DNA from: Streptomyces sp. SAI-135
Lineage (GTDB): Bacteria > Actinomycetota > Actinomycetes > Streptomycetales > Streptomycetaceae
DNA: 64,000 nucleotides
Assembly (NCBI RefSeq): GCF_029893805.1
Contig: NZ_JARXYP010000002.1
Span: 7,130,001-7,194,000, forward strand
Direction of reading: 5' to 3'
Shown here: positions 1-64,000 of the stretch, piece after piece
Layout of the letters: every line of letters begins with the position of its first letter
How positions within the stretch are numbered: the first letter of the stretch is position 1
Notes under the pieces: generated by a model
Databases searched by the model: none
What the model saw: the letters and a program-made list of their open reading frames with translations, nothing else
What the model was told of the DNA's origin: nothing
Made by a program: the position numbers and the translations under genes

Positions 1-575
1 CCCTCGGCGAGGGGGAGACGGGTGTCGAGGGCGGCGAGGAGGGGCCTGATCTCCTCGGGGGCCGGGGCGGTCGCGGTCAGGGACAGCAGGGGCGTGGTGG
101 GCAGGCCCGAGGCGGTGGGGTGCGGGGCGGCGCCCCAGTCGATGAGGAAGGGGACCAGACCGGAGGGGTGCTGGGTGTCGCCGTCCGTCAGACGCCACTC
201 CAGCAGGGTGCCGTCGGGACGGCGGCGGCTCATCGGGCGGATCTCCCCGGGGTCGTACCCGCGGGACCGGGCCGTGGCCACCGCCGCGTCCAGGTCGGGC
301 GGGCTGATCGCCCAGGCGACCGTGCGGGCGGCGCCGAGCGAGTCGACGTCGAAGGGGCGCGCGCCCGACGGCTCCGGCTGTTCCGGGTCGGGCCCGATGA
401 TCTCCAGATAGGAGGTGCCGCCCAGCGACACGAGATGGTTGCGGGTGCCCAGACCGACGTGCACCCCGCCCGGGACGGGGGCCACCCCGGTGCGCCGGGT
501 GAAGTCGTCGACCGTCGCCGCCAGGTCGGGGGTCGCGAGGACGAGATGGTCAAGGCGTGCGGGAATCGCGGTCAC
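1..575 (-). CDS. VOC/glyoxalase-like domain protein (3' part cut by window edge)
   Basis: Reading leftward from a GTG at 573-575, the translation starts VTAIPARLDHLVLATPDLAA and continues through motifs such as GVHVGLGTRNHLVSLG and SYLEIIGPDP, then runs open to base 1. This is the pattern of the glyoxalase-like (VOC superfamily) group: an N-terminal beta-alpha-beta-beta-beta module with a His near the start (RLDHLVLAT) and a Glu in YLEIIGPD that could be metal ligands. Family members include lyases, dioxygenases and binding proteins, so the substrate cannot be named. The gene is divergent from the ThuA-like gene at 648, with about 70 bases between the starts. The C-terminus lies outside the window. 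The family call is fairly secure; the function is unknown. Confidence 0.8.
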   Translation of the reverse strand, partial: MTAIPARLDHLVLATPDLAATVDDFTRRTGVAPVPGGVHVGLGTRNHLVSLGGTSYLEIIGPDPEQPEPSGARPFDVDSLGAARTVAWAISPPDLDAAVATARSRGYDPGEIRPMSRRRPDGTLLEWRLTDGDTQHPSGLVPFLIDWGAAPHPTASGLPTTPLLSLTATAPAPEEIRPLLAALDTRLPLAE

Positions 576-647
576 CGCGCCGAGGCTACGGCCCGCGCAC
601 CGCACGGTGGAACACCTGTACGGCGACACACCTCCTAGGCTCGGGTC

Positions 648-1307
648 ATGGCTCCCCGACTCCTCGTCCACACCCGCACCACCGCCTACCGCCACGACTC
701 CATCCCGGCCGCCGTCGACGCCGTCCGCGCCCTCGGCGACTTCGAGGTGGACGCGAGCGAGGACCCGGCGGCCCTGGAGCGGCCCCTCGACCGGTACGCC
801 GCCGTCGTCTTCCTCTCCACCAGCGGTGAGATCCTCACCCCGGCCGGGCGCGAGCGGCTGGCCGCCCACGTGGAGTCGGGCGGCGGGTTCGTCGGGGTGC
901 ACGCGGCCGCCTGCACCGAGTACACCTGGCCCCACTACGGCGAAATGCTGGGCGCCCGCTTCGACAGGCACCCCGCGTACCAGCCGGGCAGGATCCGCGT
1001 CGAGGACCGCGACCACCCGGCCACCCGACATCTGCCCGCCGTATGGGAGTTCACCGACGAGTGGTACGACTTCCGGACCAACCCCCGAGGCTCCGTCAGG
1101 GTGTTGGCGTGTGCCGACGAGTCGTCGTACGAAGGCGGCGGCATGGGCGCCGACCACCCGCTGGTGTGGTGCCGGGAGCAGGGCGCGGGCCGCGTCTTCT
1201 ACACCGCGCTCGGGCACGCGGCCGAGGCCTGGGCGGACCCCGGCTTCCGGGCCCATCTGCTGGGCGGGATCACCTGGGCGGCACGGCTGGAGGCGGGCAC
1301 CGGCTGA
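648..1307 (+). CDS. ThuA-like domain protein
   Basis: This 219-residue protein has the ThuA fold (class I glutamine-amidotransferase-like, PF06283), named for a trehalose-utilisation protein of rhizobia. Visible hallmarks are RLLVHTRTTAYRHDSI at the N-terminus, AAVVFLSTSGEIL, the nucleophile-elbow-like segment GGGFVGVHAAA (about residues 80-90), DHPATRHLP, and HPLVWCREQGAGRVFYTALGH near the C-terminus. It spans a complete ThuA domain with no signal peptide, so it is probably cytoplasmic. ThuA proteins often accompany sugar dehydrogenases or secreted carbohydrate enzymes, but the reaction is not firmly established. It is transcribed divergently from the VOC gene. The ATG is the first in-frame start and is preceded by a weak GC-rich ribosome site. 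Confidence 0.85.
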   Translation: MAPRLLVHTRTTAYRHDSIPAAVDAVRALGDFEVDASEDPAALERPLDRYAAVVFLSTSGEILTPAGRERLAAHVESGGGFVGVHAAACTEYTWPHYGEMLGARFDRHPAYQPGRIRVEDRDHPATRHLPAVWEFTDEWYDFRTNPRGSVRVLACADESSYEGGGMGADHPLVWCREQGAGRVFYTALGHAAEAWADPGFRAHLLGGITWAARLEAGTG

Positions 1308-1522
1308 CCCCGTCCCGTTCCGTCCCGGCAGGTCCCCGCACGGCCCGCGCTCCCGGACCACACCGCCGTACGCGGACCGGACCGTCCCCGGCCGGCCCGG
1401 GGACGCGAGCAGCTCTCGCCGTGCGCACCTCAGCCCTGTGAGGCTGTGCCCTGCCAAGCCAAGCGAGCCGCCCCAGGGGGAACCACGGGGGGAACCACGG
1501 CGGTTCGGAAAGGGAGACATCC

Positions 1523-2062
1523 ATGAGCATGCGCAAGCGGGCCGTCGCGATGACGACGGCCGCGTTGCTGGGGGCCGGGACGCTCGGCCTCGCCGTGGCG
1601 CCGGCGGCGGACGCGGCCTCGTACCACGGCATCGACGGCAACGGCGTCGTCAGCGACGACTGGCAGGACGAGGAGAACCTGAGCGTCGACGACTACGCCG
1701 ACAGCAACGCCACGGCCCTGTGGCAGTCCGTCCTGTACGCGGACGGCGCCAAGTGGCAGGACGAGGACGGCGACTGGCACAACTTCGGCAAGAGCCAGAT
1801 CGACGGCTCGTTCGGCCCGCAGACCGAGTCGGCCACCCAGTGGTGGCAGGAGCGCTACGGCCTTCAGGAGAACGACGGCGTGGTCACCGACCAGAGCTGG
1901 GAGTTCGCCCAGCAGTGGCTGCACGGCCCCGGTTCGGGCGGCGGCGTGCGCTACGACGGCGACCGGCGGGACGTCGACTTCAAGCGGGTCAGCGGCAAGT
2001 ACCGGGTGAAGCTCAAGGGCACCGGCCCCTGGCGGATCGCCTACTACGACCAGCGCGGCTGA
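1523..2062 (+). CDS. Secreted peptidoglycan-binding-like protein
   Basis: This is a 179-residue exported protein. The N-terminus (MSMRKRAVAMTT followed by a hydrophobic stretch ending VAPAADAAS) is a Sec signal peptide with probable cleavage after about residue 32. The mature part contains QIDGSFGPQTESATQWWQ, the core of a PG_binding_1 fold, and a following segment (GVVTDQSWEFAQQWL) that completes the repeat. The rest is rich in Asp and Trp. A Gly-rich linker (GPGSGGG) leads to a short C-terminal beta segment ending YYDQRG. No hydrolase domain is present, so it may simply bind the wall or be a small extracellular matrix protein. The start has a good ribosome site (AAGGGAG, 7-8 bases upstream). 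It converges with the HTH gene at 2096. Confidence 0.75.
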   Translation: MSMRKRAVAMTTAALLGAGTLGLAVAPAADAASYHGIDGNGVVSDDWQDEENLSVDDYADSNATALWQSVLYADGAKWQDEDGDWHNFGKSQIDGSFGPQTESATQWWQERYGLQENDGVVTDQSWEFAQQWLHGPGSGGGVRYDGDRRDVDFKRVSGKYRVKLKGTGPWRIAYYDQRG

Positions 2063-2095
2063 CCCTCGCCGACGGGGCAGCGGGCGGCCGCACGG

Positions 2096-2521
2096 TCACC
2101 CGCTCCCCGACGGCCACGCCCACAGCACCCCCGCCACCAGCAGCACGATGACCGCGAACGCGACGAGCGCCGCCGTACGCCACCGCCGGTACTCGACAGG
2201 AGCCGGGACCGGCACCGCCACCTGAGGCACCGCCACCTCGGACACCTTCGGGCCGTACGGCCAGACCGGGTCGGCCAGGTCCCACAGCGCCAGCAGCCGC
2301 GCCTGGTCCGCGCCCGCCACCCGGCACAGTGCCTGCACCGCTCCCCGGGGCGGCTGCTTGGCCCCGCTGAGATACCGCTGCCAGGACGACTTGCTGTAGG
2401 CGGTGCGCCGGGCCAGCTCGGCGAGGCTCAGATCGGTGCGGTCCTTGAGGTGCCGCAGTTGCTCGACGAGGTGCCGTGCCTCCCTCGGAAGCGAGTCCGG
2501 CAGCGGTCGCCAGCGCGTCAT
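2096..2521 (-). CDS. Helix-turn-helix protein with C-terminal transmembrane anchor
   Basis: The reading frame from the ATG at 2521 encodes 141 residues. Residues about 15-75 form an XRE-like HTH: LRHLKDRTDLSLAELARRTA then SKSSWQRYLSGAKQPP and ALCRVAGADQARLLALWDLA. A Pro/Val-rich linker precedes one C-terminal hydrophobic helix (TAALVAFAVIVLLVAGVLWAW), after which only PSGSG remains. This places the HTH in the cytoplasm with essentially no external domain. The ribosome site GGGGGAC lies 4-5 bases before the ATG. The architecture matches a Streptomyces family of membrane-tethered XRE proteins, and the longer relative at 53397 carries a real exported domain. The function is unknown. It lies tail-to-tail with the secreted PG-binding protein. 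Confidence 0.75.
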   Translation of the reverse strand: MTRWRPLPDSLPREARHLVEQLRHLKDRTDLSLAELARRTAYSKSSWQRYLSGAKQPPRGAVQALCRVAGADQARLLALWDLADPVWPYGPKVSEVAVPQVAVPVPAPVEYRRWRTAALVAFAVIVLLVAGVLWAWPSGSG

Positions 2522-2679
2522 GGTCGTCCCCCAAGTGCTCGCCGCCGCCCTGACCGGGACGGCGGCCCCCCTCCCCGCCGCAACGTTCGACGCCCGCCCG
2601 CCCCGGCCAGTTCCCCTCGCCCACGGATGACCGAAGCTGATCGAATCCGGCGGTGGGTGGCCCGTGCAGCGGTCGCCGG

Positions 2680-3723
2680 TCAGTCGCGCGGCGGGGCCGT
2701 GCTCGCCCGCTCCACCAGCCGCGTCGACAGCTCGGTACGGGTGCTCTCCGGTCGGTCGCCGTCCATCATGCGGACCAGCAGACGCAGGGCCGTCGCCGCC
2801 ATCTCCGACAGGGGCTGCCGGACCGTGGTGAGGGCCGGAGTGGTCCAGCGGGCCTCGGGGAGGTCGTCGAAGCCCACGACGCTGATGTCCTCGGGCACCC
2901 GCAGACCCCGTTCGGCCACGGCCTCGTAGACGCCGAGCGCCATGTGGTCGGAGCAGACGAAGACGGCGGTGGGCGGTTCGGGCAGATCGAGGAGCTCCAG
3001 CGTGCGGCGGCGGGCCGCGCTCTCGTCGGGGCCGGCGTGCCGGACGTACTCGGGACGCTGCCGTATGCCCGCCGAGGCGAGCGCGGAACGGTAGCCCGCC
3101 ACGCGCGCGCTGCTGCACATCCTGCGCTGGTGACCGGCCACGACCGCGATGCGCTCGTGGCCCAGGGCGAGCAGGTGCTCGGTCGCCGTCACCCCGCCCT
3201 GCCAGTTCGCCGCCCCCACCGAGACCACGCCCGCCGGCGGCTCCAGGAGCGGGTCGATGAGGACGTAGGGGATGCGGTGCTGGTCCAGCCAGCCGTACTG
3301 CGGGGGCGACAGTTCGGCCAGGTTGAACAGCACTCCGGAGGAGCCGCGTGCGGTGAGCTTGTCCATCCAGCCGCGGTCCGGGCGTCCCGCCCGGATCCGG
3401 GGCAGCCCGGCCGAGACCACCACCTCCAGGCCCGCGTCGTGGGCGGCCGCCTCGACGCCGTGCAGCACCGCTCCCGACCAGGAGGTCTCCAGCGAGTGCA
3501 CGACCAGGTCGACGAGCCCGGACGACTTCGCCGCGTCGAACCTCGGTCTGCGCACATAGCCCAGCCGGTCCAGTGCCTCGGTGACCCGGCGGCGGGTCTC
3601 GGGGGCCACGTCCTCGCGGCCGTTGACCACCTTGGAGGCGGTCGGCACGGACACGCCCGCCTCCCGGGCCACGACCGCCAGCGTGGGACCGGCCGCCACG
3701 CTCGCACTCCCCGTGCGGACCAT
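2680..3723 (-). CDS. LacI-family transcriptional regulator
   Basis: This 347-residue LacI/GalR repressor has an N-terminal HTH (TLAVVAREAGVSVPTASKVV, residues about 14-33) with the hinge helix region GREDVAPETRRRVTEALDRLGY. A type I periplasmic-binding-protein-like sensor domain follows, with FNLAELSPPQYGWL, HLLALGHERIAVVAGH, VFVCSDHMALGVYEA and DISVVGFDDLPEA; the last two are standard LacI landmarks. The domain usually binds a sugar or oligosaccharide. Its own promoter region contains the palindrome AAGCGCTT (3785-3792), consistent with autoregulation, and the same box occurs between the rhamnogalacturonan lyase and acetylesterase genes (12056-12063). It probably controls the surrounding pectin/arabinogalactan genes; the effector is not known. 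Confidence 0.9.
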   Translation of the reverse strand: MVRTGSASVAAGPTLAVVAREAGVSVPTASKVVNGREDVAPETRRRVTEALDRLGYVRRPRFDAAKSSGLVDLVVHSLETSWSGAVLHGVEAAAHDAGLEVVVSAGLPRIRAGRPDRGWMDKLTARGSSGVLFNLAELSPPQYGWLDQHRIPYVLIDPLLEPPAGVVSVGAANWQGGVTATEHLLALGHERIAVVAGHQRRMCSSARVAGYRSALASAGIRQRPEYVRHAGPDESAARRRTLELLDLPEPPTAVFVCSDHMALGVYEAVAERGLRVPEDISVVGFDDLPEARWTTPALTTVRQPLSEMAATALRLLVRMMDGDRPESTRTELSTRLVERASTAPPRD

Positions 3724-3781
3724 CGGGAACCACCTCTCCGGCCCGCCCGAGGGCCATGAAAGTTTCGACCAGCGTGGAAAC

Positions 3782-3795
3782 AGTAAGCGCTTCCT
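3782..3795. promoter_or_regulatory. Candidate LacI-type operator upstream of the LacI gene
   Basis: The perfect 8-bp palindrome AAGCGCTT at 3785-3792 (context AGTAAGCGCTTCCT) lies about 60 bases upstream of the LacI start. It matches the AAnCGnTT core typical of LacI-family sites. The same octamer recurs at 12056-12063. The assignment to this regulator is inference. Confidence 0.5.
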
Positions 3796-3879
3796 ACCCT
3801 AGGTTCGCCCGCTGGAGTCGGGAAGAGGTCGGGCTTGGCGGGTCCGCGGGTCCCCGGACTTTCGAAACGTCGAACGCTG

Positions 3880-4083
3880 AACGCCGCCCGCGGCTCGGAC
3901 GGGACCCGGTGAAGGTGGCTGTGAAGGTCGCGTCGACCAGATCCACGGCGTGGATTCCGGCCATCGCTCCCGCGAACCGGAGCCTGAACCCGTCGTCGTC
4001 GGAGAGGCGGGTGAGTCCAGCTCCGGGCCGACGGGCGTCCATGTGCCGTCCGCGCCCGGGTGTCGGAAACGAGCCACCCGCCC
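3880..4083 (-). pseudogene. Remnant of a glycoside hydrolase (GH43 type) C-terminal domain
   Basis: Two minus-strand frames together spell the end of a beta-xylosidase/arabinofuranosidase-like C-terminal beta-sandwich. One frame gives VARFRHPGADGTWTPVGPEL (about 4080-4020). The other gives LTRLSDDDGFRLRFAGAMAG and IHAVDLVDATFTATFTG (about 4018-3900). The order and spacing match the pattern dGtWtpvGp...LSDD.g..LrFtGA..Gi...DL...FtAdFtG known from GH43 C-terminal domains. The frame changes by one base near 4015-4019, consistent with a single-base deletion. No catalytic domain is present upstream (4084-4238), so this is a broken 3' fragment. The neighbouring LacI and esterase genes may once have flanked an intact GH43 gene. 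The family assignment is by eye. Confidence 0.55.
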
Positions 4084-4103
4084 CTCGCTGGGGCTCCCGG
4101 CGT

Positions 4104-4115
4104 GAAGGCGCTTTC
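4104..4115. promoter_or_regulatory. Weak LacI-like palindrome upstream of the esterase gene
   Basis: GAAGGCGCTTTC is a 12-bp near-palindrome (one mismatch from GAAAGCGCTTTC) lying about 125 bases before the esterase start at 4239. It resembles the AAGCGCTT boxes at 3785 and 12056. It may be a further operator of the same regulator but could be chance. Confidence 0.25.
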
Positions 4116-4238
4116 TGCGTCCGCCTCGTCCCACGCCGTACGCCAAGCAGCCCCCGCACCACGCTCTGCACCGGAATACGGAGCCGACATGTGGTGCTCT
4201 GTTGTTCACGGTGCAGTAGCGCGTGAGGAGGCCGGCGG

Positions 4239-5825
4239 ATGACAGCAGTCCAGGCGGACCCCGTGGTCGGCACGCCGTACGGGCGGGTACGCGGCCGGTA
4301 CGAGAACCAGGTCGCGGTGTTCCGGGGCATCCCCTACGCGGCCCCGCCCTTCGGCCCCCGCCGGTTCCGGCCGCCGGAGCCGCCCGAGCGCTGGGACGGG
4401 GTGCGCGACACGGTCGCCTTCGGGCCGACGGCGCCGAAACCGCCGTACTCCGAGGCCTTCGCGCAGTACCTCTCCGACCCCTTCGTGCCCGGCGACGACT
4501 GCCTCAACCTCAACGTGTGGACGCCCGAGCCCGGACCGGGGGCCCGGCTGCCGGTCCTGGTGTGGCTGCACGGCGGCGCACTGACCAGGGGGTCCTCCGC
4601 GGTGCCGGTGTACGACGGGCACGCCTTCGCCCGGGACGGCATCGTGTTCGTCTCGGTGAACTACCGGCTCGGCGTCGAGGGCTACGGCCTCTTCCCGGAC
4701 ACCCCCGCCAACCCGGGTCTGCGCGACCAGCTCGCCGCGCTGCAGTGGGTCCACGAGGCGATCGGGGCCTTCGGCGGCGACCCGGCGCGCGTCACGCTGG
4801 CCGGGCAGTCGGCCGGCGCCATCAGCGCCGGCGCCCTGCTGGCCTCCCCGCAGGCCCAGGGACTGTTCCGGCGGGCGGTCCTGCAGAGCGGGCCGCCCGA
4901 GGCGGGCGACCGCGACAAGGTACGGCGGATGGTGCGCCGCATGGCCACCCGGCTGAAGGTCCCCGCCACCGCCGCGGCCTTCGCCGAGGTCGACCGTGAC
5001 CTGCTGCTGCGCACCCAGGCCGAGGTGGGCCGGCTCAGCAGCCCGGTCCTCGGCGGACCGGCGTTCGGGATCGTGGTCGACGGCGACCTCGTGCCGCGCG
5101 ACCCCCTGGAGGCGCTCACCGAGCCCGGCGCCGGCCTCGCGAAGGACGTCGACCTCATGCTGGGCTGGACCAGCGAGGAGTACCGCCTCTGGCTCGTCCC
5201 GGGAGGTCTGCTGGAGCGGGTCGACCGGCTCGGCCCGGTCGCCCTCGCCGGTGCCATGGCCCGCTGCCACTGCGGCTCCGAGGTGGTCCGCGGCTACCGC
5301 GCCCTGCACCCCGGAGCCGGTACCGCCGAGATCGTCGGCCAGATGGTCACCGACCACCTGCTCCGCATCCCCCTGCACCGCCTCGCCGAGGCCCGCCCCG
5401 GCTCGTCTTACCTCTACGAGTTCGCCTGGCCCTCGAACCTGCCGCAACTCGGCGCCTGCCACGCCCTCGAGCTGGGCTTCGTCTTCGACACCGGGAACAC
5501 CCCCGAGTCGGCCAAGCTCGCGGGCGAGGGCGCCCCGACCGAGCTCGCCGACGCCATGCACGGGGCCTGGGTGCGCTTCGTCGCCGACGGCGACCCCGGC
5601 TGGCAGCCCTGGGACGCCACCCACCCCGTGCAGATCTTCGGCAAGGGCGACCCCCACCTCGCGTCCGGCCCTCGGGACGGCGATTTCGCGGTGTGGACGG
5701 CGGACCCGACCACCGAGCGGACGGCGCCCGTGTCGGAACCGGCTGAGGGCTGGCCCGCGCGGACCGCGGAGCTGCGGTCGGTCGTACGACGGCTGAGGCG
5801 CTCGGGCCTGGCCCGGCGTCACTGA
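4239..5825 (+). CDS. Type-B carboxylesterase/lipase family protein
   Basis: This 528-residue alpha/beta hydrolase is of the carboxylesterase type-B (COesterase, PF00135) family, hydrolysing carboxylic esters. Landmarks in order are GTPYGRVRGRYENQVAVFRG, IPYAAPPFGPRRF, EDCLNLN-like DDCLNLNVWTP, the oxyanion loop VLVWLHGGA, SVNYRLG, and the nucleophile elbow GQSAGA with Ser191. The usual family form is GESAG, so Gln replaces Glu. A charge-relay Glu is likely in WTSEEYRLW and the catalytic His in ACHALELGFVFD. No signal peptide is visible, so it is probably cytoplasmic. The ribosome site GAGGAGGCCGGCGG precedes the ATG. Context suggests deacylation of plant-derived esters, which is an inference. 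Its last 45 codons are part of the 229-bp tandem repeat that continues downstream. Confidence 0.88.
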   Translation: MTAVQADPVVGTPYGRVRGRYENQVAVFRGIPYAAPPFGPRRFRPPEPPERWDGVRDTVAFGPTAPKPPYSEAFAQYLSDPFVPGDDCLNLNVWTPEPGPGARLPVLVWLHGGALTRGSSAVPVYDGHAFARDGIVFVSVNYRLGVEGYGLFPDTPANPGLRDQLAALQWVHEAIGAFGGDPARVTLAGQSAGAISAGALLASPQAQGLFRRAVLQSGPPEAGDRDKVRRMVRRMATRLKVPATAAAFAEVDRDLLLRTQAEVGRLSSPVLGGPAFGIVVDGDLVPRDPLEALTEPGAGLAKDVDLMLGWTSEEYRLWLVPGGLLERVDRLGPVALAGAMARCHCGSEVVRGYRALHPGAGTAEIVGQMVTDHLLRIPLHRLAEARPGSSYLYEFAWPSNLPQLGACHALELGFVFDTGNTPESAKLAGEGAPTELADAMHGAWVRFVADGDPGWQPWDATHPVQIFGKGDPHLASGPRDGDFAVWTADPTTERTAPVSEPAEGWPARTAELRSVVRRLRRSGLARRH

Positions 5826-6362
5826 CGGCGACCGCGGTCGGCCCCTGGGACGGTGGCGTCCCTTCGGGGGCGCGGGGAAGTGTGCGGGCGGCCATGACGA
5901 CGGCTGTAGCCGCTTCGCGGTGTGGACGGCGGACCCGACCACCGGGCGGACGGCGCCCGTGTCGGAACCGGCTGAGGGCTGGCCCGCGCGGACCGCGGAG
6001 CTGCGGTCGGTCGTGCGACGGCTGAGGCGCTCGGGCCTGGCCCGGCGTCACTGACGGCGACCGCGCTCGGCCCCCGGGACGGTGGCGTCCCTTCGGGGGC
6101 GCGGGGAAGTGTGCGGGCGGCCATGACGACGGCCGTAGCCGCTTCGTGGTGTGGACGGCGGACCCGACCACCGGGCGGACGGCGCCCGTGTCGGAACCGG
6201 CTGAGGGCTGGCCCGCGCGGACCGCGGAGCTGCGGTCGGTCGTACGACGGCTGAGGCGCTCGGGCCTGGCCCGGCGTCACTGACGGCGACCGCGGTCGGC
6301 CCCTGGGACGGAGGCGCGGGGGACTGTGCGAGCGAGCGGCCACGGCGACGGCCGCAGCCGCA
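5691..6362. repeat. 229-bp tandem repeat, three copies (the last diverged)
   Basis: Copy 1 is 5691-5919, copy 2 is 5920-6148 and copy 3 starts at 6149 and is recognisable to about 6362. Each unit begins with the esterase C-terminal coding sequence (VWTADPTT...RSGLARRH then TGA) and ends with about 90 bp of downstream sequence. Copies 1 and 2 are nearly identical. They differ at a few bases, for example GAG versus GGG in the codon after ACC and TACGAC versus TGCGAC. Copy 3 loses about 15 bp after GGGACGG near 6310. A short shared stretch, TTCGCGGTGTGG, sits at the first junction. The two extra copies have no start codon and are not genes; they look like a recent tandem duplication. Confidence 0.9.
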
Positions 6363-6404
6363 GGACGACCGGATCCCCTCGGCGAGCGGGCGTACCGGCC
6401 CCCG

Positions 6405-7346
6405 CTACCGCACCGCCCCCGCGATACCGGAGATCGCCTCGGGCCCCACCCGGCAGCACCCCCCGATCAGCCGCGCTCCCGCCTGCCGCCACCCCGAGAC
6501 CTCCTCCGGGGTGAACGTGGAGCTGCCCTCCCAGCGCCGCGCCCCCGCGTCCCAGGTCTCCCCGCTGTTGGGATAGACGACGACCGGCTTGCCGGTGACC
6601 CGCGCGGCGATCCCGATCGCGCTGTCCACGTCCCCGGGGACACAGCAGTTGACGCCGACCGCGACGACCTCGTCCGCGTCGGCGGCCAGGGCGAACGCCT
6701 CCTCCAGCGGCTGCCCCGCACGGGTGCGGCCGCCCGCGACGGAGTAGGAGAGCCAGGCCGGGACACCGAGACCGCGGACCGCCCGGAGCAGCGCCTCGGC
6801 CTCGTCGGCGTCCGGGATCGTCTCCAGCGCCAGGACGTCGGGCACGGCCGCCGCCAGCACCTCGAGCCGGGGCCGGTGGAACGCCTCCAGCTCGGCCACG
6901 CTCAGCCCGTAGCGGCCCCGGTACTCCGAGCCGTCCGCGAGCATCGCGCCGTACGGTCCGACCGAGGCGGCCACGTACAGCGGCCGCCGTACTCCGTTCG
7001 CCTTCGCCCGGCGGGTCGCCTCCCGCGCCAGCCCGACGCTCAGGGCGAGCAGCTCGGCCGCCCGCTCGCGCCCGATCCCGCGCTTGCCGAACCCCTCGAA
7101 GGTGGCCTGGTAGCTGGAGGTGATCGCCACGTCGGCGCCCGCCTCGTAGTACGCGAGATGCGCTTCGGTGATCGCCTCGGGCCGCTCCGCGAGCAGCCGC
7201 GCCGACCACAGCTCGTCGCTCAGGTCGTGTCCGGCGGACTCCAGCTGGTTGGACATTCCGCCGTCGAGCACGACCGGGCCGGCCGCGAGGGCTTCGGCGA
7301 AGGGGCGGGCGAGGGCGGCGGGGACTTCCGGGGTGTCGCGGGTCAT
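6405..7346 (-). CDS. mmuM: Homocysteine S-methyltransferase
   Basis: This 313-residue zinc-dependent S-methyltransferase is of the MmuM/Hmt type, which transfers a methyl group from S-methylmethionine (or S-adenosylmethionine) to homocysteine to give methionine. The N-terminal barrel strand GPVVLDGGMSNQLE, TSSYQATFEGF, YVAASVGPYGAMLADGSEY, LALETIPDADEAEALL, the first zinc Cys in AVGVNCC and the paired zinc Cys in the C-terminal GGCCRVGP are all present. Its length matches the stand-alone cytosolic enzymes rather than MetH. It sits alone between the tandem repeat and the GH43 gene and does not look part of the polysaccharide locus. The ATG lacks a strong ribosome site. Confidence 0.92.
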   Translation of the reverse strand: MTRDTPEVPAALARPFAEALAAGPVVLDGGMSNQLESAGHDLSDELWSARLLAERPEAITEAHLAYYEAGADVAITSSYQATFEGFGKRGIGRERAAELLALSVGLAREATRRAKANGVRRPLYVAASVGPYGAMLADGSEYRGRYGLSVAELEAFHRPRLEVLAAAVPDVLALETIPDADEAEALLRAVRGLGVPAWLSYSVAGGRTRAGQPLEEAFALAADADEVVAVGVNCCVPGDVDSAIGIAARVTGKPVVVYPNSGETWDAGARRWEGSSTFTPEEVSGWRQAGARLIGGCCRVGPEAISGIAGAVR

Positions 7347-7753
7347 GCCCCGACGCTAACCGAAGGCACGTCGGCCGGCCCCGCCTGTCCGGTCCGCGAA
7401 CACCGGGACCGGTATGTGGGCACCCAGGCCCTCGGGGCCCGGTCGTTCAGTGTGTCGCGTGGCGGCCGGCTCGGCGCTGCCCGCCCCGTCCCCTGACCGT
7501 CGGCGCGTCCACCAGGCCGCCCGGCAGGCCCAGCACGAGGACGTACGGCCACCAGTCCAGCCCTCCGGCCACCTCACCCGTGGCGCGGGGCGCCGCGGAA
7601 TCAACCGTCGGCAGAAAGCGCGTTCTCCCGATCGCGTCCGACCCGTTGACCTCCTGGTTCCCCAGCCGTACCTTTCGGCTGTTCGCAATCACAACAGATG
7701 TTCTCAATATCGAACATCGCTCTCAGGACACCCCCACCCGAGAGGCAGTCCGT
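7347..7753. other. Intergenic region before the GH43 operon, with candidate operators
   Basis: About 400 bases without a convincing gene separate the methyltransferase from the GH43 pair. They contain GAAAGCGCGTTC (7614-7625), similar to the LacI-type boxes elsewhere, and a clear inverted repeat at 7697-7718. The AT content rises sharply at 7680-7720, as expected of a promoter. A minus-strand open frame (7447-7707) encodes a short hydrophobic stretch but has no ribosome site or family resemblance I can name. Confidence 0.5.
7697..7718. promoter_or_regulatory. Inverted repeat GATGTTC-N8-GAACATC, probable operator
   Basis: A perfect 7-bp inverted repeat with an 8-bp AT-rich spacer (TCAATATC) lies 36 bases before the GH43 start codon, in the only AT-rich stretch of the region. 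The position overlaps where a promoter or transcription start would be. The cognate regulator is unknown. It does not resemble the AAGCGCTT boxes, so a second regulator may act here. Confidence 0.5.
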
Positions 7754-8830
7754 ATGAGCCGCGCCCCCGACGTCCCCCACCGGCGACTGCTGCTGAAAGG
7801 TGCCCTGGCCGCGGGCGCCCTGGCCGCGACCCCCACCGCCGCCGAAGCCGCCCCGCGCCCGAAGAAGGCCGCACCCTTCGTGAACCCGCTCGTCCGCAAC
7901 CGCGCCGACCCTCACATCCACCGTCACACCGACGGCCACTACTACTTCACCGCCACCGCCCCCGAGTACGACCGCATCGTCCTGCGCCGCTCCCGCACCA
8001 TCAACGGCCTCGCGACCGCGGACGAGTCCGTCGTCTGGACCAAGCATCCGACCGGTGTCATGGGCGCCCACATCTGGGCACCGGAGCTCCATCGCATCGG
8101 CGGCAAGTGGTACATCTACTTCGCCTCCGCGCCCGCCGAGAGCGTGTGGGACATCCGCATCTGGGTCCTGGAGAACGCCAACCCCAACCCCTTCAAGGGC
8201 ACTTGGGTGGAGAGGGGCCAGATCCGGACTGCCTGGGAGACCTTCTCCCTGGACGCCACCACCTTCACCCACCGCGGCACCCGCTACCTCGCCTGGGCCC
8301 AGCACGAGCCCGGCCTGGACAACAACACCGGTCTCTTCCTGTCGAGGATGGCGAATCCCTGGACGCTGACGGGGCCTCAGATCAGGCTCTCCACACCGCA
8401 GTACGACTGGGAGTGCGTCGGCTACAAGGTCAACGAGGGGCCCTCGGTCATCGCCCGCAACGGCCGCCTGTTCATGTCCTACTCGGCCAGCGCCACCGAC
8501 CGGCACTACTGCATGGGCCTGCTCACGGCCGACGCGGACGCCGACCTCATGAACCCGGCGAGCTGGTCCAAGTCACCCACCCCCGTGTTCACCAGCAACG
8601 ACACCACCAGGCAGTACGGCCCCGGCCACAACTGCTTCACCGTCGCCGAGGACGGCCGCAGTGACGTCCTCGTCTACCACGCCCGCCCGTACAAGGAGAT
8701 CGTCGGCGACCCGCTGAACGACCCCAACCGCCACACCCGCGTGCAGAAGCTCGGCTGGCACGCGGACGGCACGCCTGACTTCGGCGTACCGGTGGCGGAC
8801 ACCGCCATGGACACGGAGGTCGCGTCTTGA
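7754..8830 (+). CDS. Secreted GH43-family glycoside hydrolase, arabinofuranosidase-like
   Basis: This 358-residue protein has a twin-arginine signal (HRRLLLKGALAAG...TAAEA), so it is probably exported folded. It is followed by a single five-bladed GH43 propeller. The expected catalytic residues are visible: the base Asp52 in NRADPHIHRHTDG, the pKa-modulating Asp167 in FSLDATTFTH, and the acid Glu228 in VNEGPSVI. HIWAPELHRIGGKWYIYF is a typical blade. The pattern is closest to exo-acting alpha-L-arabinofuranosidases of the GH43_26 type, which act on arabinan or arabinoxylan side chains. No carbohydrate-binding module is attached. The ATG at 7754 has AGGCAG upstream. The stop overlaps the next start as TTGA, so the two enzymes are translationally coupled. 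Substrate is inference. Confidence 0.85.
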   Translation: MSRAPDVPHRRLLLKGALAAGALAATPTAAEAAPRPKKAAPFVNPLVRNRADPHIHRHTDGHYYFTATAPEYDRIVLRRSRTINGLATADESVVWTKHPTGVMGAHIWAPELHRIGGKWYIYFASAPAESVWDIRIWVLENANPNPFKGTWVERGQIRTAWETFSLDATTFTHRGTRYLAWAQHEPGLDNNTGLFLSRMANPWTLTGPQIRLSTPQYDWECVGYKVNEGPSVIARNGRLFMSYSASATDRHYCMGLLTADADADLMNPASWSKSPTPVFTSNDTTRQYGPGHNCFTVAEDGRSDVLVYHARPYKEIVGDPLNDPNRHTRVQKLGWHADGTPDFGVPVADTAMDTEVAS

Positions 8831-10239
8831 GACGTGTGTACGCGGTACTGATCGCCCTCTGCCTGGCCCTGGCCGGCGCCCTGGTGACCGCCGGACCGGC
8901 CCAGGCCGCCCCGCTGACCGTCCCGAACGGCGTCCGGTTCACGGACACTTCGGGAGGCGCCCTGCACGCCCACGGCGGCGGGGTCGTCAAGGTCGGCTCC
9001 TACTACTACTGGTTCGGCGAGGACCGCAACGCCGACAACACCTTCCGGTACGTGGACGCCTACCGCTCCACCGACCTGAAGAACTGGGAGTTCAGGAACC
9101 ACGTCCTGACCCAGTCCTCCGCCTCCGAGCTGTCCAAGGCATACATAGAGCGGCCCAAGGTCGTCTACAACGCGACCACCGGCAAGTTCGTGATGTGGAT
9201 GCACAAGGAGAACGGCACCGACTACAGCGAGGCCCGCGCGGCCGTCGCCGTGTCCGACACCGTCGACGGGAACTACGCCTACCAGGGCAGCTTCCGCCCG
9301 CTCGGCCAGTACATGTCCCGTGACATCACCACGTTCGTCGACACCGACGGCACCGGCTACATGGTCTCGGCCGCCAACGAGAACTACGACCTGCACATCT
9401 ACCGGCTCACCGCCGACTACACCGGCATCGCCGGTCTCGTCGCCAACCCCTGGCCGGGCGGCCACCGCGAGGCCCCGGCCCTGTTCAAGCGGGGCGGCGT
9501 CTACTTCATGCTGACCTCGGGCGCGACCGGCTGGAGCGCCAATCAGCAGCAGTACGCCACCGCGACCTCCCTCGCCGGCCCGTGGACCTCGATGGCGAAC
9601 GTCGGGGACTCCACGACCTACAACTCGCAGACCGCCTACGTCCTTCCGGTGCAGGGCACCTCGGGCACCTCGTACCTCTACATGGGCGACCGCTGGGGCA
9701 ACTCCTTCGGCGGGACCGTCAACGACTCGCGGTACGTCTGGCTGCCGTTGACCTTCCCGAGCTCCACCACAATGTCCATGTCCTGGTACCCCGAGGTCAC
9801 GATCGACGCGGCGGCCGGGACCGTCTCCGGCACCGCTGCCACGTACAACACGCTGGTCGCGCGCAACAGCGGCAAGTGCGCGGACGTGCCCGACCAGTCG
9901 CTGTGGCAGGGCGTCGCGATCAGCCAGTACACCTGCAACGGCGGCGGCAACCAGAAGTGGTGGTTCAAGAACCTCGGCACCGGCTACTACCAGCTCGTCG
10001 GCCGCGGCAGCTCGCTGTGCCTCCAGGAGAACGCCACCGACGTGACCCAGGAGAACTGCTCGTCGAGCGCCACCACCCAGCAGTGGTCGGTCGTCACCTC
10101 GGGCTCCTACGTCAACATCAAGGCCCGCACCAGCGGTGAGTGCCTCGACGTGAACGGCGCGTCCACCGCCAACTCCGCCCCGATCATCACGTACACGTGC
10201 AACGGAGCGACCAACCAGCAGTGGACGCGCGGTACCTGA
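8827..10239 (+). CDS. Secreted GH43 exo-beta-1,3-galactanase-like enzyme with CBM13
   Basis: This 470-residue secreted protein starts at a TTG overlapping the previous stop. The Sec signal ends GPAQAAP. Residues about 33-330 resemble GH43 subfamily 24 propellers: LHAHGGGVVKVGSYYYWFGE, YRSTDLKNWEFRNHVL, YIERPKVVYNATTGKFVMWMH, MSRDITTFVDTDGTGYMVSA, EAPALFKRGGVYFMLTSGATGW. This subfamily contains exo-beta-1,3-galactanases that clip the main chain of type II arabinogalactan and bypass side chains. Residues about 340-470 are a ricin-type CBM13 with repeats ending in QKWW, TQQWS and NQQWT. The same GH43_24+CBM13 architecture is known from characterised Streptomyces exo-beta-1,3-galactanases. It pairs functionally with the GH30 enzyme at 28794. 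Its 3' end is only 2 bp from the convergent lyase gene. Confidence 0.85.
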   Translation: MRRVYAVLIALCLALAGALVTAGPAQAAPLTVPNGVRFTDTSGGALHAHGGGVVKVGSYYYWFGEDRNADNTFRYVDAYRSTDLKNWEFRNHVLTQSSASELSKAYIERPKVVYNATTGKFVMWMHKENGTDYSEARAAVAVSDTVDGNYAYQGSFRPLGQYMSRDITTFVDTDGTGYMVSAANENYDLHIYRLTADYTGIAGLVANPWPGGHREAPALFKRGGVYFMLTSGATGWSANQQQYATATSLAGPWTSMANVGDSTTYNSQTAYVLPVQGTSGTSYLYMGDRWGNSFGGTVNDSRYVWLPLTFPSSTTMSMSWYPEVTIDAAAGTVSGTAATYNTLVARNSGKCADVPDQSLWQGVAISQYTCNGGGNQKWWFKNLGTGYYQLVGRGSSLCLQENATDVTQENCSSSATTQQWSVVTSGSYVNIKARTSGECLDVNGASTANSAPIITYTCNGATNQQWTRGT

Positions 10240-10241
10240 CG

Positions 10242-11924
10242 TCAGGTCAGCAGGTCGATCGCGTCGATCGACGTGCCCGCGCTGAGATAGGCCGTCGACC
10301 CCGAACCGCTCACGATGTTGATCTTCAGCGTGTTGTACTGGCCGGTGTCCGTGCGCCAGGCACTGGCCGGAACGCTGTAGGTGAACGTGTGGTTGTTGCC
10401 CCGGTAGGACCCGTTCGTCAGGGACCGGGTGCTCGGCTGTGTGGGCGGGGAGGGGATCGCCGACGTCCAGGTGTCGTTGACGACGACCTGCGGCCGCCCG
10501 TTGGCGTAGGCCGTCGTCACCCCGATCCGCAGGGTGTGCGCGGCGGCGGCCTGAGCGGCGGTCAGCTTGAAGTACACCAGCAGACCGCTGTTGACGTCCT
10601 TCCAGAGGTAGCAGGGGAAGGCGGAGGTCTCGGTACCGCTGCCGACGACGACATTGCCGGTCCAGGAGGCGGCCCGGACGTCCGAGGGATGGGCGTACGT
10701 CATCAGGTCGGCGTTCTTGAAGCCGCTCGGGGTGCCCGTCCAGTCGTTGATCCGCCAGATAGCGCCCGCGTTGCTCGGGTCGTTGGTGGACGGGATCGCG
10801 AGGGAGTTCAGGGTGGTCGTCCCGCCGGCGGTCACCGTCACGGAGGTGGTGTACACGGCGAGTTCGCTCTTGTAGACGGTCAGGGTGTACGTCCCCGGCA
10901 GGACCCCGCCGATGGAGAAGTAACCGTCCGAGGAGCGGGCCGGACCCCAGTACTGGGCGGCCGGGTTGGCGAGTCCGACGGTGTACGGGTACGCCGTGTT
11001 CCGGCCCGTGATGCCCACGCCCGCGACGCGGCCCCGGCCGCCCGGGGCGACGTAGCCGGAGATGCCGAGCGAGTCCGCCCAGGAGGTGGTGAGGGTGCCC
11101 GGGAACAGCGAGGAGGAGGGCGCGCCGCCGTCCGTGAGGGCGATGACGTACGGGCCCTGGAGGCCGAAGCGCTCGTCCTCGGTCTGGTTCTGGGCGTAGT
11201 GCAGGATCTCGTAGAGGCCGCCGCCGTCCGCGCTCTGGTGGCGCAGCAGGGAGCGGTAGAAGGGACCGCCGGACGCCTTCTCGTGGTTGGAGCGGACGAT
11301 CCACAGGCCGACGCCGTTCGCGCTCCAGCCGACGTAGTCGTAGTCCATGACCCGCAGCTTCGAGTAGTGCTTCGAGCGGGTCTGGCCGTCGGACTTGGCG
11401 AAGACGTCCGAGGCCTCGATGGTGGTCGGCGCGTACGTGTACGAATCGGGCTGGTCGTTGAGGAACAGGCCCGCCCTGACGCGCAGGATGAAGCGGGTCG
11501 AGGCGACCGAGGTGTCGGCCCGGTTGGTCCACAGGTAGACGTTGTTCTCGCCGCTGCGGGCCGCGTAGTAGTGCCGGAGCGTGCCGTACGCGACCGAGAC
11601 CAGGATCGTGGACCCGGACTGCTTGACGGTGACGGTGGAGGTGCCGAGACCGGACTCGATGTGCGAGTTCTTGCCGCCGTAGCCCTGGTACTCCGTGCCC
11701 TTGTAGACGAGCGAGGTCAGGTCGCCGTTGGTCTTGCTGACCTTGAAGACGAGGTTCGCGCCGGTGTCGACGACGTAGTTCGAGCCGTCGTCGGACCAGC
11801 CGAAACCCGCGGCGGACGCGGACGGGGCGAGCGGCCCGGCGAGCGCGGCCGTCCCTGCGGCGGCCGCGGTGCCGAGGACGAGGGTTCGGCGTCCGACCGG
11901 TCTGTTCACGGTGGATCCGGACAT
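10242..11924 (-). CDS. Secreted rhamnogalacturonan lyase (PL4 family)
   Basis: This 560-residue enzyme cleaves the rhamnogalacturonan I backbone by beta-elimination. A Tat signal (NRPVGRRTLVLGTAAA...PSASA) precedes an N-terminal catalytic beta-sandwich domain (NLVFKVSKTNGDLTSLVYKG, SHIESGLG, YVGWSANGVGLWIVRSNHE). A central fibronectin-like RhgB domain follows (GRVAGVGITGRN, GYFSIGGVLPGTYTLTVYK), then a C-terminal carbohydrate-binding-like domain (IWRINDWTGTPSGFKNAD, NNHTFTYSVPASAW, GTSIDAIDLLT). This three-domain order is the PL4 rhamnogalacturonan endolyase arrangement. I chose the ATG at 11924 because it has a GGAGG site and leads directly into the signal peptide; upstream in-frame codons look non-coding. 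It is divergent from the acetylesterase gene, with operators between, and converges on the galactanase gene. Confidence 0.9.
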   Translation of the reverse strand: MSGSTVNRPVGRRTLVLGTAAAAGTAALAGPLAPSASAAGFGWSDDGSNYVVDTGANLVFKVSKTNGDLTSLVYKGTEYQGYGGKNSHIESGLGTSTVTVKQSGSTILVSVAYGTLRHYYAARSGENNVYLWTNRADTSVASTRFILRVRAGLFLNDQPDSYTYAPTTIEASDVFAKSDGQTRSKHYSKLRVMDYDYVGWSANGVGLWIVRSNHEKASGGPFYRSLLRHQSADGGGLYEILHYAQNQTEDERFGLQGPYVIALTDGGAPSSSLFPGTLTTSWADSLGISGYVAPGGRGRVAGVGITGRNTAYPYTVGLANPAAQYWGPARSSDGYFSIGGVLPGTYTLTVYKSELAVYTTSVTVTAGGTTTLNSLAIPSTNDPSNAGAIWRINDWTGTPSGFKNADLMTYAHPSDVRAASWTGNVVVGSGTETSAFPCYLWKDVNSGLLVYFKLTAAQAAAAHTLRIGVTTAYANGRPQVVVNDTWTSAIPSPPTQPSTRSLTNGSYRGNNHTFTYSVPASAWRTDTGQYNTLKINIVSGSGSTAYLSAGTSIDAIDLLT

Positions 11925-11995
11925 GTGGGGGTGCCTCCTCCGGGAGGTGTGGGGGTGGTGCGGGTGCTTTGGAGAGTGACAGTTGAATCGATTTT

Positions 11996-12011
11996 GCGAA
12001 AGGGCTTTCGC
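11996..12011. promoter_or_regulatory. Perfect 16-bp palindrome between PL4 and CE12 genes
   Basis: GCGAAAG-GG-CTTTCGC is a perfect inverted repeat apart from the two central bases. It lies about 70 bases upstream of the lyase start and 108 bases upstream of the acetylesterase start. Its GAAAG...CTTTC core resembles LacI-family sites. It is a likely operator for one or both divergent genes. Confidence 0.45.
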
Positions 12012-12053
12012 TGGCTGGAGGTTGGCAATCTTGTGAAATCGACCCAAGGTCTA

Positions 12054-12065
12054 GAAAGCGCTTGC
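12054..12065. promoter_or_regulatory. LacI-type operator candidate (GAAAGCGCTTGC)
   Basis: It contains the same AAGCGCTT octamer (12056-12063) as the region upstream of the LacI gene at 2680-3723. It lies 54 bases before the acetylesterase start, so a bound repressor could block its promoter. Binding by that LacI protein is inferred from the shared octamer. Confidence 0.5.
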
Positions 12066-12118
12066 AGATGGCGGTACGGTCCGGCGCCAGGTGTTGCCCC
12101 CTGACGGAGGAACCACGA

Positions 12119-13159
12119 ATGAGACGTTTCAACCTCGCCGTGCTGGCGGCGGTGGCGCTGGCCGCGGGCCTGACGGCCGTACCGGCGCAGGCGCACACCG
12201 GACGTCCGCCGGGCCTGGAGAACTGCACCGCGGCCGGCTGCCACTTCGACGTCCCGCCCGGCACGTACGACGTGCGGGTCCTGCTCGGCGGCGACGCCGG
12301 GTCGAGCACCGCGATCACCGGCGAGACCCGGCGTTCCCTGCTGCCGGAGACCTCGGTCGCGGCCGGTGACCGGGTCTCGCGCAGCTTCACCGTGAACGTC
12401 CGCACCCCTGAGGGCGAGCCGACCGGCCCCGACGGCACACCCGGCCTGGACCTCGCGCTGAGCGGCTCGGCCCCCGCGCTCGCCGGTATCTCGGTCACCC
12501 CGGCCCGGCACGCCCGCCAGATCTTCCTCGTCGGCGACTCCACCGTCTGCGACCAGCCCGGTGACCCCTACTCCGGCTGGGGTCAGCAGCTGCCCCAGTA
12601 CCTGCGCAAGGGCCTGTCCGTGGCCAACTACGCCGACTCCGGCGAGAGCACGGTGAGTTACCTGTCCGAGCCGCGTCTGTGGGCCACGGTCCAGCCGCTG
12701 ATCCGCCCCGGCGACCTCGTCCTCGTCCAGCTCGCCCACAACGACAAGACGACCGACGAGGCGACCTACCGGGCGAACCTGGAGACTCTGGTCGCGGGTG
12801 TCAGGGAGAAAGGCGGGAACCCTGTCCTCGTGACGCCCGTCGTGCGACGCTGGTTCAACTCGGACGGCACGCTGAACAACGGGACGGCCCTGCTGGTCAA
12901 CGGCCTCGGGGTGGACCATCCCGCGGTGATCCGCTCGGTCGCCGCGGCCGAGGACGTGCCGCTGATCGACCTGACGGCGAGGACGAAGTCGCTCGTGGAG
13001 TCCCTGGGCGTGGAGGGCTCCAAGGCGATCTACCTCTACAACGAGAAAAGGGACAACACCCACACCTCCGTGCACGGAGCCACCGTGTACGCGGGCCTGG
13101 TCCGCGACGAACTCGTCGCACAGGGGCTGGTGCCCGCGGGCCTGGTGCGGGTGGGATAG
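12119..13159 (+). CDS. Secreted rhamnogalacturonan acetylesterase (CE12, SGNH hydrolase)
   Basis: This 346-residue esterase removes acetyl groups from rhamnogalacturonan so that lyases can act. A Sec signal ends PAQAH. An N-terminal beta domain of about 100 residues (CHFDVPPGTYDVRVLLGG, SRSFTVNVRTPEGE) precedes the SGNH domain. Block I is FLVGDSTVCDQPGDPYSGWG with nucleophile Ser141, block II-like NYADSGEST, block III VLVQLAHNDK, and block V DNTHTSVHG with Asp312 and His315. This two-part layout is that of CE12 enzymes of the YxiM/RhgT type. The ATG at 12119 has GACGGAGG upstream. It is divergent from the PL4 lyase, whose substrate it would prepare, and a hairpin terminator follows. Confidence 0.9.
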   Translation: MRRFNLAVLAAVALAAGLTAVPAQAHTGRPPGLENCTAAGCHFDVPPGTYDVRVLLGGDAGSSTAITGETRRSLLPETSVAAGDRVSRSFTVNVRTPEGEPTGPDGTPGLDLALSGSAPALAGISVTPARHARQIFLVGDSTVCDQPGDPYSGWGQQLPQYLRKGLSVANYADSGESTVSYLSEPRLWATVQPLIRPGDLVLVQLAHNDKTTDEATYRANLETLVAGVREKGGNPVLVTPVVRRWFNSDGTLNNGTALLVNGLGVDHPAVIRSVAAAEDVPLIDLTARTKSLVESLGVEGSKAIYLYNEKRDNTHTSVHGATVYAGLVRDELVAQGLVPAGLVRVG

Positions 13160-13162
13160 ACG

Positions 13163-13198
13163 CCTGGGGCGTCCCGACCGGAACCGGGGCGCCCCAGG
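13163..13198 (+). terminator. Hairpin terminator after the acetylesterase gene
   Basis: CCTGGGGCG (13163-13171) pairs perfectly with CGCCCCAGG (13190-13198) across an 18-base loop, starting 4 bases after the stop codon. No U-tract follows, as is usual for Streptomyces. Confidence 0.6.
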
Positions 13199-13211
13199 TC
13201 TGTGTCCCGAG

Positions 13212-13271
13212 CCGGCGAGTCTGCGAGTCTGCGATCCGGCGGGTCTGCGATCCGGCGAGTCTGCGAGTCGA
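13212..13271. repeat. Short imperfect tandem repeats upstream of the DUF2264 gene
   Basis: A 16-base unit, TCTGCGATCCGGCGRG, occurs twice in tandem, flanked by shorter versions (GCGAGTCTGCGAGTC) on both sides. The array ends directly before the ribosome site GAGGAAGAG of the next gene, so it lies in the 5' untranslated region or promoter. It is probably slippage-derived. Confidence 0.65.
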
Positions 13272-13285
13272 GGAAGAGAGAACCG

Positions 13286-15352
13286 ATGCAGTTGCCCCCC
13301 GAGGACCGCACCCTCAGTCCGCACACCGGCTGCACGCGCGCCCACTGGGAGGCCGCCGCCGACGCCCTGCTCGCCGCCGTCGAGCCGTACGCCACCGAGG
13401 ACCGCGCCCTCTACCACCTCCCCGGCGACCGCCAGAGCTGGTCGGGCCGCCTCTCCGACGGCCTTGAGGGCTACGCCCGTACGCTCCTGCTGGCGGCCTT
13501 CCGCCAGGACGCGACCGCGCTGGAGCGGTACGCCGACGGCCTCGCCGCCGGAGTCTCGGGGGTCTGGCCCCGTATCGAGGACCGCGGCCAACCACTGGTG
13601 GAGGCGGCGTCCATCGCGTTCGCGCTGCGGATCACCAGGCCACTGCTCTGGGACCGGCTGGACGAGGCCGTACGGCAGCGCGCCGCGGCCTGGCTCACCG
13701 ACGCGCTCACCGCCGAGGCATGGCCCTGCAACTGGGAGCTCTTCCCCGTCACGGTGGCCGGCTTCCTGTCCTCGCTCGGCCACGAGCCGGAGGCCTCCCG
13801 CAAGGCGATCGACCGCGGTCTGGAGCGCATCGAACAGTGGTACGTCGGCGAGGGCTGGTACACCGACGGCGACGGCCGCAAGTTCGACTACTACAACGGC
13901 TGGGCCATGCACCTCTACCCGGTGCTGCACGCCTGGCTGGCCGAGGACGACCGGCTGCTGGACCTGTACGGCGGCCGCCTCTCCCGCCATCTCGCCGACT
14001 ACGCCCGCCTGTTCGGGGCCGACGGCGCCCCGATGCACCAGGGCCGCTCGCTCACCTACCGCTTCGCGACGACGGCCCCCCTGTGGCTGGGCGCGCTCAC
14101 CGGCCACACCCCGCTCTCCTCGGGCGAGACCCGGCGGCTGGCCTCCGGCGCCCTCAAGTACTTCCTGGACCGCGGCGCGGTGGACTCCCGCGGCCTGCTC
14201 ACCCTCGGCTGGCACGGCCCCGACCCGGCGGTCCTCCAGGGCTATTCGGGCCCGGCCTCGCCGTACTGGGCGAGCAAGGGCTTCCTCGGCCTGCTCCTCC
14301 CGGCGGACCACGAGGTGTGGACGGCGGTGGAGGAACCGGGCCCCGCCGAACGCTCCGACGCGCTCACCTCGATCACCGCCCCCAACTGGCTTCTCCAGTC
14401 CACCCGTTCCGACGGCCTGGTCCGCCTCCACAACCACGGCAGCGAGGACGTCCGCTACGACCCGTACTACACCCGCCTCGCCTACTCCACGGCGACCGAG
14501 CCCTCCCCGTCGTACGACAACAGCCTCTTCGTGAACGGCGATCCGAGCCGGACGGAGATCGAGCCGCTGGGGGTGGGGGAGGGGTGGGCGGCCTCCCGGC
14601 ACACGGCGGCCGGGGGTGCGCGGGTCCGCAGTGTCGTGCTGGCGCGGGGAGCCGTGGAGGTGCGTGCCTTCCTCGTGGCCGGGGCCGAGCCCGGGACGCC
14701 GGTGCGGGTGACGGGGTGGGCGGCGCGGGACGACGTCCGGTCCGAACTGCTGCCCGCCGTGGGCCTCGACGACGAGCTGAGCGGGGTGACGGGCGAGGGG
14801 GACACGTTGTTCGTCGCGCTGGCCCGCCTCACCGCGGACGCCGATGCCGAGCCGCTGGGGGAGACGGTGACCGCAAGGGCCACAGGGGCACGGGAGTTGA
14901 CGGTGACATGGAAGGGAGGCTCCGGGACGCGGGTCCGGTGGGAGGGCTCCGGTGTGGACGTCGTGCCCGGTCCGCGACCGCTCACCCCCGAGGAGCGGCT
15001 CGCCGACGCGAAGAAGCTGCTGGGCCTCCCGCGCATCGTCGCGATCTGCGGCTCCACCCGCTTCATGACCGAGATGGCCGAGGCCGATCTGCGGGAGACC
15101 GAAGCCGGAAGGATCGTCGTCAAGCCGGGGTGCGACATGAAGTCGCCGCACGAGCTCTGGGGCGACCCCGCCGACGCCGAGGCGCTGAAGGCTCGGCTCG
15201 ACGACCTGCACCGGGCGAAGATCCGGCTCGCCGACGAGGTGCTCGTGGTCGGCGACCACATCGGAGACAGCACCCGGGCCGAGATCGCCTACGCCCGGTC
15301 GCTGGACAAGCCCGTGCGGTTCACCCACCCGGAGGCCGACCCCGGCGCCTGA
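13286..15352 (+). CDS. DUF2264 protein fused to a C-terminal nucleoside-deoxyribosyltransferase-like domain
   Basis: This 688-residue protein has two parts. Residues about 1-565 are a DUF2264 domain: an alpha/alpha-toroid (SWSGRLSDGLEGYARTLLLA, WPCNWELFPVTVAGFL, FDYYNGWAMHLYPVLHAWL, LTYRFATTAPLWLGALTG, LGWHGPDPAVLQGYSGPASP) followed by a beta domain. DUF2264 proteins occur in polysaccharide loci, and I believe some are classed as GH154 beta-glucuronidases. Residues about 582-688 (PRIVAICGSTRFMTEMAEA, RIVVKPGCDMKSP, KIRLADEVLVVGDHIGDSTR, EIAYARSLDKPVRF) resemble a small Rossmann-like nucleoside 2-deoxyribosyltransferase-type protein that I would expect as a separate gene. They are joined in frame by LTPEERLADAKKLLGL. 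The ATG has GAGGAAGAG upstream and no signal peptide. The 3' end is 10 bp from the convergent hydrolase gene. Confidence 0.8.
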   Translation: MQLPPEDRTLSPHTGCTRAHWEAAADALLAAVEPYATEDRALYHLPGDRQSWSGRLSDGLEGYARTLLLAAFRQDATALERYADGLAAGVSGVWPRIEDRGQPLVEAASIAFALRITRPLLWDRLDEAVRQRAAAWLTDALTAEAWPCNWELFPVTVAGFLSSLGHEPEASRKAIDRGLERIEQWYVGEGWYTDGDGRKFDYYNGWAMHLYPVLHAWLAEDDRLLDLYGGRLSRHLADYARLFGADGAPMHQGRSLTYRFATTAPLWLGALTGHTPLSSGETRRLASGALKYFLDRGAVDSRGLLTLGWHGPDPAVLQGYSGPASPYWASKGFLGLLLPADHEVWTAVEEPGPAERSDALTSITAPNWLLQSTRSDGLVRLHNHGSEDVRYDPYYTRLAYSTATEPSPSYDNSLFVNGDPSRTEIEPLGVGEGWAASRHTAAGGARVRSVVLARGAVEVRAFLVAGAEPGTPVRVTGWAARDDVRSELLPAVGLDDELSGVTGEGDTLFVALARLTADADAEPLGETVTARATGARELTVTWKGGSGTRVRWEGSGVDVVPGPRPLTPEERLADAKKLLGLPRIVAICGSTRFMTEMAEADLRETEAGRIVVKPGCDMKSPHELWGDPADAEALKARLDDLHRAKIRLADEVLVVGDHIGDSTRAEIAYARSLDKPVRFTHPEADPGA

Positions 15353-15362
15353 CACCCACCTG

Positions 15363-16154
15363 TCATGACCGCGGGCCGGCCCCGAGCAGCGTGCCCGTGA
15401 GCCGTTCGGCGAAATCCTCCGGGTGCTGGAGGACGCCGAGGTGGCCGCCGGGGAACTCGGCGAAGTCGGCCTGAAGGTGCTTCGCCAGGTACTCGGCGGT
15501 GCGGTACAGGAGTTGGCCGCGGGAGTCGGCGCCCGCGGCGACGGTGAGGGGGGCGGGGGAAGGGCCCGCCTCGGGGACGTACGACGTGAAGGGTTCGATG
15601 ACGTGGGCGAGGGCCAGTGCCATGGGGGTCGTCAACTCCTCCTCCCGGGACAGGGGTTGGCCGGCCGGGAGCTCTCCCGCGTCCCGCTCCTCCAGTACGG
15701 CGGTCATCAGGGCGCCCGCCGCCGCGAGCCCCCTGGCCCGGTAGACGGCACAGACATCGCGGAACGCCGCCCGCTGCCGTGCCCCGTCCGGCAACACCCC
15801 CACGCACGGCGGCTCGTGCGCGACCACGTGCCGCAGCCGCTCCGCGTGCCTGACCGCCAGATCGAGCGCGGCCACGGCCCCGGCACTGGTGCCGAGGACA
15901 TACGCCGTGCCGCCCTCCGCAAGCGTCTCGTCGAGCACCCGCCGCGCCCCGTGGCTCCAGTCCTGGACCCGCTGGTCGGCGACGGGTTCACCGAGCCGGC
16001 CGTGGGCGAGGCCGAGAGGGTCGTAGGTGACGACGGTGAAGTGCCCGCAGAGCGCCTGCGTCAGCGGGCCGAGGCCCATCGGGTGCCCCGCGCCGCCGGG
16101 AAGCAGCAGCAGTACGGGGCCGTGGCCGGTGATGTCGTAGCACGGGTCAGTCAT
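15363..16154 (-). CDS. Alpha/beta-fold hydrolase
   Basis: This 263-residue cytoplasmic hydrolase has PVLLLLPGGAGHPMGLGPL (oxyanion-hole region), TVVTYDPLGLAHG, the nucleophile elbow VLGTSAGAVAAL, and a C-terminal His in FPGGHLGVL. A catalytic acid is likely near TVAAGADSRGQ. It overlaps the upstream TetR gene by 8 bases (ATGACTGA), so the two are translationally coupled and the hydrolase is almost certainly a target of that regulator. The substrate cannot be read from sequence; members act on esters, lactones or similar small molecules. Confidence 0.85.
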   Translation of the reverse strand: MTDPCYDITGHGPVLLLLPGGAGHPMGLGPLTQALCGHFTVVTYDPLGLAHGRLGEPVADQRVQDWSHGARRVLDETLAEGGTAYVLGTSAGAVAALDLAVRHAERLRHVVAHEPPCVGVLPDGARQRAAFRDVCAVYRARGLAAAGALMTAVLEERDAGELPAGQPLSREEELTTPMALALAHVIEPFTSYVPEAGPSPAPLTVAAGADSRGQLLYRTAEYLAKHLQADFAEFPGGHLGVLQHPEDFAERLTGTLLGAGPRS

Positions 16155-16734
16155 CGGTGTTCTCCTCCTGGGGCCAGTTCTCGAGTGCCACGTGCAGGGC
16201 GTCGACCGCCCTGTCCCATGACTCCTGTACGTCGCGGGGTGCGCCGAAGCCGCCCGCCGACTCCAGGGCGCAGAAACCGTGGAAGGTGGCGCGCAACAGG
16301 CGTACCGCGTCGGTGAGATCGGGTTCGGCGAGACCGTAGGCGCGCAGCATGCCGTAGGTGATCTCGGCAGTGCGCCGGAGCGCGGGGGTGCCGGCGATCA
16401 GCGTCTGGTCGATCCGGATCTGGGTCGCGGCGTACCGGCCCGGCCGTTCCAGCGCGTACGCGCGGTAGGCCCCGGCGAAGGCGGCCAGCGCGTCCTTCCC
16501 GGACCGGCCCGCCACCTCGACGGCGATCCGGTCGATCAGCTCGCCGCCGGCGAGCAGGGCCACCCGGGTGCGCAGGTCCTGAAGGTTCCTGACGTGCGCG
16601 TACAGGCTCGCGTCCTTCACGCCGAAGCGTTTGGCCAGGGCGGCCAGGGTGACGTTCTCGAAGCCGATCTCGTCGGCGAGGTCGGCCGCCGCCTCGGTGA
16701 GGCGGTCGGTGCTCAGTCCGGCTCGGGGGACCAT
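16147..16734 (-). CDS. TetR-family transcriptional regulator
   Basis: This 195-residue regulator has an N-terminal TetR HTH (LTEAAADLADEIGFENVTLA, ALAKRFGVKDASLYAHVRN, residues about 10-50) and a C-terminal helical ligand domain of the WHG/TetR_C_33 type (AYRAYALERPGRYAATQIRI, LRATFHGFCALESAGGFG). It is cotranscribed with the alpha/beta hydrolase (8-base overlap). A palindrome, TTACCTAGG...CCTAGGCAA, lies about 11 bases upstream of the start and is a probable autoregulatory operator. The inducer is unknown and is probably the hydrolase substrate. Confidence 0.88.
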   Translation of the reverse strand: MVPRAGLSTDRLTEAAADLADEIGFENVTLAALAKRFGVKDASLYAHVRNLQDLRTRVALLAGGELIDRIAVEVAGRSGKDALAAFAGAYRAYALERPGRYAATQIRIDQTLIAGTPALRRTAEITYGMLRAYGLAEPDLTDAVRLLRATFHGFCALESAGGFGAPRDVQESWDRAVDALHVALENWPQEENTDD

Positions 16735-16744
16735 GCGTACTCCA

Positions 16745-16765
16745 TTACCTAGGGCTCCTAGGCAA
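16745..16765. promoter_or_regulatory. Palindromic TetR operator candidate
   Basis: TTACCTAGG (16745-16753) and CCTAGGCAA (16757-16765) form an almost perfect 21-bp inverted repeat centred on GCT, 11 bases upstream of the TetR start codon. Length and position fit a TetR autorepression site. Confidence 0.6.
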
Positions 16766-16785
16766 CATACTGGATGGCATAGGAA

Positions 16786-16816
16786 AAGGCCCCGGATTTT
16801 CGGGATCCGGGGCCTT
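16786..16816 (-). terminator. Hairpin terminator after the HSL-type esterase gene
   Basis: AAGGCCCCGGAT (16786-16797) pairs perfectly with ATCCGGGGCCTT (16805-16816) around a 7-base loop. It lies 20 bases downstream of the esterase stop on the minus strand and insulates the TetR promoter. Confidence 0.75.
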
Positions 16817-16836
16817 CGGGCAGCGACGGGGAGAGG

Positions 16837-17802
16837 TCAGGCGGTCGCGAGCGCCGTGCGGAGCGTGCTGACCGCCTGGGCGATGGCGGCCTCGGCGGCG
16901 TGCGTCTCGCGCAGGGCGTTGAGCATCACGAAGTCATGGATGATGCCCTGGTAGCGGACCGCGGTGACCGGGACTCCGGCCTCGCGCAGCCTGTTCGCGT
17001 ACGCCTCGCCCTCGTCGCGCAGGACGTCCGCCTCGGCGGTGATCACCAGCGCCGGGGGCAGGCCCGTGAGCTGCTCGGTCGTGGCGCGCAGCGGGGACGC
17101 GGTGATCTCGGCGCGCTGCTTCTCGTCGGTCGTGTACTGGTCCCAGAACCACTGCATGGCGTCGCGGCGCAGGAAGTAGCCGGTGGCGAACTGCTGGTAG
17201 GAGCCGGTGTCGAAGCTCGCGTCGGTGACCGGGTAGAAGAGGACCTGCTGGACGAGCGGGACGTCCCCGCGCTCCTTGGCCATCAGCGTCAGGGCGGCCG
17301 TCATGTTCCCGCCGACGGAGTCCCCGGCCACGGCGATGCGTGTGGCGTCGAATCCCTTGCCCGCGCCCTGCTCGACGACCCAGCGGGCGACCGCGTAGTT
17401 CTGCTCGATCGCGACCGGGTAACGGGCCTCCGGGGAGAGGTCGTACTCGGGGAAGACGACGGCGGCGTTCGCGCCGACGGCGAGTTCGCGGACCAGCCGG
17501 TCATGGGTGTGGGCGTTGCCGAAGACCCAGCCCGCGCCGTGGATGTAGATCACCACGGGGAGGGTGCCGGTGGCGCCGGCGGGCCGGACGATCCGCGCCC
17601 GGACACTGCCGGTGGGGCCGCCCTGGACGGTCACCCACTCCTCGTCGACGGCGGGCTTCGCGATCTCGCCCGACTGCACCTCGTCGACCGCCTTGCGGCC
17701 CTCGACCGGGCCCAGGTCGAAGAGGTACGGCGGGTTCGCGGTGGCCTCCACGAAGGCCTGGGCGGCGGGTTCCAGTACGGGGCGGTGGGTGCTGTCGGTC
17801 AT
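16837..17802 (-). CDS. HSL-family alpha/beta hydrolase (acetyl esterase-like)
   Basis: This 321-residue esterase belongs to the hormone-sensitive-lipase group (Abhydrolase_3). The oxyanion motif, usually HGGGW, appears as YIHGAGWVFGN. The nucleophile elbow is AVAGDSVGGNMT, a charge-relay Asp is in ITAEADVLRDEGEAYANRLR, and the His is in YQGIIHDFVML. VFPEYDLSPEARYP is another family signature. No signal peptide is visible. I chose the ATG at 17802 because GAGGAG lies 6 bases upstream; longer frames begin in promoter sequence. It is transcribed divergently from an OhrR-like MarR gene with a shared palindrome between, so it is probably repressed by it. Confidence 0.88.
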   Translation of the reverse strand: MTDSTHRPVLEPAAQAFVEATANPPYLFDLGPVEGRKAVDEVQSGEIAKPAVDEEWVTVQGGPTGSVRARIVRPAGATGTLPVVIYIHGAGWVFGNAHTHDRLVRELAVGANAAVVFPEYDLSPEARYPVAIEQNYAVARWVVEQGAGKGFDATRIAVAGDSVGGNMTAALTLMAKERGDVPLVQQVLFYPVTDASFDTGSYQQFATGYFLRRDAMQWFWDQYTTDEKQRAEITASPLRATTEQLTGLPPALVITAEADVLRDEGEAYANRLREAGVPVTAVRYQGIIHDFVMLNALRETHAAEAAIAQAVSTLRTALATA

Positions 17803-17887
17803 GGCGATCTCCTCGGATCGGGTGCCGCGGGCGCGCTCGGTCTGTCGGTTCGGCCGAGCGGCGGCACATCGAGAACAGTAGCGGACG

Positions 17888-17908
17888 ATTAAGTCGTGCA
17901 CAACTAAT
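17888..17908. promoter_or_regulatory. Palindromic operator between the esterase and MarR genes
   Basis: ATTAAGTCGTGCACAACTAAT reads as an imperfect inverted repeat centred on GTGCAC, with outer ATTA/TAAT arms. It sits in the only AT-rich part of the 173-bp divergent region, 86 bases from the esterase start and 68 from the MarR start. Its AT-rich arms resemble OhrR-type sites. Confidence 0.55.
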
Positions 17909-17975
17909 TCGTGCTCGATAGAATCGGGGAAACCTGAACGCGTACGGTGGGGGAACCCACCGAAGGGAGCCGTTC

Positions 17976-18431
17976 GTGAGTACCACCGCAGACGGGCGGG
18001 CCGAGCCGTCCCTGCTCCTGGACGACCAGGTGTGCTTCGCGCTCTACGCGGCGTCGAGGGCGGTCACCGCGCGCTACCGCCCGCTGCTCGACGAACTCGG
18101 CCTGACCTATCCCCAGTACCTTGTGCTGCTGGTGCTCTGGGATCAGGACTCGATCTCCGTGCGCGACCTGGGTGCGGCCCTGCAACTGGAGTCCAGCACC
18201 CTGTCACCGCTGCTCAAACGCCTGGAGGCGGCCGGGGTGCTGCGCCGCGAACGCCGGCCGGACGACGAGCGGTCGGTGGCCATCCGGCTCACGGACGAGG
18301 GCGCGGCGCTGCGGGAGAAGGCCCGCGCGGTGCCGCCCGCGATGGGGGACGCCATGGGGCTGACGCCCGAGCAGGACGCCTCGGTGAAGCAACTGCTCCG
18401 GCTGATCACGAGCAATGTGACGGCGGGGTGA
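17976..18431 (+). CDS. MarR-family regulator, OhrR-like (single conserved Cys)
   Basis: This 151-residue winged-helix repressor has the N-terminal segment DDQVCFALYAASRAVTARY, in the position of the reactive Cys of OhrR (LCFALY in Bacillus). The segment GLTYPQYLVLLVLWDQD that follows also matches OhrR, and a typical MarR HTH comes next (ISVRDLGAALQLESSTLSP, LLKRLEAAGVLRRERRPDD). OhrR proteins sense organic hydroperoxides by oxidising that Cys. The usual partner, the peroxidase Ohr, is not adjacent; an HSL-type esterase is divergent instead. The GTG start has AAGGGAG upstream. The regulated lesion could be a lipid hydroperoxide or an unrelated thiol-reactive compound. Confidence 0.85.
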   Translation: MSTTADGRAEPSLLLDDQVCFALYAASRAVTARYRPLLDELGLTYPQYLVLLVLWDQDSISVRDLGAALQLESSTLSPLLKRLEAAGVLRRERRPDDERSVAIRLTDEGAALREKARAVPPAMGDAMGLTPEQDASVKQLLRLITSNVTAG

Positions 18432-18505
18432 GCCGGGCCGGGCGGTAATTCGCTTGGCGGCCGTCTCCCGTGGTCCTAGGGTTGCCGGGGCACCGGGGGA
18501 GGGGC

Positions 18506-19756
18506 ATGGCGTACGAGGCACAGCGGGACGGCACGACCGGCAAGTCCCCTTCGCCGCAGGCCGGTTCACTCCCGCTCTGGCGGCAACGCGACTTCGCCGT
18601 CTTCTGGGCCGCGCAGACCCTCTCCGTCCTCGGAGACTCCTTCGCCCTGATCGCCCTGCCCCTGCTGGTCCTCGAGAGCACCGGTTCCCTCGCCCGGATG
18701 GGACTGCTGACGGCGGTCGGCGGTGCCGCGTCCGTCGTCGCCGCCGTGTTCGCGGGCGTGGTGGTGGACCGGGTCGACCGGCGCCGGCTGCTCATCGGCT
18801 GCGACCTCGTGCGCATGGTGCTGTACGCGGTGATCCCGCTGGCCTGGCTGTTCGGGCCGCGTCTGTGGCTGCTGTACGCGGTGCTGCCGGTGTGCGAGGC
18901 GGTCGGCATGCTGTTCGCCGTCGGGTACGTCACCGTCGTACGGAGTCTCGTCGGAACCGGTCGACTCACCGAGGCCAACGGCCGGTTGAACGCGACGGCC
19001 GCCGCGGCCGGGGTGCTGGGACCGGTGTGCGCCGGAGTGGTCGCGGCCTGGACCGGCCCCGCCACGGCGGTCGGCGTGGACGCGGCGAGCTTCGGGGTCT
19101 CGGCGCTGTGCACGTTCTCCGTGCGGTTCCGCGCCCGTCCCGAAGAGGCGTCCGGACCCGCCGGCCTGTGGTGTGACCTGCGTACCGGGGTGGCGTTCCT
19201 GCGCGGGCACCCGGTGCTGCGCTCGCTCACCGTGCTGCTGTTCGTGTTCAGCTTCCTCACCCTCGGCCTGAACGACCTGGTGATCTACCACCTCAAGCAC
19301 GACCTGGGCCACGACGACGGCACGGTCGGCACCGTCATGGCCGTCGGCGCCCTCGGCACCGTCACCGGTGCCCTTCTGGTGGCCCGGGTCCGTCGGCGGC
19401 TCGGCTTCGGCGCGGTCTGGACCGCCTCGGTGGCGCTGTGCGGGCTCGCCTTCGCCGGGATCGGCCGGGCCGATGGCGTACCGGCCGTCGCCGTGCTCAC
19501 CGCGGTCTTCCTCGCCTGCGGCGCAATGGCCGGCACCTGCTCCATGTCCCTGCGCCAGGAGGTCACGCCCGAGCACCTCCTCGGTCGCGTCACCTCCGCC
19601 TTCTGGACCCTCCACTACTCGGCGGCCCCGATCGGCGCGGCCGTCCTGACCTGGGCGGCGCAACACCACGGAACGGCCCCGGTGGGCCTGCTGGCCGGCA
19701 CCGCGTGCGTACTCGTCGCGGGCGCGGCCCTGCTCACCCCGGTCCGGCGGTCCTGA
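18506..19756 (+). CDS. MFS transporter (enterobactin-exporter/MefA-like)
   Basis: This 416-residue membrane protein has twelve predicted helices. The N-terminal WRQRDFAVFWAAQTLSVLGD, the loop 2-3 motif GVVVDRVDRRRLLI, and RSLVGTGRLTEANGRLNATA are characteristic of the MFS_3 group of macrolide/drug and siderophore exporters. The second half (FSFLTLGLNDLVIYHLKHDL, GALLVARVRRRLG, SLRQEVTPEHLLGRV) fits the same group. It is probably a proton-driven exporter of an unknown small molecule. I chose the ATG at 18506 because a GGGGGAGGGG site precedes it. It follows the MarR gene by 74 bases on the same strand and could be read through from it. Confidence 0.85.
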   Translation: MAYEAQRDGTTGKSPSPQAGSLPLWRQRDFAVFWAAQTLSVLGDSFALIALPLLVLESTGSLARMGLLTAVGGAASVVAAVFAGVVVDRVDRRRLLIGCDLVRMVLYAVIPLAWLFGPRLWLLYAVLPVCEAVGMLFAVGYVTVVRSLVGTGRLTEANGRLNATAAAAGVLGPVCAGVVAAWTGPATAVGVDAASFGVSALCTFSVRFRARPEEASGPAGLWCDLRTGVAFLRGHPVLRSLTVLLFVFSFLTLGLNDLVIYHLKHDLGHDDGTVGTVMAVGALGTVTGALLVARVRRRLGFGAVWTASVALCGLAFAGIGRADGVPAVAVLTAVFLACGAMAGTCSMSLRQEVTPEHLLGRVTSAFWTLHYSAAPIGAAVLTWAAQHHGTAPVGLLAGTACVLVAGAALLTPVRRS

Positions 19757-19802
19757 CGTGACGCGTCGCGCAGCGGTCCCGACACCGCTCACGGCCGGGA
19801 TG

Positions 19803-20603
19803 TCACCCGTTGACCCCCGCGTAGTGCCGAAGGCTCCACCGCCACAGCACCCGTGAGCCCAGGTAGGCCGCCACTCCCAGCAGCGGTGAGAGGGCCGCCA
19901 GCCAGTAGGGGGCGCCGGTGTCGTGACCGTGGCCGGTGAGGACCGCCGCGGGGAAGTAGGCGACGAAGGCGAGGGGGAGGCCGTAGGTGAGGAGGCCGCC
20001 GACCGCCTTCGGCAGGACGTTCAGGGGATAGCTGCCGAAGGTGCCGAGGAGTTCCTCCAGCCAGCGGCTCCAGTAGTCGGCGGCCGGGAAGCGCAGGGCA
20101 GCGCAGGTGATCGCCGTGAAGAGGGCCGCCTCCAGGAGCATGCCGCCGATGACCGCCGCGATCAGATAGGAGATCCGGCCCGGTGTCCAGTCCAGCCGGC
20201 TGCGGCTGAGCGCGCCGACCATCAGGCCCACGGCGACGGTGAGGTCGCCGATCGCGTTGGTGGGGAAGAACGCCAGCTGGAGCTGGCGGTGCACCGGCAT
20301 CGGGCGGGTCAGATAGATGTCGATCCTGCCCTCCTGGATCTGCCGTCCCGCCCCGTGCACCCGGCCGAGCAACAGGACGAACAGACCGTGGGCCAGCATC
20401 CTCGTCGCCGGGATCAGCAGGACCTCCGAGCTGTCCCAGCCGCCCATCCCGGTGAACCGGGTCAGCAGCACGGTGGCGAACACGATCACCGACACCTGCC
20501 AGATCGCCCCGATCGCGATCATCAGCAGGAACTCCGTGCGGTACTCGAGCTGCGCACGGAAGTTGAGACGCGTGACGCGCCACGCGATCCGCATGCCGTT
20601 CAC
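19803..20603 (-). CDS. ABC-2 family transporter permease
   Basis: This 266-residue integral membrane protein of about six helices belongs to the ABC2_membrane_6 type: LNFRAQLEYRTEFLLMIAIG, GRVHGAGRQIQEGRIDIYLT, RPMPVHRQLQL, LPLAFVAYFPAAVLTG. The motif GRIDIYLTRP near the first cytoplasmic loop is typical. I chose the GTG at 20603 because AAGGAGG lies about 9 bases upstream; an internal ATG at 20594 is too far away. It is the last gene of a three-gene operon (ATPase, permease, permease) with a 5-base gap to the previous gene. The two non-identical permeases presumably form a heterodimer. The direction is probably export. Confidence 0.88.
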   Translation of the reverse strand: MNGMRIAWRVTRLNFRAQLEYRTEFLLMIAIGAIWQVSVIVFATVLLTRFTGMGGWDSSEVLLIPATRMLAHGLFVLLLGRVHGAGRQIQEGRIDIYLTRPMPVHRQLQLAFFPTNAIGDLTVAVGLMVGALSRSRLDWTPGRISYLIAAVIGGMLLEAALFTAITCAALRFPAADYWSRWLEELLGTFGSYPLNVLPKAVGGLLTYGLPLAFVAYFPAAVLTGHGHDTGAPYWLAALSPLLGVAAYLGSRVLWRWSLRHYAGVNG

Positions 20604-20608
20604 GGGCC

Positions 20609-21412
20609 TCAGCCTCCTTGGGAGATGACGCGGCGGGCGGCCCGCCGCCACAGGAAACGGGTGAACAGGGTCAGCGCCACGCCCCAGAACGCCTGGACCG
20701 CCAGCTGCTCCCACGCGTCGGAGAGCGGAATGCGGCCGATGTAGATCGACAGCGGCACGCTCAACGTGGCCTGGAACGGCAGGAATCCGCTCAGCGTGAT
20801 GAACCAGTCCGGGAAGAACCACAGCGGCGCGTACACCCCGGACAGCAGGTTCTGCGCGAAGATCAGGATCAGCATCGCCGCGTTGTTGCGGACCGTCCAG
20901 AAGCACAGCTGGTCCAGCATCAGCATCACGTGGTACAGGACCCACTGGCCCAGCAGCAGACTCAGCGCGAACACCCCCGCCACGGCGGCGGACCCCGGCG
21001 GATCCACCACCCCGGCCGCCAGGCAGACCAGATAGCCGCCGAGCGCCCACGCGAACCCGTACAACTGCTCGCCCAGCGCGCGCAGGGCGTGGTAGCGCTG
21101 GGGCGGCAGCGGGCGCAGGTACCAGTAGACGATCGTGCCGAAGTGCATGTGCTGGAGCACGGTGTCCCGGCCGGCGTACTGGTCCAACTCCCTGAGGCGG
21201 GAGGCGAGTACGGCCAGGACGGCGTACGAGACGGCCTGGCCCTCGGCGAGGCCCGCGGTCGTGCCGGTGCGGGAGTACAGGCCGTGCCACAGGGACGCCA
21301 CCAGGACCACCTGGACGACCAGCCGGACCAGGACGGCCGTCATCCGCGGCGGTGCGTGCAGCTCGCCGAGCGGGGTGACCCGGGCGGCGCGCCAGGCGTG
21401 CAGGACGGCCAT
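20609..21412 (-). CDS. ABC-2 family transporter permease
   Basis: This 267-residue membrane protein is the second half of the exporter. It begins MAVLHAWRAARVTPLG and has LVVQVVLVASLWHGLYSRTG, LRELDQYAGRDTVLQHMHFG, IVYWYLRPLPPQRYHALRAL and FLPFQATLSVPLSIYIGR. It resembles the partner permeases of the YadG/ABC-2 group. Its ATG follows the ATPase stop by one base (TGACATG), so translation is coupled. The substrate is unknown; no biosynthetic gene or immunity-type neighbour points to one. Confidence 0.87.
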   Translation of the reverse strand: MAVLHAWRAARVTPLGELHAPPRMTAVLVRLVVQVVLVASLWHGLYSRTGTTAGLAEGQAVSYAVLAVLASRLRELDQYAGRDTVLQHMHFGTIVYWYLRPLPPQRYHALRALGEQLYGFAWALGGYLVCLAAGVVDPPGSAAVAGVFALSLLLGQWVLYHVMLMLDQLCFWTVRNNAAMLILIFAQNLLSGVYAPLWFFPDWFITLSGFLPFQATLSVPLSIYIGRIPLSDAWEQLAVQAFWGVALTLFTRFLWRRAARRVISQGG

Positions 21413-21413
21413 G

Positions 21414-22421
21414 TCAGACCCCCTCCACGGCAGGCTCCACGTGCACGTACGCGGCTCGCATCACGTCTTCCAGGTCTGCCTCGTCGATGGCGACACCCGT
21501 CACCTCGTACCGTTCGATGACCGACTTGAGCGCCTGGTGCACGGTGGGGGCGTCGGGTCCGTCGGGCCCGAACACCACCTGCGGTCCGTCCTTCTTCAGT
21601 ACGGCGATCCCGCGCAGCGGCACGACCTCGGTGTGCGCGTCGGCCAGGGTCGCCCGGACCTGCCACGTCGAGCCGAACTTGCGGCGGATCTCGTCCAGGC
21701 TGCCGTCCAGGACCAGCCTGCCGTGGTTGATCAGGACCACCCGCTCGGCGAGCCGCTCCACCTCGGTCATGTCGTGGGTGGTCAGCAGGACCGTACGGCC
21801 GCGCTCCTCGACCTGGTGGCGCAGGAACTCCCGCACCTGCTCCTTGACGACGACGTCCATGCCGATGGTCGGTTCGTCGAGGAAGACGACCGGCGGGTCG
21901 TGCAGCAGCGCGGCCGCCAGGTCGCAGCGCACCCGCTGGCCCAGGGAGAGGTGACGGACCCGGGTGTCCCAGAACGCGGACAGCTCCAGGATCGCGTCGA
22001 ACTCCGCGAGCCGGGCCGCGTGTTCGGCCTTCGGCACCTCGTAGATGTCCCTGAGGATCGAGAACGACTCGCGCACCGGCAGGTCCCACCACAGCTGGGT
22101 GCGCTGCCCGAACACCGCGCCGATGTTACGGGCGTTGCGTTCGCGATCCTCGTACGGCAGCACGCCCGCCACCCGGGCCTCGCCCGAGGTGGGCGTGAGG
22201 ATGCCGGTGAGCATCTTGATGGTGGTGGACTTGCCCGCGCCGTTCGGGCCGAGCAGCGCGAGGAGTTCGCCGGGCGCCACGTCGAAGGTGATGTCCGAGA
22301 CGGCGTGCTTGGCGACCCGCTCCGGGTTGACCAGGGAGCGCAGTGTGCCGGCGAGGCCGGGGCGGCGGACGGTGGTGTGGAAGGTGCGGGACAGGCCGCG
22401 AACCTCGATGCTTCCGGGCAC
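21414..22421 (-). CDS. ABC transporter ATP-binding protein
   Basis: This 335-residue ATPase drives the two ABC-2 permeases. The Walker A is ALLGPNGAGKSTTIKML, the Q-loop lies near GAVFGQRTQLWW, the signature is HLSLGQRVR (consensus LSGGQ), the Walker B is VVFLDEPTIGMD, and the H-loop is LTTHDMTE. A C-terminal accessory region of about 90 residues ends with DEADLEDVMRAAYVHVEP. The N-terminal extension RTFHTTVRRPGLAGTLRSL is typical of this subgroup. The GTG at 22421 has GGGAG 8 bases upstream. A possible operator with repeated (T/A)TGGAYTAATC lies further upstream at 22526-22555. Confidence 0.9.
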   Translation of the reverse strand: MPGSIEVRGLSRTFHTTVRRPGLAGTLRSLVNPERVAKHAVSDITFDVAPGELLALLGPNGAGKSTTIKMLTGILTPTSGEARVAGVLPYEDRERNARNIGAVFGQRTQLWWDLPVRESFSILRDIYEVPKAEHAARLAEFDAILELSAFWDTRVRHLSLGQRVRCDLAAALLHDPPVVFLDEPTIGMDVVVKEQVREFLRHQVEERGRTVLLTTHDMTEVERLAERVVLINHGRLVLDGSLDEIRRKFGSTWQVRATLADAHTEVVPLRGIAVLKKDGPQVVFGPDGPDAPTVHQALKSVIERYEVTGVAIDEADLEDVMRAAYVHVEPAVEGV

Positions 22422-22452
22422 GCTGTGAACTCCCTTGTCGTGAACAAGAGGT

Positions 22453-22485
22453 GCGGCCGGTCGGCTTGGAGGGCCGACCGGCCGC
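22453..22485 (-). terminator. Hairpin terminator after the GH2 gene
   Basis: GCGGCCGGTCGGC (22453-22465) pairs perfectly with GCCGACCGGCCGC (22473-22485) around a 7-base loop. It separates the beta-galactosidase operon from the ABC exporter operon, both on the minus strand. Confidence 0.75.
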
Positions 22486-22525
22486 GGGTACACGATGACC
22501 GTCGCAGAGGCACGATCACACAGGC

Positions 22526-22552
22526 AATGGATTAATCCACCTGTGCATTGGA

Positions 22553-22555
<3 letters not shown>
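22526..22555. promoter_or_regulatory. Direct repeat with a palindrome, possible operator of the ABC exporter operon
   Basis: AATGGATTAATC (22526-22537) and ATTGGACTAATC (22547-22558) are similar 12-mers spaced 21 bases apart, about two helical turns. The first forms the perfect palindrome TGGATTAATCCA (22528-22539). The AT-rich block stands out and lies about 100 bases upstream of the ATPase start. It partly overlaps the 3' end of the GH2 gene. Confidence 0.35.
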
Positions 22556-25444
<2,889 letters not shown>

Positions 25445-26314
25445 TCAGCCCTTGATGCCGGTCTGCGCGATTCCCTGGACCAGCCAGCGCTGGAGGAAGA
25501 GGAACACGAACACCAGGGGCAGGATGGAAATGGCCGTGGCCATGAAGATCAGGTGGAAGTTGACGGTCTGGTTGGTCATGAAGGAGGAGAGCGCCACCTG
25601 GACGGTCCAGGAGCTCGGGTCCTGGCCGATGACCAGCGGCCACAGGAAGGCGTTCCACCCGCTGATGAACGTGATCGTCGCCATCGCCGCGAAGAAGTTC
25701 AGCGAGTTGGGCACCACGATGCGCCAGTATGCGCCCCAGTATCCGAGTCCGTCCACGCGGGCCGCCTCCTCCAGCTCCTTCGGGAACCCGAGGAAGTACT
25801 GCCGGAACAGGAAGCAGGTGAAACCGCTGAACAGGCCCGGGATGATCAGGCCGCGGTAGGTGTCGATCCAGCCCAGGGACGAGACCAGCACGAAGCTGGG
25901 CACGAAGGTGACGGCGGTCGGGACCATCAGGGTCGCCAGGACGACGTAGAAGACCTTGTTGGCGTGCTTGTAGGGGATCCGGGCGAGGCCGTAGCCGGCC
26001 AGGGAGCAGATCAGCAGGGTGCCGACGGTCATGGAGACGGCGATCACCGTCGAGTTCCACATGGACTTGGCGAAGTCCACCGTCGGGTCGTTGAACAGCT
26101 CGCTGATGTTGCCCCACTGGAAGGAGGGGAGCAGTTTCCAGTTCTCGCCGGTGATCTCCGGGTCCGTGGACAGGGAGTTGCGCAGGATCAGGTAGAAGGG
26201 GAGCAGAAAGAGCAGGGCCGCGACGCTGACGGCGATGTACAGGCCCGTGTTGCCGAGGACGCCGCCGCGCTTCTTGCGGCTGTCCCTGCCCACCTGAGGT
26301 GCGGTGGTGGTCAC
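25445..26314 (-). CDS. Carbohydrate ABC transporter permease (MalG/LacG type)
   Basis: This 289-residue inner-membrane permease has six helices. The ATPase-contact EAA motif is EEAARVDGLGYWGAYWRIVV, followed by VPNSLNFFAAMATITFISGWN. The start is a GTG overlapping the previous stop by four bases (GTGA at 26311-26314). It forms a heterodimer with the MalF-type product of the gene at 26311. No ATPase is encoded in the operon. Streptomyces carbohydrate transporters of this class commonly share the MsiK ATPase encoded elsewhere, so that is the likely energy source. Confidence 0.92.
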   Translation of the reverse strand: MTTTAPQVGRDSRKKRGGVLGNTGLYIAVSVAALLFLLPFYLILRNSLSTDPEITGENWKLLPSFQWGNISELFNDPTVDFAKSMWNSTVIAVSMTVGTLLICSLAGYGLARIPYKHANKVFYVVLATLMVPTAVTFVPSFVLVSSLGWIDTYRGLIIPGLFSGFTCFLFRQYFLGFPKELEEAARVDGLGYWGAYWRIVVPNSLNFFAAMATITFISGWNAFLWPLVIGQDPSSWTVQVALSSFMTNQTVNFHLIFMATAISILPLVFVFLFLQRWLVQGIAQTGIKG

Positions 26315-27279
26315 TTGGAGTCCTCCCCCCTTCCGAAGCCCATGAACTTGCCCTGGAGGAGCGTGACGGAGCAGATCAGCACCGTGAGGATGACGGCGCC
26401 CGCGCTGCCGGCACCGTAGTCCTGGTTCTCGCCGAGGGCGGTCTTGTAGAGGATCATGAGAGGGGTCTGGCCCCAGGTCGCCTTGGTCGAGATGATGTTG
26501 AAGAACTCGTCGAACGCCTGGTAGGCGGCGACGAGCAGCAGCAGGATCACCGCGGTCGAGGTGGCGCGCAGCTGGGGCAGCGTGATGTACCGGAAGGTCT
26601 GCCAGCCCGGCTTGGCGCCGTCGATCGCGGCCGCCTCGTACAGCTCCGCCGGGATGTTCTGGAGCGCGGCCAGGAACAGGATCATGTAGAAGCCGGCCTG
26701 GAGCCACAGGCGTACGGTCACGATGACCAGCCAGTACCAGGGCGGATTCGGGTCGGACAGGTAGGCGATGTTCTCGACGCCGAACCAGCCGAGGACGGTG
26801 TTCATCAGGCCGAAGCGGACGCCGGTGAAGATGGACATCTTCCAGATCAGCGCGGCGGCGACGTACGACACGGCGGTCGGCAGGAAGAACACCGACCGGA
26901 AGAACGCCCGCATGAACCGCAGGCGGTGCACCAGCATCGCGAGGGCCAGGGAAAGGGCCCAGGTGAGCGGCACGATGAGTGCGGCGAACACCGTGAACGT
27001 CACCAGGGAACCGGTGAAGTTGGGGTTCGTCAGCATGCTCTTGTAGTTGTCGAGGCCGACGAACTTGCTCGGCGTGACGGTGAAGCGCGCGTCGAAGAAG
27101 CTGAGCCAGATGCTCCAGACGATCGGCACGAAGACGAAGATCGCCAGGCCGACGAGGAACGGTCCGGTGAAGAGCCAGAAGTTGAAGGTGGGGTTGCCCC
27201 GCAGCCGCCGCCGCGGCCGGGCCGGTGCGGCCTTGGCCGGGGCGGGCTGGGCGACCCCGCGCGTGGTGGTGGTCGACAT
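26311..27279 (-). CDS. Carbohydrate ABC transporter permease (MalF/LacF type)
   Basis: This 322-residue permease has a Pro/Ala/Arg-rich cytoplasmic N-terminus (about 30 residues) and six membrane helices beginning FNFWLFTGPFLVGLAIF. The EAA loop is ELYEAAAIDGAKPGWQTFRY, followed by ITLPQLR. It is cotranscribed between the binding protein (20-base gap) and the MalG-type permease (4-base overlap). Its ATPase partner is not in the window. Confidence 0.92.
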   Translation of the reverse strand: MSTTTTRGVAQPAPAKAAPARPRRRLRGNPTFNFWLFTGPFLVGLAIFVFVPIVWSIWLSFFDARFTVTPSKFVGLDNYKSMLTNPNFTGSLVTFTVFAALIVPLTWALSLALAMLVHRLRFMRAFFRSVFFLPTAVSYVAAALIWKMSIFTGVRFGLMNTVLGWFGVENIAYLSDPNPPWYWLVIVTVRLWLQAGFYMILFLAALQNIPAELYEAAAIDGAKPGWQTFRYITLPQLRATSTAVILLLLVAAYQAFDEFFNIISTKATWGQTPLMILYKTALGENQDYGAGSAGAVILTVLICSVTLLQGKFMGFGRGEDSK

Positions 27280-27299
27280 GTCGTGGTTTCCCCGTCGGC

Positions 27300-28562
27300 C
27301 TAACCGAACAGCTTCTTGAGCTCGGCGTCGACCTTCTTCTCCGCGGTGGCGAGCGCGGCGTTCGGGTCGCCGTTCTTACGGATGCTGTTGGCGAACGCGT
27401 CGGTGAGGGCCGTGATCATCGCCTGGGTCCAGCCGATGTTGTCGAAGTGCCCGAACTCGTTGAAGAGCTTGACGCCCTCGGCCGGCAGCCCCGACTTCAG
27501 CTTGGTGGCGGACTCGGCGATGGAGGTGCGCGGCGGGATGTGGAAGCCGTAGGAGGTGGCCCAGTCCTCCTGGTACTGCTTCTGGTCGATCCACAGCCAC
27601 TTCACGTACTCCTTGGCCGCGTCGACGTTCTTGCCCTTGGCGTTGACGAACATCGACCAGCCGCCGTTGTAGACCGACTGCTTGCCGTTGTCGCCGACCT
27701 TGGGGAAGGGGAAGACGCCGAGGTCGTCGCCGAGTGCCTTCTGCATGGCGGGCATGGCCCACATACCGCAGAACTGGATGGCGCACAGACCCTGGTTGAT
27801 CGCGGAGGGGTCCCAGTAGTCGGCCGGGGCGTCGAGCAGCAGGTTGCCGCTGGTGAAGAGCTGGCGCAGCTGCTTCATGCCGGCGACGACCGCGTCCGTG
27901 TGGAAGGCGGGCTTGTTGTCGGGGGTGAGGGTGTCCGCTCCGGCCGACCAGATGAGCGGGTTGATGGCCGGGGTGAGGTCGTTGCCGAGGAAGACGCCCT
28001 TGACCTTGCTGGTGGTGAGCTTCTCGGCGGCCTCGAGCAGTTCGTCGAGGGTGGTCGGCACGTCGACCTTGGCCGCCTCCAGCATCGACTTCCGGTAGAA
28101 GAAGAACTGCGGGTCGTCGATCATGCGGACGCCGTATATCTTCCCGTCCACCGTGTGCGACTTGATGTCGGCCGGGTTGAAGTCGTCCTTGACCGGGTCG
28201 ATGATGTCGGTCAGGTCCGCGACCTGGCCGCTCTTGACCATCTGGATCTGCGGGTGGAACTCGAACACGTCGGGCGCCTGCTTGGTGAGCAGGGAAGCGA
28301 AGAGCTTCGCCTCGAAGTTGTTGCCCGTGATCCAGTTGGTGGTGACGTTGGCCTTCTTGTACGCCTTCGCGTACCGCTTGATGGCCTGCTCCGTACCCGC
28401 CTCGCCGTAGGCGTGGAAGAACTGGACGAGCGCGTCGCCCGACCCCCCGCTGCTCCGGCCGGTGTTGCTGCCGCACGCGGCCAGTCCGCCGGCGGCGGCC
28501 AGACCCATCGCGGCCTTCATGACGTGACGACGGTTCCAGTTGGTGCTGCTCATTGCCGACAT
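27300..28562 (-). CDS. Sugar ABC transporter substrate-binding lipoprotein
   Basis: This 420-residue extracellular binding protein (SBP_bac_1) has an N-terminal NRRHVMKAAMGLAAAGGLAACG, which combines a twin-arginine-like pair with a lipobox (LAACG), so it is probably a membrane-anchored lipoprotein. Family segments include GNNFEAKLFASLLTKQAPDV, WDPSAINQGLCAIQFCGMWA and YNGGWSMFVNAKGKNVDAAKEY. It is the first gene of the operon ending in GH2 beta-galactosidase, so the cargo is probably a galactose-containing oligosaccharide released by the GH43_24 and GH30 galactanases nearby. That assignment is inference. Confidence 0.92.
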   Translation of the reverse strand: MSAMSSTNWNRRHVMKAAMGLAAAGGLAACGSNTGRSSGGSGDALVQFFHAYGEAGTEQAIKRYAKAYKKANVTTNWITGNNFEAKLFASLLTKQAPDVFEFHPQIQMVKSGQVADLTDIIDPVKDDFNPADIKSHTVDGKIYGVRMIDDPQFFFYRKSMLEAAKVDVPTTLDELLEAAEKLTTSKVKGVFLGNDLTPAINPLIWSAGADTLTPDNKPAFHTDAVVAGMKQLRQLFTSGNLLLDAPADYWDPSAINQGLCAIQFCGMWAMPAMQKALGDDLGVFPFPKVGDNGKQSVYNGGWSMFVNAKGKNVDAAKEYVKWLWIDQKQYQEDWATSYGFHIPPRTSIAESATKLKSGLPAEGVKLFNEFGHFDNIGWTQAMITALTDAFANSIRKNGDPNAALATAEKKVDAELKKLFG

Positions 28563-28703
28563 GCTGACGTCCTTGTCTCGAATACGGCTTGCGGCTCTGC
28601 GCCTTGGCTCTGCGGCTCAGTGCCAGGTGGCTCGAATGCTGTGGCGGTGCGGGGACGTTAACCTTCGGCTAAGGCTTCGGCAAGGGGTTGGACGAAGTCT
28701 GCT

Positions 28704-28724
28704 CGAAGCGTTGCGCAGCGTTCG
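28704..28724. promoter_or_regulatory. Imperfect palindrome upstream of the binding-protein gene
   Basis: CGAA-N3-TTGCGCA-N3-GTTCG (28704-28724) is a 21-bp near-symmetric sequence centred on TGCGCA, also readable as a direct repeat of AGCGTT. It lies about 140 bases upstream of the transporter operon start. On the minus strand, TTGCCG followed 16 bases later by TTAACG could be a promoter between it and the gene. It may be a LacI or ROK operator. Confidence 0.3.
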
Positions 28725-28745
28725 GGATACCGGACGCCCTGGGAT

Positions 28746-28772
28746 CGCGGGCCGCCGCACCAGCGGCCCGCG
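28746..28772 (-). terminator. Hairpin terminator after the GH30 gene
   Basis: CGCGGGCCGC (28746-28755) pairs perfectly with GCGGCCCGCG (28763-28772) around a 7-base loop, 21 bases past the GH30 stop. It ends the ROK-GH30 transcription unit before the transporter promoter. Confidence 0.75.
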
Positions 28773-28793
28773 ACCCCTTGGAGGAGTGGGGTG

Positions 28794-30632
28794 TTACTGC
28801 CTGGACCAGGCCTGGTTGGTCCCGCCGTTGCAGGACCACAGGCCGACCCTGCTGCCGTCGGCCGTCGCCTGTCCGCCGACGTCCAGGCAGGTGCCGGACG
28901 CCTCGCTGACGACTTGGCCGTTGGAGTTCAGCAGCCACTGCTGGCTGCCGTCACGGGTCGCCTCCGGGCTCGTGGCGAGCCCCGAACTCCCCGCGGTCAG
29001 AAAGCCGTTCACGCCCTTCAGGCGGCCCTTCGCGTCGTACGACCACACCTGCTCGGGGCCTCCCGTGCAGCTGGTGATCACCGCACCCGAGGCGTCCGCG
29101 GTCAGGCACTTGCCGGACTGCCTGCCCTGGAGCGCGCCCGTGACCGCCGAGGTGCCGCGGCCCTTCTGGTCGAGGACGTACGTCGTGACGGACCGGGCCG
29201 GCAGGGTCGCCGAGGCGGTGCCGCCCCTGACCGCGGGCTTGGTGACGTTCGCCCAGCTCTCGGTCGCCGAGGTCCGCACGGCCTTGCTCGCACGCACCGG
29301 GGCCTTGCTGTTGAAGTGCAGGTTCACCGCGGTGTCGGTGGTGTTGTGGTTGTTGGCCACGACGACCCACTTGCCGTGGTCGTCGTACGTCGACACCTCG
29401 ACGCCGTCCGGTACGCCGGTCACGTTGTGGGCGACCGCGCCCGGCCGGACGAACTTGCTGTACTGGCCGAGCGCGTAGTAGCGCTTGGTGAAGTACAGGG
29501 TCTGGTTGCCGTTGGCGGCGTAGTTCGGGGCGTAGTAGATCAGGCCGTCGTTCCAGCCCTCGTCGTTGCGGGTGAGGGGGTCGCTGCCGATCATCTCCGA
29601 CAGGGCGACCCACCACTGGAACGCCGAGTCGTGCGCGGTCGCGAAGTCCTTGTAGATGATCCGGGAGAGGTTCAGGCCGCCGTCGATCGTGGGGTCGTAC
29701 TCCTGCGCCCAGCCCGTGCCGCCCTTGCCGAAGCAGCAGATCTCCGTGGACCAGGACCGCTTGCCGACCGACCTGGACGTCTCGTAGATCTTCGCCCGCT
29801 GGTCGTCGCCCGGGTTGTTGTACGTGTGGTGGGCGAGCCTGTCGACGTACTGGGCGGTGTCCGGCTGCGAGATCCACTGCGGGAGCTCGGTGTTGAAGCT
29901 CACCGTGGAGCTGGACTCGTCCGCGATGATGCCGGTCCGCTGCTGCCGCGCCCGCTGCTCGGCGCCCAACGCCCGCACGATGTCGTCGCGTTGGTCGACC
30001 GGCACCAGCATGCCCTCCTGGCCGCAGCTGTCGAAGCTGTTGGTCGGCTCGTTGAAGGGGCTGATGTAGTCGAACGTCACGCCTTGCTTCGCGAAGTGGT
30101 CGGTGACGTCGGCGACGTAGTGGGCGAAGTCCTGCGTGTTCTCCGCCTTCAGATAGCCGCCGCAGCTCTTGGCGTTGGTCTTCCACTGCGCCGGCGCGCT
30201 GTTGACGAAGGCGATCAGGTCCTGCACGCCGTACCTGGCGGCCGCGTACAGGAACGTGCGGCCCGCCTTGTCCTTGCTCCAGTCGTAGGACCCGTCGTCG
30301 TTCAGGAAGTTCTCGGGAGCGCGGGGGGCGTAGGTCACGCCGGTGCCGCCCCCGCCGATGTTGTAGCGGTAACTGCTGAGCGCCAGGCCGTCCTTGGAGA
30401 ACAGCAGCTCGGCGACCCGGGCCTGGACCTTCGGGTCGAAGTTCTTCAGGTCGTTGACCCACCAGGCGCCCGAGGCACCGATGTTGTCGATGGTCTGGGC
30501 GGCGTGCGGGGAGACTTCGGCCACCGTGGGGGTGGCGGCCGACGCCTGCGGAGCGGATATCAGCGGTCCCGCGACAGCGAACGCGGCTGCGGCTGTCAGC
30601 AGGGCCGATCTCTTGCGGTGGGGGTGAGACAC
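28794..30632 (-). CDS. Secreted GH30 endo-beta-1,6-galactanase-like enzyme with CBM13
   Basis: This secreted protein of 612 residues has a Sec signal (RKRSALLTAAAAFAVAG...PQASA). A GH30-type catalytic domain follows: TIDNIGASGAWWVNDLKNFD, LALSSYRYNIGGGGTGVTYA, FVNSAPAQWKTNAKSCGGYL, the acid/base Glu in YISPFNEPTNSF, the likely nucleophile in SWSTEICCFGKGG, and QWWVALSEMIGSDPL, with a C-terminal beta domain (WVVVANNHNTTDTAVNLHF). Residues about 480-612 are a ricin-type CBM13 (GKCLTADASG, QQWLLNSNG, NQAWSRQ). The domain pattern matches Streptomyces endo-beta-1,6-galactanases of GH30_5, which cut arabinogalactan side chains. I prefer the GTG at 30632, 6 bases after GAAGGG; in-frame ATGs at 30638 and 30653 are worse placed. 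It follows the ROK gene by 42 bases. Confidence 0.83.
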   Translation of the reverse strand: MSHPHRKRSALLTAAAAFAVAGPLISAPQASAATPTVAEVSPHAAQTIDNIGASGAWWVNDLKNFDPKVQARVAELLFSKDGLALSSYRYNIGGGGTGVTYAPRAPENFLNDDGSYDWSKDKAGRTFLYAAARYGVQDLIAFVNSAPAQWKTNAKSCGGYLKAENTQDFAHYVADVTDHFAKQGVTFDYISPFNEPTNSFDSCGQEGMLVPVDQRDDIVRALGAEQRARQQRTGIIADESSSTVSFNTELPQWISQPDTAQYVDRLAHHTYNNPGDDQRAKIYETSRSVGKRSWSTEICCFGKGGTGWAQEYDPTIDGGLNLSRIIYKDFATAHDSAFQWWVALSEMIGSDPLTRNDEGWNDGLIYYAPNYAANGNQTLYFTKRYYALGQYSKFVRPGAVAHNVTGVPDGVEVSTYDDHGKWVVVANNHNTTDTAVNLHFNSKAPVRASKAVRTSATESWANVTKPAVRGGTASATLPARSVTTYVLDQKGRGTSAVTGALQGRQSGKCLTADASGAVITSCTGGPEQVWSYDAKGRLKGVNGFLTAGSSGLATSPEATRDGSQQWLLNSNGQVVSEASGTCLDVGGQATADGSRVGLWSCNGGTNQAWSRQ

Positions 30633-30674
30633 GTGCATCCCTTCCGTCGTCATGAAGGTGGTGCGGTACGGCTC

Positions 30675-31919
30675 CTAGCGGGGGTCGTGCGTCTTCGTCC
30701 TTGCGGGGGTGGTGCGTTTCGCGGACCTCTGCCCGACCGACTGGAGCGCCCCTTCGAGCGCGAACGTCGCCGCGCCCAGGCACGCCGGGTCCGTCGGGAT
30801 CGGGGAGAGGACGATCTCGGTGGCGGCCATCGGCCGGGGCAGCGCGTGCCGGCCGACGGCCTCGCGCACCTCCGCGACCAGGGGCTCGCCCAGGGCGGCC
30901 GCTACCCAGCTGCTGAGCACGACCACCTCGGGGTTGACCAGGTTGACCAGGTGCGCGATGGAGGCGCCCAGATAGCGGGCGGTGTGCCGGACGACCTCGA
31001 CCGCCACCGGGTCCCCGGTGCGCATCCCCCGGGCCAGCGCGCTGATCGTCGCGGTCTGGTCCCCCGGGTGCAGCAGCTCGCTGTCGGGGCTCAGCTCCCG
31101 CAGGTTCAGCATGATGCCGGGCGCGCCCACGTACGTCTCCACACAGCCGTGGTTGCCGCAGCGGCACAGGCGTCCGTCCAGGACGATCGTGTTGTGACCC
31201 CACTCGCCGGCGCTGTTGGACACACCGCGGTGCAGGGCGCCGCCCAGCACGAGCCCGGCGCCCACACCGGTGCCGAGGGTGACCACCACGGCGTTCCCAC
31301 GTCCGCGCGCGGCCCCGAACCACTGCTCGGCCACGGCGACGGCACGCAGCGGATTGTCCAGGTAGAGCGGGTAGGCGATGTACTCGGAGAGCAGGTCGAG
31401 CAGCGGCACGTCGTGCCAGTCCCAGTTGGGCGCGTACTCCGAGATGCCGGTCGCGCGGTCCACCTGGCCCGGCACGCTCACGCCCACGCCGAGCACCCGG
31501 GCGCCCTCGATCCCGGCCTGCGTGACCACCGAGCCGACAGCGGCCGCGACATGGCCGACCACCTGCTCGGGGAGGCTCTCACCGGGGCGGACGTCCTCCT
31601 CGGCACGGGCCAGGACGTTCAGCGCGAGGTCGAACAGCTCGACGTGGACGTATGTCTCCGCGATGTCCACGCCGATCAACGCGCCCCCCGACGCGTTGAC
31701 GGCGACGAGCCCCCGCGGACGCCCGCCGGCCGATTCCTCGAACCCGACCTCCGTGATCATCCGCAGGTCGAGCAGCTCGCCCACCAGCGTGGCGACGGTG
31801 GCCAGGCTCAGCCCGGTCGCCGCCGCCAGCTCCTGCCGGGACGTGGGCGACTCGGCGATGATCTGGCGCAACACCTCGTAGCGGTTCGCGGTGCGGATGT
31901 CGCGTGATGTGCGCTTCAC
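30675..31919 (-). CDS. ROK-family transcriptional regulator
   Basis: This regulator of 414 residues has an N-terminal winged helix (SRDIRTANRYEVLRQIIAES, TSRQELAAATGLSLATVATL) fused to a ROK kinase-like sugar-binding domain (GGALIGVDIAETYVHVELFD, VLGVGVSVPGQVD, VVVTLGTGVGAGLVLGG, GEWGHNTIVLDG). The zinc motif CRCGNHGCVETY is intact. ROK repressors respond to sugars or sugar phosphates. It directly precedes the GH30 galactanase and follows the alditol oxidase, so both are candidate targets, as is the transporter operon. I chose the GTG at 31919 (VKRTSRDI), preceded by GGGGG at 7 bases; an ATG at 31946 has no ribosome site. Confidence 0.88.
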   Translation of the reverse strand: MKRTSRDIRTANRYEVLRQIIAESPTSRQELAAATGLSLATVATLVGELLDLRMITEVGFEESAGGRPRGLVAVNASGGALIGVDIAETYVHVELFDLALNVLARAEEDVRPGESLPEQVVGHVAAAVGSVVTQAGIEGARVLGVGVSVPGQVDRATGISEYAPNWDWHDVPLLDLLSEYIAYPLYLDNPLRAVAVAEQWFGAARGRGNAVVVTLGTGVGAGLVLGGALHRGVSNSAGEWGHNTIVLDGRLCRCGNHGCVETYVGAPGIMLNLRELSPDSELLHPGDQTATISALARGMRTGDPVAVEVVRHTARYLGASIAHLVNLVNPEVVVLSSWVAAALGEPLVAEVREAVGRHALPRPMAATEIVLSPIPTDPACLGAATFALEGALQSVGQRSAKRTTPARTKTHDPR

Positions 31920-32033
31920 CGGTCCTGCCCCCGTCCTTTCGCTCATGCCGGAACGACAGTGGCACCGGCGCGGCGCAAGGCTATGGGCTGCGGAGGACTT
32001 TGTACAAGGGGTTAGGAAAGGGGCTTTATAAAG

Positions 32034-33344
<1,311 letters not shown>

Positions 33345-33349
33345 CTAAC

Positions 33350-33367
33350 GTAGAGAGCGTTTTCTAC
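33350..33367. promoter_or_regulatory. Inverted repeat GTAGA-N8-TCTAC between aldO and the dehydrogenase gene
   Basis: The 18-bp inverted repeat (GTAGAGAGCGTTTTCTAC) lies 32 bases upstream of the dehydrogenase start and about 60 bases upstream of aldO. The central GAGCGTTTTC resembles a LacI-family half-site. It could control either divergent gene. Confidence 0.4.
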
Positions 33368-33398
33368 AACATTTCGCCAGGTCTGGAGGACCCCCACC

Positions 33399-34406
33399 GT
33401 GCCCGAGCGACCCCAGGCGCTGTTCGCCATGACGGCCGAGAACGTGCCGCTCGTCTTCCCGCCCGAGGTGCTGGCGCGGTTGCGGGAGCACGTGGACATC
33501 GATCCCGCGCTGGTGGCCGAGGACCTCACCGACCCGGCGCTCGCGGACGTCCTGACCCGCACCGAGATCCTCGTGACGGGGTGGGGCTGTCCGCGCCTGG
33601 ACGCGGCCGTCCTCGACGCGGCCCCGAAACTGCGGGCCGTCCTGCACTCGGCCGGCTCGGTCAAGGGCTTCGCCACCCCCGAGGTCTGGCGGCGCGGGAT
33701 CGCGGTCTCCTCGGCCGCGGAGGCCAACGCGGTGCCCGTCGCCGAGTACACGCTCGCCGTGATCCTGCTCGCCGGCAAGGACGCCTTCGTGCGCCGCGAG
33801 CGGATGCGCGCAGAGCGGGCCTCTCCCGGCTGGGGGGTGGTGCCCGGCCTCGGCAACCACGGGCGGCGGGTCGGGGTGATCGGGGCCTCACGGATCGGGC
33901 GCAGGGTGATCGAGCTGCTGCGCCCCTTCGACCTCGCGGTGAGCCTGACCGACCCGTACGTCGACGAGGCGGCGGCAGCCGAGCTGGGGGTGCCCTTGGT
34001 GGGGCTGGCCGACCTGCTGCGCACCTCGCAGATCGTGACCGTCCACGCCCCGGAGACCCCTGAGACCCGGCATCTGATCGGCCGGCGCGAGCTGGCCCTG
34101 ATGCCGGACGGGGCGGTCCTGGTCAACACCGCGCGGGGCAGTCTCGTCGACACGGACGCCCTCGTCGAGGAGCTCCGTACCGGCCGCCTCTCCGCGGTCC
34201 TGGACGTCACCGACCCGGAACCCCTGCCCGCCGACTCACCCCTGCACGATCTGCCGAACGCCTTCGTCACCCCCCACCTCGCGGGATCCCAGGGGAACGA
34301 ACTGGCGCGCCTGGGCCTCGCGGTCGCCGAGGAGGCGCAGCGGCTCGTGTCCGGGGCGGGGCTCGCGTGGCCGGTGGACTTCGCCGAGCTGGAGCGGACG
34401 GCCTGA
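33399..34406 (+). CDS. D-isomer-specific 2-hydroxyacid dehydrogenase
   Basis: This 335-residue NAD(P)-dependent dehydrogenase reduces or oxidises 2-hydroxy acids. The nucleotide-binding loop is RVGVIGASRIGRRVIELL (GxSxxG, slightly variant). The catalytic triad is visible: Arg in VLVNTARGSLVDTDAL, Glu in DVTDPEPLPADSPL, and His in VTPHLAGSQGNE. ILVTGWGCPRLDAAVLDAAP and VKGFATPEVWRRGIAVSSAA are from the substrate domain. The GTG start has CTGGAGGA at a good distance. It is divergent from aldO with an inverted repeat between. Streptomyces homologues often sit near sugar regulators, but the physiological substrate is not known. Confidence 0.9.
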   Translation: MPERPQALFAMTAENVPLVFPPEVLARLREHVDIDPALVAEDLTDPALADVLTRTEILVTGWGCPRLDAAVLDAAPKLRAVLHSAGSVKGFATPEVWRRGIAVSSAAEANAVPVAEYTLAVILLAGKDAFVRRERMRAERASPGWGVVPGLGNHGRRVGVIGASRIGRRVIELLRPFDLAVSLTDPYVDEAAAAELGVPLVGLADLLRTSQIVTVHAPETPETRHLIGRRELALMPDGAVLVNTARGSLVDTDALVEELRTGRLSAVLDVTDPEPLPADSPLHDLPNAFVTPHLAGSQGNELARLGLAVAEEAQRLVSGAGLAWPVDFAELERTA

Positions 34407-34497
34407 GCTGCGGATTTCGTTGTGTTTTCGGCTGCTGCAAGGGCCGGCGGGGCAGGAGACTGGTCCTGGCATCGCTGTGTCAGTAGCGTCCTGGTTC

Positions 34498-35153
34498 ATG
34501 GCTCCTGACCAGCTTCCCGAGACCGATCTCACCCGCCACCGGCGCCTGCGCGAACAGGGCAGCCTGGACCGGGCCGACCTGGAGGCGATCCTCGACGCCG
34601 GGTTCGTCTGTCATCTCGGGGCCGTGGTCGAGGGGCGGCCGATGGTCGTGCCCACGGCGTACGGGCGGCACGAGCGACGGCTCTGTCCGCAGGGATCGGT
34701 GGCCAGCCGCAGCCTCGCCGGCGGTACGCCGGTCTGCTCACCCACGTCGACGGGCTGGTCCTCGCGCGGTCCGTCTTCGAGCACGGCGTCAACTACCGCA
34801 GCGCCATGATCCACGGCGAGGCCCGCAAGGTGACCGACCCCGAGGAGAAGCTGGAGGGCCTGCGCCGGCTCACCGAACACGCGGCGCCCGGGCAGTGGTC
34901 GTACGCCAGACGGCCGAGCCGGAAGGAACTCGCGGCCACCACCCTGCTCGCCCTCCGGCTCGACGAGGCCTCCGTCAAGATCCGCACCGGCGCGCCCGAC
35001 GACGGAGACGGACCCGACGCCGAGCCGGGGCTGTGGGCGGGTGTGCTTCCGCTCACCTCGGTGTGGGGTGCACCCGTTCCGGGCCCGTTCCTGCCCGCAC
35101 AAACCCCCGTACCTGGACATGTCGCACGCCGTGAGGGGACCCGGCACCGATGA
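34498..35153 (+). pseudogene. Frameshifted PPOX-like FMN-binding protein gene
   Basis: The first frame (ATG 34498) encodes DLTRHRRLREQGSLDRADLE, LDAGFVCHLGAVVEGRPMVV and PTAYGRHERRL...GSVASRSLAGGTPV, the start of a pyridoxamine-5'-phosphate-oxidase-like (Pyridox_ox_2) domain. Near 34738-34745 the family reading moves to another frame, which continues LLTHVDGLVLARSVFEHGVN, YRSAMIHGEARKVTDPEEKL and on to GAPVPGPFLPAQTPVPGHV with a stop at 35153. A few codons expected between PVC and THVDG are missing. A deletion has therefore split the gene; neither half alone is a whole domain. It precedes the radical SAM gene by 58 bases on the same strand. A sequencing error is the alternative. Confidence 0.8.
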
Positions 35154-35211
35154 TGTCCGAGCGAGGGCATACCGTGAGGAGTCGTACGTCCGAACCGGGA
35201 GGAGACACGGG

Positions 35212-36534
35212 ATGGGCAGCCGTACCGCGCTGGTCGAGGATCTGATGGAGCGGTTCCCGCAGGTTCCGCGGGAAGCCGTCTTCAAGGAGGACCTGTTGCG
35301 GGGTGGCGTGGCCTTCGACCCGTCCGCCCTCAGCGACAACGAATCAGGTGAGGTGAAGCCGAAGTCGTACTTCATCTTCTCCTTCGACCACGGCACCCTG
35401 CCGGAGCTGGGCGAGGCCGCGCTGCGCCGGCCGCCGGAGGAGATCATCCTCACCGGCGGCCCGTACGACCTGCGCAGGACCGTCGTCTCGGTGCGGGTCA
35501 ACCCGGCCTCGCCCTACCGCGTCGCCGCCGACGACAGCGGCATGCTCGGGCTCTACCTCGACGGCAAGCGCATCGCCGACGTGGGCGTGCCGCCGATGCC
35601 GGAGTACTACCGGCACAAGCTCTCCAACGGCAAGTCCGTCATGGAGGTCGCCCCGACCATCCAGTGGGGCTATCTCATCTATCTGACCGTCTTCCGGGTG
35701 TGCCAGTACTTCGGCGCCAAGGAGGAGTGCCAGTACTGCGACATCAACCACAACTGGCGCCAGCACAAGGCGGCCGGGCGGCCGTACACCGGGGTCAAGG
35801 ACGTCGAGGAGGTCCTCGAAGCCCTGGAGATCATCGACCGGTACGACACCGCGAAGGCGTCCACCGCCTACACGCTCACCGGCGGCGCGATCACCAAGAC
35901 CGTCTCCGGCCGCGACGAGGCCGACTTCTACGGCCACTACGCCAAGGCCATCGAGGAGCGCTTCCCCGGCCGCTGGATCGGCAAGGTCGTCGCCCAGGCG
36001 CTGCCCCGCGACGACGTGCAGCGCTTCAAGGACTACGGCGTGCAGATCTACCACCCCAACTACGAGGTGTGGGACGAGTACCTCTTCAAGATGTACTGCC
36101 CGGGCAAGGAGCGGTACGTCGGCCGCGACGAGTGGCACAAGCGGATCCTGGACTCCGCCGAGGTGTTCGGCGCGCGCAATGTGATCCCCAACTTTGTCGC
36201 GGGCGTCGAGATGGCCGAGCCCTTCGGCTTCAAGACCGTCGACGAGGCCATCGCGTCCACCACCGAGGGCCTGCGCTTCTTCATGTCCAACGGCATCACG
36301 CCCCGCTTCACCACGTGGTGCCCCGAGCCGACGACCCCGCTCGGCAAGGCCAACCCGCAGGGCGCGCCGTTGGAGTACCACATCCGGCTGCTCCAGGCCT
36401 ATCGCCAGACCATGGAGGACTTCGGCCTCTCCTCACCCCCCGGATACGGCCCGCCCGGACCCGGCCGTGCCGTCTTCTCCGTGAGCTCCTTCATGGACAG
36501 CCTCCCGGCCGCGCCGGAGCCGGCCGAGGTCTGA
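35212..36534 (+). CDS. Radical SAM protein with unusual CX8CX2C cluster motif
   Basis: This 440-residue protein carries its iron-sulfur cysteines as C164 (FRVCQYFGAKEE), C173 and C176 (CQYCDINHNW), a CX8CX2C pattern instead of the usual CX3CX2C. The aromatic-rich CQYC matches the position of the hydrophobic/aromatic residue before the last Cys of radical SAM enzymes. TAYTLTGGAITKTVSGRDEA resembles a GGEP-like SAM-contact strand, and AKAIEERFPGRWIGKVVAQA, KDYGVQIYHPNYEVWDEYLF and NVIPNFVAGVEMAEPFGFKT look like later strands of a TIM-like barrel. An N-terminal domain of about 130 residues precedes the motif. The GGGAGGAG site supports the ATG at 35212. Its reaction and substrate are unknown. 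It is followed by a strong hairpin terminator. Confidence 0.75.
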   Translation: MGSRTALVEDLMERFPQVPREAVFKEDLLRGGVAFDPSALSDNESGEVKPKSYFIFSFDHGTLPELGEAALRRPPEEIILTGGPYDLRRTVVSVRVNPASPYRVAADDSGMLGLYLDGKRIADVGVPPMPEYYRHKLSNGKSVMEVAPTIQWGYLIYLTVFRVCQYFGAKEECQYCDINHNWRQHKAAGRPYTGVKDVEEVLEALEIIDRYDTAKASTAYTLTGGAITKTVSGRDEADFYGHYAKAIEERFPGRWIGKVVAQALPRDDVQRFKDYGVQIYHPNYEVWDEYLFKMYCPGKERYVGRDEWHKRILDSAEVFGARNVIPNFVAGVEMAEPFGFKTVDEAIASTTEGLRFFMSNGITPRFTTWCPEPTTPLGKANPQGAPLEYHIRLLQAYRQTMEDFGLSSPPGYGPPGPGRAVFSVSSFMDSLPAAPEPAEV

Positions 36535-36535
36535 T

Positions 36536-36590
36536 CCCTCCCGTACGACATCCCTCCCGTACGACGTCCCGCTCCGTACGACATCCCGCT
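36536..36590. repeat. Three short tandem repeats after the radical SAM gene
   Basis: The unit YCCGTACGACRTCCC occurs three times in tandem with 2- to 3-base linkers (around 36540, 36556 and 36574), immediately after the stop codon. It looks like replication slippage and abuts the terminator hairpin. Confidence 0.6.
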
Positions 36591-36627
36591 CCGGGCGGCT
36601 TCCGCGGTTCCCGCGGCTGCCCGGAGC
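36588..36627 (+). terminator. Long hairpin terminator after the radical SAM gene
   Basis: GCTCCGGGCGGC (36588-36599) pairs with GCTGCCCGGAGC (36616-36627) with one GU pair, and the inner CCGCGG/CCGCGG arms (36602-36607, 36611-36616) can extend the stem. It lies about 55 bases past the stop codon. Confidence 0.65.
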
Positions 36628-36900
36628 GGTGGCATGTCCGGTCCCGGCACGGCGTATTTTCCGTCACGGCTGGTTCTCGTGTGGCGGGATTGATACGTTC
36701 CCGGTTCCGGTCCGTACACAACGGTGTGACTCCGCGTGGCCCTGTGCCGTGTGGGGCTGGACCGAACCCTCGGTAACCGATTTGAATGGCCTGCTTGTCA
36801 GTTGTGTGGGAGACGTGAAAGGCTCCTGTCCTGCCGCGAGGTTCCCCCCAACTCCTTTGCCAGTATGGCGAGTTGACCTCGCTTTTGATGCAGGAGACCC
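36628..36900. other. Intergenic region upstream of the CBM2 membrane protein gene
   Basis: About 270 bases without a gene. There is AT-richer sequence at 36655-36670 and 36770-36800, suggesting promoters for the downstream gene, but I could not assign a sigma-factor consensus or an operator. AGGAG lies 5 bases before the ATG at 36901. Confidence 0.35.
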
Positions 36901-38373
36901 ATGCCCGACCTGCCGACCCCCCAGGACGCCGCCGAGGCCGCGCTGTTCTCCGAGTGCTGGGATGCCGTGCTGTCGTACGCCGATCTGTGCACGGCCGGCT
37001 CCGCCGCCGCCACCGAACTGGCCACGGAGGCGTTCTCCCTGGGCATGCGTGAGGCCCGCGAGGCGGAGGCCGCGGTCCGCGGCGCCGGCCGCCGTCCGGC
37101 CCGGCTGCCCCGAATACCCCTGCTGCTCACCGCAGTTCGCGTCACCGCGGCGGACTGGGAGATGCAGGGCCTCGGCCACCGTCTCGACCCCGATCTGCGG
37201 TTGTGGCTCAACTCCGACAAGGCCGCCCGCTACACCGGCCCCCCGCTCCAGCGCCCCATCGCCCTGCGCGGACTGCGCGACCTTCAGGCGGCGGACGCCG
37301 AACTGCTGTGGCTGGCCGAGGTGGAGGCGCTGCCGCTGCCCGTGGTGGCCCGCCGGCTCGGCCTCGACCCGGCCACCGTGGGTGACGAACTCGCCCAGGT
37401 GCGCGGCCTGTTCCGGGACCGCAGCCACCGCAACCACCTCGACATGCCGATGGACGCGCAGTGCCGCAGCTACGCCCGGCTGCTGGACGCCGTCACCCGC
37501 TCCACCTCCGGTGAGACCCCGGAGGACCTCTCCCGCCATCTCGCGCGTTGCCAGCAGTGCGCCGAGGCGGCCGCCTGTCTTCGGCTGCACGGCGGCGGCC
37601 TGCCCGCGGCCCTCGCGGGCGGTGTGATCGGCTGGGGCGGACTCGCGTATCTGGAGCGCCGCCGCCGGGCCGCCGAGGTGCGCCTCGGTGCCGGGCGCCC
37701 GCCGGCGCTGGAGGGCGCGCCCCCGAACCCCGGCGCCCACAAGGCGAAGGTCGTGCGCAACGGACTGCTCGTGGCCGCCGTCCTGGTCTCCCTGCTCGCC
37801 CTCGCCGTCTCGATGATGCCCGGCGACGACATGGAGAGCGGCGCCGCCCAACCAGGTGTCTCCACCGAGGGCGAGCCGGTGGCCAACCCCACCTCGTCCG
37901 TCCCGGCCGCCACCTCACGGGCGCCGGGCTCGGCGGGCACCCCCACGGCGCCCACGGGGAACCCGTCGGAGTCCACGGCTGCGAAGAACTCCGACCCCGA
38001 ACCCCAGGGCACCTCCTCCGCAAGCGCCGAGGACCCGGGGCCCACCCGGAGCGTCACGCCGGCCTGCCGGGTCGAGTACTCCCTCGTCAACCAGTGGCCC
38101 GACGGCTTCCAGGCCGAGGTCACCGTCACCACCGCCGAGGCGCTCGACGACTGGCAGGTCACCTGGTCCTTCAAGGACGGCCAGAAGGTGACGCAGATGT
38201 GGGACGCGGACTTCAACCAGAGCGGCGCGAAGGTCACCGCGACCGCCGCCGACTACAACAAGTCGGTCCCCGCGGACGGTTCGCTCTCCTTCGGCTTCCT
38301 CGCCTCCTGGCAGAGCAGGAACGCCCCGGCGTACGGCTTCTCCCTCAACGGGCGGGAGTGCGTGAAGTCCTGA
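36901..38373 (+). CDS. Transmembrane regulator-like protein with extracellular CBM2 domain
   Basis: This 490-residue single-pass protein has a cytoplasmic part of about 280 residues. It contains a sigma-factor-like or HTH helix set (ALRGLRDLQAADAELLWLAE, LPLPVVARRLGLDPATVGDE) and an anti-sigma-type zinc-finger-like segment (SRHLARCQQCAEAAACLRLH, H-X3-C-X2-C). One membrane helix (NGLLVAAVLVSLLALAVSMM, about 282-301) is followed by a Ser/Thr/Pro linker of about 80 residues. The C-terminal domain (CRVEYSLVNQWPDGFQAEVT, DDWQVTWSFKDGQKVTQMWD, FGFLASWQSRNAPAYGFSLN, G-R-E-C) is a CBM2 with its two terminal Cys and exposed Trp residues. This resembles a sensor that binds cellulose or chitin outside the cell, comparable in principle to clostridial RsgI anti-sigma proteins, but no partner sigma gene is adjacent. 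Confidence 0.78.
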   Translation: MPDLPTPQDAAEAALFSECWDAVLSYADLCTAGSAAATELATEAFSLGMREAREAEAAVRGAGRRPARLPRIPLLLTAVRVTAADWEMQGLGHRLDPDLRLWLNSDKAARYTGPPLQRPIALRGLRDLQAADAELLWLAEVEALPLPVVARRLGLDPATVGDELAQVRGLFRDRSHRNHLDMPMDAQCRSYARLLDAVTRSTSGETPEDLSRHLARCQQCAEAAACLRLHGGGLPAALAGGVIGWGGLAYLERRRRAAEVRLGAGRPPALEGAPPNPGAHKAKVVRNGLLVAAVLVSLLALAVSMMPGDDMESGAAQPGVSTEGEPVANPTSSVPAATSRAPGSAGTPTAPTGNPSESTAAKNSDPEPQGTSSASAEDPGPTRSVTPACRVEYSLVNQWPDGFQAEVTVTTAEALDDWQVTWSFKDGQKVTQMWDADFNQSGAKVTATAADYNKSVPADGSLSFGFLASWQSRNAPAYGFSLNGRECVKS

Positions 38374-38419
38374 GGTGCACGCCCTGAGCGCAGGGGGCGG
38401 CGGGAGCATGCAACTCGTC

Positions 38420-39097
38420 CTACGGCGCCGCCCACAGCCCCCGCACATGACCGATGTGCCGGGTCATCACCTCGCGCACCGCCGGTTCGTCGCGGGCGAC
38501 CAGCGCGTCGAGGAGTTCGAGGTGCTCCTCGGCGGAGGCCAGCAGGCGGCCGGACTTGACCAGGGGCGTGAGGCCGTAGAGCCGCGACCGTTTGCGGAGG
38601 TCGCCGACCACCTGGACCAGGTGCGCGTTGCCCGCGAGCGCGAGCAGGCCGAGGTGGAAGCGGGTGTCGGCCTCGACGTACGCGATGAGGTCACCGGAGA
38701 CCGCCGCCTGGACGATCTCCCGGGCTGCCGGACGCAGCGCCTCCAGGGAGACCGGGTCGGCGGTCGAGGCCAGCTCCACGACGGTGGGGATCTCGATGAG
38801 CGAGCGGATGTGGGTGTACTCGTCGAGCTGCTCCTCGGAGACCGCGGTGACCCGGAACCCCTTGTTGGGGACGGTGTCGACCAGGCCCTCCTTGGCGAGG
38901 TCGAGCATGGCCTCGCGCACGGGCGTGGCCGACACACCGAAGCGGGCGGCGAGCGCGGGCGCCGAGTACACCTGCCCCGGGAGCAGCTCGCCCGCGATCA
39001 GCGCGGCCCGCAGGGCGTCGGCGACCCGCTCCCGGTAGCTGCTCTTCCTGCCGCCGAGGACGGGCAGGGCCGGGGTGCTGGATCGCTGGGCGGCCAT
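38420..39097 (-). CDS. GntR/FadR-family regulator of the hydroxyproline cluster
   Basis: This regulator of 225 residues has a winged helix (RVADALRAALIAGELLPGQV, YSAPALAARFGVSATPVREA) and a C-terminal all-helical FCD domain with metal/ligand residues in ADTRFHLGLLALAGN, ASAEEHLELLDAL and REVMTRHIGHVRGL. It follows the hydroxyproline genes, and its own promoter carries GTGCAATGTCAC (39116-39127), repeated exactly in inverted orientation before the lyase gene and nearly so before the oxidase gene. I therefore infer that it is the local repressor. I chose the ATG at 39097 because GGAG lies 9 bases upstream; the ATG at 39106 abuts that site. A close paralogue is encoded at 59878. Confidence 0.88.
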   Translation of the reverse strand: MAAQRSSTPALPVLGGRKSSYRERVADALRAALIAGELLPGQVYSAPALAARFGVSATPVREAMLDLAKEGLVDTVPNKGFRVTAVSEEQLDEYTHIRSLIEIPTVVELASTADPVSLEALRPAAREIVQAAVSGDLIAYVEADTRFHLGLLALAGNAHLVQVVGDLRKRSRLYGLTPLVKSGRLLASAEEHLELLDALVARDEPAVREVMTRHIGHVRGLWAAP

Positions 39098-39115
39098 GAG
39101 GGGCATCTCCTAGTG

Positions 39116-39127
39116 GTGCAATGTCAC
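39116..39127. promoter_or_regulatory. GntR operator copy 1 (GTGCAATGTCAC)
   Basis: It lies 19 bases upstream of the GntR start, between the GntR and epimerase genes. The exact inverse occurs at 41139-41150 and a 10/12 match at 44076-44087. The core TG..A.T.TCAC is compatible with FadR-group sites. It is probably autoregulatory. Confidence 0.6.
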
Positions 39128-39162
39128 GCGGCACCCGGCATTATCCTCGACCCGCACGGGGC

Positions 39163-40164
39163 TCACAGGACGAAGCCCGCCGGGAACGGATCGGTCGGGT
39201 CGAGCAGGTACTGGGCCGTGCCGGTGATCCATGCGCGCCCGGTGAAGCTGGGCAGCACGGCGGGGCGGCCCGCCACCTCGGTGGTGCCGAGGAGCCGGCC
39301 CGTGAACCGCGTCCCGATGAAGGACTCGTTCACGAACTCGGTGTGCAGCGGGAGTTCACCGCGCGCGTGCAACTGGGCCATGCGCGCACTGGTGCCGGTG
39401 CCGCAGGGGGAGCGGTCGAACCAGCCGGGATGGATGGCCATCGCGTGCCGGGAGCGTCGGGCGGTGGCGCCGGGTGCGAGCAGATGGACGTGGTGGCAGC
39501 CGCGGATGGACGGGTCCTGCGGATGGACCGGCTCCTCCTCGGCGTTGATCGCCGCCATCAGGGACAGCCCCGCCCGCAGGATGTCGTCCTTGCGGTCCCG
39601 GTCGAAGGGCAGCCCGAACTCCTCCAGCGGCAGGATGGCGTAGAAGTTGCCGCCGTACGCCAGGTCGTACGTCACCGTCCGCCCGTCGGCCAGTGCGATC
39701 CTCCGGTCCAGGGCGACGGAGAAGGACGGCACGTTCCGGAGCGTGACGTGCTGCGCCCTGCCGTCCTGCACCGCGACCTCGGCGACGACCAGCCCCGCCG
39801 GGGTGTCGAGCCGGATCGTGGTGACCGGCTCGACGACCTCGACCATCCCGGTCTCCACCAGCACGGTCGCCACCCCGATGGTGCCGTGTCCGCACATCGG
39901 CAGATAGCCCGAGACCTCGATGTAGACGACACCCCAGTCGCAGTCCGGGCGGGTCGGCGGCTGGAGGATCGCGCCGCTCATCGCCGAGTGCCCGCGCGGC
40001 TCGTTCATCAGGAGCTGCTTGACGTCGTCGCGGTGCTCACGGAACCACAGCCGCCGCTCGTTCATGGTCGCGCCGGGAATCGTGCCGATCCCGCCGGTGA
40101 CCACGCGGGTGGGCATGCCCTCGGTGTGCGAGTCGACGGCGTGCAGGACGAGTTTGCTGCGCAT
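39163..40164 (-). CDS. 4-hydroxyproline 2-epimerase (proline racemase family)
   Basis: This 333-residue enzyme inverts the alpha carbon of trans-4-hydroxy-L-proline to cis-4-hydroxy-D-proline, the first step of hydroxyproline breakdown. Both catalytic cysteines are present: GYLPMCGHGTIG and DRSPCGTGTSARMA. Having two Cys separates epimerases and racemases from the Ser/Thr-containing dehydratases of the family. HAVDSHTEGMPTRVVTGG, NEPRGHSAMSGAIL and NESFIGTRFTGRL are also typical. It is cotranscribed after the lyase gene (34-base gap) and followed by the GntR gene. An alternative is proline racemase, but the neighbours favour hydroxyproline. Confidence 0.9.
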   Translation of the reverse strand: MRSKLVLHAVDSHTEGMPTRVVTGGIGTIPGATMNERRLWFREHRDDVKQLLMNEPRGHSAMSGAILQPPTRPDCDWGVVYIEVSGYLPMCGHGTIGVATVLVETGMVEVVEPVTTIRLDTPAGLVVAEVAVQDGRAQHVTLRNVPSFSVALDRRIALADGRTVTYDLAYGGNFYAILPLEEFGLPFDRDRKDDILRAGLSLMAAINAEEEPVHPQDPSIRGCHHVHLLAPGATARRSRHAMAIHPGWFDRSPCGTGTSARMAQLHARGELPLHTEFVNESFIGTRFTGRLLGTTEVAGRPAVLPSFTGRAWITGTAQYLLDPTDPFPAGFVL

Positions 40165-40198
40165 GACGCTCCTGGTGCTCGAAGGGACGGTACGAGAC

Positions 40199-41095
40199 TC
40201 ACACGAGCCCGGCCGCGACCGCCTTCTCGGTGGCGGCCCGCACGACGGCCTCCTGCTCGGGCAGCAGCGGGACCCGCGGCGGACGGCACTTCCCGCCGGG
40301 CCGGCCCACGATGTCCATCGACAACTTGATCGCCTGCACGAACTCGACCTTGGAGTCCCAGCGCAGCAACGGGTGCAACTGCTCGTACAGCTTCTTCGCG
40401 GTGGCCAGGTCGCCGCTCACCGCGGCCCGGTACAGCTCGACCGACGACCTGGGCAGCGCGTTCGGGTAGCCGGCCACCCAGCCCTTGGCCCCGGCGAGCG
40501 CCAGCTCCAGCAGTACGTCGTCGGCGCCGATCAGCAGGTCGAGTTCCGGGGCGAGTTCGGCGAGCTGGTAGGCGCGCCGGACGTCACCGGAGAACTCCTT
40601 GACCGCCCGGATGAACCCCTCCGCGTGCAGCTTGGCCAGCAGCTCCGGCACCAGGTCGACCTTGGTGTCGACGGGGTTGTTGTACGCCACGACCGGCAGG
40701 CCCGCCTTCGCGACCTCGGCGTAGTGTGCGAGCACGGACCGCTCGTCGGCGCGGTAGGCGTTGGGCGGCAGCAGCATCACGGAGGCACAGCCCGCGTCGC
40801 GCGCCTGCTCGGCCCAGCGGCGGGACTCCGCCGAGCCGTACGCGGCGACTCCCGGCATCACCCGCTCACCGCCGATCGCCGCCACGGCCGTCTTCACGAC
40901 CTCGGCCCGCTCCTCGGGCGTCAGCACCTGGTACTCGCCCAGCGAGCCGTTCGGCACGACCCCGTCGCAGCCGTTCTCGACCAGCCAGGCGCAGTGCTCG
41001 GCGTACTGGTCGTGGCTCACGGACAGGTCGTCGTTCAGCGGCAGCGCGGTGGCGACGAGAACACCGCGCCAGGGGCGCAGGTCGGTGGTGGTCAT
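40199..41095 (-). CDS. DapA-family lyase, probable pyrroline-4-hydroxy-2-carboxylate deaminase
   Basis: This TIM-barrel enzyme of 298 residues belongs to the dihydrodipicolinate synthase family. The Schiff-base Lys is in the segment FIRAVKEFSGDVRRAY, the Tyr-containing motif is LPVVAYNNPVDTKVDL, and the substrate loop is CDGVVPNGSLGEYQVLTPEE. In hydroxyproline operons this family deaminates and dehydrates delta-1-pyrroline-4-hydroxy-2-carboxylate to 2-oxoglutarate semialdehyde. I chose the ATG at 41095, where GGAGAGGG lies 7 bases upstream, rather than one nine codons earlier. An exact inverse copy of the GntR operator lies 44 bases upstream. The function rests on context as well as family. 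Confidence 0.87.
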   Translation of the reverse strand: MTTTDLRPWRGVLVATALPLNDDLSVSHDQYAEHCAWLVENGCDGVVPNGSLGEYQVLTPEERAEVVKTAVAAIGGERVMPGVAAYGSAESRRWAEQARDAGCASVMLLPPNAYRADERSVLAHYAEVAKAGLPVVAYNNPVDTKVDLVPELLAKLHAEGFIRAVKEFSGDVRRAYQLAELAPELDLLIGADDVLLELALAGAKGWVAGYPNALPRSSVELYRAAVSGDLATAKKLYEQLHPLLRWDSKVEFVQAIKLSMDIVGRPGGKCRPPRVPLLPEQEAVVRAATEKAVAAGLV

Positions 41096-41138
41096 ACGGT
41101 TTCCCTCTCCTGGGGTGTTCATGGGGTGTTCATGAGGT

Positions 41139-41150
41139 GTGACATTGCAC
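41139..41150. promoter_or_regulatory. GntR operator copy 2 (GTGACATTGCAC)
   Basis: This is the exact reverse complement of the 12-mer at 39116-39127. It lies 44 bases before the lyase start, in the short gap between two operons of the hydroxyproline cluster. It is strong evidence that one regulator serves both places. Confidence 0.6.
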
Positions 41151-41182
41151 TGATCCCGGGGCCAGTGACGACCCTCTCCGGT

Positions 41183-42583
41183 CTACGCCGACTCCTCGCT
41201 CTCTCCGGCCCGCGCCAGCACGCCCAGCGGCACCGGCCGCGCGAACGGTCTGCGCCCCGCCGACTGCTCGCATCCGGCGATTCCGGCCACCCCGGGCCCG
41301 CACACCCGGCCCTGGCACCAGCCCATCCCGGCGCGCGTGAGCAGCTTCACGGTCCGCAGATCGCCGGCCCCCAGCTCCCGCACCGCCTCCCGCACCGCAC
41401 CGGCCGGCACCTCCTCGCAGCGGCACACCACGGTCTCGTCGGTGACCTGTTCGGCCCAGTGCGCGGGCGGCGCGTACACGGAGTCGACGGCGGCGAAGAA
41501 GGCCCGCAGCCGCTCCCGGGTCCGCGCGGCGGCCGCCCACGAGGCCGGGTCCGGCGTCCGCCCGGCCAGCCGTGCCGCGATCGACCGCCCGGCGATGTGC
41601 CCCTCGGCGAGCGAGAGGGCGGAGCCGCCGATGCCGGTGGTCTCGCCCGCCGCCCACACGCCCGGCACGTCGGTGCGCTGCTCGTCGTCGACGTGCACGG
41701 CGGTCCCGTCGACGCGGCAGCCCAGCGCGTCGGCGAGGTCGGTGTGCGGCAGCATGCCGTGGCCCACGGCGAGGGTGTCGCAGTCGAGGCGCCGACGGGT
41801 GTCCGGGCGCACCCGTCCGTTCCGGTCGAGGGCCGCGACCGTCACCGCCTCCAGCCGCTCGGCGCCGTGCGCCGCCACGACGGTGTGGTGGAGGAACGTG
41901 CGCACCCGGTGCCGCAGCAACCGGCCCGCGTACCCGGCGCCTTCAACCACCTTGTCCGGTCGGGCCGCCAGCGCCCGGGACCGCCGTACGAACGCCGCCG
42001 GGTCGGCCGAGTCCACCAGCGCGGCCACCGTCGCGCCCGCCGCGGCGAGCCCGGTGGCGACGGGCAGCAGCAGCGGCCCGGTCCCGGCGACGACGGCGGT
42101 GCGGCCCGGCAGCACGAGTCCGCCCTTGAGCATGGCCTGCGCCCCGCCCGCGGTGACCACGCCGGGCAGGGTCCAGCCGGGGAAGGGCAGCACCTTCTCG
42201 TAGCCCCCGGTGGCGAGGAGGACGGCGTCGGCGTGCACCTCGGCCGCCTCGGCCTGCTCGGGGCCGGTGAGGGCGTGCACGGTGAGCCGGGCGGCGCCCC
42301 GGCGCTCCACGAACCAGACGTGATGGTCCGTCAAGTGCCGTACGGTGCCCGCCCGTACGTGGGTGCGGAGCCTGTCCCGGAGCCGCTCCCAGGTCCGCCA
42401 CTGATGGTGCAGGGCCTGCGGGCGGCGGGCCCCGAGCCCCGGTGCGGGCTGCCGGTAGAACTGCCCGCCCGCCTCCGGCGCCGAGTCGATCAGTGTGACG
42501 CGGATGCCGCGGGCGGCCGCCGCGAGGGTGGCGGCGAGTCCGGCCGGGCCCGCGCCGATCACCGCCAGGCTGGGTTCACTCAT
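41183..42583 (-). CDS. D-hydroxyproline dehydrogenase, NAD/FAD-binding subunit (HcnB/SoxA-like)
   Basis: This 466-residue flavoprotein subunit has an N-terminal FAD motif SLAVIGAGPAGLAATLAAAA, a second dinucleotide fold (TAVVAGTGPLLLPVATGLAA), and WAAGETTGIGGSALSLAEGH. A C-terminal BFD-type [2Fe-2S] segment follows, with CRCEEVPAGAVREAV and then GMGWCQGRVCGPGV. Such subunits form complexes with a DadA-like oxidase and a small ferredoxin, both encoded just upstream, to pass electrons from cis-4-hydroxy-D-proline to the respiratory chain. Its ATG overlaps the ferredoxin gene stop by 8 bases. I chose it over an in-frame ATG about 12 codons earlier, which lies inside the neighbour. Confidence 0.87.
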   Translation of the reverse strand: MSEPSLAVIGAGPAGLAATLAAAARGIRVTLIDSAPEAGGQFYRQPAPGLGARRPQALHHQWRTWERLRDRLRTHVRAGTVRHLTDHHVWFVERRGAARLTVHALTGPEQAEAAEVHADAVLLATGGYEKVLPFPGWTLPGVVTAGGAQAMLKGGLVLPGRTAVVAGTGPLLLPVATGLAAAGATVAALVDSADPAAFVRRSRALAARPDKVVEGAGYAGRLLRHRVRTFLHHTVVAAHGAERLEAVTVAALDRNGRVRPDTRRRLDCDTLAVGHGMLPHTDLADALGCRVDGTAVHVDDEQRTDVPGVWAAGETTGIGGSALSLAEGHIAGRSIAARLAGRTPDPASWAAAARTRERLRAFFAAVDSVYAPPAHWAEQVTDETVVCRCEEVPAGAVREAVRELGAGDLRTVKLLTRAGMGWCQGRVCGPGVAGIAGCEQSAGRRPFARPVPLGVLARAGESEESA

Positions 42584-42875
42584 CGTGGCCCGTCCCCTCC
42601 TGGGTGCGGATCGCGTCACCCGGCCGCAGGGGCACCAGGCAAGCGCGTTGGTTCGGGCGGTCGTTGACGGTCACCAGGCAGTCGAAGCAGACGCCGATGC
42701 CGCAGAAGATCCCCCGCGGGCGGCCCTCGCCCCGGGTGGTGCGCCAGGAGGTGACCCCCGCCGTCCACAGGGCGGCGGCGACGGTCTGGCCGGGCAGGGC
42801 CTCGACCTCCCGCCCGTCGAGCGTGACGGTGAAGGCGGGGCCGGGCTCGGCGCGCACCAGGTCCAGCGGATTCAC
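42576..42875 (-). CDS. [2Fe-2S] ferredoxin-like small subunit (HcnA/SoxA-N type)
   Basis: This 99-residue protein has the Fer2_4 fold: FTVTLDGREVEALPGQTVAA, GRPRGIFCGIGVCFDCLVTV, RPNQRACLVPLRPGDAIRT. The cluster cysteines C-G-I-G-V-C-F-D-C and the later Cys in RACLVP match the plant-type ferredoxin pattern. It overlaps the previous gene by 4 bases (GTGA) and the next by 8, so the three subunits are translationally coupled. The role is electron transfer inside the hydroxyproline dehydrogenase complex. Confidence 0.88.
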   Translation of the reverse strand: MNPLDLVRAEPGPAFTVTLDGREVEALPGQTVAAALWTAGVTSWRTTRGEGRPRGIFCGIGVCFDCLVTVNDRPNQRACLVPLRPGDAIRTQEGTGHDE

Positions 42876-44071
42876 GAGGCCTCCCGGGAGCCGGGCGAGG
42901 TGGCGGGCGAGGTGGCGGGTGAAGAGCCGGAGGTGTCGAAACGGTCGGGCCGGAAGGGCGCGAGATCCAGGGCAGGGGCCTGCCCGGTCAGCACCTGGGC
43001 GATCAACTGCCCCGTCCCGGTGGACAGTCCGATGCCCGCGCCCTCGTGGCCGCACGCGTGAAGCAGCCCCGGCACCCGCGGGTCGGGCCCGATCGCGGGC
43101 AGGTGATCGGGCATGTACGGCCGGAAGCCGAGATAGGCCCGCATCGCGTGCACCCGCTCCAGGAACGGGAACAGCCGGGTCGCGCCCGCCGCCAGCGCCC
43201 GCAGCGCGGGAAGCGACAACGAGCGGTCGAAGCCGACCCGTTCGCGGGTCGCGCCGATCAGGACGGGCCCCGCGGCCGTCCCCTCGACCACCGGCGAGGT
43301 CTGCAGGGCCGCCGAGTCGCTGGCCACGTCGGCCACGTAGTCGGCGGCGTACACCTTGTGGCGGACCAGGCGGGGGAGCGGCTCGGTGACGAGGACGAAG
43401 CCGCGCCGCGGAAGCACGGGCAGGTCCGCTCCCGCCAGCGCGGCCAGCTCACCGCCCCAGGTCCCGGCGGCGTTGACGACGTGCGGCGCGTGGATCTCCC
43501 CCCGGCCGGTCCGCACCCCGCGGACGGCACCGCCGGCCCCGAGCAGCACCTCGGTCACCGCCGCACCGGTGAACAGCCGGGCGCCCGAGGCCCGTAGGAG
43601 ACGGGCGGCGGCGAGCGTCGGCATGACCTGCGCGTCCTGGGGATACAGCACGCCGCCCGCGAGCCCGGGGGCCAGGTGGGGCTCCAGTTCCCGCAGGCGG
43701 TCCGCGTCCACCCGCTCCGCCTCGACACCCGCGGCCCGCTGTCCGGTCGCGAGCTTCTCCAGGGCCTCAAGGCCGTCGGGGCCGGCGGCGACGACCACGC
43801 CGCCCTTGAGCTCGTACTCGATCGCGCCGCCGACCTCCTCCGCCAGGTCCGCCCACAACCGGCCGGACAGCAGGGCGAGTCCGAGCTCGGGGCCGGGCTC
43901 CTTGTCGGAGACCAGGAGATTGCCCTCACCGGCGCCGGTGGTGCCGCCGGCCACCGGGCCGCGGTCGACGACGATCACGTCGAGACCCGCCCGGGCGGCG
44001 TACAGGGCACAGGCCGCGCCCACCATCCCGGCGCCGACGACCACGACATCGCAGGTCAGTCGCTTGCTCAC
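42872..44071 (-). CDS. D-hydroxyproline dehydrogenase, DadA-like FAD subunit
   Basis: This 399-residue DAO-family oxidoreductase has the FAD motif CDVVVVGAGMVGAACALYAA, DRGPVAGGTTGAGEGNLLVS, HVVNAAGTWGGELAALAGAD and RAYLGFRPYMPDHLPAIGPD. A closing GHEGAGIGLSTGTGQLIAQV completes the substrate/FAD domain. It would oxidise cis-4-hydroxy-D-proline to the pyrroline. Start is a GTG; a GntR-like operator lies only 4 bases before it, where it could block translation initiation or mark a leaderless transcript. It is the first gene of the dehydrogenase operon. The C-terminus ends with a short SSPATSPATSPGS tail. Confidence 0.88.
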   Translation of the reverse strand: MSKRLTCDVVVVGAGMVGAACALYAARAGLDVIVVDRGPVAGGTTGAGEGNLLVSDKEPGPELGLALLSGRLWADLAEEVGGAIEYELKGGVVVAAGPDGLEALEKLATGQRAAGVEAERVDADRLRELEPHLAPGLAGGVLYPQDAQVMPTLAAARLLRASGARLFTGAAVTEVLLGAGGAVRGVRTGRGEIHAPHVVNAAGTWGGELAALAGADLPVLPRRGFVLVTEPLPRLVRHKVYAADYVADVASDSAALQTSPVVEGTAAGPVLIGATRERVGFDRSLSLPALRALAAGATRLFPFLERVHAMRAYLGFRPYMPDHLPAIGPDPRVPGLLHACGHEGAGIGLSTGTGQLIAQVLTGQAPALDLAPFRPDRFDTSGSSPATSPATSPGSREAS

Positions 44072-44075
44072 GTCA

Positions 44076-44087
44076 GTACTATGTCAC
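44076..44087. promoter_or_regulatory. GntR operator copy 3 (GTACTATGTCAC)
   Basis: It matches the 12-mer GTGCAATGTCAC at 10 of 12 positions and keeps the ATGTCAC half exactly. It lies immediately before the start of the dehydrogenase operon, inside its promoter or transcription start. Confidence 0.5.
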
Positions 44088-44176
44088 ATGGCGCACAGGG
44101 CGGGAACACCCCGACGGCCGATGGCCGCCGCCGGGCCCGCGGGCGTGGCCCCGGACGGGCGGTTCCCGTCAGCCCG

Positions 44177-44989
44177 TCAGTCGACCTCACCCGGGTCGGC
44201 GGACGGGGTCCGGCCCGCCTGGACGTCCTTCAGCCGGGCCGTGCCCAGCTTCACCGCCTGCTCGGTGCTGTCGCCGTCCACTCCGTCGAGGCCGCCGTTG
44301 GTGAGGGTGATGGCGTCCGTGCCCACCCGCACGGCCGCGACGTCGAGGGTGAGCGTGGCGGGCTCGCCGCCCGAGGTGCCCCGGACCGTGACCCGCAGCC
44401 CCTGACGGGCGTCGCCCTCCTTGGGCAGGGACCGCTCGGTCACCTGGACCGTGCGCTCGGCCCCGGAGTCGTCCGTCACCGTGAACTGGTCGCACTTGAC
44501 CGGCAGGCTCTTCAGCCAGGAGAAGGAGCTGTCCAGCCCCGCCCTGTCGTAGGCGGCCACCTGGTACAGCAGCCGGGACGCACCCTCCTCGAAGCCGGTG
44601 AGCGCGGACGCCCCGGACGGCTTGCCCAGGAGATCGTCGCCGTAGAGCCGGTCGAGAAGCTTCTGGCAGTCGGCGGCGTCCGCCTTGCCGGTGATGAAGT
44701 CGGCGACGTCCACCTTGCCGACCAGCAGGCTGTCGCGCCAGGTGGCCGCGTTCTTGACCTGGCTCCAGTCGTCCTCCAGATCCGCCTCGGTCACCAGCGC
44801 GGCCCGCGCCCCGGCCGGGGTGAGCGCGGCCGGGGACGCCTGGGCGAGCGGCGAGGAGGAGATCTCCGTGGTGTCCGCGCGGCCCCGCCCGCTGTCGTCG
44901 CCGTCCGAACACGCGGATGTCGTCAACAGGACACCGGCGGCCAGGGCCGGAGCGAGGAGGCGCAGGGGGCGGGAGGGGCGCTGGGTCAT
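44177..44989 (-). CDS. Putative secreted lipoprotein of unknown function
   Basis: This protein of 270 residues has a lipobox at LLTTSACSDGDD, so it is exported and lipid-anchored. A short Ser/Ala linker leads to a mature domain with ARAALVTEADLEDDWSQVKN, ADCQKLLDRLYGDDLLGKPS, ADRAGLDSSFSW-like YDRAGLDSSFSWLKSLPVKC and TLTLDVAAVRVGTDAITLTN. This resembles the PknH-like or other sensor-like extracellular domains of actinomycete lipoproteins, with paired Cys, but I cannot name a family with certainty. The ATG at 44989 has AGGAGA upstream. It is separated from the hydroxyproline operon by 105 bases and is probably independent. Confidence 0.7.
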   Translation of the reverse strand: MTQRPSRPLRLLAPALAAGVLLTTSACSDGDDSGRGRADTTEISSSPLAQASPAALTPAGARAALVTEADLEDDWSQVKNAATWRDSLLVGKVDVADFITGKADAADCQKLLDRLYGDDLLGKPSGASALTGFEEGASRLLYQVAAYDRAGLDSSFSWLKSLPVKCDQFTVTDDSGAERTVQVTERSLPKEGDARQGLRVTVRGTSGGEPATLTLDVAAVRVGTDAITLTNGGLDGVDGDSTEQAVKLGTARLKDVQAGRTPSADPGEVD

Positions 44990-45227
44990 CACGGGCTCTC
45001 CTGGAGATGGGGGGTCGCCTCCCATGCCACAACCGCATCTCCCGGACGACCAGCGCACCCGGGCTGTTCGAGTGAGGCGAGTGGGGCGGGCGGGCGCAGG
45101 GCCCGCGCTCCGGGGACCGGAAAACCCATGGCGCCCCCGACGCGCGTGCCTCTACAGTGAGGGCACTTCGCACGGCGGCTCACGGCTGCCGTGCCCCACG
45201 AGCGAGGAATGAGGGAGGTGTCGACCG

Positions 45228-45296
45228 ATGGCTGTCTTTGCGCTGCGCCCTGCCCGCATCCAGATCATCAAGTCCACCTCCGTGGCCCTCGGCTGA
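45228..45296 (+). CDS. 22-codon leader ORF upstream of rsgA
   Basis: ATG at 45228 preceded by GAGGGAGG at 8 bases encodes MAVFALRPARIQIIKSTSVA followed by two residues and TGA at 45296. The ribosome site is better than that of rsgA itself, whose TTG start lies 43 bases after this stop. Such a short, well-initiated ORF fits a leader peptide or a small protein. No attenuator hairpin is obvious. It is on the same strand as rsgA. Confidence 0.45.
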   Translation: MAVFALRPARIQIIKSTSVALG

Positions 45297-45338
45297 CATC
45301 AACTCCCTGCGCCGGGCCACCCTTGTGAAGGGTCTCCC

Positions 45339-46439
45339 TTGACTTCCAGCTCCACTTCTCAGGTTTTCTCCGCTCTCGCTCCCTACGGCTGGGACGAGGC
45401 ATGGGCGGACGCGTTCGCCCCCTACGAGCCCGAGGGGCTCCTGCCCGGACGCGTGGTCCGGGTCGACCGCGGGCAGTGCGACGTCGTCACCGCCGACGGC
45501 TTGCTGCGGGCGGACACCGCCTTCGTCACCCCGAACGACCCGATGCGGGTGCTGTGCACCGGCGACTGGGCCGTCGTCGAGCCCGCGGGCAATCCGCGGT
45601 ACGTACGGACGTATCTGCCGCGCCGTACCGCCTTCGTGCGCTCCACCTCCTCCAAGCGGTCCGAGGGGCAGATCCTCGCGGCCAACGTCGACCACGCCAT
45701 CGTCGCCGTGTCGCTCGCCGTCGAACTCGACCTCGGTCGTATCGAACGCTTCCTCGCCCTGGCCTGGGAGTCCGGCGCTCAGCCCGTGGTCGTCCTCACC
45801 AAGGCCGACCTCGTGCCGGACGCGGTGACCCTCTCGCATCTCGTGCAGGACGTGGAGACGACGGCACCGGGGGTTCCGGTGCTGACGGTCAGCGCCCTCG
45901 ACGGGGAGGGGCTCGACCTGCTCCTCGCGGTTGTCTCCGACGGTACGACCGTGCTGCTCGGACAGTCCGGTGCGGGAAAGTCGACCCTGGCGAACGTCCT
46001 GATCGGCGAGGACGCGATGGCCGTGCAGGCCACGCGGGACGCGGACGGGAAGGGACGTCACACCACCACCACCCGCAACCTTCTCGCCCTGCCCGGCGGC
46101 GGTGTGCTGATCGACACGCCCGGCCTCAGGGGCGTCGGCCTGTGGGACGCCGAGACCGGTGTCGGACAGGTCTTCTCCGAGATCGAGGAACTGGCCCGGC
46201 AGTGCCGCTTCCACGACTGCGCGCACGAGAGCGAGCCCGGGTGCGCGGTGCTGGCCGCGATCGACTCCGGTGAGCTGCCCGAGCGGCGGCTGGAGAGCTA
46301 CCGGAAGCTGATCCGGGAGAACCAGCGGATCGTGGCGAAGACCGACGCGAGGCTCCGTTCGGAGATCCGGAAGGAGTGGAAGAAGCGGGGGGCGCAGGGC
46401 AAGGCGGCGATGGAGGCGAAGAGGGGGCGCTGGGCGTAG
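45339..46439 (+). CDS. rsgA: Ribosome small-subunit-dependent GTPase A
   Basis: This 366-residue circularly permuted GTPase acts late in 30S maturation. The N-terminal OB fold (LPGRVVRVDRGQCDVVTADG) precedes the permuted G motifs in the order G4 (VVVLTKADLV), G5 (LTVSALDGEGL), G1 (VLLGQSGAGKSTLANVLIG), G2 (GRHTTTTRNLLAL), G3 (LIDTPGLRGVGLW). A C-terminal zinc finger follows with C-R-F-H-D-C-A-H (ARQCRFHDCAHESEPGCAVL). The TTG start is supported by GAAGGG 6 bases upstream and homologous length. A 22-codon leader ORF precedes it. A palindromic dispersed repeat follows. Confidence 0.93.
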   Translation: MTSSSTSQVFSALAPYGWDEAWADAFAPYEPEGLLPGRVVRVDRGQCDVVTADGLLRADTAFVTPNDPMRVLCTGDWAVVEPAGNPRYVRTYLPRRTAFVRSTSSKRSEGQILAANVDHAIVAVSLAVELDLGRIERFLALAWESGAQPVVVLTKADLVPDAVTLSHLVQDVETTAPGVPVLTVSALDGEGLDLLLAVVSDGTTVLLGQSGAGKSTLANVLIGEDAMAVQATRDADGKGRHTTTTRNLLALPGGGVLIDTPGLRGVGLWDAETGVGQVFSEIEELARQCRFHDCAHESEPGCAVLAAIDSGELPERRLESYRKLIRENQRIVAKTDARLRSEIRKEWKKRGAQGKAAMEAKRGRWA

Positions 46440-46462
46440 ACGTTCGGCTGCGGCCGAGCGGG

Positions 46463-46561
46463 GGCTGGTCGCGCAGTTCCCCGCGCCCCTGGGTGGGTGC
46501 AGTCGTGGACCGCCTGGCTGTACCCACCTGCTTGGGGGCGCGGGGAACTGCGCGACCAGCC
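46463..46561. repeat. Dispersed GC-rich inverted repeat with 27-nt arms
   Basis: The arm at 46463-46489 (beginning GGCTGGTCGCGCAGTTCC) is exactly complementary to 46535-46561 with 45 bases between, giving a potential stem of 27 bp. The same arm, with a few changes, occurs at about 60718-60743 and 60826-60851, and inverted at about 60932-60961. A shorter relative is inside the 229-bp repeat near 5868. It lies 24 bases past the rsgA stop and may act as a terminator. It is a common Streptomyces intergenic repeat of unknown role. Confidence 0.85.
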
Positions 46562-46667
46562 ACGACGCACCCGCACCCGGCCACGGGCCCGTCGCTCTCC
46601 CCCCGGCATCGCCCTGTCCGATTTCCGCCAGCGGCGCCCCCGCGCAGGGCGGAGACTGGAACGCGTG

Positions 46668-48047
46668 ATGGACGAGGACACCAGGTACGAAGCGGTCCGC
46701 AGCCGGGACGCCCGGTTCGACGGGGAGTTCTTCTTCGCTGTCGAGACGACCGGCATCTACTGCCGGCCCAGCTGCCCCGCGGTGACCCCGAAACGGCACA
46801 ACGTCCGCTTCTACGCGACGGCCGCCGCCGCGCAGGGCTCCGGCTTCCGGGCCTGCCGGCGGTGCCGTCCGGACGCGGTGCCCGGCTCCGCGGACTGGAA
46901 CGTCCGGGCGGACGTGGTGGGCCGGGCGATGCGCCTGATCGGCGACGGCGTCGTCGACCGGGAGGGCGTCGCCGGGCTCGCCGGCCGCCTCGGCTACAGC
47001 GCACGCCAGGTCCAGCGCCAGCTCACCGCCGAACTGGGCGCCGGACCCGTCGCCCTGGCCCGCGCCCAGCGCGCCCACACCGCGCGCGTCCTGCTCCAGA
47101 CCACCGGCCTGCCGGTCACGGAGATCGCGTTCGCCTCGGGCTTCGCCAGCGTCCGGCAGTTCAACGACACGATCCGGGAGATCTACGCCTCGACCCCCAG
47201 CGGACTGCGGGCCGCCGCCCGGACCGCCCGCCGCGCACCCACCCCCACCGCCGGCATTCCGCTACGGCTCGCCCACCGCGGCCCCTACCGCTCCGGCGCC
47301 GTCCTCGACCTGCTGGAGCGCGAGGCCGTACCCGGCGTCGAGGAGGTGAGCGGACCACCCGGCCGGCGCACCTACCGCCGTACCCTCCGCCTCCCGCACG
47401 GCACCGGCATCGTCGCCGTCCACGAACGCCCCGGTACCACCAGGACCACCTCCGGCGCGCACCCCGGCGGCTGGCTCGACGCGCAGCTGCACCTCACCGA
47501 CCCCCGCGACCTGACCACCGCCGTCGGACGGCTGCGGCGCCTCTTCGACCTCGACGCCGATCCCTACGCCGTGGACGAACGGCTCGGCGCGGACCCCCGG
47601 CTCGCCCCTCTGGTCGCCGCCCGGCCCGGACTGCGGTCACCCGGCGCCGCCGACCCCGAGGAGCTCGCCGTACGGGCACTGGTGGGCCGTACCGAATCCG
47701 AACGGCTCGTCCAGCGGTACGGCAAGACCCTGGACGCGCCCTGCGGCAGCCTGACCCACCTGTTCCCCGAGCCCGCGGCCCTCTCCGGGGCGCCCGGCAC
47801 CCTGGGCACCCTCGCCACCGCCCTCGCCGACGGAACCGTACGACTCGATCCGGGCGCCGACCGCGACGAGGCACAGCAGGCGCTGCTCGCCCTGCCGGGT
47901 CTGGACGCCCGTACCGTCGCTGTCATGCGCGCCCGCGCCCTCGGTGACCCCGACGTCGCCCCACCGGGCCTCGACGCCCCCGACACCTGGCGCCCCTGGC
48001 GCTCCTATGCCTGGCAACACCTGCGCACCGCAGGGGAGTTGGAGTAA
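46668..48047 (+). CDS. Ada-AlkA fusion: methylphosphotriester-DNA methyltransferase, AraC HTH and 3-methyladenine glycosylase
   Basis: This 459-residue three-part DNA repair regulator has, at residues 1-80, the Ada zinc domain. Its cysteines C32 (IYCRPSC), C36, C63 and C66 (ACRRCRPD) correspond to the four Ada ligands, with C32 the likely methyl acceptor. Residues about 85-190 are an AraC-type HTH (RAHTARVLLQTTGLPVTEIA, FASGFASVRQFNDTIREIYA). The rest is AlkA-like: an N-terminal AlkA_N fold (IPLRLAHRGPYRSGAVLDLL) and the HhH region near ALLALPGLDARTVAVMRARA with a downstream catalytic Asp candidate in DPDVAP. It activates the adaptive response to alkylation and excises damaged bases. It ends 2 bases before ogt. 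Confidence 0.93.
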   Translation: MDEDTRYEAVRSRDARFDGEFFFAVETTGIYCRPSCPAVTPKRHNVRFYATAAAAQGSGFRACRRCRPDAVPGSADWNVRADVVGRAMRLIGDGVVDREGVAGLAGRLGYSARQVQRQLTAELGAGPVALARAQRAHTARVLLQTTGLPVTEIAFASGFASVRQFNDTIREIYASTPSGLRAAARTARRAPTPTAGIPLRLAHRGPYRSGAVLDLLEREAVPGVEEVSGPPGRRTYRRTLRLPHGTGIVAVHERPGTTRTTSGAHPGGWLDAQLHLTDPRDLTTAVGRLRRLFDLDADPYAVDERLGADPRLAPLVAARPGLRSPGAADPEELAVRALVGRTESERLVQRYGKTLDAPCGSLTHLFPEPAALSGAPGTLGTLATALADGTVRLDPGADRDEAQQALLALPGLDARTVAVMRARALGDPDVAPPGLDAPDTWRPWRSYAWQHLRTAGELE

Positions 48048-48049
48048 TC

Positions 48050-48532
48050 ATGACCGTCCGCTGGACCCGCGTCGACAGCCCCGTCGGCAGCCTGCTCCTC
48101 ACCGCCGACGAGACCGGCGCGCTGACCTCGCTGTCCGTGCCCGGGCAGAAGAACGGCCGTACCGTCCAGGAGGGCTGGGTCCACGACCCCGCCCCCTTCC
48201 GGGACGCAGAGGAGCAGCTCGCCGCCTACTTCGCCGGTGAACTCAAGGAGTTCCAGCTGCGGTTGCGCCCCGAGGGCACCGAGTTCCGGAGCCGGGTGTG
48301 GGACGCCCTCGACGACGTCCCGTACGGCGCCACCACGACGTACGGTGAGATCGCCGCCCGTGTCGGTGCCTCCGGGGTCGCCGTCCGGGCCGTGGGCGGC
48401 GCGATCGGAGCGAACCCGCTGCTGATCCTCCGCCCGTGCCACCGGGTGATCGGCGCCAACGGCCGGCTCACCGGATACGCGGGCGGCCTGGAGCGCAAGA
48501 CGGCCCTGCTCGCCCTCGAAAGGGCCCTCTAG
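48050..48532 (+). CDS. ogt: Methylated-DNA-protein-cysteine methyltransferase
   Basis: This 160-residue suicide enzyme repairs O6-methylguanine by moving the methyl group to Cys130 in the motif LILRPCHRVIGANGRLTGYA. The helix-turn-helix with FRSRVWDALDDVPYGATTTY and GEIAARVGASGVAVRAVGGA is complete. An N-terminal RNase-H-like fold (DSPVGSLLLTADETGALTSL) precedes it. It directly follows the Ada-AlkA gene (2-base gap), so the two form an alkylation-repair operon. Its stop overlaps the convergent PPOX gene by 4 bases. Confidence 0.94.
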   Translation: MTVRWTRVDSPVGSLLLTADETGALTSLSVPGQKNGRTVQEGWVHDPAPFRDAEEQLAAYFAGELKEFQLRLRPEGTEFRSRVWDALDDVPYGATTTYGEIAARVGASGVAVRAVGGAIGANPLLILRPCHRVIGANGRLTGYAGGLERKTALLALERAL

Positions 48533-48900
48533 GACTCCTCCAGCCCCCAGCTGTGGATGCGTCGCGGATGGACGCGGATCAGCTCCTCGCTGAAGTGCGG
48601 GCCCAACTCGTGCGGGCCGGTGAGGAGTTCCGCCTCTCCGCGGATGTCGATGCCGCGCACCCGCCACGGCCTCAGGCTGACGATGTCGTCCACCACCAGC
48701 GCGACCTTCGGATTCTTCTGGAGGTTGCGCCACTTCTTGGTGCGGCCCATCGCGTGGCCGCCGATCAGGATGGTGCCGTCGTCCTGCGGGAAGAAGCCGA
48801 CCGGGTTCGCCTGCGGCTGTCCCTGCGGGTCGACGGTGGCCAGCCGCCCCAGCCGCTGGGACCTCAGGTACGCGCGCTCGGCCTCGCTGAATTCGGTCAT
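48529..48900 (-). CDS. PPOX-class F420-dependent or flavin-binding oxidoreductase
   Basis: This 123-residue split-barrel protein reads FSEAERAYLRSQRLGRLATV, DPQGQPQANPVGFFPQDDGT, ILIGGHAMGRTKKWRNLQKN, PKVALVVDD and a C-terminal RVHPRRIHSWGLEES. It fits the PPOX family of F420-dependent (or FMN/heme-binding) proteins. SFCTxRNLQ-like GRTKKWRNLQKNP is the segment that binds cofactor phosphate. I chose the ATG at 48900; upstream codons are not conserved in type. It overlaps ogt at their 3' ends. The substrate is unknown. Confidence 0.85.
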   Translation of the reverse strand: MTEFSEAERAYLRSQRLGRLATVDPQGQPQANPVGFFPQDDGTILIGGHAMGRTKKWRNLQKNPKVALVVDDIVSLRPWRVRGIDIRGEAELLTGPHELGPHFSEELIRVHPRRIHSWGLEES

Positions 48901-49020
48901 GGCAACCACCCAAACACGCGCGAGCCGCCCGCACATCGGACTCCGGTCCTGGGCTCGTCCGGGGTGGACGGGGTGGACGGGGCGGCCGGGCCGGGGCCCG
49001 TCCGGGGTCGCGGTTCCGTG

Positions 49021-49503
49021 TCAGCCCCACAGCACCGCCCCCAGCCACGCGCCCATGATGAGCAGACAGGTGAACAGTTCCGCCAGCACGCTGGAGCCGC
49101 CCGAGCGCATCGCCTGCCGCAGGGCCGCCCTCGCCTCGCCGTGGCGGCCGAGGCGGAGCCGTTCCGAGACGTAGACGCCGGCCATGAAGCCGGGGATCGC
49201 GCCGAGCACGGGGACGAGGAAGAACCCGAGGAACGCGCCCAGACCGGCGTACACCGCCATCCGCGGGGTGGCCCCGCTGTCTCGCAGCCGGCGCGGTGGC
49301 AGCGCCCAGCGGACCACCTGGGACAGGAACAGGGCGGCGGTGGCCGACACGAGCACGAACCAGGCGAGCGGCTGCGGATCCTTCAGCGCCCACCACAGGA
49401 CCGCCGCCCACACGAACCAGGACCCCGGCACACCGGGCACCAGAACCCCGACCAGGCCGAACAGCATGACCAGGCCGACCAGCAGGAGGTCCCACACTCC
49501 CAT
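49021..49503 (-). CDS. DUF456 membrane protein
   Basis: This 160-residue protein of four to five hydrophobic helices begins MGVWDLLLVGLVMLFGLVGV. It has the glycine-rich segments LVPGVPGSWFVWAAVLWWAL, AVYAGLGAFLGFFLVPVLG and GAIPGFMAGVYVSERLRLGR of DUF456. These duplicated Gly-zipper-like hairpins are common to the family; the function is unknown. It is transcribed divergently from the PP2C-like gene, with about 180 bases between. Confidence 0.85.
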   Translation of the reverse strand: MGVWDLLLVGLVMLFGLVGVLVPGVPGSWFVWAAVLWWALKDPQPLAWFVLVSATAALFLSQVVRWALPPRRLRDSGATPRMAVYAGLGAFLGFFLVPVLGAIPGFMAGVYVSERLRLGRHGEARAALRQAMRSGGSSVLAELFTCLLIMGAWLGAVLWG

Positions 49504-49684
49504 TCGTCCAGGGTGCAGGAGGGTGGCGCGAAGCGCAGATCAGCGCACGTCCGGCGGGGCCCGGCGACCTGGTGGGGGACGTGAGTTCGACGGATCACTC
49601 GACACGCCGTTCGACGGGTGCGGCGGTGCTTGATTTTCCCGATGCCCCGTTTTCATACGGCCGCCGCGGTGGACAATTAGGGGC

Positions 49685-51553
49685 ATGAGCCAGCAGGGGG
49701 GAAGGCCCACCGGTCACGAGGACGACTGGTGGGGACAGCTGTACGACTCCACCGACGACACGGGCCCCGCACCTGCCCCGGACACCCTGGACGACCGCTT
49801 CGCCTCCGCCACGGGGGCGGTCGGGGACGCGGCGACCCGGGAGGGGCGTGGTGGCGGTGCCGGTGACCGGGCGGACGGCACGCCCCGGCAACCCGGCTCC
49901 GCGGAGGCCGGCGGCGAGGGCGAGCGGGCCGCCGCCCGGGCGGAGACCGGGGCCGGGGGGCAGTGGCCCGAGTCCGAGTCTGGGTCCGGGGCCGGGTCAG
50001 GGGACGAGTGGCGCGCTCGGGGCGGTGGCGGGGTTCCCGCGCCGCGTGCAGGTTCGTCCGATGCAGTGGGCCCATCGCCCGGCGGCCCCCGGACTCCGTG
50101 GGAACCGCCTCCTGACGCGCCCGCACCCTTCCCGCCCGGCCCCAAACCACCCGGCTTCGTCGCGCGCGCCCCAGAGGACCGGCCACCTTCGCCACCCGCT
50201 GGTCGCGCGTCCACGGAGACACCTCCGACCCCGACCGTCCCGGCCTCACGCATGCCGACCGACCCCCCGAGGCCGACCGAACCCCCGACACCGGCCGAAC
50301 CCCCGCGGCCCCCGGCACCCCCGTACCCCTCCGCCCCACCGCAGAACACCGACGCCCGTGCCGAGGACGTGCCGGGTCCCGTGGGCGCGGCCGAGACGCG
50401 GCACGGTGCGGGCGACTGGTGGGCCACCCCGCCCGGCCCCGAAACCGGCGCCGCCCAGGAAGCCCCCGCCGGTCCCGGCTCCACCCAGCCCAACCCCGCA
50501 CCCGAGCCCCCCGGACACGATCACGAAGCCGCCCCCGCTCCGCAGACACCCCGCACCGCCACCCGCCTCGACCTGCCCACCCTCCCTCCCGCCCCCGTCG
50601 GGTTCGTCGGCTCCGGGCCGCCCACCTATGACGCCGAACCCACCGCCCTGCCACCCGCCGACCCCGACGAGCTCGACGACCTGGTGGCGGACACCGTGCT
50701 GGACGGGGCCCGGTACGGAGCCTGCACTCTGCGGGCGGTGTCGGTGCGCGGGGACTCGGCCAGGTTCCGGGGCGAGCCACGGCGGGACTCCCTGCTCACC
50801 GCCCGGTTCGGCACCGGCGACCAGGCGCTGATCCTCGTCGCCATGGCCACCGGCGCCCGCGCCACCCCCGGCGCCCACCGCGCCGCCGCCGAGGCGTGCC
50901 ACTGGATCGGCCGGGCCGTCGGACGCAGCCACGCCCGGCTCGCGCAGGACATCGGTGCCGCCCGCCGGGGCGACCTCAAGTCGGGGCTGCACCGGCTCAC
51001 CGACCGCAGCCTCGGCAAGCTCCGCGCCAGCGCCGTCGAACAGGGCGTCGACCCGGAGGAGTACGCCGCCACCCTGCGCTGTCTGCTCCTGCCCGCCGAC
51101 CCCGACTGCCGTGTCCGCGTCTTCTTCGGCGTCGGCGCGGGCGGCCTCTTCCGCCTCCGCGACGGCGAGTGGCACGACATCGAACCGCGGATTACCGACG
51201 TCACCGGCGAACCCGTCGTCGGCTTCGGCTCGCTGCCCTCCGAGACCCCCGACGGCGACCGCCTCACCATGGACCTCGGCATCCCCACACCCCCGAGCCC
51301 CTACGAACCCGCCCCGGAGCCGCCCCGCGAGGCCTTCCGCTTCCGCGCCTCCGTCGCCCGCCCGGGTGACACCCTCCTCATGTGCACCGGCGGCCTCGCC
51401 GACCCGCTGCGCGGCGAGCCCGAACTGTGCGACTACCTCACCGGAAGGTGGTCAGGCCCCCCGCCCGGCCTCGCCGCGTTCCTCGCCGACAGCCAAGTCC
51501 GGGTCAAGGGATACGCCGACGACCGTACGGCCGCAGCTGTTTGGGAGGCGTGA
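49685..51553 (+). CDS. PP2C-like protein phosphatase domain with long proline-rich N-terminal region
   Basis: This 622-residue protein has a low-complexity N-terminal half (about residues 30-310) dominated by Pro, Gly, Glu and Ala, with repeated PPTPA/EPPRP-like units. The C-terminal domain (about 330-622) shows ARYGACTLRAVSVRGDSARF, FGTGDQALILVAMATGARAT, AACHWIGRAVGRSH-like EACHWIGRAVGRSHARLAQD, RVRVFFGVGAGGLFRLRDGE, ARPGDTLLMCTGGLADPLRG and ADDRTAAAVWEA. The order matches PP2C_2-type phosphatases: the initial RGD(S/N) with metal Asp, a central CTGGL and a final DDRT. Several classical metal Asp residues are replaced, so catalytic activity is uncertain. The soluble protein could be a phosphoprotein-binding regulator. 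Confidence 0.7.
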   Translation: MSQQGGRPTGHEDDWWGQLYDSTDDTGPAPAPDTLDDRFASATGAVGDAATREGRGGGAGDRADGTPRQPGSAEAGGEGERAAARAETGAGGQWPESESGSGAGSGDEWRARGGGGVPAPRAGSSDAVGPSPGGPRTPWEPPPDAPAPFPPGPKPPGFVARAPEDRPPSPPAGRASTETPPTPTVPASRMPTDPPRPTEPPTPAEPPRPPAPPYPSAPPQNTDARAEDVPGPVGAAETRHGAGDWWATPPGPETGAAQEAPAGPGSTQPNPAPEPPGHDHEAAPAPQTPRTATRLDLPTLPPAPVGFVGSGPPTYDAEPTALPPADPDELDDLVADTVLDGARYGACTLRAVSVRGDSARFRGEPRRDSLLTARFGTGDQALILVAMATGARATPGAHRAAAEACHWIGRAVGRSHARLAQDIGAARRGDLKSGLHRLTDRSLGKLRASAVEQGVDPEEYAATLRCLLLPADPDCRVRVFFGVGAGGLFRLRDGEWHDIEPRITDVTGEPVVGFGSLPSETPDGDRLTMDLGIPTPPSPYEPAPEPPREAFRFRASVARPGDTLLMCTGGLADPLRGEPELCDYLTGRWSGPPPGLAAFLADSQVRVKGYADDRTAAAVWEA

Positions 51554-51607
51554 TCGCGGCCAGTGTGGATTGATGGACCCAAGGAGACCGAAGGGGTGCA
51601 TGGATCC

Positions 51608-53350
51608 ATGGCCAAGCAGAACGTCGCCGAACAGTTCGTGGACATCCTCGTCAGGGCCGGGGTGAAACGCCTCTACGGCGTCGTCGGCGACAGCCTCAAC
51701 CCGGTCGTGGACGCGGTCCGCCGCAACGCCGGCATCGACTGGGTGCACGTACGGCACGAGGAGACCGCCGCCTTCGCCGCGGGGGCCGAGGCGCAGATCA
51801 CCGGGAAGCTGGCCGCGTGCGCCGGCTCCTGCGGGCCCGGCAACCTCCATCTCATCAACGGCCTCTACGACGCCCACCGCTCCATGGCCCCGGTCCTCGC
51901 CCTCGCCTCGCACATCCCCTCCAGCGAGATCGGCCTCGGGTTCTTCCAGGAGACCCACCCCGACCGCCTCTTCCAGGAGTGCAGTCACTACAGCGAGATG
52001 ATCTCCACCCCCCAGCAGATGCCGAGGCTGCTCCAGACCGCCATCCAGAACGCCGTCGGCCGCTCCGGAGTCAGCGTCGTCTCCCTCCCCGGCGACATCG
52101 CCGACCAGCCCGCCCCCGAGAAGGCCGCCGAGACCGCCCTCGTCACCTCCCGGCCCAGCGTCCGCCCCGGCGACGCCGAGATCGACAAGCTCGTCGAGAT
52201 GATCGACAAGGCCCAGAAGGTCACGCTCTTCTGCGGCAGCGGCACCGCGGGCGCGCACGCCGAGGTCATGGAGTTCGCGGAGAAGGTCAAGTCACCGGTG
52301 GGGCACGCCCTCAGGGGCAAGGAGTGGATCCAGTACGACAACCCCTTCGACGTCGGCATGAGCGGGCTGCTCGGCTACGGCGCCGCCTACGAGGCCACCC
52401 ACGAGTGCGACCTGCTGATCCTGCTCGGCACCGACTTCCCGTACAACGCCTTCCTCCCCGACGACGTCCAGATCGCCCAGGTCGACGTGCGGCCCGAACA
52501 CCTCGGCCGCCGCTCCAAGCTGGACCTGGCGGTCTGGGGTGACGTGAAGGAGACCCTGCGGTGTCTGACGCCGCGGGTGAAGGAGAAGACGAACCGGCGC
52601 TTCCTCGACAAGATGCTCAAGAAGCACGCCGACGCGCTCGAAGGGGTCGTCAAGGCCTACACCCGCAAGGTCGACAAGCACGTCCCCATCCATCCCGAGT
52701 ACGTGGCCGCCGTACTGGACGAACTCGCCGACGACGACGCGGTGTTCACCGTCGACACCGGCATGTGCAACGTGTGGGCCGCGCGGTACATCTCGCCCAA
52801 CGGCCGTCGCCGCGTGATCGGTTCGTTCTCGCACGGGTCGATGGCGAACGCGCTGCCGATGGCGATCGGCGCCCAGTTCACCGACCGCCGGCGCCAGGTC
52901 GTGTCGATGTCCGGCGACGGCGGGTTCTCCATGCTGATGGGCGACTTCCTCACCCTCGTGCAGTACGACCTGCCCGTGAAGGTCGTCCTCTTCAACAACT
53001 CCTCGCTCGGCATGGTCGAGTTGGAGATGCTGGTCGCCGGGCTGCCCTCCTACGGCACCGCCAACAAGAACCCCGACTTCGCCGCCGTGGCCCAGGCCTG
53101 CGGGGCCTACGGCGTGCGCGTCGAGAAGCCCAAGGACCTGGCAGGGGCGCTCAAGTCGGCGTTCAGGCACAAGGGCCCGGCCCTCGTCGACATCGTCACC
53201 GACCCCAACGCCCTGTCCATCCCGCCGAAGATCAGCGCCGAGATGGTCACCGGCTTCGCCCTGTCCGCATCGAAGATCGTCCTCGACGGCGGAGTCGGCC
53301 GCATGCTCCAGATGGCCCGCTCCAACCTCCGCAACGTGCCACGGCCCTGA
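51608..53350 (+). CDS. poxB: Pyruvate dehydrogenase (quinone)/pyruvate oxidase, ThDP-dependent
   Basis: This 580-residue thiamine-diphosphate enzyme decarboxylates pyruvate to acetate and carbon dioxide, passing electrons to FAD and then quinones. The N-terminal pyrimidine-binding domain shows GVKRLYGVVGDSLNPVVDAV and RHEETAAFAAGAEAQITGKL with the catalytic Glu. The FAD domain shows LFCGSGTAGAHAEVMEFAEK and LLILLGTDFPYNAFLPDD. The C-terminal PP domain shows SMSGDGGFSMLMGDFLTLVQ with the GDG...N Mg/ThDP motif (GDGGF...FNNSSLGMVELE). The C-terminal SIPPKISAEMVTGFALSASK resembles the membrane-binding tail of E. coli PoxB. I chose the ATG at 51608 with GAAGGGG upstream. A hairpin separates it from the convergent gene. 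Confidence 0.93.
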   Translation: MAKQNVAEQFVDILVRAGVKRLYGVVGDSLNPVVDAVRRNAGIDWVHVRHEETAAFAAGAEAQITGKLAACAGSCGPGNLHLINGLYDAHRSMAPVLALASHIPSSEIGLGFFQETHPDRLFQECSHYSEMISTPQQMPRLLQTAIQNAVGRSGVSVVSLPGDIADQPAPEKAAETALVTSRPSVRPGDAEIDKLVEMIDKAQKVTLFCGSGTAGAHAEVMEFAEKVKSPVGHALRGKEWIQYDNPFDVGMSGLLGYGAAYEATHECDLLILLGTDFPYNAFLPDDVQIAQVDVRPEHLGRRSKLDLAVWGDVKETLRCLTPRVKEKTNRRFLDKMLKKHADALEGVVKAYTRKVDKHVPIHPEYVAAVLDELADDDAVFTVDTGMCNVWAARYISPNGRRRVIGSFSHGSMANALPMAIGAQFTDRRRQVVSMSGDGGFSMLMGDFLTLVQYDLPVKVVLFNNSSLGMVELEMLVAGLPSYGTANKNPDFAAVAQACGAYGVRVEKPKDLAGALKSAFRHKGPALVDIVTDPNALSIPPKISAEMVTGFALSASKIVLDGGVGRMLQMARSNLRNVPRP

Positions 53351-53368
53351 GAGCCGCGTGACGGCTTC

Positions 53369-53394
53369 GCCGAGCGGGGGCGTCCCCGGTCGGC
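53369..53394. terminator. Possible bidirectional hairpin between poxB and the HTH-TM gene
   Basis: GCCGA (53369-53373) pairs with TCGGC (53390-53394), and inner GGGG/CCCC arms (53377-53380, 53384-53387) extend the stem with a short mismatch. It lies in the 46-base gap between the convergent genes. Confidence 0.4.
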
Positions 53395-53396
53395 TC

Positions 53397-54764
53397 CTAG
53401 CCCTCGGATTTCACCCACGCGCGCTCGCCCGCGGCGTTCGTGCCGTACCAGAGACGGGTCAGGCCTTTGATGCTGCTCGTGCGGAACGGGCGGCCGTGGT
53501 CGTCGATGCGGACCGTGCCCGTGCGGCCCTGGGAGGACCAGTCGAGTTCCAGGTACCAGTTGCAGTCGTAGGTCTGTGTCGTCGCGGTGACCAGCAGCAC
53601 CTCCGGGTCCGTGGCGGAGACCCGGTAGGGGAACTCCACCGCGGGGACGGTCTGTCCGGTGTCGTTGCCGGCGACCGCGTGGGCGACGGGGCGGTCGATG
53701 TCGAGGTTCACGTCGAAGCCGCGGGGGGTGATCCCGCCGCCGCAGCCCTGGTCCATGGCGTACGCGGTACCGGGTGCCGGGGAGCCGCGGCCGGTGATCC
53801 GGACGCGGAGTGCCTCCAGGACGACGGCCGTGGAGGACCGCCCCTGCACGGTGATCTGCACCTTCGTCTCCCGCCCGTGGATCGCGCCCTGGGTCGCCGC
53901 CCAGGTCCCGGCGTCCTGCACGAGCGGGGGCGGCGGAACCTGGGAGGGCGGCTTGTCGATGACGTAGTCGTGACCGCAGCTTCCCTCCCAGATCTGGGAG
54001 TTCGCGCTCCAGGTCAGAGGAGTGCCGACAGAGGTCCCCTGCTGCCCGGCCCCCGTGCTCTTCTTCGAGGTGCCGCGGCTGTGGGAGGCCGAAGCGGAGG
54101 GCCGCGTCCCGCTGGCCTCGGCGGAGGGGGAGGCGGACGTGGCGCCGGGACTCGGTGACGGCGATCCGGAGCGGGCGGGCGGACCCGACGCGGTCGCCCG
54201 GGACGACGGGTCGGGAGCCTGGGCCACCTTGTCCGAGGCGGGACGGCCGGACGGCAGCGCCGACAGACTGCCCAGGGTGGCGAGAGCGACCACGACGGCG
54301 GCCGCGGTGACGAGGAAACGCCGGCGGCGGAACCAGGGGAGGGGCGGCGGCGCGGACACCGTCACCCGCACGGTGTCCGGCGCGTCCGCCCGCCCACTGT
54401 CGCCCGGTCCCTCGTCTTCGCTCTTGCTCTCCTCCGCGCGCGGATCTCCCGCTGTCCCGGCCGGCACGACGAGGGCCTCCGAAGCCTCCGCGATCCGTGG
54501 CCGCTGCCTCGCCGCCACCGCCGACAGCCACAGCCGGTGCAGGTCCATCCGCTCCTCGGCCGAGGCCCCGCACAGGGCGGCGAACCGTTCCACCGGTGCG
54601 AAGTCGACCGGTACGGCATCCCCCGCGCAGTACCGGTGCAGCGTCGAGGTGTTCATGTTCAGCCGCCGGGCCAGCGAACCGTAGCTGCGGTCCGTGCGCT
54701 CCTTCAGCCGCCGCAGCAGAGCCGCGAACTCCTGGACATCGTCCTGTGGTTCCGGTGCCGACAA
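53397..54764 (-). CDS. HTH-transmembrane protein with exported C-terminal domain
   Basis: This 455-residue protein has an N-terminal XRE-like HTH (LLRRLKERTDRSYGSLARRL, NMNTSTLHRYCAGDAVPVDF), a linker, and one membrane helix (RRFLVTAAAVVVALATLGSL, about 148-167). A Ser/Pro/Thr-rich extracellular linker of about 75 residues follows, then a folded domain with SQIWEGSCGHDYVIDKPPSQ, AIHGRETKVQITVQGRSSTA, VVLEALRVRITGRG, CGGGITPRGFDVNLDIDRPV and CNWYLELDWSS, with several Cys. The same family, lacking the external domain, occurs at 2096. The start is a TTG with AGGGGG upstream. The function is unknown; the layout suggests a signal receptor whose HTH may bind DNA or a protein. Confidence 0.8.
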   Translation of the reverse strand: MSAPEPQDDVQEFAALLRRLKERTDRSYGSLARRLNMNTSTLHRYCAGDAVPVDFAPVERFAALCGASAEERMDLHRLWLSAVAARQRPRIAEASEALVVPAGTAGDPRAEESKSEDEGPGDSGRADAPDTVRVTVSAPPPLPWFRRRRFLVTAAAVVVALATLGSLSALPSGRPASDKVAQAPDPSSRATASGPPARSGSPSPSPGATSASPSAEASGTRPSASASHSRGTSKKSTGAGQQGTSVGTPLTWSANSQIWEGSCGHDYVIDKPPSQVPPPPLVQDAGTWAATQGAIHGRETKVQITVQGRSSTAVVLEALRVRITGRGSPAPGTAYAMDQGCGGGITPRGFDVNLDIDRPVAHAVAGNDTGQTVPAVEFPYRVSATDPEVLLVTATTQTYDCNWYLELDWSSQGRTGTVRIDDHGRPFRTSSIKGLTRLWYGTNAAGERAWVKSEG

Positions 54765-54993
54765 CGATTTCCCCCTAGCTCCCGCATCCCAGCCACTCCC
54801 TGTACCTGCACGTCAGAGGGCCTGGGATGGTTCCATGCCGACGGATCCCGTGTCCCATGTTGCGTCCGCCCGGTGTGACCGCTGATGCTCTTGGTGTCGC
54901 ACCGACCGGGCCGGACCGACCATCCGGCGTCGGCGTGGCATCCCACATCCCTGCACCCATTTTCTTGGTGCACGTATCTCACGGGGGACACCC

Positions 54994-55605
54994 ATGCCCA
55001 AGCGCAGTCGAGCAGGCGCGCTCACCGTACTCTCTCTCACCGGCCTCATGCTCGGGGTCACCCTCTCCGTCGAGGCCGGGGCCGCGCCCGCCGCGCCCAG
55101 GTTCCTCTCGGCCGCCGAGCTCCCGCCGCACCCCTCGTCCGCCTGGACGGCGGGCAAGGTGACCGACGGCGTTCCGGACGAACTGCTGCTCTGCCTCGCG
55201 GACGCGCTGCCGGGCTACGACTCCCGGTACCGCGATTTCCGCACCGACCTGGACACCAGTGCCCGCCAGCTGACGATCGAGGTCGGCACCAAGGCGAAGG
55301 CCGCGGCCCTGGCGGCCCGTATGAACAAGGAGATCCGCACCTGCGCGGACCGCCTCGAACAGGGTGACCCGGACCTGGAGGCGACGTACAAGGACTACGG
55401 CAAGGTCGCGGTCGAGGAGGGCGCCCGGGTGCACGGTCTGCACACCGAGCACGCGATCGGCGCCACCGACATCCACCTGCTGTCCGTGGGCCGGGACGAC
55501 CGGACCGTCACCGTCGTGGAGTGGTCCCAGATGGGCGACTTCGCCGACGCCCCGGTGAAGGCCTTCAAGAAGACGACCGCCACCGCGGTGAACAAGCTCT
55601 ACTGA
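54994..55605 (+). CDS. Secreted protein of unknown function
   Basis: This 203-residue exported protein has a Sec signal (MPKRSRAGALTVLSLTGLML...EAGAAPA). The mature part (ELLLCLADALPGYDSRYRDF, TIEVGTKAKAAALAARMNKE, IRTCADRLEQGDPDLEATYK, VHGLHTEHAIGATDIHLLSV, VTVVEWSQMGDF) has two Cys that could form a disulfide. It resembles single-domain PASTA-neighbour or sensor-like actinobacterial secreted proteins, but I do not recognise a named family. The ATG lies 11 bases after GGGGGA. A terminator follows, so it is probably monocistronic from the second secreted gene. Confidence 0.75.
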   Translation: MPKRSRAGALTVLSLTGLMLGVTLSVEAGAAPAAPRFLSAAELPPHPSSAWTAGKVTDGVPDELLLCLADALPGYDSRYRDFRTDLDTSARQLTIEVGTKAKAAALAARMNKEIRTCADRLEQGDPDLEATYKDYGKVAVEEGARVHGLHTEHAIGATDIHLLSVGRDDRTVTVVEWSQMGDFADAPVKAFKKTTATAVNKLY

Positions 55606-55610
55606 GAACC

Positions 55611-55649
55611 GGGGCCGCCCTCCCGCACGGGGGTCGGGCGGGCGGCCCC
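55611..55649 (+). terminator. Hairpin terminator between the two secreted protein genes
   Basis: GGGGCCGCCC (55611-55620) pairs perfectly with GGGCGGCCCC (55640-55649) across a 19-base loop. It lies 5 bases after the stop codon at 55605. Confidence 0.65.
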
Positions 55650-55700
55650 GCACGGACCACATCACCAGCAGCTCACACCGGAACGAAAACGGGGAACACG

Positions 55701-56165
55701 ATGACCACGACCAAGACGACCCGCCGCGCCACTGTGGCCGTCGGCCTCGCCCTGGCCCTCGGCCTCGGCGTCACCGCCCAGGCCTCGGCCGGAGCCCCGC
55801 GCAGCGTCAGCGGGAAGCCCTCCGACAACATCACGCGCATCGCCGACTTCTACGGCGCCTACATCGACGCGGTGAGCGACGAGGGCGCCGGCGAACTCCA
55901 GGACGCGCTGCGCGCGCACTACCTGACGCCCGCCTTCCAGAAGGAACTGAACGCCTGGGAGGAGAAGGAGCACGCCGACGGTGTCCTGCGCGCCCAGAAC
56001 GTACCGCTCGCGTGGAAGGTCACCGACAACGGAACCGCCGCCCGCACGGAGGCCGTCGTCACCCTCACCTGGAGCGCCGGACAGACCAGCACCCTCGTCG
56101 TCGACATGACCCGCGACAGCCACAAGATCCTCCACATCGGCGCCAAGGGCCTCAAGAGCAAGTAG
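55701..56165 (+). CDS. Small secreted protein of unknown function
   Basis: This 154-residue exported protein has a Sec signal peptide (TTRRATVAVGLALALGLGVTAQASAGAP). The mature 120 residues show SDNITRIADFYGAYIDAVSD, ELQDALRAHYLTPAFQKELN, WEEKEHADGVLRAQNVPLAW and VDMTRDSHKILHIGAKGLKS. The fold looks like an NTF2- or DUF3828-like alpha/beta domain, where secreted versions end in a short lysine-rich tail. The ATG at 55701 has GGGGAA upstream. It lies about 50 bases after a terminator and probably has its own promoter. Confidence 0.72.
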   Translation: MTTTKTTRRATVAVGLALALGLGVTAQASAGAPRSVSGKPSDNITRIADFYGAYIDAVSDEGAGELQDALRAHYLTPAFQKELNAWEEKEHADGVLRAQNVPLAWKVTDNGTAARTEAVVTLTWSAGQTSTLVVDMTRDSHKILHIGAKGLKSK

Positions 56166-56914
56166 CGGCCAGATCAGGCCAGTTTCCCTGCCGCCCCAGC
56201 CCTTCCCCGGATACGACGGGCTCGGCAGCGCGCGGTCGGCGGATCGGCCCACGCCGGGCGGTCCCGGTGTCCCGGAGCCGGGTGGGCCGGCGGGCCCTGC
56301 GGCACCGCGGACCCGGAGGCCCGCCGAGGTGGCACCCGCACCGGCTCACCCCCGCCCTCCGGGCCCCGTCCACCGGGCCCGGGCGGCGGGGGCGCACGCC
56401 GTGCACGGGGCGCGTGAGCCGTCGTACGGCAGGCTCCCGACCCGGCGCCCGGGCCGGGGCCGCGGGCGGCCGGGACCGGTCCTCACCTGGCAACCCCGTT
56501 CCGCTCGCTCCTCCCTGTCCTCGGAGCCACCCCGCCGACCAGGTACTTTCCCGTGCCTTCCCGCTCGTGAAGGGACGGCGCGCCGCGCGGCGGGTCGGCC
56601 GGGGCGGGCGCCGAGGGGCCGGGCACATGCCACCCGGGGGGAACCGGCGGCACAGGCACCGCAGGGCGGGAGGCCCGCAGGGACCGCCGCGGGGCGCCGT
56701 CGTCATGCGACCGCGCCGTCGCGCGCGGGGTGCCGCCCGGCGCGGTCCGGGCTTCCTCCGCTTCGCGGGCACGCCCCTGGTCGCCGCAGCAAACGTGGCC
56801 GAACACCTGGTCGTTGACGATTCGACATGACTGGCGCCTGAACTACGGGGGCATGGATCCCCGTGAACGTGTTCGAGCAGGAGGGAAACCGACATCGGCA
56901 CGCGGGCGGGGGTC
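56166..56914. other. Long intergenic region, no gene seen
   Basis: About 750 bases between the small secreted protein and the RsbW-like gene hold no frame with a plausible start, ribosome site and family resemblance. Codon-position GC bias is absent. The sequence is GC-rich throughout until 56790-56910, where an AT-richer stretch and GAGCAGGAGGG probably form the promoter region of the downstream gene. Confidence 0.45.
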
Positions 56915-57397
56915 ATGAAGAGGCAGGCACGAGGAGGCGGTCCCACGGCAGGAGGGGCCTTCTCGGCACAGACGATGGAGGAGAAGGCCGACAGCGCCCT
57001 GGAGCAGGCGCAGTCGCCTCAGCTCCGGCGCAGACTGGAGCGGGCGGACCTGGGGGCCGTACCGGAGACACGCAGGGCCTTGCGCGAGCTGTTACGACAC
57101 TGGGGGAGGCCCGGACGGTCCGAGATAGCCGAACTGCTCACCAGCGAACTCGTCACCAACGCCCTGGTGCACACCGACCATGACGCGGTCGTGACCGCCA
57201 CGGTCGGTCCGCGGGCCCTGCGGGTGGAGGTGCGGGACTTCGTCGCCCGCATACCCCGGGTCCGGGTGCCGAACACCGACGAGTGCACGCACGGCAGGGG
57301 CCTGGCCCTGGTCCAGTCCCTCGCGGACGCCTGGGGCGTACGGGCACACGGAGTGGGCAAGGCCGTCTGGTTCGAACTCGACGCCGGAGCGGCGTGA
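56915..57397 (+). CDS. RsbW-like ATP-binding anti-sigma/SpoIIAB-type kinase with a TTA codon
   Basis: This 160-residue protein of the HATPase_c_2 (serine-kinase anti-sigma) family has the N box LLTSELVTNALVHTD, the G1 box ALRVEVRDF with its ADP-contact Asp, and HGRGLALVQSLADAWGVRAH with the glycine-rich G2 box. KAVWFELDAGA closes the fold. Actinomycetes have dozens of these; they bind a sigma factor or anti-anti-sigma protein, or control morphological switches. Codon 60 (57092-57094) is TTA, read only by the bldA tRNA, so translation may be linked to development. The ATG at 56915 follows GGGCGGGGG. No anti-sigma partner gene is adjacent. Confidence 0.82.
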   Translation: MKRQARGGGPTAGGAFSAQTMEEKADSALEQAQSPQLRRRLERADLGAVPETRRALRELLRHWGRPGRSEIAELLTSELVTNALVHTDHDAVVTATVGPRALRVEVRDFVARIPRVRVPNTDECTHGRGLALVQSLADAWGVRAHGVGKAVWFELDAGAA

Positions 57398-57400
57398 ACC

Positions 57401-57442
57401 ACGGGAAGGGGGCGTGACCGCTCGGTCACGCCCCCTTCCCGT
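57401..57442. terminator. Perfect 19-bp bidirectional hairpin terminator
   Basis: ACGGGAAGGGGGCGTGACC (57401-57419) pairs without mismatch with 57424-57442 around the loop GCTC. It lies 4 bases past the RsbW-like stop and 47 bases past the DUF2637 stop on the other strand, so it can serve both. Confidence 0.85.
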
Positions 57443-57488
57443 GATGCTTCGGCCTCGCGGCCGCGCCCTTCAGGCCTCGGCCCTCGCC

Positions 57489-58526
57489 TCAGCCGAACTG
57501 CTGCTCAAGGTCCTTGAGTTTGCGCTCCAGCGAGTCGAGACGCGGCAGCGCCATTGTGTCGTCCTCCGCGGTGAGGTCGACCGAGTGCGACTCGGAGCCG
57601 CCCCGGACGGGCTGGAGAGAGGGCCGCTGGCGTACCGGCAGCGGCTCCGGGCTGGATATCGCGGGTTCCGCCGAGGCCCGCTCCAGGGCTGCCTGCGGCT
57701 GCTGCTCCAACTGGCGCCCGCCGCCCCGGCCCACGAACCCGCGATGGCCCCGGCTGATCGCCTTGAGCTGGGCCCGCTCGACCCGCTCCTGCTCGCGGCG
57801 CCTGAGACGGGCCGCCTCCTTCTGACGCTTGTCCTCACGGACCTCGTCCACCGCCTCGTCGAGGCTGCGCACGTTCTCCAGCAGCATCAGCGACCAGGCC
57901 TTGTACGTCTCACGAGGCGCCCTCACCCAGCGGACGATACGGATCTGCGGCAGCGGACGCGGCACCAGACCCTGCTCGCGCAGCGCGGCCTTGCGGGTCT
58001 GCTTCAGCGCGCGGTCGAACAGGACGGCGGCCGAGAGGGACATGCCGGAGAAGAACTGCGGGGCGCCGTCATGGCCGAACCCCCTGGGCGCGTGGACCCA
58101 GTTGAACCAGGCCGCCGCACCGGCGAACGTCCACACGAGTATCCGGGAGCCGAGGGCCGCGTCACCGTGGCTGGCCTCGCGGACCGCGAGCACGGAGCAG
58201 AACATCGCCGCCCCGTCCAGGCCGAACGGGACCAAGTACTCCCAGCCGCCGGACAGGTTCAGGTTCTGCTGGCCGAAGCCCACCAGACCGTGGAAGGAGA
58301 GGGCGGCGGCGACCGCCGCACAGCAGAACAGAAGGACATAGGAGGCGGTGCCGTATATGGCCTCCTTGCGCCTGCGGCGCTCCTCGCTCCGCTCCCACGA
58401 GTCGTCTTTCGCGTGCTCCCCGCCGGACCGCTTGCTCCGCGCGAGCACCGCCACCGCCGCCAGCATGCCCAGGAGCAGTACGGCGCCCGGAAGCAACCAG
58501 TTCAGCGATATGTCGGTCAGTCTCAT
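57489..58526 (-). CDS. DUF2637 membrane protein (Spd-like, plasmid/transfer-associated family)
   Basis: This protein of 345 residues has four to five predicted membrane helices in its first 200 residues, including NWLLPGAVLLLGMLAAVAVL, YLLFC-like SYVLLFCCAAVAAALSFHG, YLVPFGLDGAAMFCSVLAVR and ILVWTFAGAAAWFNWVHAPR. A highly charged coiled-coil-like tail follows (DEAVDEVREDKRQKEAARLR, REQERVERAQLKAISRGHRG). It fits DUF2637, found in Streptomyces chromosomes and in plasmid Spd/transfer regions. The helix-loop pattern with GLDGAA and NWVHAP is characteristic. I chose the ATG at 58526; the frame extends upstream without a site. Its role is unknown. Confidence 0.82.
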   Translation of the reverse strand: MRLTDISLNWLLPGAVLLLGMLAAVAVLARSKRSGGEHAKDDSWERSEERRRRKEAIYGTASYVLLFCCAAVAAALSFHGLVGFGQQNLNLSGGWEYLVPFGLDGAAMFCSVLAVREASHGDAALGSRILVWTFAGAAAWFNWVHAPRGFGHDGAPQFFSGMSLSAAVLFDRALKQTRKAALREQGLVPRPLPQIRIVRWVRAPRETYKAWSLMLLENVRSLDEAVDEVREDKRQKEAARLRRREQERVERAQLKAISRGHRGFVGRGGGRQLEQQPQAALERASAEPAISSPEPLPVRQRPSLQPVRGGSESHSVDLTAEDDTMALPRLDSLERKLKDLEQQFG

Positions 58527-58840
58527 CTGGGGTCCCTTGCATTGGGATAGGGCGTAACGCCCGCCATAGTGGCCCAATCCCAACGACCCTCAGGCGTTTT
58601 CGGGGCAAGAGGCCGCCAAGGAAGTGCAAGGGGTTGCCCAGGGCGGCATTCTGCTCGAACTGCCGCATGAGGGGCGGGAGTTGAGTTCGAATAAGACTAC
58701 CCGTACGGGTGGTTCCCCGGAAAGTTCCTGCGCCAAGTGAGGAAGTTGTGAATTGCCTGTAACCGAACGGGCGTCCCAGTCGGCGTTGATCTTACGGGAC
58801 GCCGAAGCGGTGTCCGCGCCGGGGGTCCCCTGAGGGTGCC
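58527..58840. other. Intergenic region with palindrome ACCCGTACGGGT
   Basis: About 310 bases between the DUF2637 start and the FhuF-type gene stop. A perfect 12-bp palindrome (58699-58710) lies about 170 bases upstream of the DUF2637 start. GGCGTCCC (58770-58777) with GGGACGCC (58796-58803) could form a hairpin after the FhuF-type gene. No gene is visible. Confidence 0.4.
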
Positions 58841-59722
58841 TCAACTCGCCGCGGCCGCCGTGAGCTTGGCGATCCGGTCCGTGTCGCAGGTGCGCGGGCA
58901 GGTGACGCAGGTGTCCTCGGGGGCCAGCGTGTAGTACATGCAGCAGCTCACCCGGTCCCGGGTGAGCAGGGGCCCGCCGTCCGGTCCGGCGAGCACCCGG
59001 AAGGCCGGGGAGCCGGCGTACGGCTTCGTCGTCCCCGGCAGCAGGAGCTCCAGGGCGTGCTCGGCCCGGCGCTTCTCGTGCTCGCCGAACAGCTCGGCGA
59101 CGTACCAGAGGCCCTCGACGATCTCGTCGGTCACCATGCCCCACAGCGCCCTGCCGCGTCGGCGCATGCGCGGGCCGAAGGTGGCGAGGAGCGGTTCCAT
59201 GTGCTCGGCGATCGCCTCCCGCAACTCGGCGCGCAGGGCCTCCTCGTCGGGCACCGTGTACGCGCCCGGCAGTGCCGCCGCGGGGTCGTCCGGGAGGCAG
59301 GCGAAGGGCCCCGGGTGGACCGCGAGGGACATCGGACCCCGGGTGCGGTCGTAGGAGACGTGGGCGACCGGGTAGCGGGGGACCCGGCGCTGCAGGAACC
59401 ACGGGACGGTGAAGAGGAGGCAGGCCGGCCAGGCGTACCGGTGCAGTCCGAAGCCGGCGATCACGTCCGGGCGGCCCTTCTGGGCGTTGTCCCTGAGGAC
59501 CTGCTCGTCGTCCCAGGCGAGGAAGGCGTCCAGGGCGGGCGCGTGCTGTGCGAGGGCGGCTGCGGTGACCCAGCCGTCGGTGGCCGGGAGGGCGGTGTCC
59601 TGCGGCAGCTCCGTGACCGTCAGCGCCGGGAGGGCCTCGGTCAGGCGCGCGTAGGCGGCGGTGACGGCCGAACCGGCGGCCGGACCAGGGGCTGAACGGG
59701 GGGCGGGCAGCGGTACGGGCAT
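58841..59722 (-). CDS. Ferric iron reductase, FhuF-like siderophore-interacting protein
   Basis: This 293-residue cytoplasmic [2Fe-2S] protein releases iron from imported siderophores by reduction. The C-terminal cluster motif SCCMYYTLAPEDTCVTCPRT has the FhuF arrangement C-C-X10-C-X2-C. The rest (ARLTEALPALTVTELPQDTA, LRDNAQKGRPDVIAGFGLHR, YDRTRGPMSLAVHPGPFACL, EHEKRRAEHALELLLPGTTK) matches actinobacterial IucA/IucC-adjacent FhuF proteins. The ATG at 59722 has GGTGG 6 bases upstream. A DmdR/IdeR-type iron box lies 29 bases upstream, so it is probably repressed by iron. The gene stands alone without siderophore genes nearby. Confidence 0.86.
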   Translation of the reverse strand: MPVPLPAPRSAPGPAAGSAVTAAYARLTEALPALTVTELPQDTALPATDGWVTAAALAQHAPALDAFLAWDDEQVLRDNAQKGRPDVIAGFGLHRYAWPACLLFTVPWFLQRRVPRYPVAHVSYDRTRGPMSLAVHPGPFACLPDDPAAALPGAYTVPDEEALRAELREAIAEHMEPLLATFGPRMRRRGRALWGMVTDEIVEGLWYVAELFGEHEKRRAEHALELLLPGTTKPYAGSPAFRVLAGPDGGPLLTRDRVSCCMYYTLAPEDTCVTCPRTCDTDRIAKLTAAAAS

Positions 59723-59750
59723 GCGGGTCCACCGATTCGCAGTCGCTTAA

Positions 59751-59765
59751 AGGTAAGCCTTACCT
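59751..59765. promoter_or_regulatory. DmdR/IdeR-type iron box (AGGTAAG-C-CTTACCT)
   Basis: A perfect 15-bp palindrome, extended to TTAAAGGTAAGCCTTACCTT (59747-59766), in the 29-44 bases before the FhuF-type gene. It resembles the TTAGGTTAGGCT-type consensus bound by DmdR1 in Streptomyces in the presence of iron. Overlap with the promoter fits iron repression. Confidence 0.75.
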
Positions 59766-59877
59766 TACCAACTCGTCCGGGATTTGAACTGGAGGGTTCT
59801 GCGCCTAAGGTGCTTGACGGGTGAGTAACAACCTGCCGTTAATGACCTCAAGTACTGACACGTCCGGAGGAGGGCCC

Positions 59878-60678
59878 GTGAAGCAGGGTGCGCAGGGCTC
59901 CGCCGGGACGACGGGTGCGCGGCGGGACGCCGGCGTGGGCGCGGTCCGGGTGCCGCCGCAGACACGGGTCTCCGACGGGGCGCGGGTCCGGGACGAGACC
60001 GGTTCCGGGGCCCGGGGCGAGCACACCCACAGCGAGGTGCCGATTCCGCGCCCGGTCGTGCAGCGGGCCTCGGTGCGGGGGCAGATCCTCGACGCGCTGC
60101 GCACGGCGCTGCTCGCGGGGGAACTGCGGCCCGGCGAGGTGTACTCGGCGCCCGCGCTCGGGGAACGGTTCGGGGTTTCGGCGACGCCCGTGCGCGAGGC
60201 CATGCAGCAGCTCGCGCTGGAGGGGGCCGTCGAGGTCGTCCCCAACCGGGGGTTCCGGGTGGTCGAGCGGGGTGCCCGTGAGCTGGCCGAGCTGGCCGAG
60301 GTGCGGGCGCTGATCGAGGTGCCGGTGGTGCTGCGGCTGGCGCGGAGCGTGCCGGTGGAGCGGTGGGCCGAGCTGCGCCCGGTGGCGGAGGCGACCGTAC
60401 GGGCCGCGTCCTCGGGGTGCCGGGCGACCTACGCGGAGGCCGACCGGACGTTCCACCGCGCGGTACTGCTGCTGTCCGGGAACGAGCAACTGGTCCAGAT
60501 CTCCGAGGACCTGCACCGGCGGTCCCAGTGGCCGCTGGTGGGCGGGCCCGCCGCGCGGGGGCGGGCGGACCTGATCGCGGACGCGGCCGAACACACGGCG
60601 CTGCTGGACGCGTTGATCGCGCGGGACCTGGATGTGGTGCGGGCGTTGGTGGGCGGCCACTTCGCCGGCGGAACCTGA
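59878..60678 (+). CDS. GntR/FadR-family transcriptional regulator
   Basis: This regulator of 266 residues has a disordered N-terminal region of about 70 residues, then the winged helix (RGQILDALRTALLAGELRPG, EVYSAPALGERFGVSATPVR, EAMQQLALEGAVEVVPNRGF). An FCD domain follows (TYAEADRTFHRAVLLLSGNE, LIADAAEHTALLDALIARDL). The HTH region is strikingly like that of the GntR gene at 38420 (both read YSAPALxxRFGVSATPVREA), so the two are paralogues and may bind similar DNA. I chose the GTG at 59878 because GGAGG lies 7 bases upstream; a GTG at 59821 has no site. It is divergent from the FhuF-type gene. Confidence 0.86.
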   Translation: MKQGAQGSAGTTGARRDAGVGAVRVPPQTRVSDGARVRDETGSGARGEHTHSEVPIPRPVVQRASVRGQILDALRTALLAGELRPGEVYSAPALGERFGVSATPVREAMQQLALEGAVEVVPNRGFRVVERGARELAELAEVRALIEVPVVLRLARSVPVERWAELRPVAEATVRAASSGCRATYAEADRTFHRAVLLLSGNEQLVQISEDLHRRSQWPLVGGPAARGRADLIADAAEHTALLDALIARDLDVVRALVGGHFAGGT

Positions 60679-60692
60679 GGGTTCCTGCGGTC

Positions 60693-60961
60693 GTCTGTCG
60701 TCCGCGGGCCGGTGGGGGCCGGTTGCGCAGTTCCCCGCGCCCCTGATGCCTGCGGCGGCCTGTGCGGCTCCGGTGGGCGTCTGCAATCCGCGGAGCGGTT
60801 GTCTGTTGTCCGCGGGCCGTTGGGGGCCGGTTGCGCGGTTCCCCGTGCCCCTGATGCCTGCGGCGGCCTGTGCGGCTTCGGTGGGCCCTTGCAACCCGCG
60901 GCCCCTCCTGGTGCGGGTGACTGCACCTGCCCAGGGGCGCGGGGAACTGCGCGATCAGCCC
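60693..60961. repeat. 108-bp-period tandem direct repeat plus an inverted arm of the dispersed repeat
   Basis: 60693-60794 and 60801-60902 are two copies of a unit of about 102 bases with a period of 108 and about 90% identity. Each copy contains the dispersed arm GGCCGGTTGCGCAGTTCC (and its GTTGCGCGGTTCC variant). The inverse arm follows at 60932-60961. It lies between the GntR gene and the minus-strand gene ending at 61009. No gene is visible. Confidence 0.8.
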
Positions 60962-61008
60962 CCGCCGACCCGCAGTCGCCTCACGACCCTCACCCGCACC
61001 CCGTCAGC

Positions 61009-61782
61009 TCAGGCCGTGGCCGCCGGTGGGGCCAACTGCCGCGCCAGCCACGTGGGTACGCCCCCCAGCAATCGGTACAGCCGCCGCGCCTCCTCGCGCA
61101 GCCGGGACGCCTCGGGTTCCACCTCCGCGTCCGCCAGCGAGGCGAGCGCCGGTGCCGTGCCCACCAGGTAGCCCAACTCCTCGCGGATCCGCAGCGACTC
61201 GGCGAAGCCGTGCCGCGCCTCGGCCAACTCCCCTTCGCGCAGGGCCAGTCCGGCGAGGTGGCGCCAGGTGAAGGACAGCAGCAGGGAGTCGGACTGGGCC
61301 GTGGCGCCCGCGTGGGCGCGGCGGTAGGCCGCTCGGGCCGCCTGGGGGGAGTGGGTCAGGTTCTCCGCCAGCAGGCCCCGCCGGAAGTCCAGCAGGGCCC
61401 GCCCCTGTGCCCCCGGAGGGATCAGCGCCGCCGCGCGGCCCAGCGCCGCCCTCGCCTCGTCCGCGCGGTCCCGGACCCCGTGGAGCGTCGAGGCGTACGC
61501 AAGTTGCCCCCGTTCACAAGCGGCCGCTCCCCGTTCGTCGTCGCTGTGGGCCAGCGCCTCGGCGGTGCGCAGCGCGTCCTCCGCCTCCGCCCAGCCCTGC
61601 TCCGTGTACAGGCAGCGTTCCACCAGAAGTGCCGCTCTCTGCAGGGCCGCCGGCGCGGTGACCGGTTGGAGCAGGGCGGCCGCGTCGGCCCAGCAGGCTC
61701 TTGAGCGCAGCCGCCATACCGCGGTCTGGAGTGGATCGTCACCGGCGGTCGTTCCGTTACCAGACATGGCGGTATGCGCCAC
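61009..61782 (-). CDS. TPR-like helical repeat protein of unknown function
   Basis: This protein of 257 residues is nearly all helical: ACWADAAALLQPVTAPAALQ, ERCLYTEQGWAEAEDALRTA, DDERGAAACERGQLAYASTL, DRADEARAALGRAAALIPPG, RGLLAENLTHSPQAARAAYR, TWRHLAGLALREGELAEARH, ALASLADAEVEPEASRLREE. The alanine-rich, 34-residue-spaced helix pairs are TPR-like. It has no signal peptide or membrane helix. I chose the GTG at 61782, with GGAGG 5 bases upstream, over the ATG at 61767. It lies downstream of the PucR gene on the same strand with a gap of about 130 bases. It may be a protein-protein scaffold; I cannot assign a function. Confidence 0.7.
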   Translation of the reverse strand: MAHTAMSGNGTTAGDDPLQTAVWRLRSRACWADAAALLQPVTAPAALQRAALLVERCLYTEQGWAEAEDALRTAEALAHSDDERGAAACERGQLAYASTLHGVRDRADEARAALGRAAALIPPGAQGRALLDFRRGLLAENLTHSPQAARAAYRRAHAGATAQSDSLLLSFTWRHLAGLALREGELAEARHGFAESLRIREELGYLVGTAPALASLADAEVEPEASRLREEARRLYRLLGGVPTWLARQLAPPAATA

Positions 61783-61909
61783 GTTGCCCTCCCCGAGCGC
61801 GCCGTCGAGCTTTGAGTGGTGGCGGCATCTCAGCACGAAACGACGGGCCCGGCCAAGGGGGTGGGTGAAGGAATTCACAAAGTCGTGGGAGTCCGGGCAC
61901 CTCCGGGTT

Positions 61910-63583
61910 TCAGCTCATCCGCAGCGCCAGGAAGAAATCCAGCTTGTCCTCGAGGCGCGAAAGGTCCCGGCTGGTCAACTGCTCGATCCGCCCGACGCGG
62001 TAGCGCAGCGTGTTGACGTGCAGGTGGAGGCGGGTCGCACAGCGGGTCCAGGAGCCGTCGCAGTCCAGGAAGGCCTCAAGGGTGGGGATCAGCTCGGCCC
62101 GGTGGCGGCGGTCGTAGTCCCGCAGCGGGTCGAGAAGGCGGGCCGTGAAGGCGCGGCGCACGTCGTCCGGCACGAAGGGCAGCAGCAGGACGTGCGAGGC
62201 CAGTTCCTGGTGGCCTGCCGCGCAGACCCGGCCGACGCGGGCCGCCGCCACCCGGCGGGCGTGGCGGGCCTCCTCCAGCGCGCCGCGCAGGCCCTCCGCC
62301 GAGTGGACGGACGCGCTGACGCCCAGGGTGACCCGGCCGTCGTCGTCCAGGCCTGCCGACAGGGGGTCGCGGACCGTTTCGAGCAGCGCGTCCGCCAGGA
62401 TGCCCGACTCCGAGCCGTCGTGCTCGGTCGAGACCGCGGGGAGGGGGACCAGTGCGACGGCCTCGTCGCCGGTGTGGGCCACCGCGATGCGGTCGGAGGG
62501 CTCGGGGCCGGTCGCGAGGGGGTCCACCAGGATCTCCTCCAGGAGGGACTGCGCCATCGGGCCGCCCTCCAGCTCGCCGTCCTGCCATTCCACCCGCGCC
62601 ACCACGACCTGCCAGTGCGGGGCCGCTCCGAGGCCGGGAAGCAGGACGGGGGCCGCAACCCGCAGCCGGGCCGCGATCTCGGCCGGTGCCGCTCCGGTCT
62701 GGACCAGCTCCAGGACCTCCTGGGCCAGCCGGCGCCGGACGGTACGGGCGGCGTCCCTGCGGTCGCGCTCGACCGCGATCAGCTGGGCGACGCCCTGGAG
62801 GAGGTCCAGGCGCTCCGCCGGCCAGTCGCCGGCGTCCGCCTCCACCGCCAGCAGCCAGTCGGACAGGACCGTCTCGCGCACGTCCCTCGACGCCTGCGGG
62901 GCGCGCCCCGAGCTGCGGACCGGGAAGAGGGAGTACGCCGCCGGGCCGACCGTGACTCTGTGGGGGCCCCGGCGGCCGGTGCGGACCGCGGCCAGGTGCT
63001 CCGCCGCGAGCTTCGCGCAGGTGTCCGCGGGCAGGCCGGGGCCCGCCGCCTTCGGGCCCGCGATCAGTCGGCCGGTGGGGGACAGGACCCAGGCGCGCAG
63101 GTCCAGGTCCGAGCCCAGCAGGTCCAGGACCACGTCCGGGCCGCCGCCCGCCGGACCCGAGGTCATCATGCGGCGGTGCCGGTCCACCACGGCCGCCAGA
63201 TCGCCCGCGCGCTCCCCGGAGACCTGCCGTACGACATGCTCGGTGATCGTCGCGAAGGCCACCGACTCGTGGACGGCGAACAGCGGCAGGCGGTGCCGGG
63301 CGCAGGCCACGACCAGGTCCTCCGGGACATCCCCCAGCTCCGCCTCGCCGGCCGCCAGCGCGACCACCCCGGCCTGCACGAGCAGGCGGACGAACGGCTC
63401 CGAGTCGGCGGCGTCCCGGCGCCAGGCGAGACCCGTCAGGACGAGTTCCCCGCCCGAGAGGTAGCGGCTGGGGTCGCGCAGGTCCGTGGTCATCACACCG
63501 CGCACGGTGCGATCCAGTTCGTCCTCGCCGCCGAGCAGCCGCAGGCCCAGCGCGTCGGTGTCCAGCAGTGCGCGCAGCCGCAT
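61910..63583 (-). CDS. pucR: PucR-family transcriptional regulator
   Basis: This 557-residue regulator has an N-terminal PucR ligand domain (LRALLDTDALGLRLLGGEDE, VRGVMTTDLRDPSRYLSGGE, LVLTGLAWRRDAADSEPFVR) and a central GGDEF-like degenerate domain. The C-terminal CdaR-type HTH_30 is LIPTLEAFLDCDGSWTRCAT then RLHLHVNTLRYRVGRIEQLT. PucR proteins regulate purine catabolism in response to allantoin, xanthine or nitrogen status. A xanthine dehydrogenase subunit gene starts divergently at 63927, so it probably controls that operon. The ATG at 63583 is the natural start of the conserved MRLRALLD. Confidence 0.9.
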   Translation of the reverse strand: MRLRALLDTDALGLRLLGGEDELDRTVRGVMTTDLRDPSRYLSGGELVLTGLAWRRDAADSEPFVRLLVQAGVVALAAGEAELGDVPEDLVVACARHRLPLFAVHESVAFATITEHVVRQVSGERAGDLAAVVDRHRRMMTSGPAGGGPDVVLDLLGSDLDLRAWVLSPTGRLIAGPKAAGPGLPADTCAKLAAEHLAAVRTGRRGPHRVTVGPAAYSLFPVRSSGRAPQASRDVRETVLSDWLLAVEADAGDWPAERLDLLQGVAQLIAVERDRRDAARTVRRRLAQEVLELVQTGAAPAEIAARLRVAAPVLLPGLGAAPHWQVVVARVEWQDGELEGGPMAQSLLEEILVDPLATGPEPSDRIAVAHTGDEAVALVPLPAVSTEHDGSESGILADALLETVRDPLSAGLDDDGRVTLGVSASVHSAEGLRGALEEARHARRVAAARVGRVCAAGHQELASHVLLLPFVPDDVRRAFTARLLDPLRDYDRRHRAELIPTLEAFLDCDGSWTRCATRLHLHVNTLRYRVGRIEQLTSRDLSRLEDKLDFFLALRMS

Positions 63584-63926
63584 TCTCGTCGCCGCCGTTC
63601 TTTGTCTCGAAATCTACGATGGGGAAGGGGTCCGGTGGAGTGGGGAGCGGCCGCTGCCGCCTCCGGTGCTGTGTCCCAGGTCACGTGGGCCGTGCCGCAC
63701 GTTTCCGCAGGAAAACATGGAGGTTACTGAGGGCCTCCGTTCATACGAATCTACAAGATGAGGGCCGCGACCAGCCAACTCCTTCATGGTTTCCGTGACT
63801 GACCCCGTCGGAGTACGCCGCTGTGTACTGACCTCACTCCGCGTAAACAGCACATGAACGAGCCGGGCCCGCCGCACACGAACTGGCTCGATCCGTACGA
63901 TCACGAGACGAAGAAGAGAGCCGGTC
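63584..63926. other. Divergent promoter region between pucR and the xanthine dehydrogenase gene
   Basis: About 340 bases with lower GC (63596-63630, 63700-63850) than the coding sequence, as expected for two divergent promoters. AATCTACGAT at 63610 and AATCTACAAG at 63750 are similar direct repeats 140 bases apart. I could not identify a known PucR site. GAAGAAGAGAG lies before the right-hand ATG. Confidence 0.45.
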
Positions 63927-64000
63927 ATGGACTTCCTTCGCCCCGCCAGCTGGGAGGAGGCGCTCGCCGCCAAGGCTGAGCACCCCACCGCTGTGCCCAT
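63927..64000 (+). CDS. Xanthine dehydrogenase FAD-binding subunit (5' end only)
   Basis: Only the first 24 codons are in the window: MDFLRPASWEEALAAKAEHP then TAVP. This is the start of the FAD_binding_5 (CO dehydrogenase flavoprotein-like) domain of the medium subunit of xanthine dehydrogenase, which begins MDFLRPxSWEEALAxKAExP in Streptomyces. The [2Fe-2S] and molybdopterin subunits would follow outside the window. PucR is divergent, consistent with a purine catabolic operon. Confidence 0.8.
   Translation, partial: MDFLRPASWEEALAAKAEHPTAVP

Follow-up and report, generated by a model that had tools for sequence, protein, structure and literature searches.

The locus considered here raises the question of how one open reading frame of Streptomyces sp. 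SAI-135 came to contain both a DUF2264 protein and a small domain resembling nucleoside deoxyribosyltransferases (NDT), and whether this union carries any meaning for what the two halves do. The window, by which we mean the whole stretch of DNA that was analysed, is 64,000 nucleotides long, and the coordinates of the relevant features are collected in Table 1. A preliminary description had reported a single open frame joining DUF2264 to a Rossmann-type domain, and this was confirmed, the frame extending over positions 13286-15352 and encoding 688 residues. The longest version of the frame begins at GTG 13202. Orthologues such as L002, L004 and L013, however, begin with a methionine that corresponds to ATG 13286.

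Table 1. The fused gene, its parts and its neighbours, in positions of the window.
Feature	Position	Strand	Remarks
GH43	7580..8830	+	
GH43 with ricin-type lectin	8827..10239	+	
Rhamnogalacturonan lyase (RhgB_N and PL4 domains)	10242..12047	-	
SGNH/GDSL esterase	12092..13159	+	syntenic upstream neighbour
Fused open frame, 688 aa	13286..15352	+	ATG to TGA, no internal stop
DUF2264/GH154-type half, residues 1-559	13286..14962	+	PF10022; matches to 8oi4, 9o4u and 9nwf; ends of orthologues
GGAGG, candidate internal ribosome-binding site	14941..14945	+	8 nt before in-frame GTG 14954
Left junction	14958..14972	+	DNA matches to DUF2264 orthologues and to the small gene
Small-gene coding sequence, complete, 129 codons (residues 560-688)	14963..15352	+	GTG to TGA
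Right junction	15350..15358	+	homology to close relatives resumes
Alpha/beta hydrolase	15363..16154	-	convergent; syntenic in relatives
TetR-type regulator	16147..16734	-	syntenic in most relatives read

The identity of the first half is given by Pfam, in which PF10022 (DUF2264) spans residues 17-351 of the fusion (E 5.9e-104, 348.3 bits against a cut-off of 25) and is the only match in the whole fused frame; NCBIfam gave no match in the frame up to E 0.1. Among solved structures this half comes closest to 8oi4 and to two entries (9o4u, 9nwf) that bear the name glucuronate dehydratase, a family match to the GH154 uronate dehydratases (BcGDH, PDB 9o4u/9nwf; BT_3677) with E values of 1e-25 to 4e-30 over three solved chains. 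The accessible text of work on GH154 (PMC12269599) reports dehydratase activity for two members, yielding Delta4,5-unsaturated uronates for GH88/GH105, proposes this activity for the whole family, and describes ten active-site residues of a GH154 enzyme, mutation of which left no activity that could be detected on a poor substrate. Of the eight BcGDH active-site residues that fall inside the alignment, seven are identical in the DUF2264 half (N177, W178, F181, Y229, R285, Y289 and Y354, corresponding to N149, W150, F153, Y203, R254, Y258 and Y320 of the fusion), and the sole differing site is N176, which is Cys148 in the fusion. The BcGDH residues E74 and R78 lie outside the alignment, and here the E-x3-R spacing alone was matched by eye (E61/R65). 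Beyond what the GH154 dehydratases have, the fusion carries two extra parts, a C-terminal region that ends at residue 559 and, after it, the small domain. The ratio dN/dS for DUF2264 is 0.20-0.24 between the window and five relatives and 0.15-0.29 among those relatives. Open-licence papers using the name 'DUF2264' were not found.

The surroundings are in agreement with this assignment. The preliminary description had placed a toroid-type DUF2264 enzyme in a polysaccharide locus, and this view is supported. GH43, rhamnogalacturonan lyase, SGNH esterase and DUF2264 were all four matched in nine of 12 relatives, with the lyase of one of these (L157) matched only as fragments; the stretches from the remaining three were without one or more of the genes, in two cases owing to a contig end. 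As the locus also encodes a rhamnogalacturonan lyase, the role of a uronate dehydratase of a rhamnogalacturonan/pectin locus fits the DUF2264 half, and it is this function, with a substrate to match, that we would predict for it. Inspection by eye revealed no signal peptide in either half, and both look cytoplasmic.

The second half is a domain of 129 residues that contains both ICGSTRFM and LADEVLVVGDHIGDS and that elsewhere is a free-standing gene, as expected from the earlier view of it as an intact NDT-like domain normally forming its own small protein. A domain search of both halves, which that view had invited, identified the first by PF10022 and returned no Pfam or NCBIfam model above cut-off for the second. 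The C-terminal 129 residues match PHROG 355, nucleoside 2-deoxyribosyltransferase, weakly (E 0.0017), and PF05014 was matched in seven of 25 members of the small-domain family, with a best E of 0.013, below cut-off. Assignment to a known family by sequence was rejected, none passing a cut-off. A model of the fused domain's own sequence had a mean pLDDT of 92.1. Foldseek with this model returned nothing at E<=0.001; when its candidates were realigned, the deoxyribosyltransferase 7o62 came top (Z 11.2, 98 residues, 2.2 A), followed by DNPH1 (Z 11.0), with MilB at Z 9.3, and TIR proteins (SARM1, ThsB, SPARTA) were nearly as good as the NDT folds, with Z 8.9-9.8. On the modelled structure, the fold is therefore recognised at the level of NDT/TIR and not of NDT alone. 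With the NDT, DNPH1 (Rcl) and MilB N-glycosidases the domain shares a common fold (Z 9-11 over 85-105 aligned residues) at 11-18% identity, and no curated profile passes its cut-off. It also has an invariant glutamate early in a helix (residues 102-113) that follows a strand (residues 92-96). This Glu107, E666 of the fusion, is invariant in an alignment of 25 homologues, and by its position it may be the equivalent of the catalytic glutamate of NDT/MilB, which makes it the putative catalytic residue. The C-terminal half would be a nucleotide or nucleoside N-glycosidase-like domain, carried on the proline-rich linker VPGPRPLTPEERL.

In free-standing homologues the coding sequence usually opens with a GTG aligned to GTG 14963 (V560), and a leader like GGACCACACCACCAGGAGGAACCA precedes it. 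The linker had been taken for the natural N-terminus of the second protein, which is right to within about six residues, the usual start being the one at V560. Among the best matches listed, the small gene was present in 157 of 392 genus genomes, and among the best 80 of 160 related stretches in named genomes, a collection that may lack records near the window, it was found in Streptomyces, Nonomuraea, Kitasatospora and others. Relatives are also encoded on 21 IMG/VR contigs and 97 plasmid records. A phage origin was rejected, with only three weak phage records, and a defence-system label was ruled out, PADLOC giving no match for the small gene up to E 1. Several copies were seen close to contig ends or on plasmids (G025:C1:532, G011:C2:932500, G203 C1 and C2, and plasmid records), perhaps on chromosome arms.

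Upstream of many copies of the small gene, on the opposite strand, lies a transposase, which when intact (L087) scores 175.5 bits against the IS982 model NF033520 (cut-off 130); a shortened version at L105 scores 103.4 bits, below that cut-off. Among 105 distinct stand-alone loci, a number that includes loci cut by contig ends and so may lower the counts, 62 had the right inverted repeat, 42 a stretch of the transposase at least 60 residues long, 37 both and 38 neither. Both terminal inverted repeats were found in 18 copies, 1.1-1.5 kb apart, and in 16 of these the two ends carry equal 4-bp direct repeats, mostly CTAG but in two copies the non-palindromic CTGG and CCAG. Direct repeats outside these four bases were seen in just one 3-bp case of the 18, so the four bases at the ends are themselves likely to be the target repeat. 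When the flanks of 17 copies were compared, none matched another at E<=1e-5. Sibling copies of the insertion sequence (IS) at L259, L281 and L262 have matching terminal inverted repeats about 1 kb apart and no match to the passenger. From the inverted repeats, the direct repeats, the unlike flanks, the transposase and these passenger-less siblings it follows that the small gene often travels as a passenger of an IS982-family element. An element of about 1.5 kb with the NDT/DNPH1-like passenger divergent from the transposase was observed at L087, L147, L126 and 15 other loci, in Streptomyces, Nonomuraea, Kitasatospora and Microtetraspora.

The carrier resembles IS982 in its transposase, its terminal inverted repeats and the length of its passenger-less siblings, about 1 kb being the family mean in the accessible text of PMC7335449. 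It differs from IS982 in that copies of 1.1-1.5 kb hold a divergent passenger gene and have 4-bp CTAG-like ends. The same text gives ends beginning with AC for 57 of 69 IS982 elements, whereas the ends of the carrier are without this usual AC and read CTAGATGATC..., or ATGATC... if the four bases are the target repeat. The word 'passenger' is absent from the main text of that paper, and no IS982 element of this kind was described in the open-licence literature, among the titles and abstract openings of the matches listed; a search of that literature for nucleoside 2-deoxyribosyltransferase, insertion sequence and Streptomyces together found nothing.

Relatives that are without the fusion bear on its origin. 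Among the matches listed, the longest DNA matches to DUF2264 stop at 14958-14970, and those to the small gene start no earlier than 14962, most of them at 14972. A query across the junction gave some DNA match at E<=0.001, often weak, in 339 of 393 genus genomes, and among the matches listed, at the top of which a spanning match would rank, the window's own genome (G000) alone spans the junction. The fusion protein was matched in 46 of 61 genomes (the own genome, 36 others of the genus and 24 of the order or class), and the listed matches outside G000 end by residue 572 or begin at residue 527 or beyond, the exceptions being short pieces inside the DUF2264 part. The genome sets of 61, 392 and 393 overlap. 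The nearest almost-complete DUF2264 matches, in G259 (92% identity), G213 (91%), G164 (90%) and G316 (90%), keep the order SGNH-DUF2264-abhydrolase, with TetR next after the abhydrolase in three of the four and no TetR match in the stretch of G259. The stretches read in these four genomes contain no match to the small gene, and none adjoins DUF2264 in the 18 stretches compared, so that an origin from genes adjacent but separate in relatives was rejected. In more distant relatives (L164, L165, L168, L157 and others) DUF2264 is followed, on the same strand, by a gene of the PEP-mutase family.

In G259, G164, G316 and G213, DUF2264 runs about four codons past the fusion point, and the gap between it and the convergent abhydrolase is about 0.3 to 2.7 kb. 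Just before the abhydrolase, G164, G316 and G266 (the last with a partial locus) encode a protein of about 152 residues, which in G316 has no Pfam match at E<=0.01. In the window, the stop codon of the abhydrolase starts 11 bases past the last base of the fusion stop. In G259 homology resumes at 15379, and in the other four of the five close relatives (G164, G213, G316 and G266) it does so at 15358, six bases past the fusion stop; the homology regained corresponds in G164, G316 and G266 to the last codons of the gene between DUF2264 and the abhydrolase and in G213 to a remnant of that gene. In the window the small coding sequence, kept from start codon to stop codon, thus stands in place of the final codons and the stop of DUF2264 and of the DNA beyond, and the leader and IS ends are missing. 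Because homology resumes right after the stop, the insert coincides, nearly to the base, with the coding sequence of the small gene, and neither a miscall nor plain loss of a stop codon therefore explains the junction. Simple stop-codon loss, which the preliminary description had placed near 14980-15060, was rejected, since the leader and IS flank are gone and the DNA on both sides is syntenic. Of what that description had said would count against a real fusion, homologues encoding two separate genes were indeed found, and sequencing error or a lost stop fails to account for the join.

We consider it probable, on these grounds, that the locus holds a lineage-specific fusion produced by DNA rearrangement, in which a small gene that elsewhere is often an IS passenger was captured with both reading frames kept. 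An accidental gene fusion had been one of the options put forward, and this option is supported. The small gene would have arrived behind DUF2264 by IS-linked transposition or recombination, and deletions would have trimmed the non-coding flanks; with the last DUF2264 codons and stop gone, together with the small gene's leader, a single frame reads through both. The product would be a protein of about 75 kDa in the cytoplasm, with two domains acting independently, and translation of the small domain would now depend on the DUF2264 message, perhaps aided by an internal start at GTG 14954. Beside the fusion there are neither IS ends nor a transposase, and element DNA matches the coding sequence only. 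A search of G000 with the whole element found the coding sequence of the fusion and two fragments, of 193 bp at 69% and 52 bp at 89%, both on the other contig, and among the best matches listed there was no transposase match in the genome at E<=1e-80. Given that G000 contains only these pieces, the IS route is one that we infer for the window copy, and since 38 of the 105 stand-alone loci are without both right end and transposase, a donor other than an IS is possible. The age of the fusion is bounded only by the split from G259, at a dS of about 0.2 between the two.

The same module was found in frame behind other genes. At 55 of 147 distinct loci at least 60 open codons precede it in frame, and five of these have a coding signature (GC3-GC2 of at least 0.30, a bound set after the values had been seen, with L080 at 0.29, L129 at 0.25 and L062 at 0.22 just below it), namely the window, L231 in G349, L245 in G308 and the IMG/VR contigs L202 and L211; only 20 of the longer open frames around the module were taken for a closer look. 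L231 (G349:C238:39590-41700) is a frame of 562 codons joining a LanC-like protein (PF05147, E 3.9e-29) to the 129-residue module. Parts of it match 85 of 246 genomes at E<=1e-60. Orthologues of the LanC-like protein in G211, G118 and G203 (80-83%; frames of 426-427 codons) end at residue 423 without the module, and only G349 matches at full length, so that, by comparison of the sequences, this frame represents a second case of such a fusion. As in the window, the module is C-terminal, in frame and near the end of the host gene; unlike in the window, its leader and a possible ribosome-binding site are retained, and the host gene is unrelated. In L245 (G308:C4) and L211 the match to the module does not begin until about its residue 23. 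At L245, L211 and L202 a coding-like upstream part with no Pfam match continues into the module.

These frames bear on a possible, if doubtful, alternative, that the gene has two products, with the small protein made mainly from an internal start at GTG 14954 or 14963 and read-through tolerated or minor. The GGAGG that stands before GTG 14954, from which a product of 132 residues and 14.4 kDa was computed, had no counterpart 5-10 nt upstream of any of 21 in-frame start-like codons examined between 13346 and 14900, which hints that the cell may produce the small protein by itself as well. A start signal still precedes the module in G349 (a GAGGAAG run before its GTG, within its own leader) and in L202 (AAGGAG 8 nt before ATG), and read-through may therefore be incidental there. 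Against this stand the single motif in a single gene, the GC-rich genome and the small count.

It is unlikely that the C-terminal domain is a relic, a passive and non-functional tail on a working DUF2264 enzyme. Such a view gains from the restriction of the fusion to one genome among those searched, from the domain being dispensable for the genus, as its distribution implies, and from the length of its end branch in the gene tree, which is 0.077 where the median is 0.014, although the branch is poorly placed. The conservation of the domain speaks the other way. From 126 loci the coding sequences of exactly 387 nt were kept (117 including the fusion, 97 distinct), and at 75 positions at least 97% conserved in 96 distinct stand-alone copies the fused domain deviates at none, where stand-alone copies deviate at a median of one and a maximum of four. 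Its dN/dS is 0.29-0.40 against the eight copies of lowest dS, with a median of 0.28 for sampled stand-alone pairs; a count of private changes was uninformative (four sites), and its random-substitution runs were unable to date the fusion. With the frame open and the fold model of high confidence, this conservation points to an intact domain, but is suggestive only, because part of the divergence may predate the fusion and a very recent fusion would look as intact as a functional one.

Equally improbable is a reading in which the module, transposon-borne and nucleotide-N-glycosidase-like in Streptomyces, is repeatedly captured as a C-terminal domain by unrelated hosts and is still made, as a tail and perhaps free, because the carrier benefits. 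The hosts named in it are DUF2264/GH154, the LanC-like protein of G349 and, in the others, unnamed proteins.

A functional coupling, in which the fusion ties the breakdown of glycans to a cofactor or signal derived from a nucleotide, is very improbable. The preliminary description had raised it, and the intact halves, both cytoplasmic to the eye, would allow it, but they are unlinked in other genomes and the fusion is confined to one, and the presence of the module behind an unrelated LanC-like protein speaks for promiscuous landing and not for a pathway. An artefact of assembly or sequencing is hardly credible: the junction occurs in no other genome searched, but a base miscall would have left the leader in place, the DNA on either side is syntenic with that of relatives, the genome is assembled as two contigs, and codon-position-3 GC is the same in both halves (0.945 and 0.946).

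Taken as a probable capture of a mobile gene, the locus offers a clean example of a passenger gene becoming a protein domain of a chromosomal enzyme, in which one can observe the two partners, the unfused locus of close relatives, the mobile element that carries the gene and another fusion that is independent of this one. Two features come as a surprise, namely an IS982 element that bears a passenger and the fact that this passenger has been fused a second time. The finding cautions against taking such fusions as pathway links, and it brings to attention an IS982-type element with an enzyme-like passenger in Streptomyces and its relatives.
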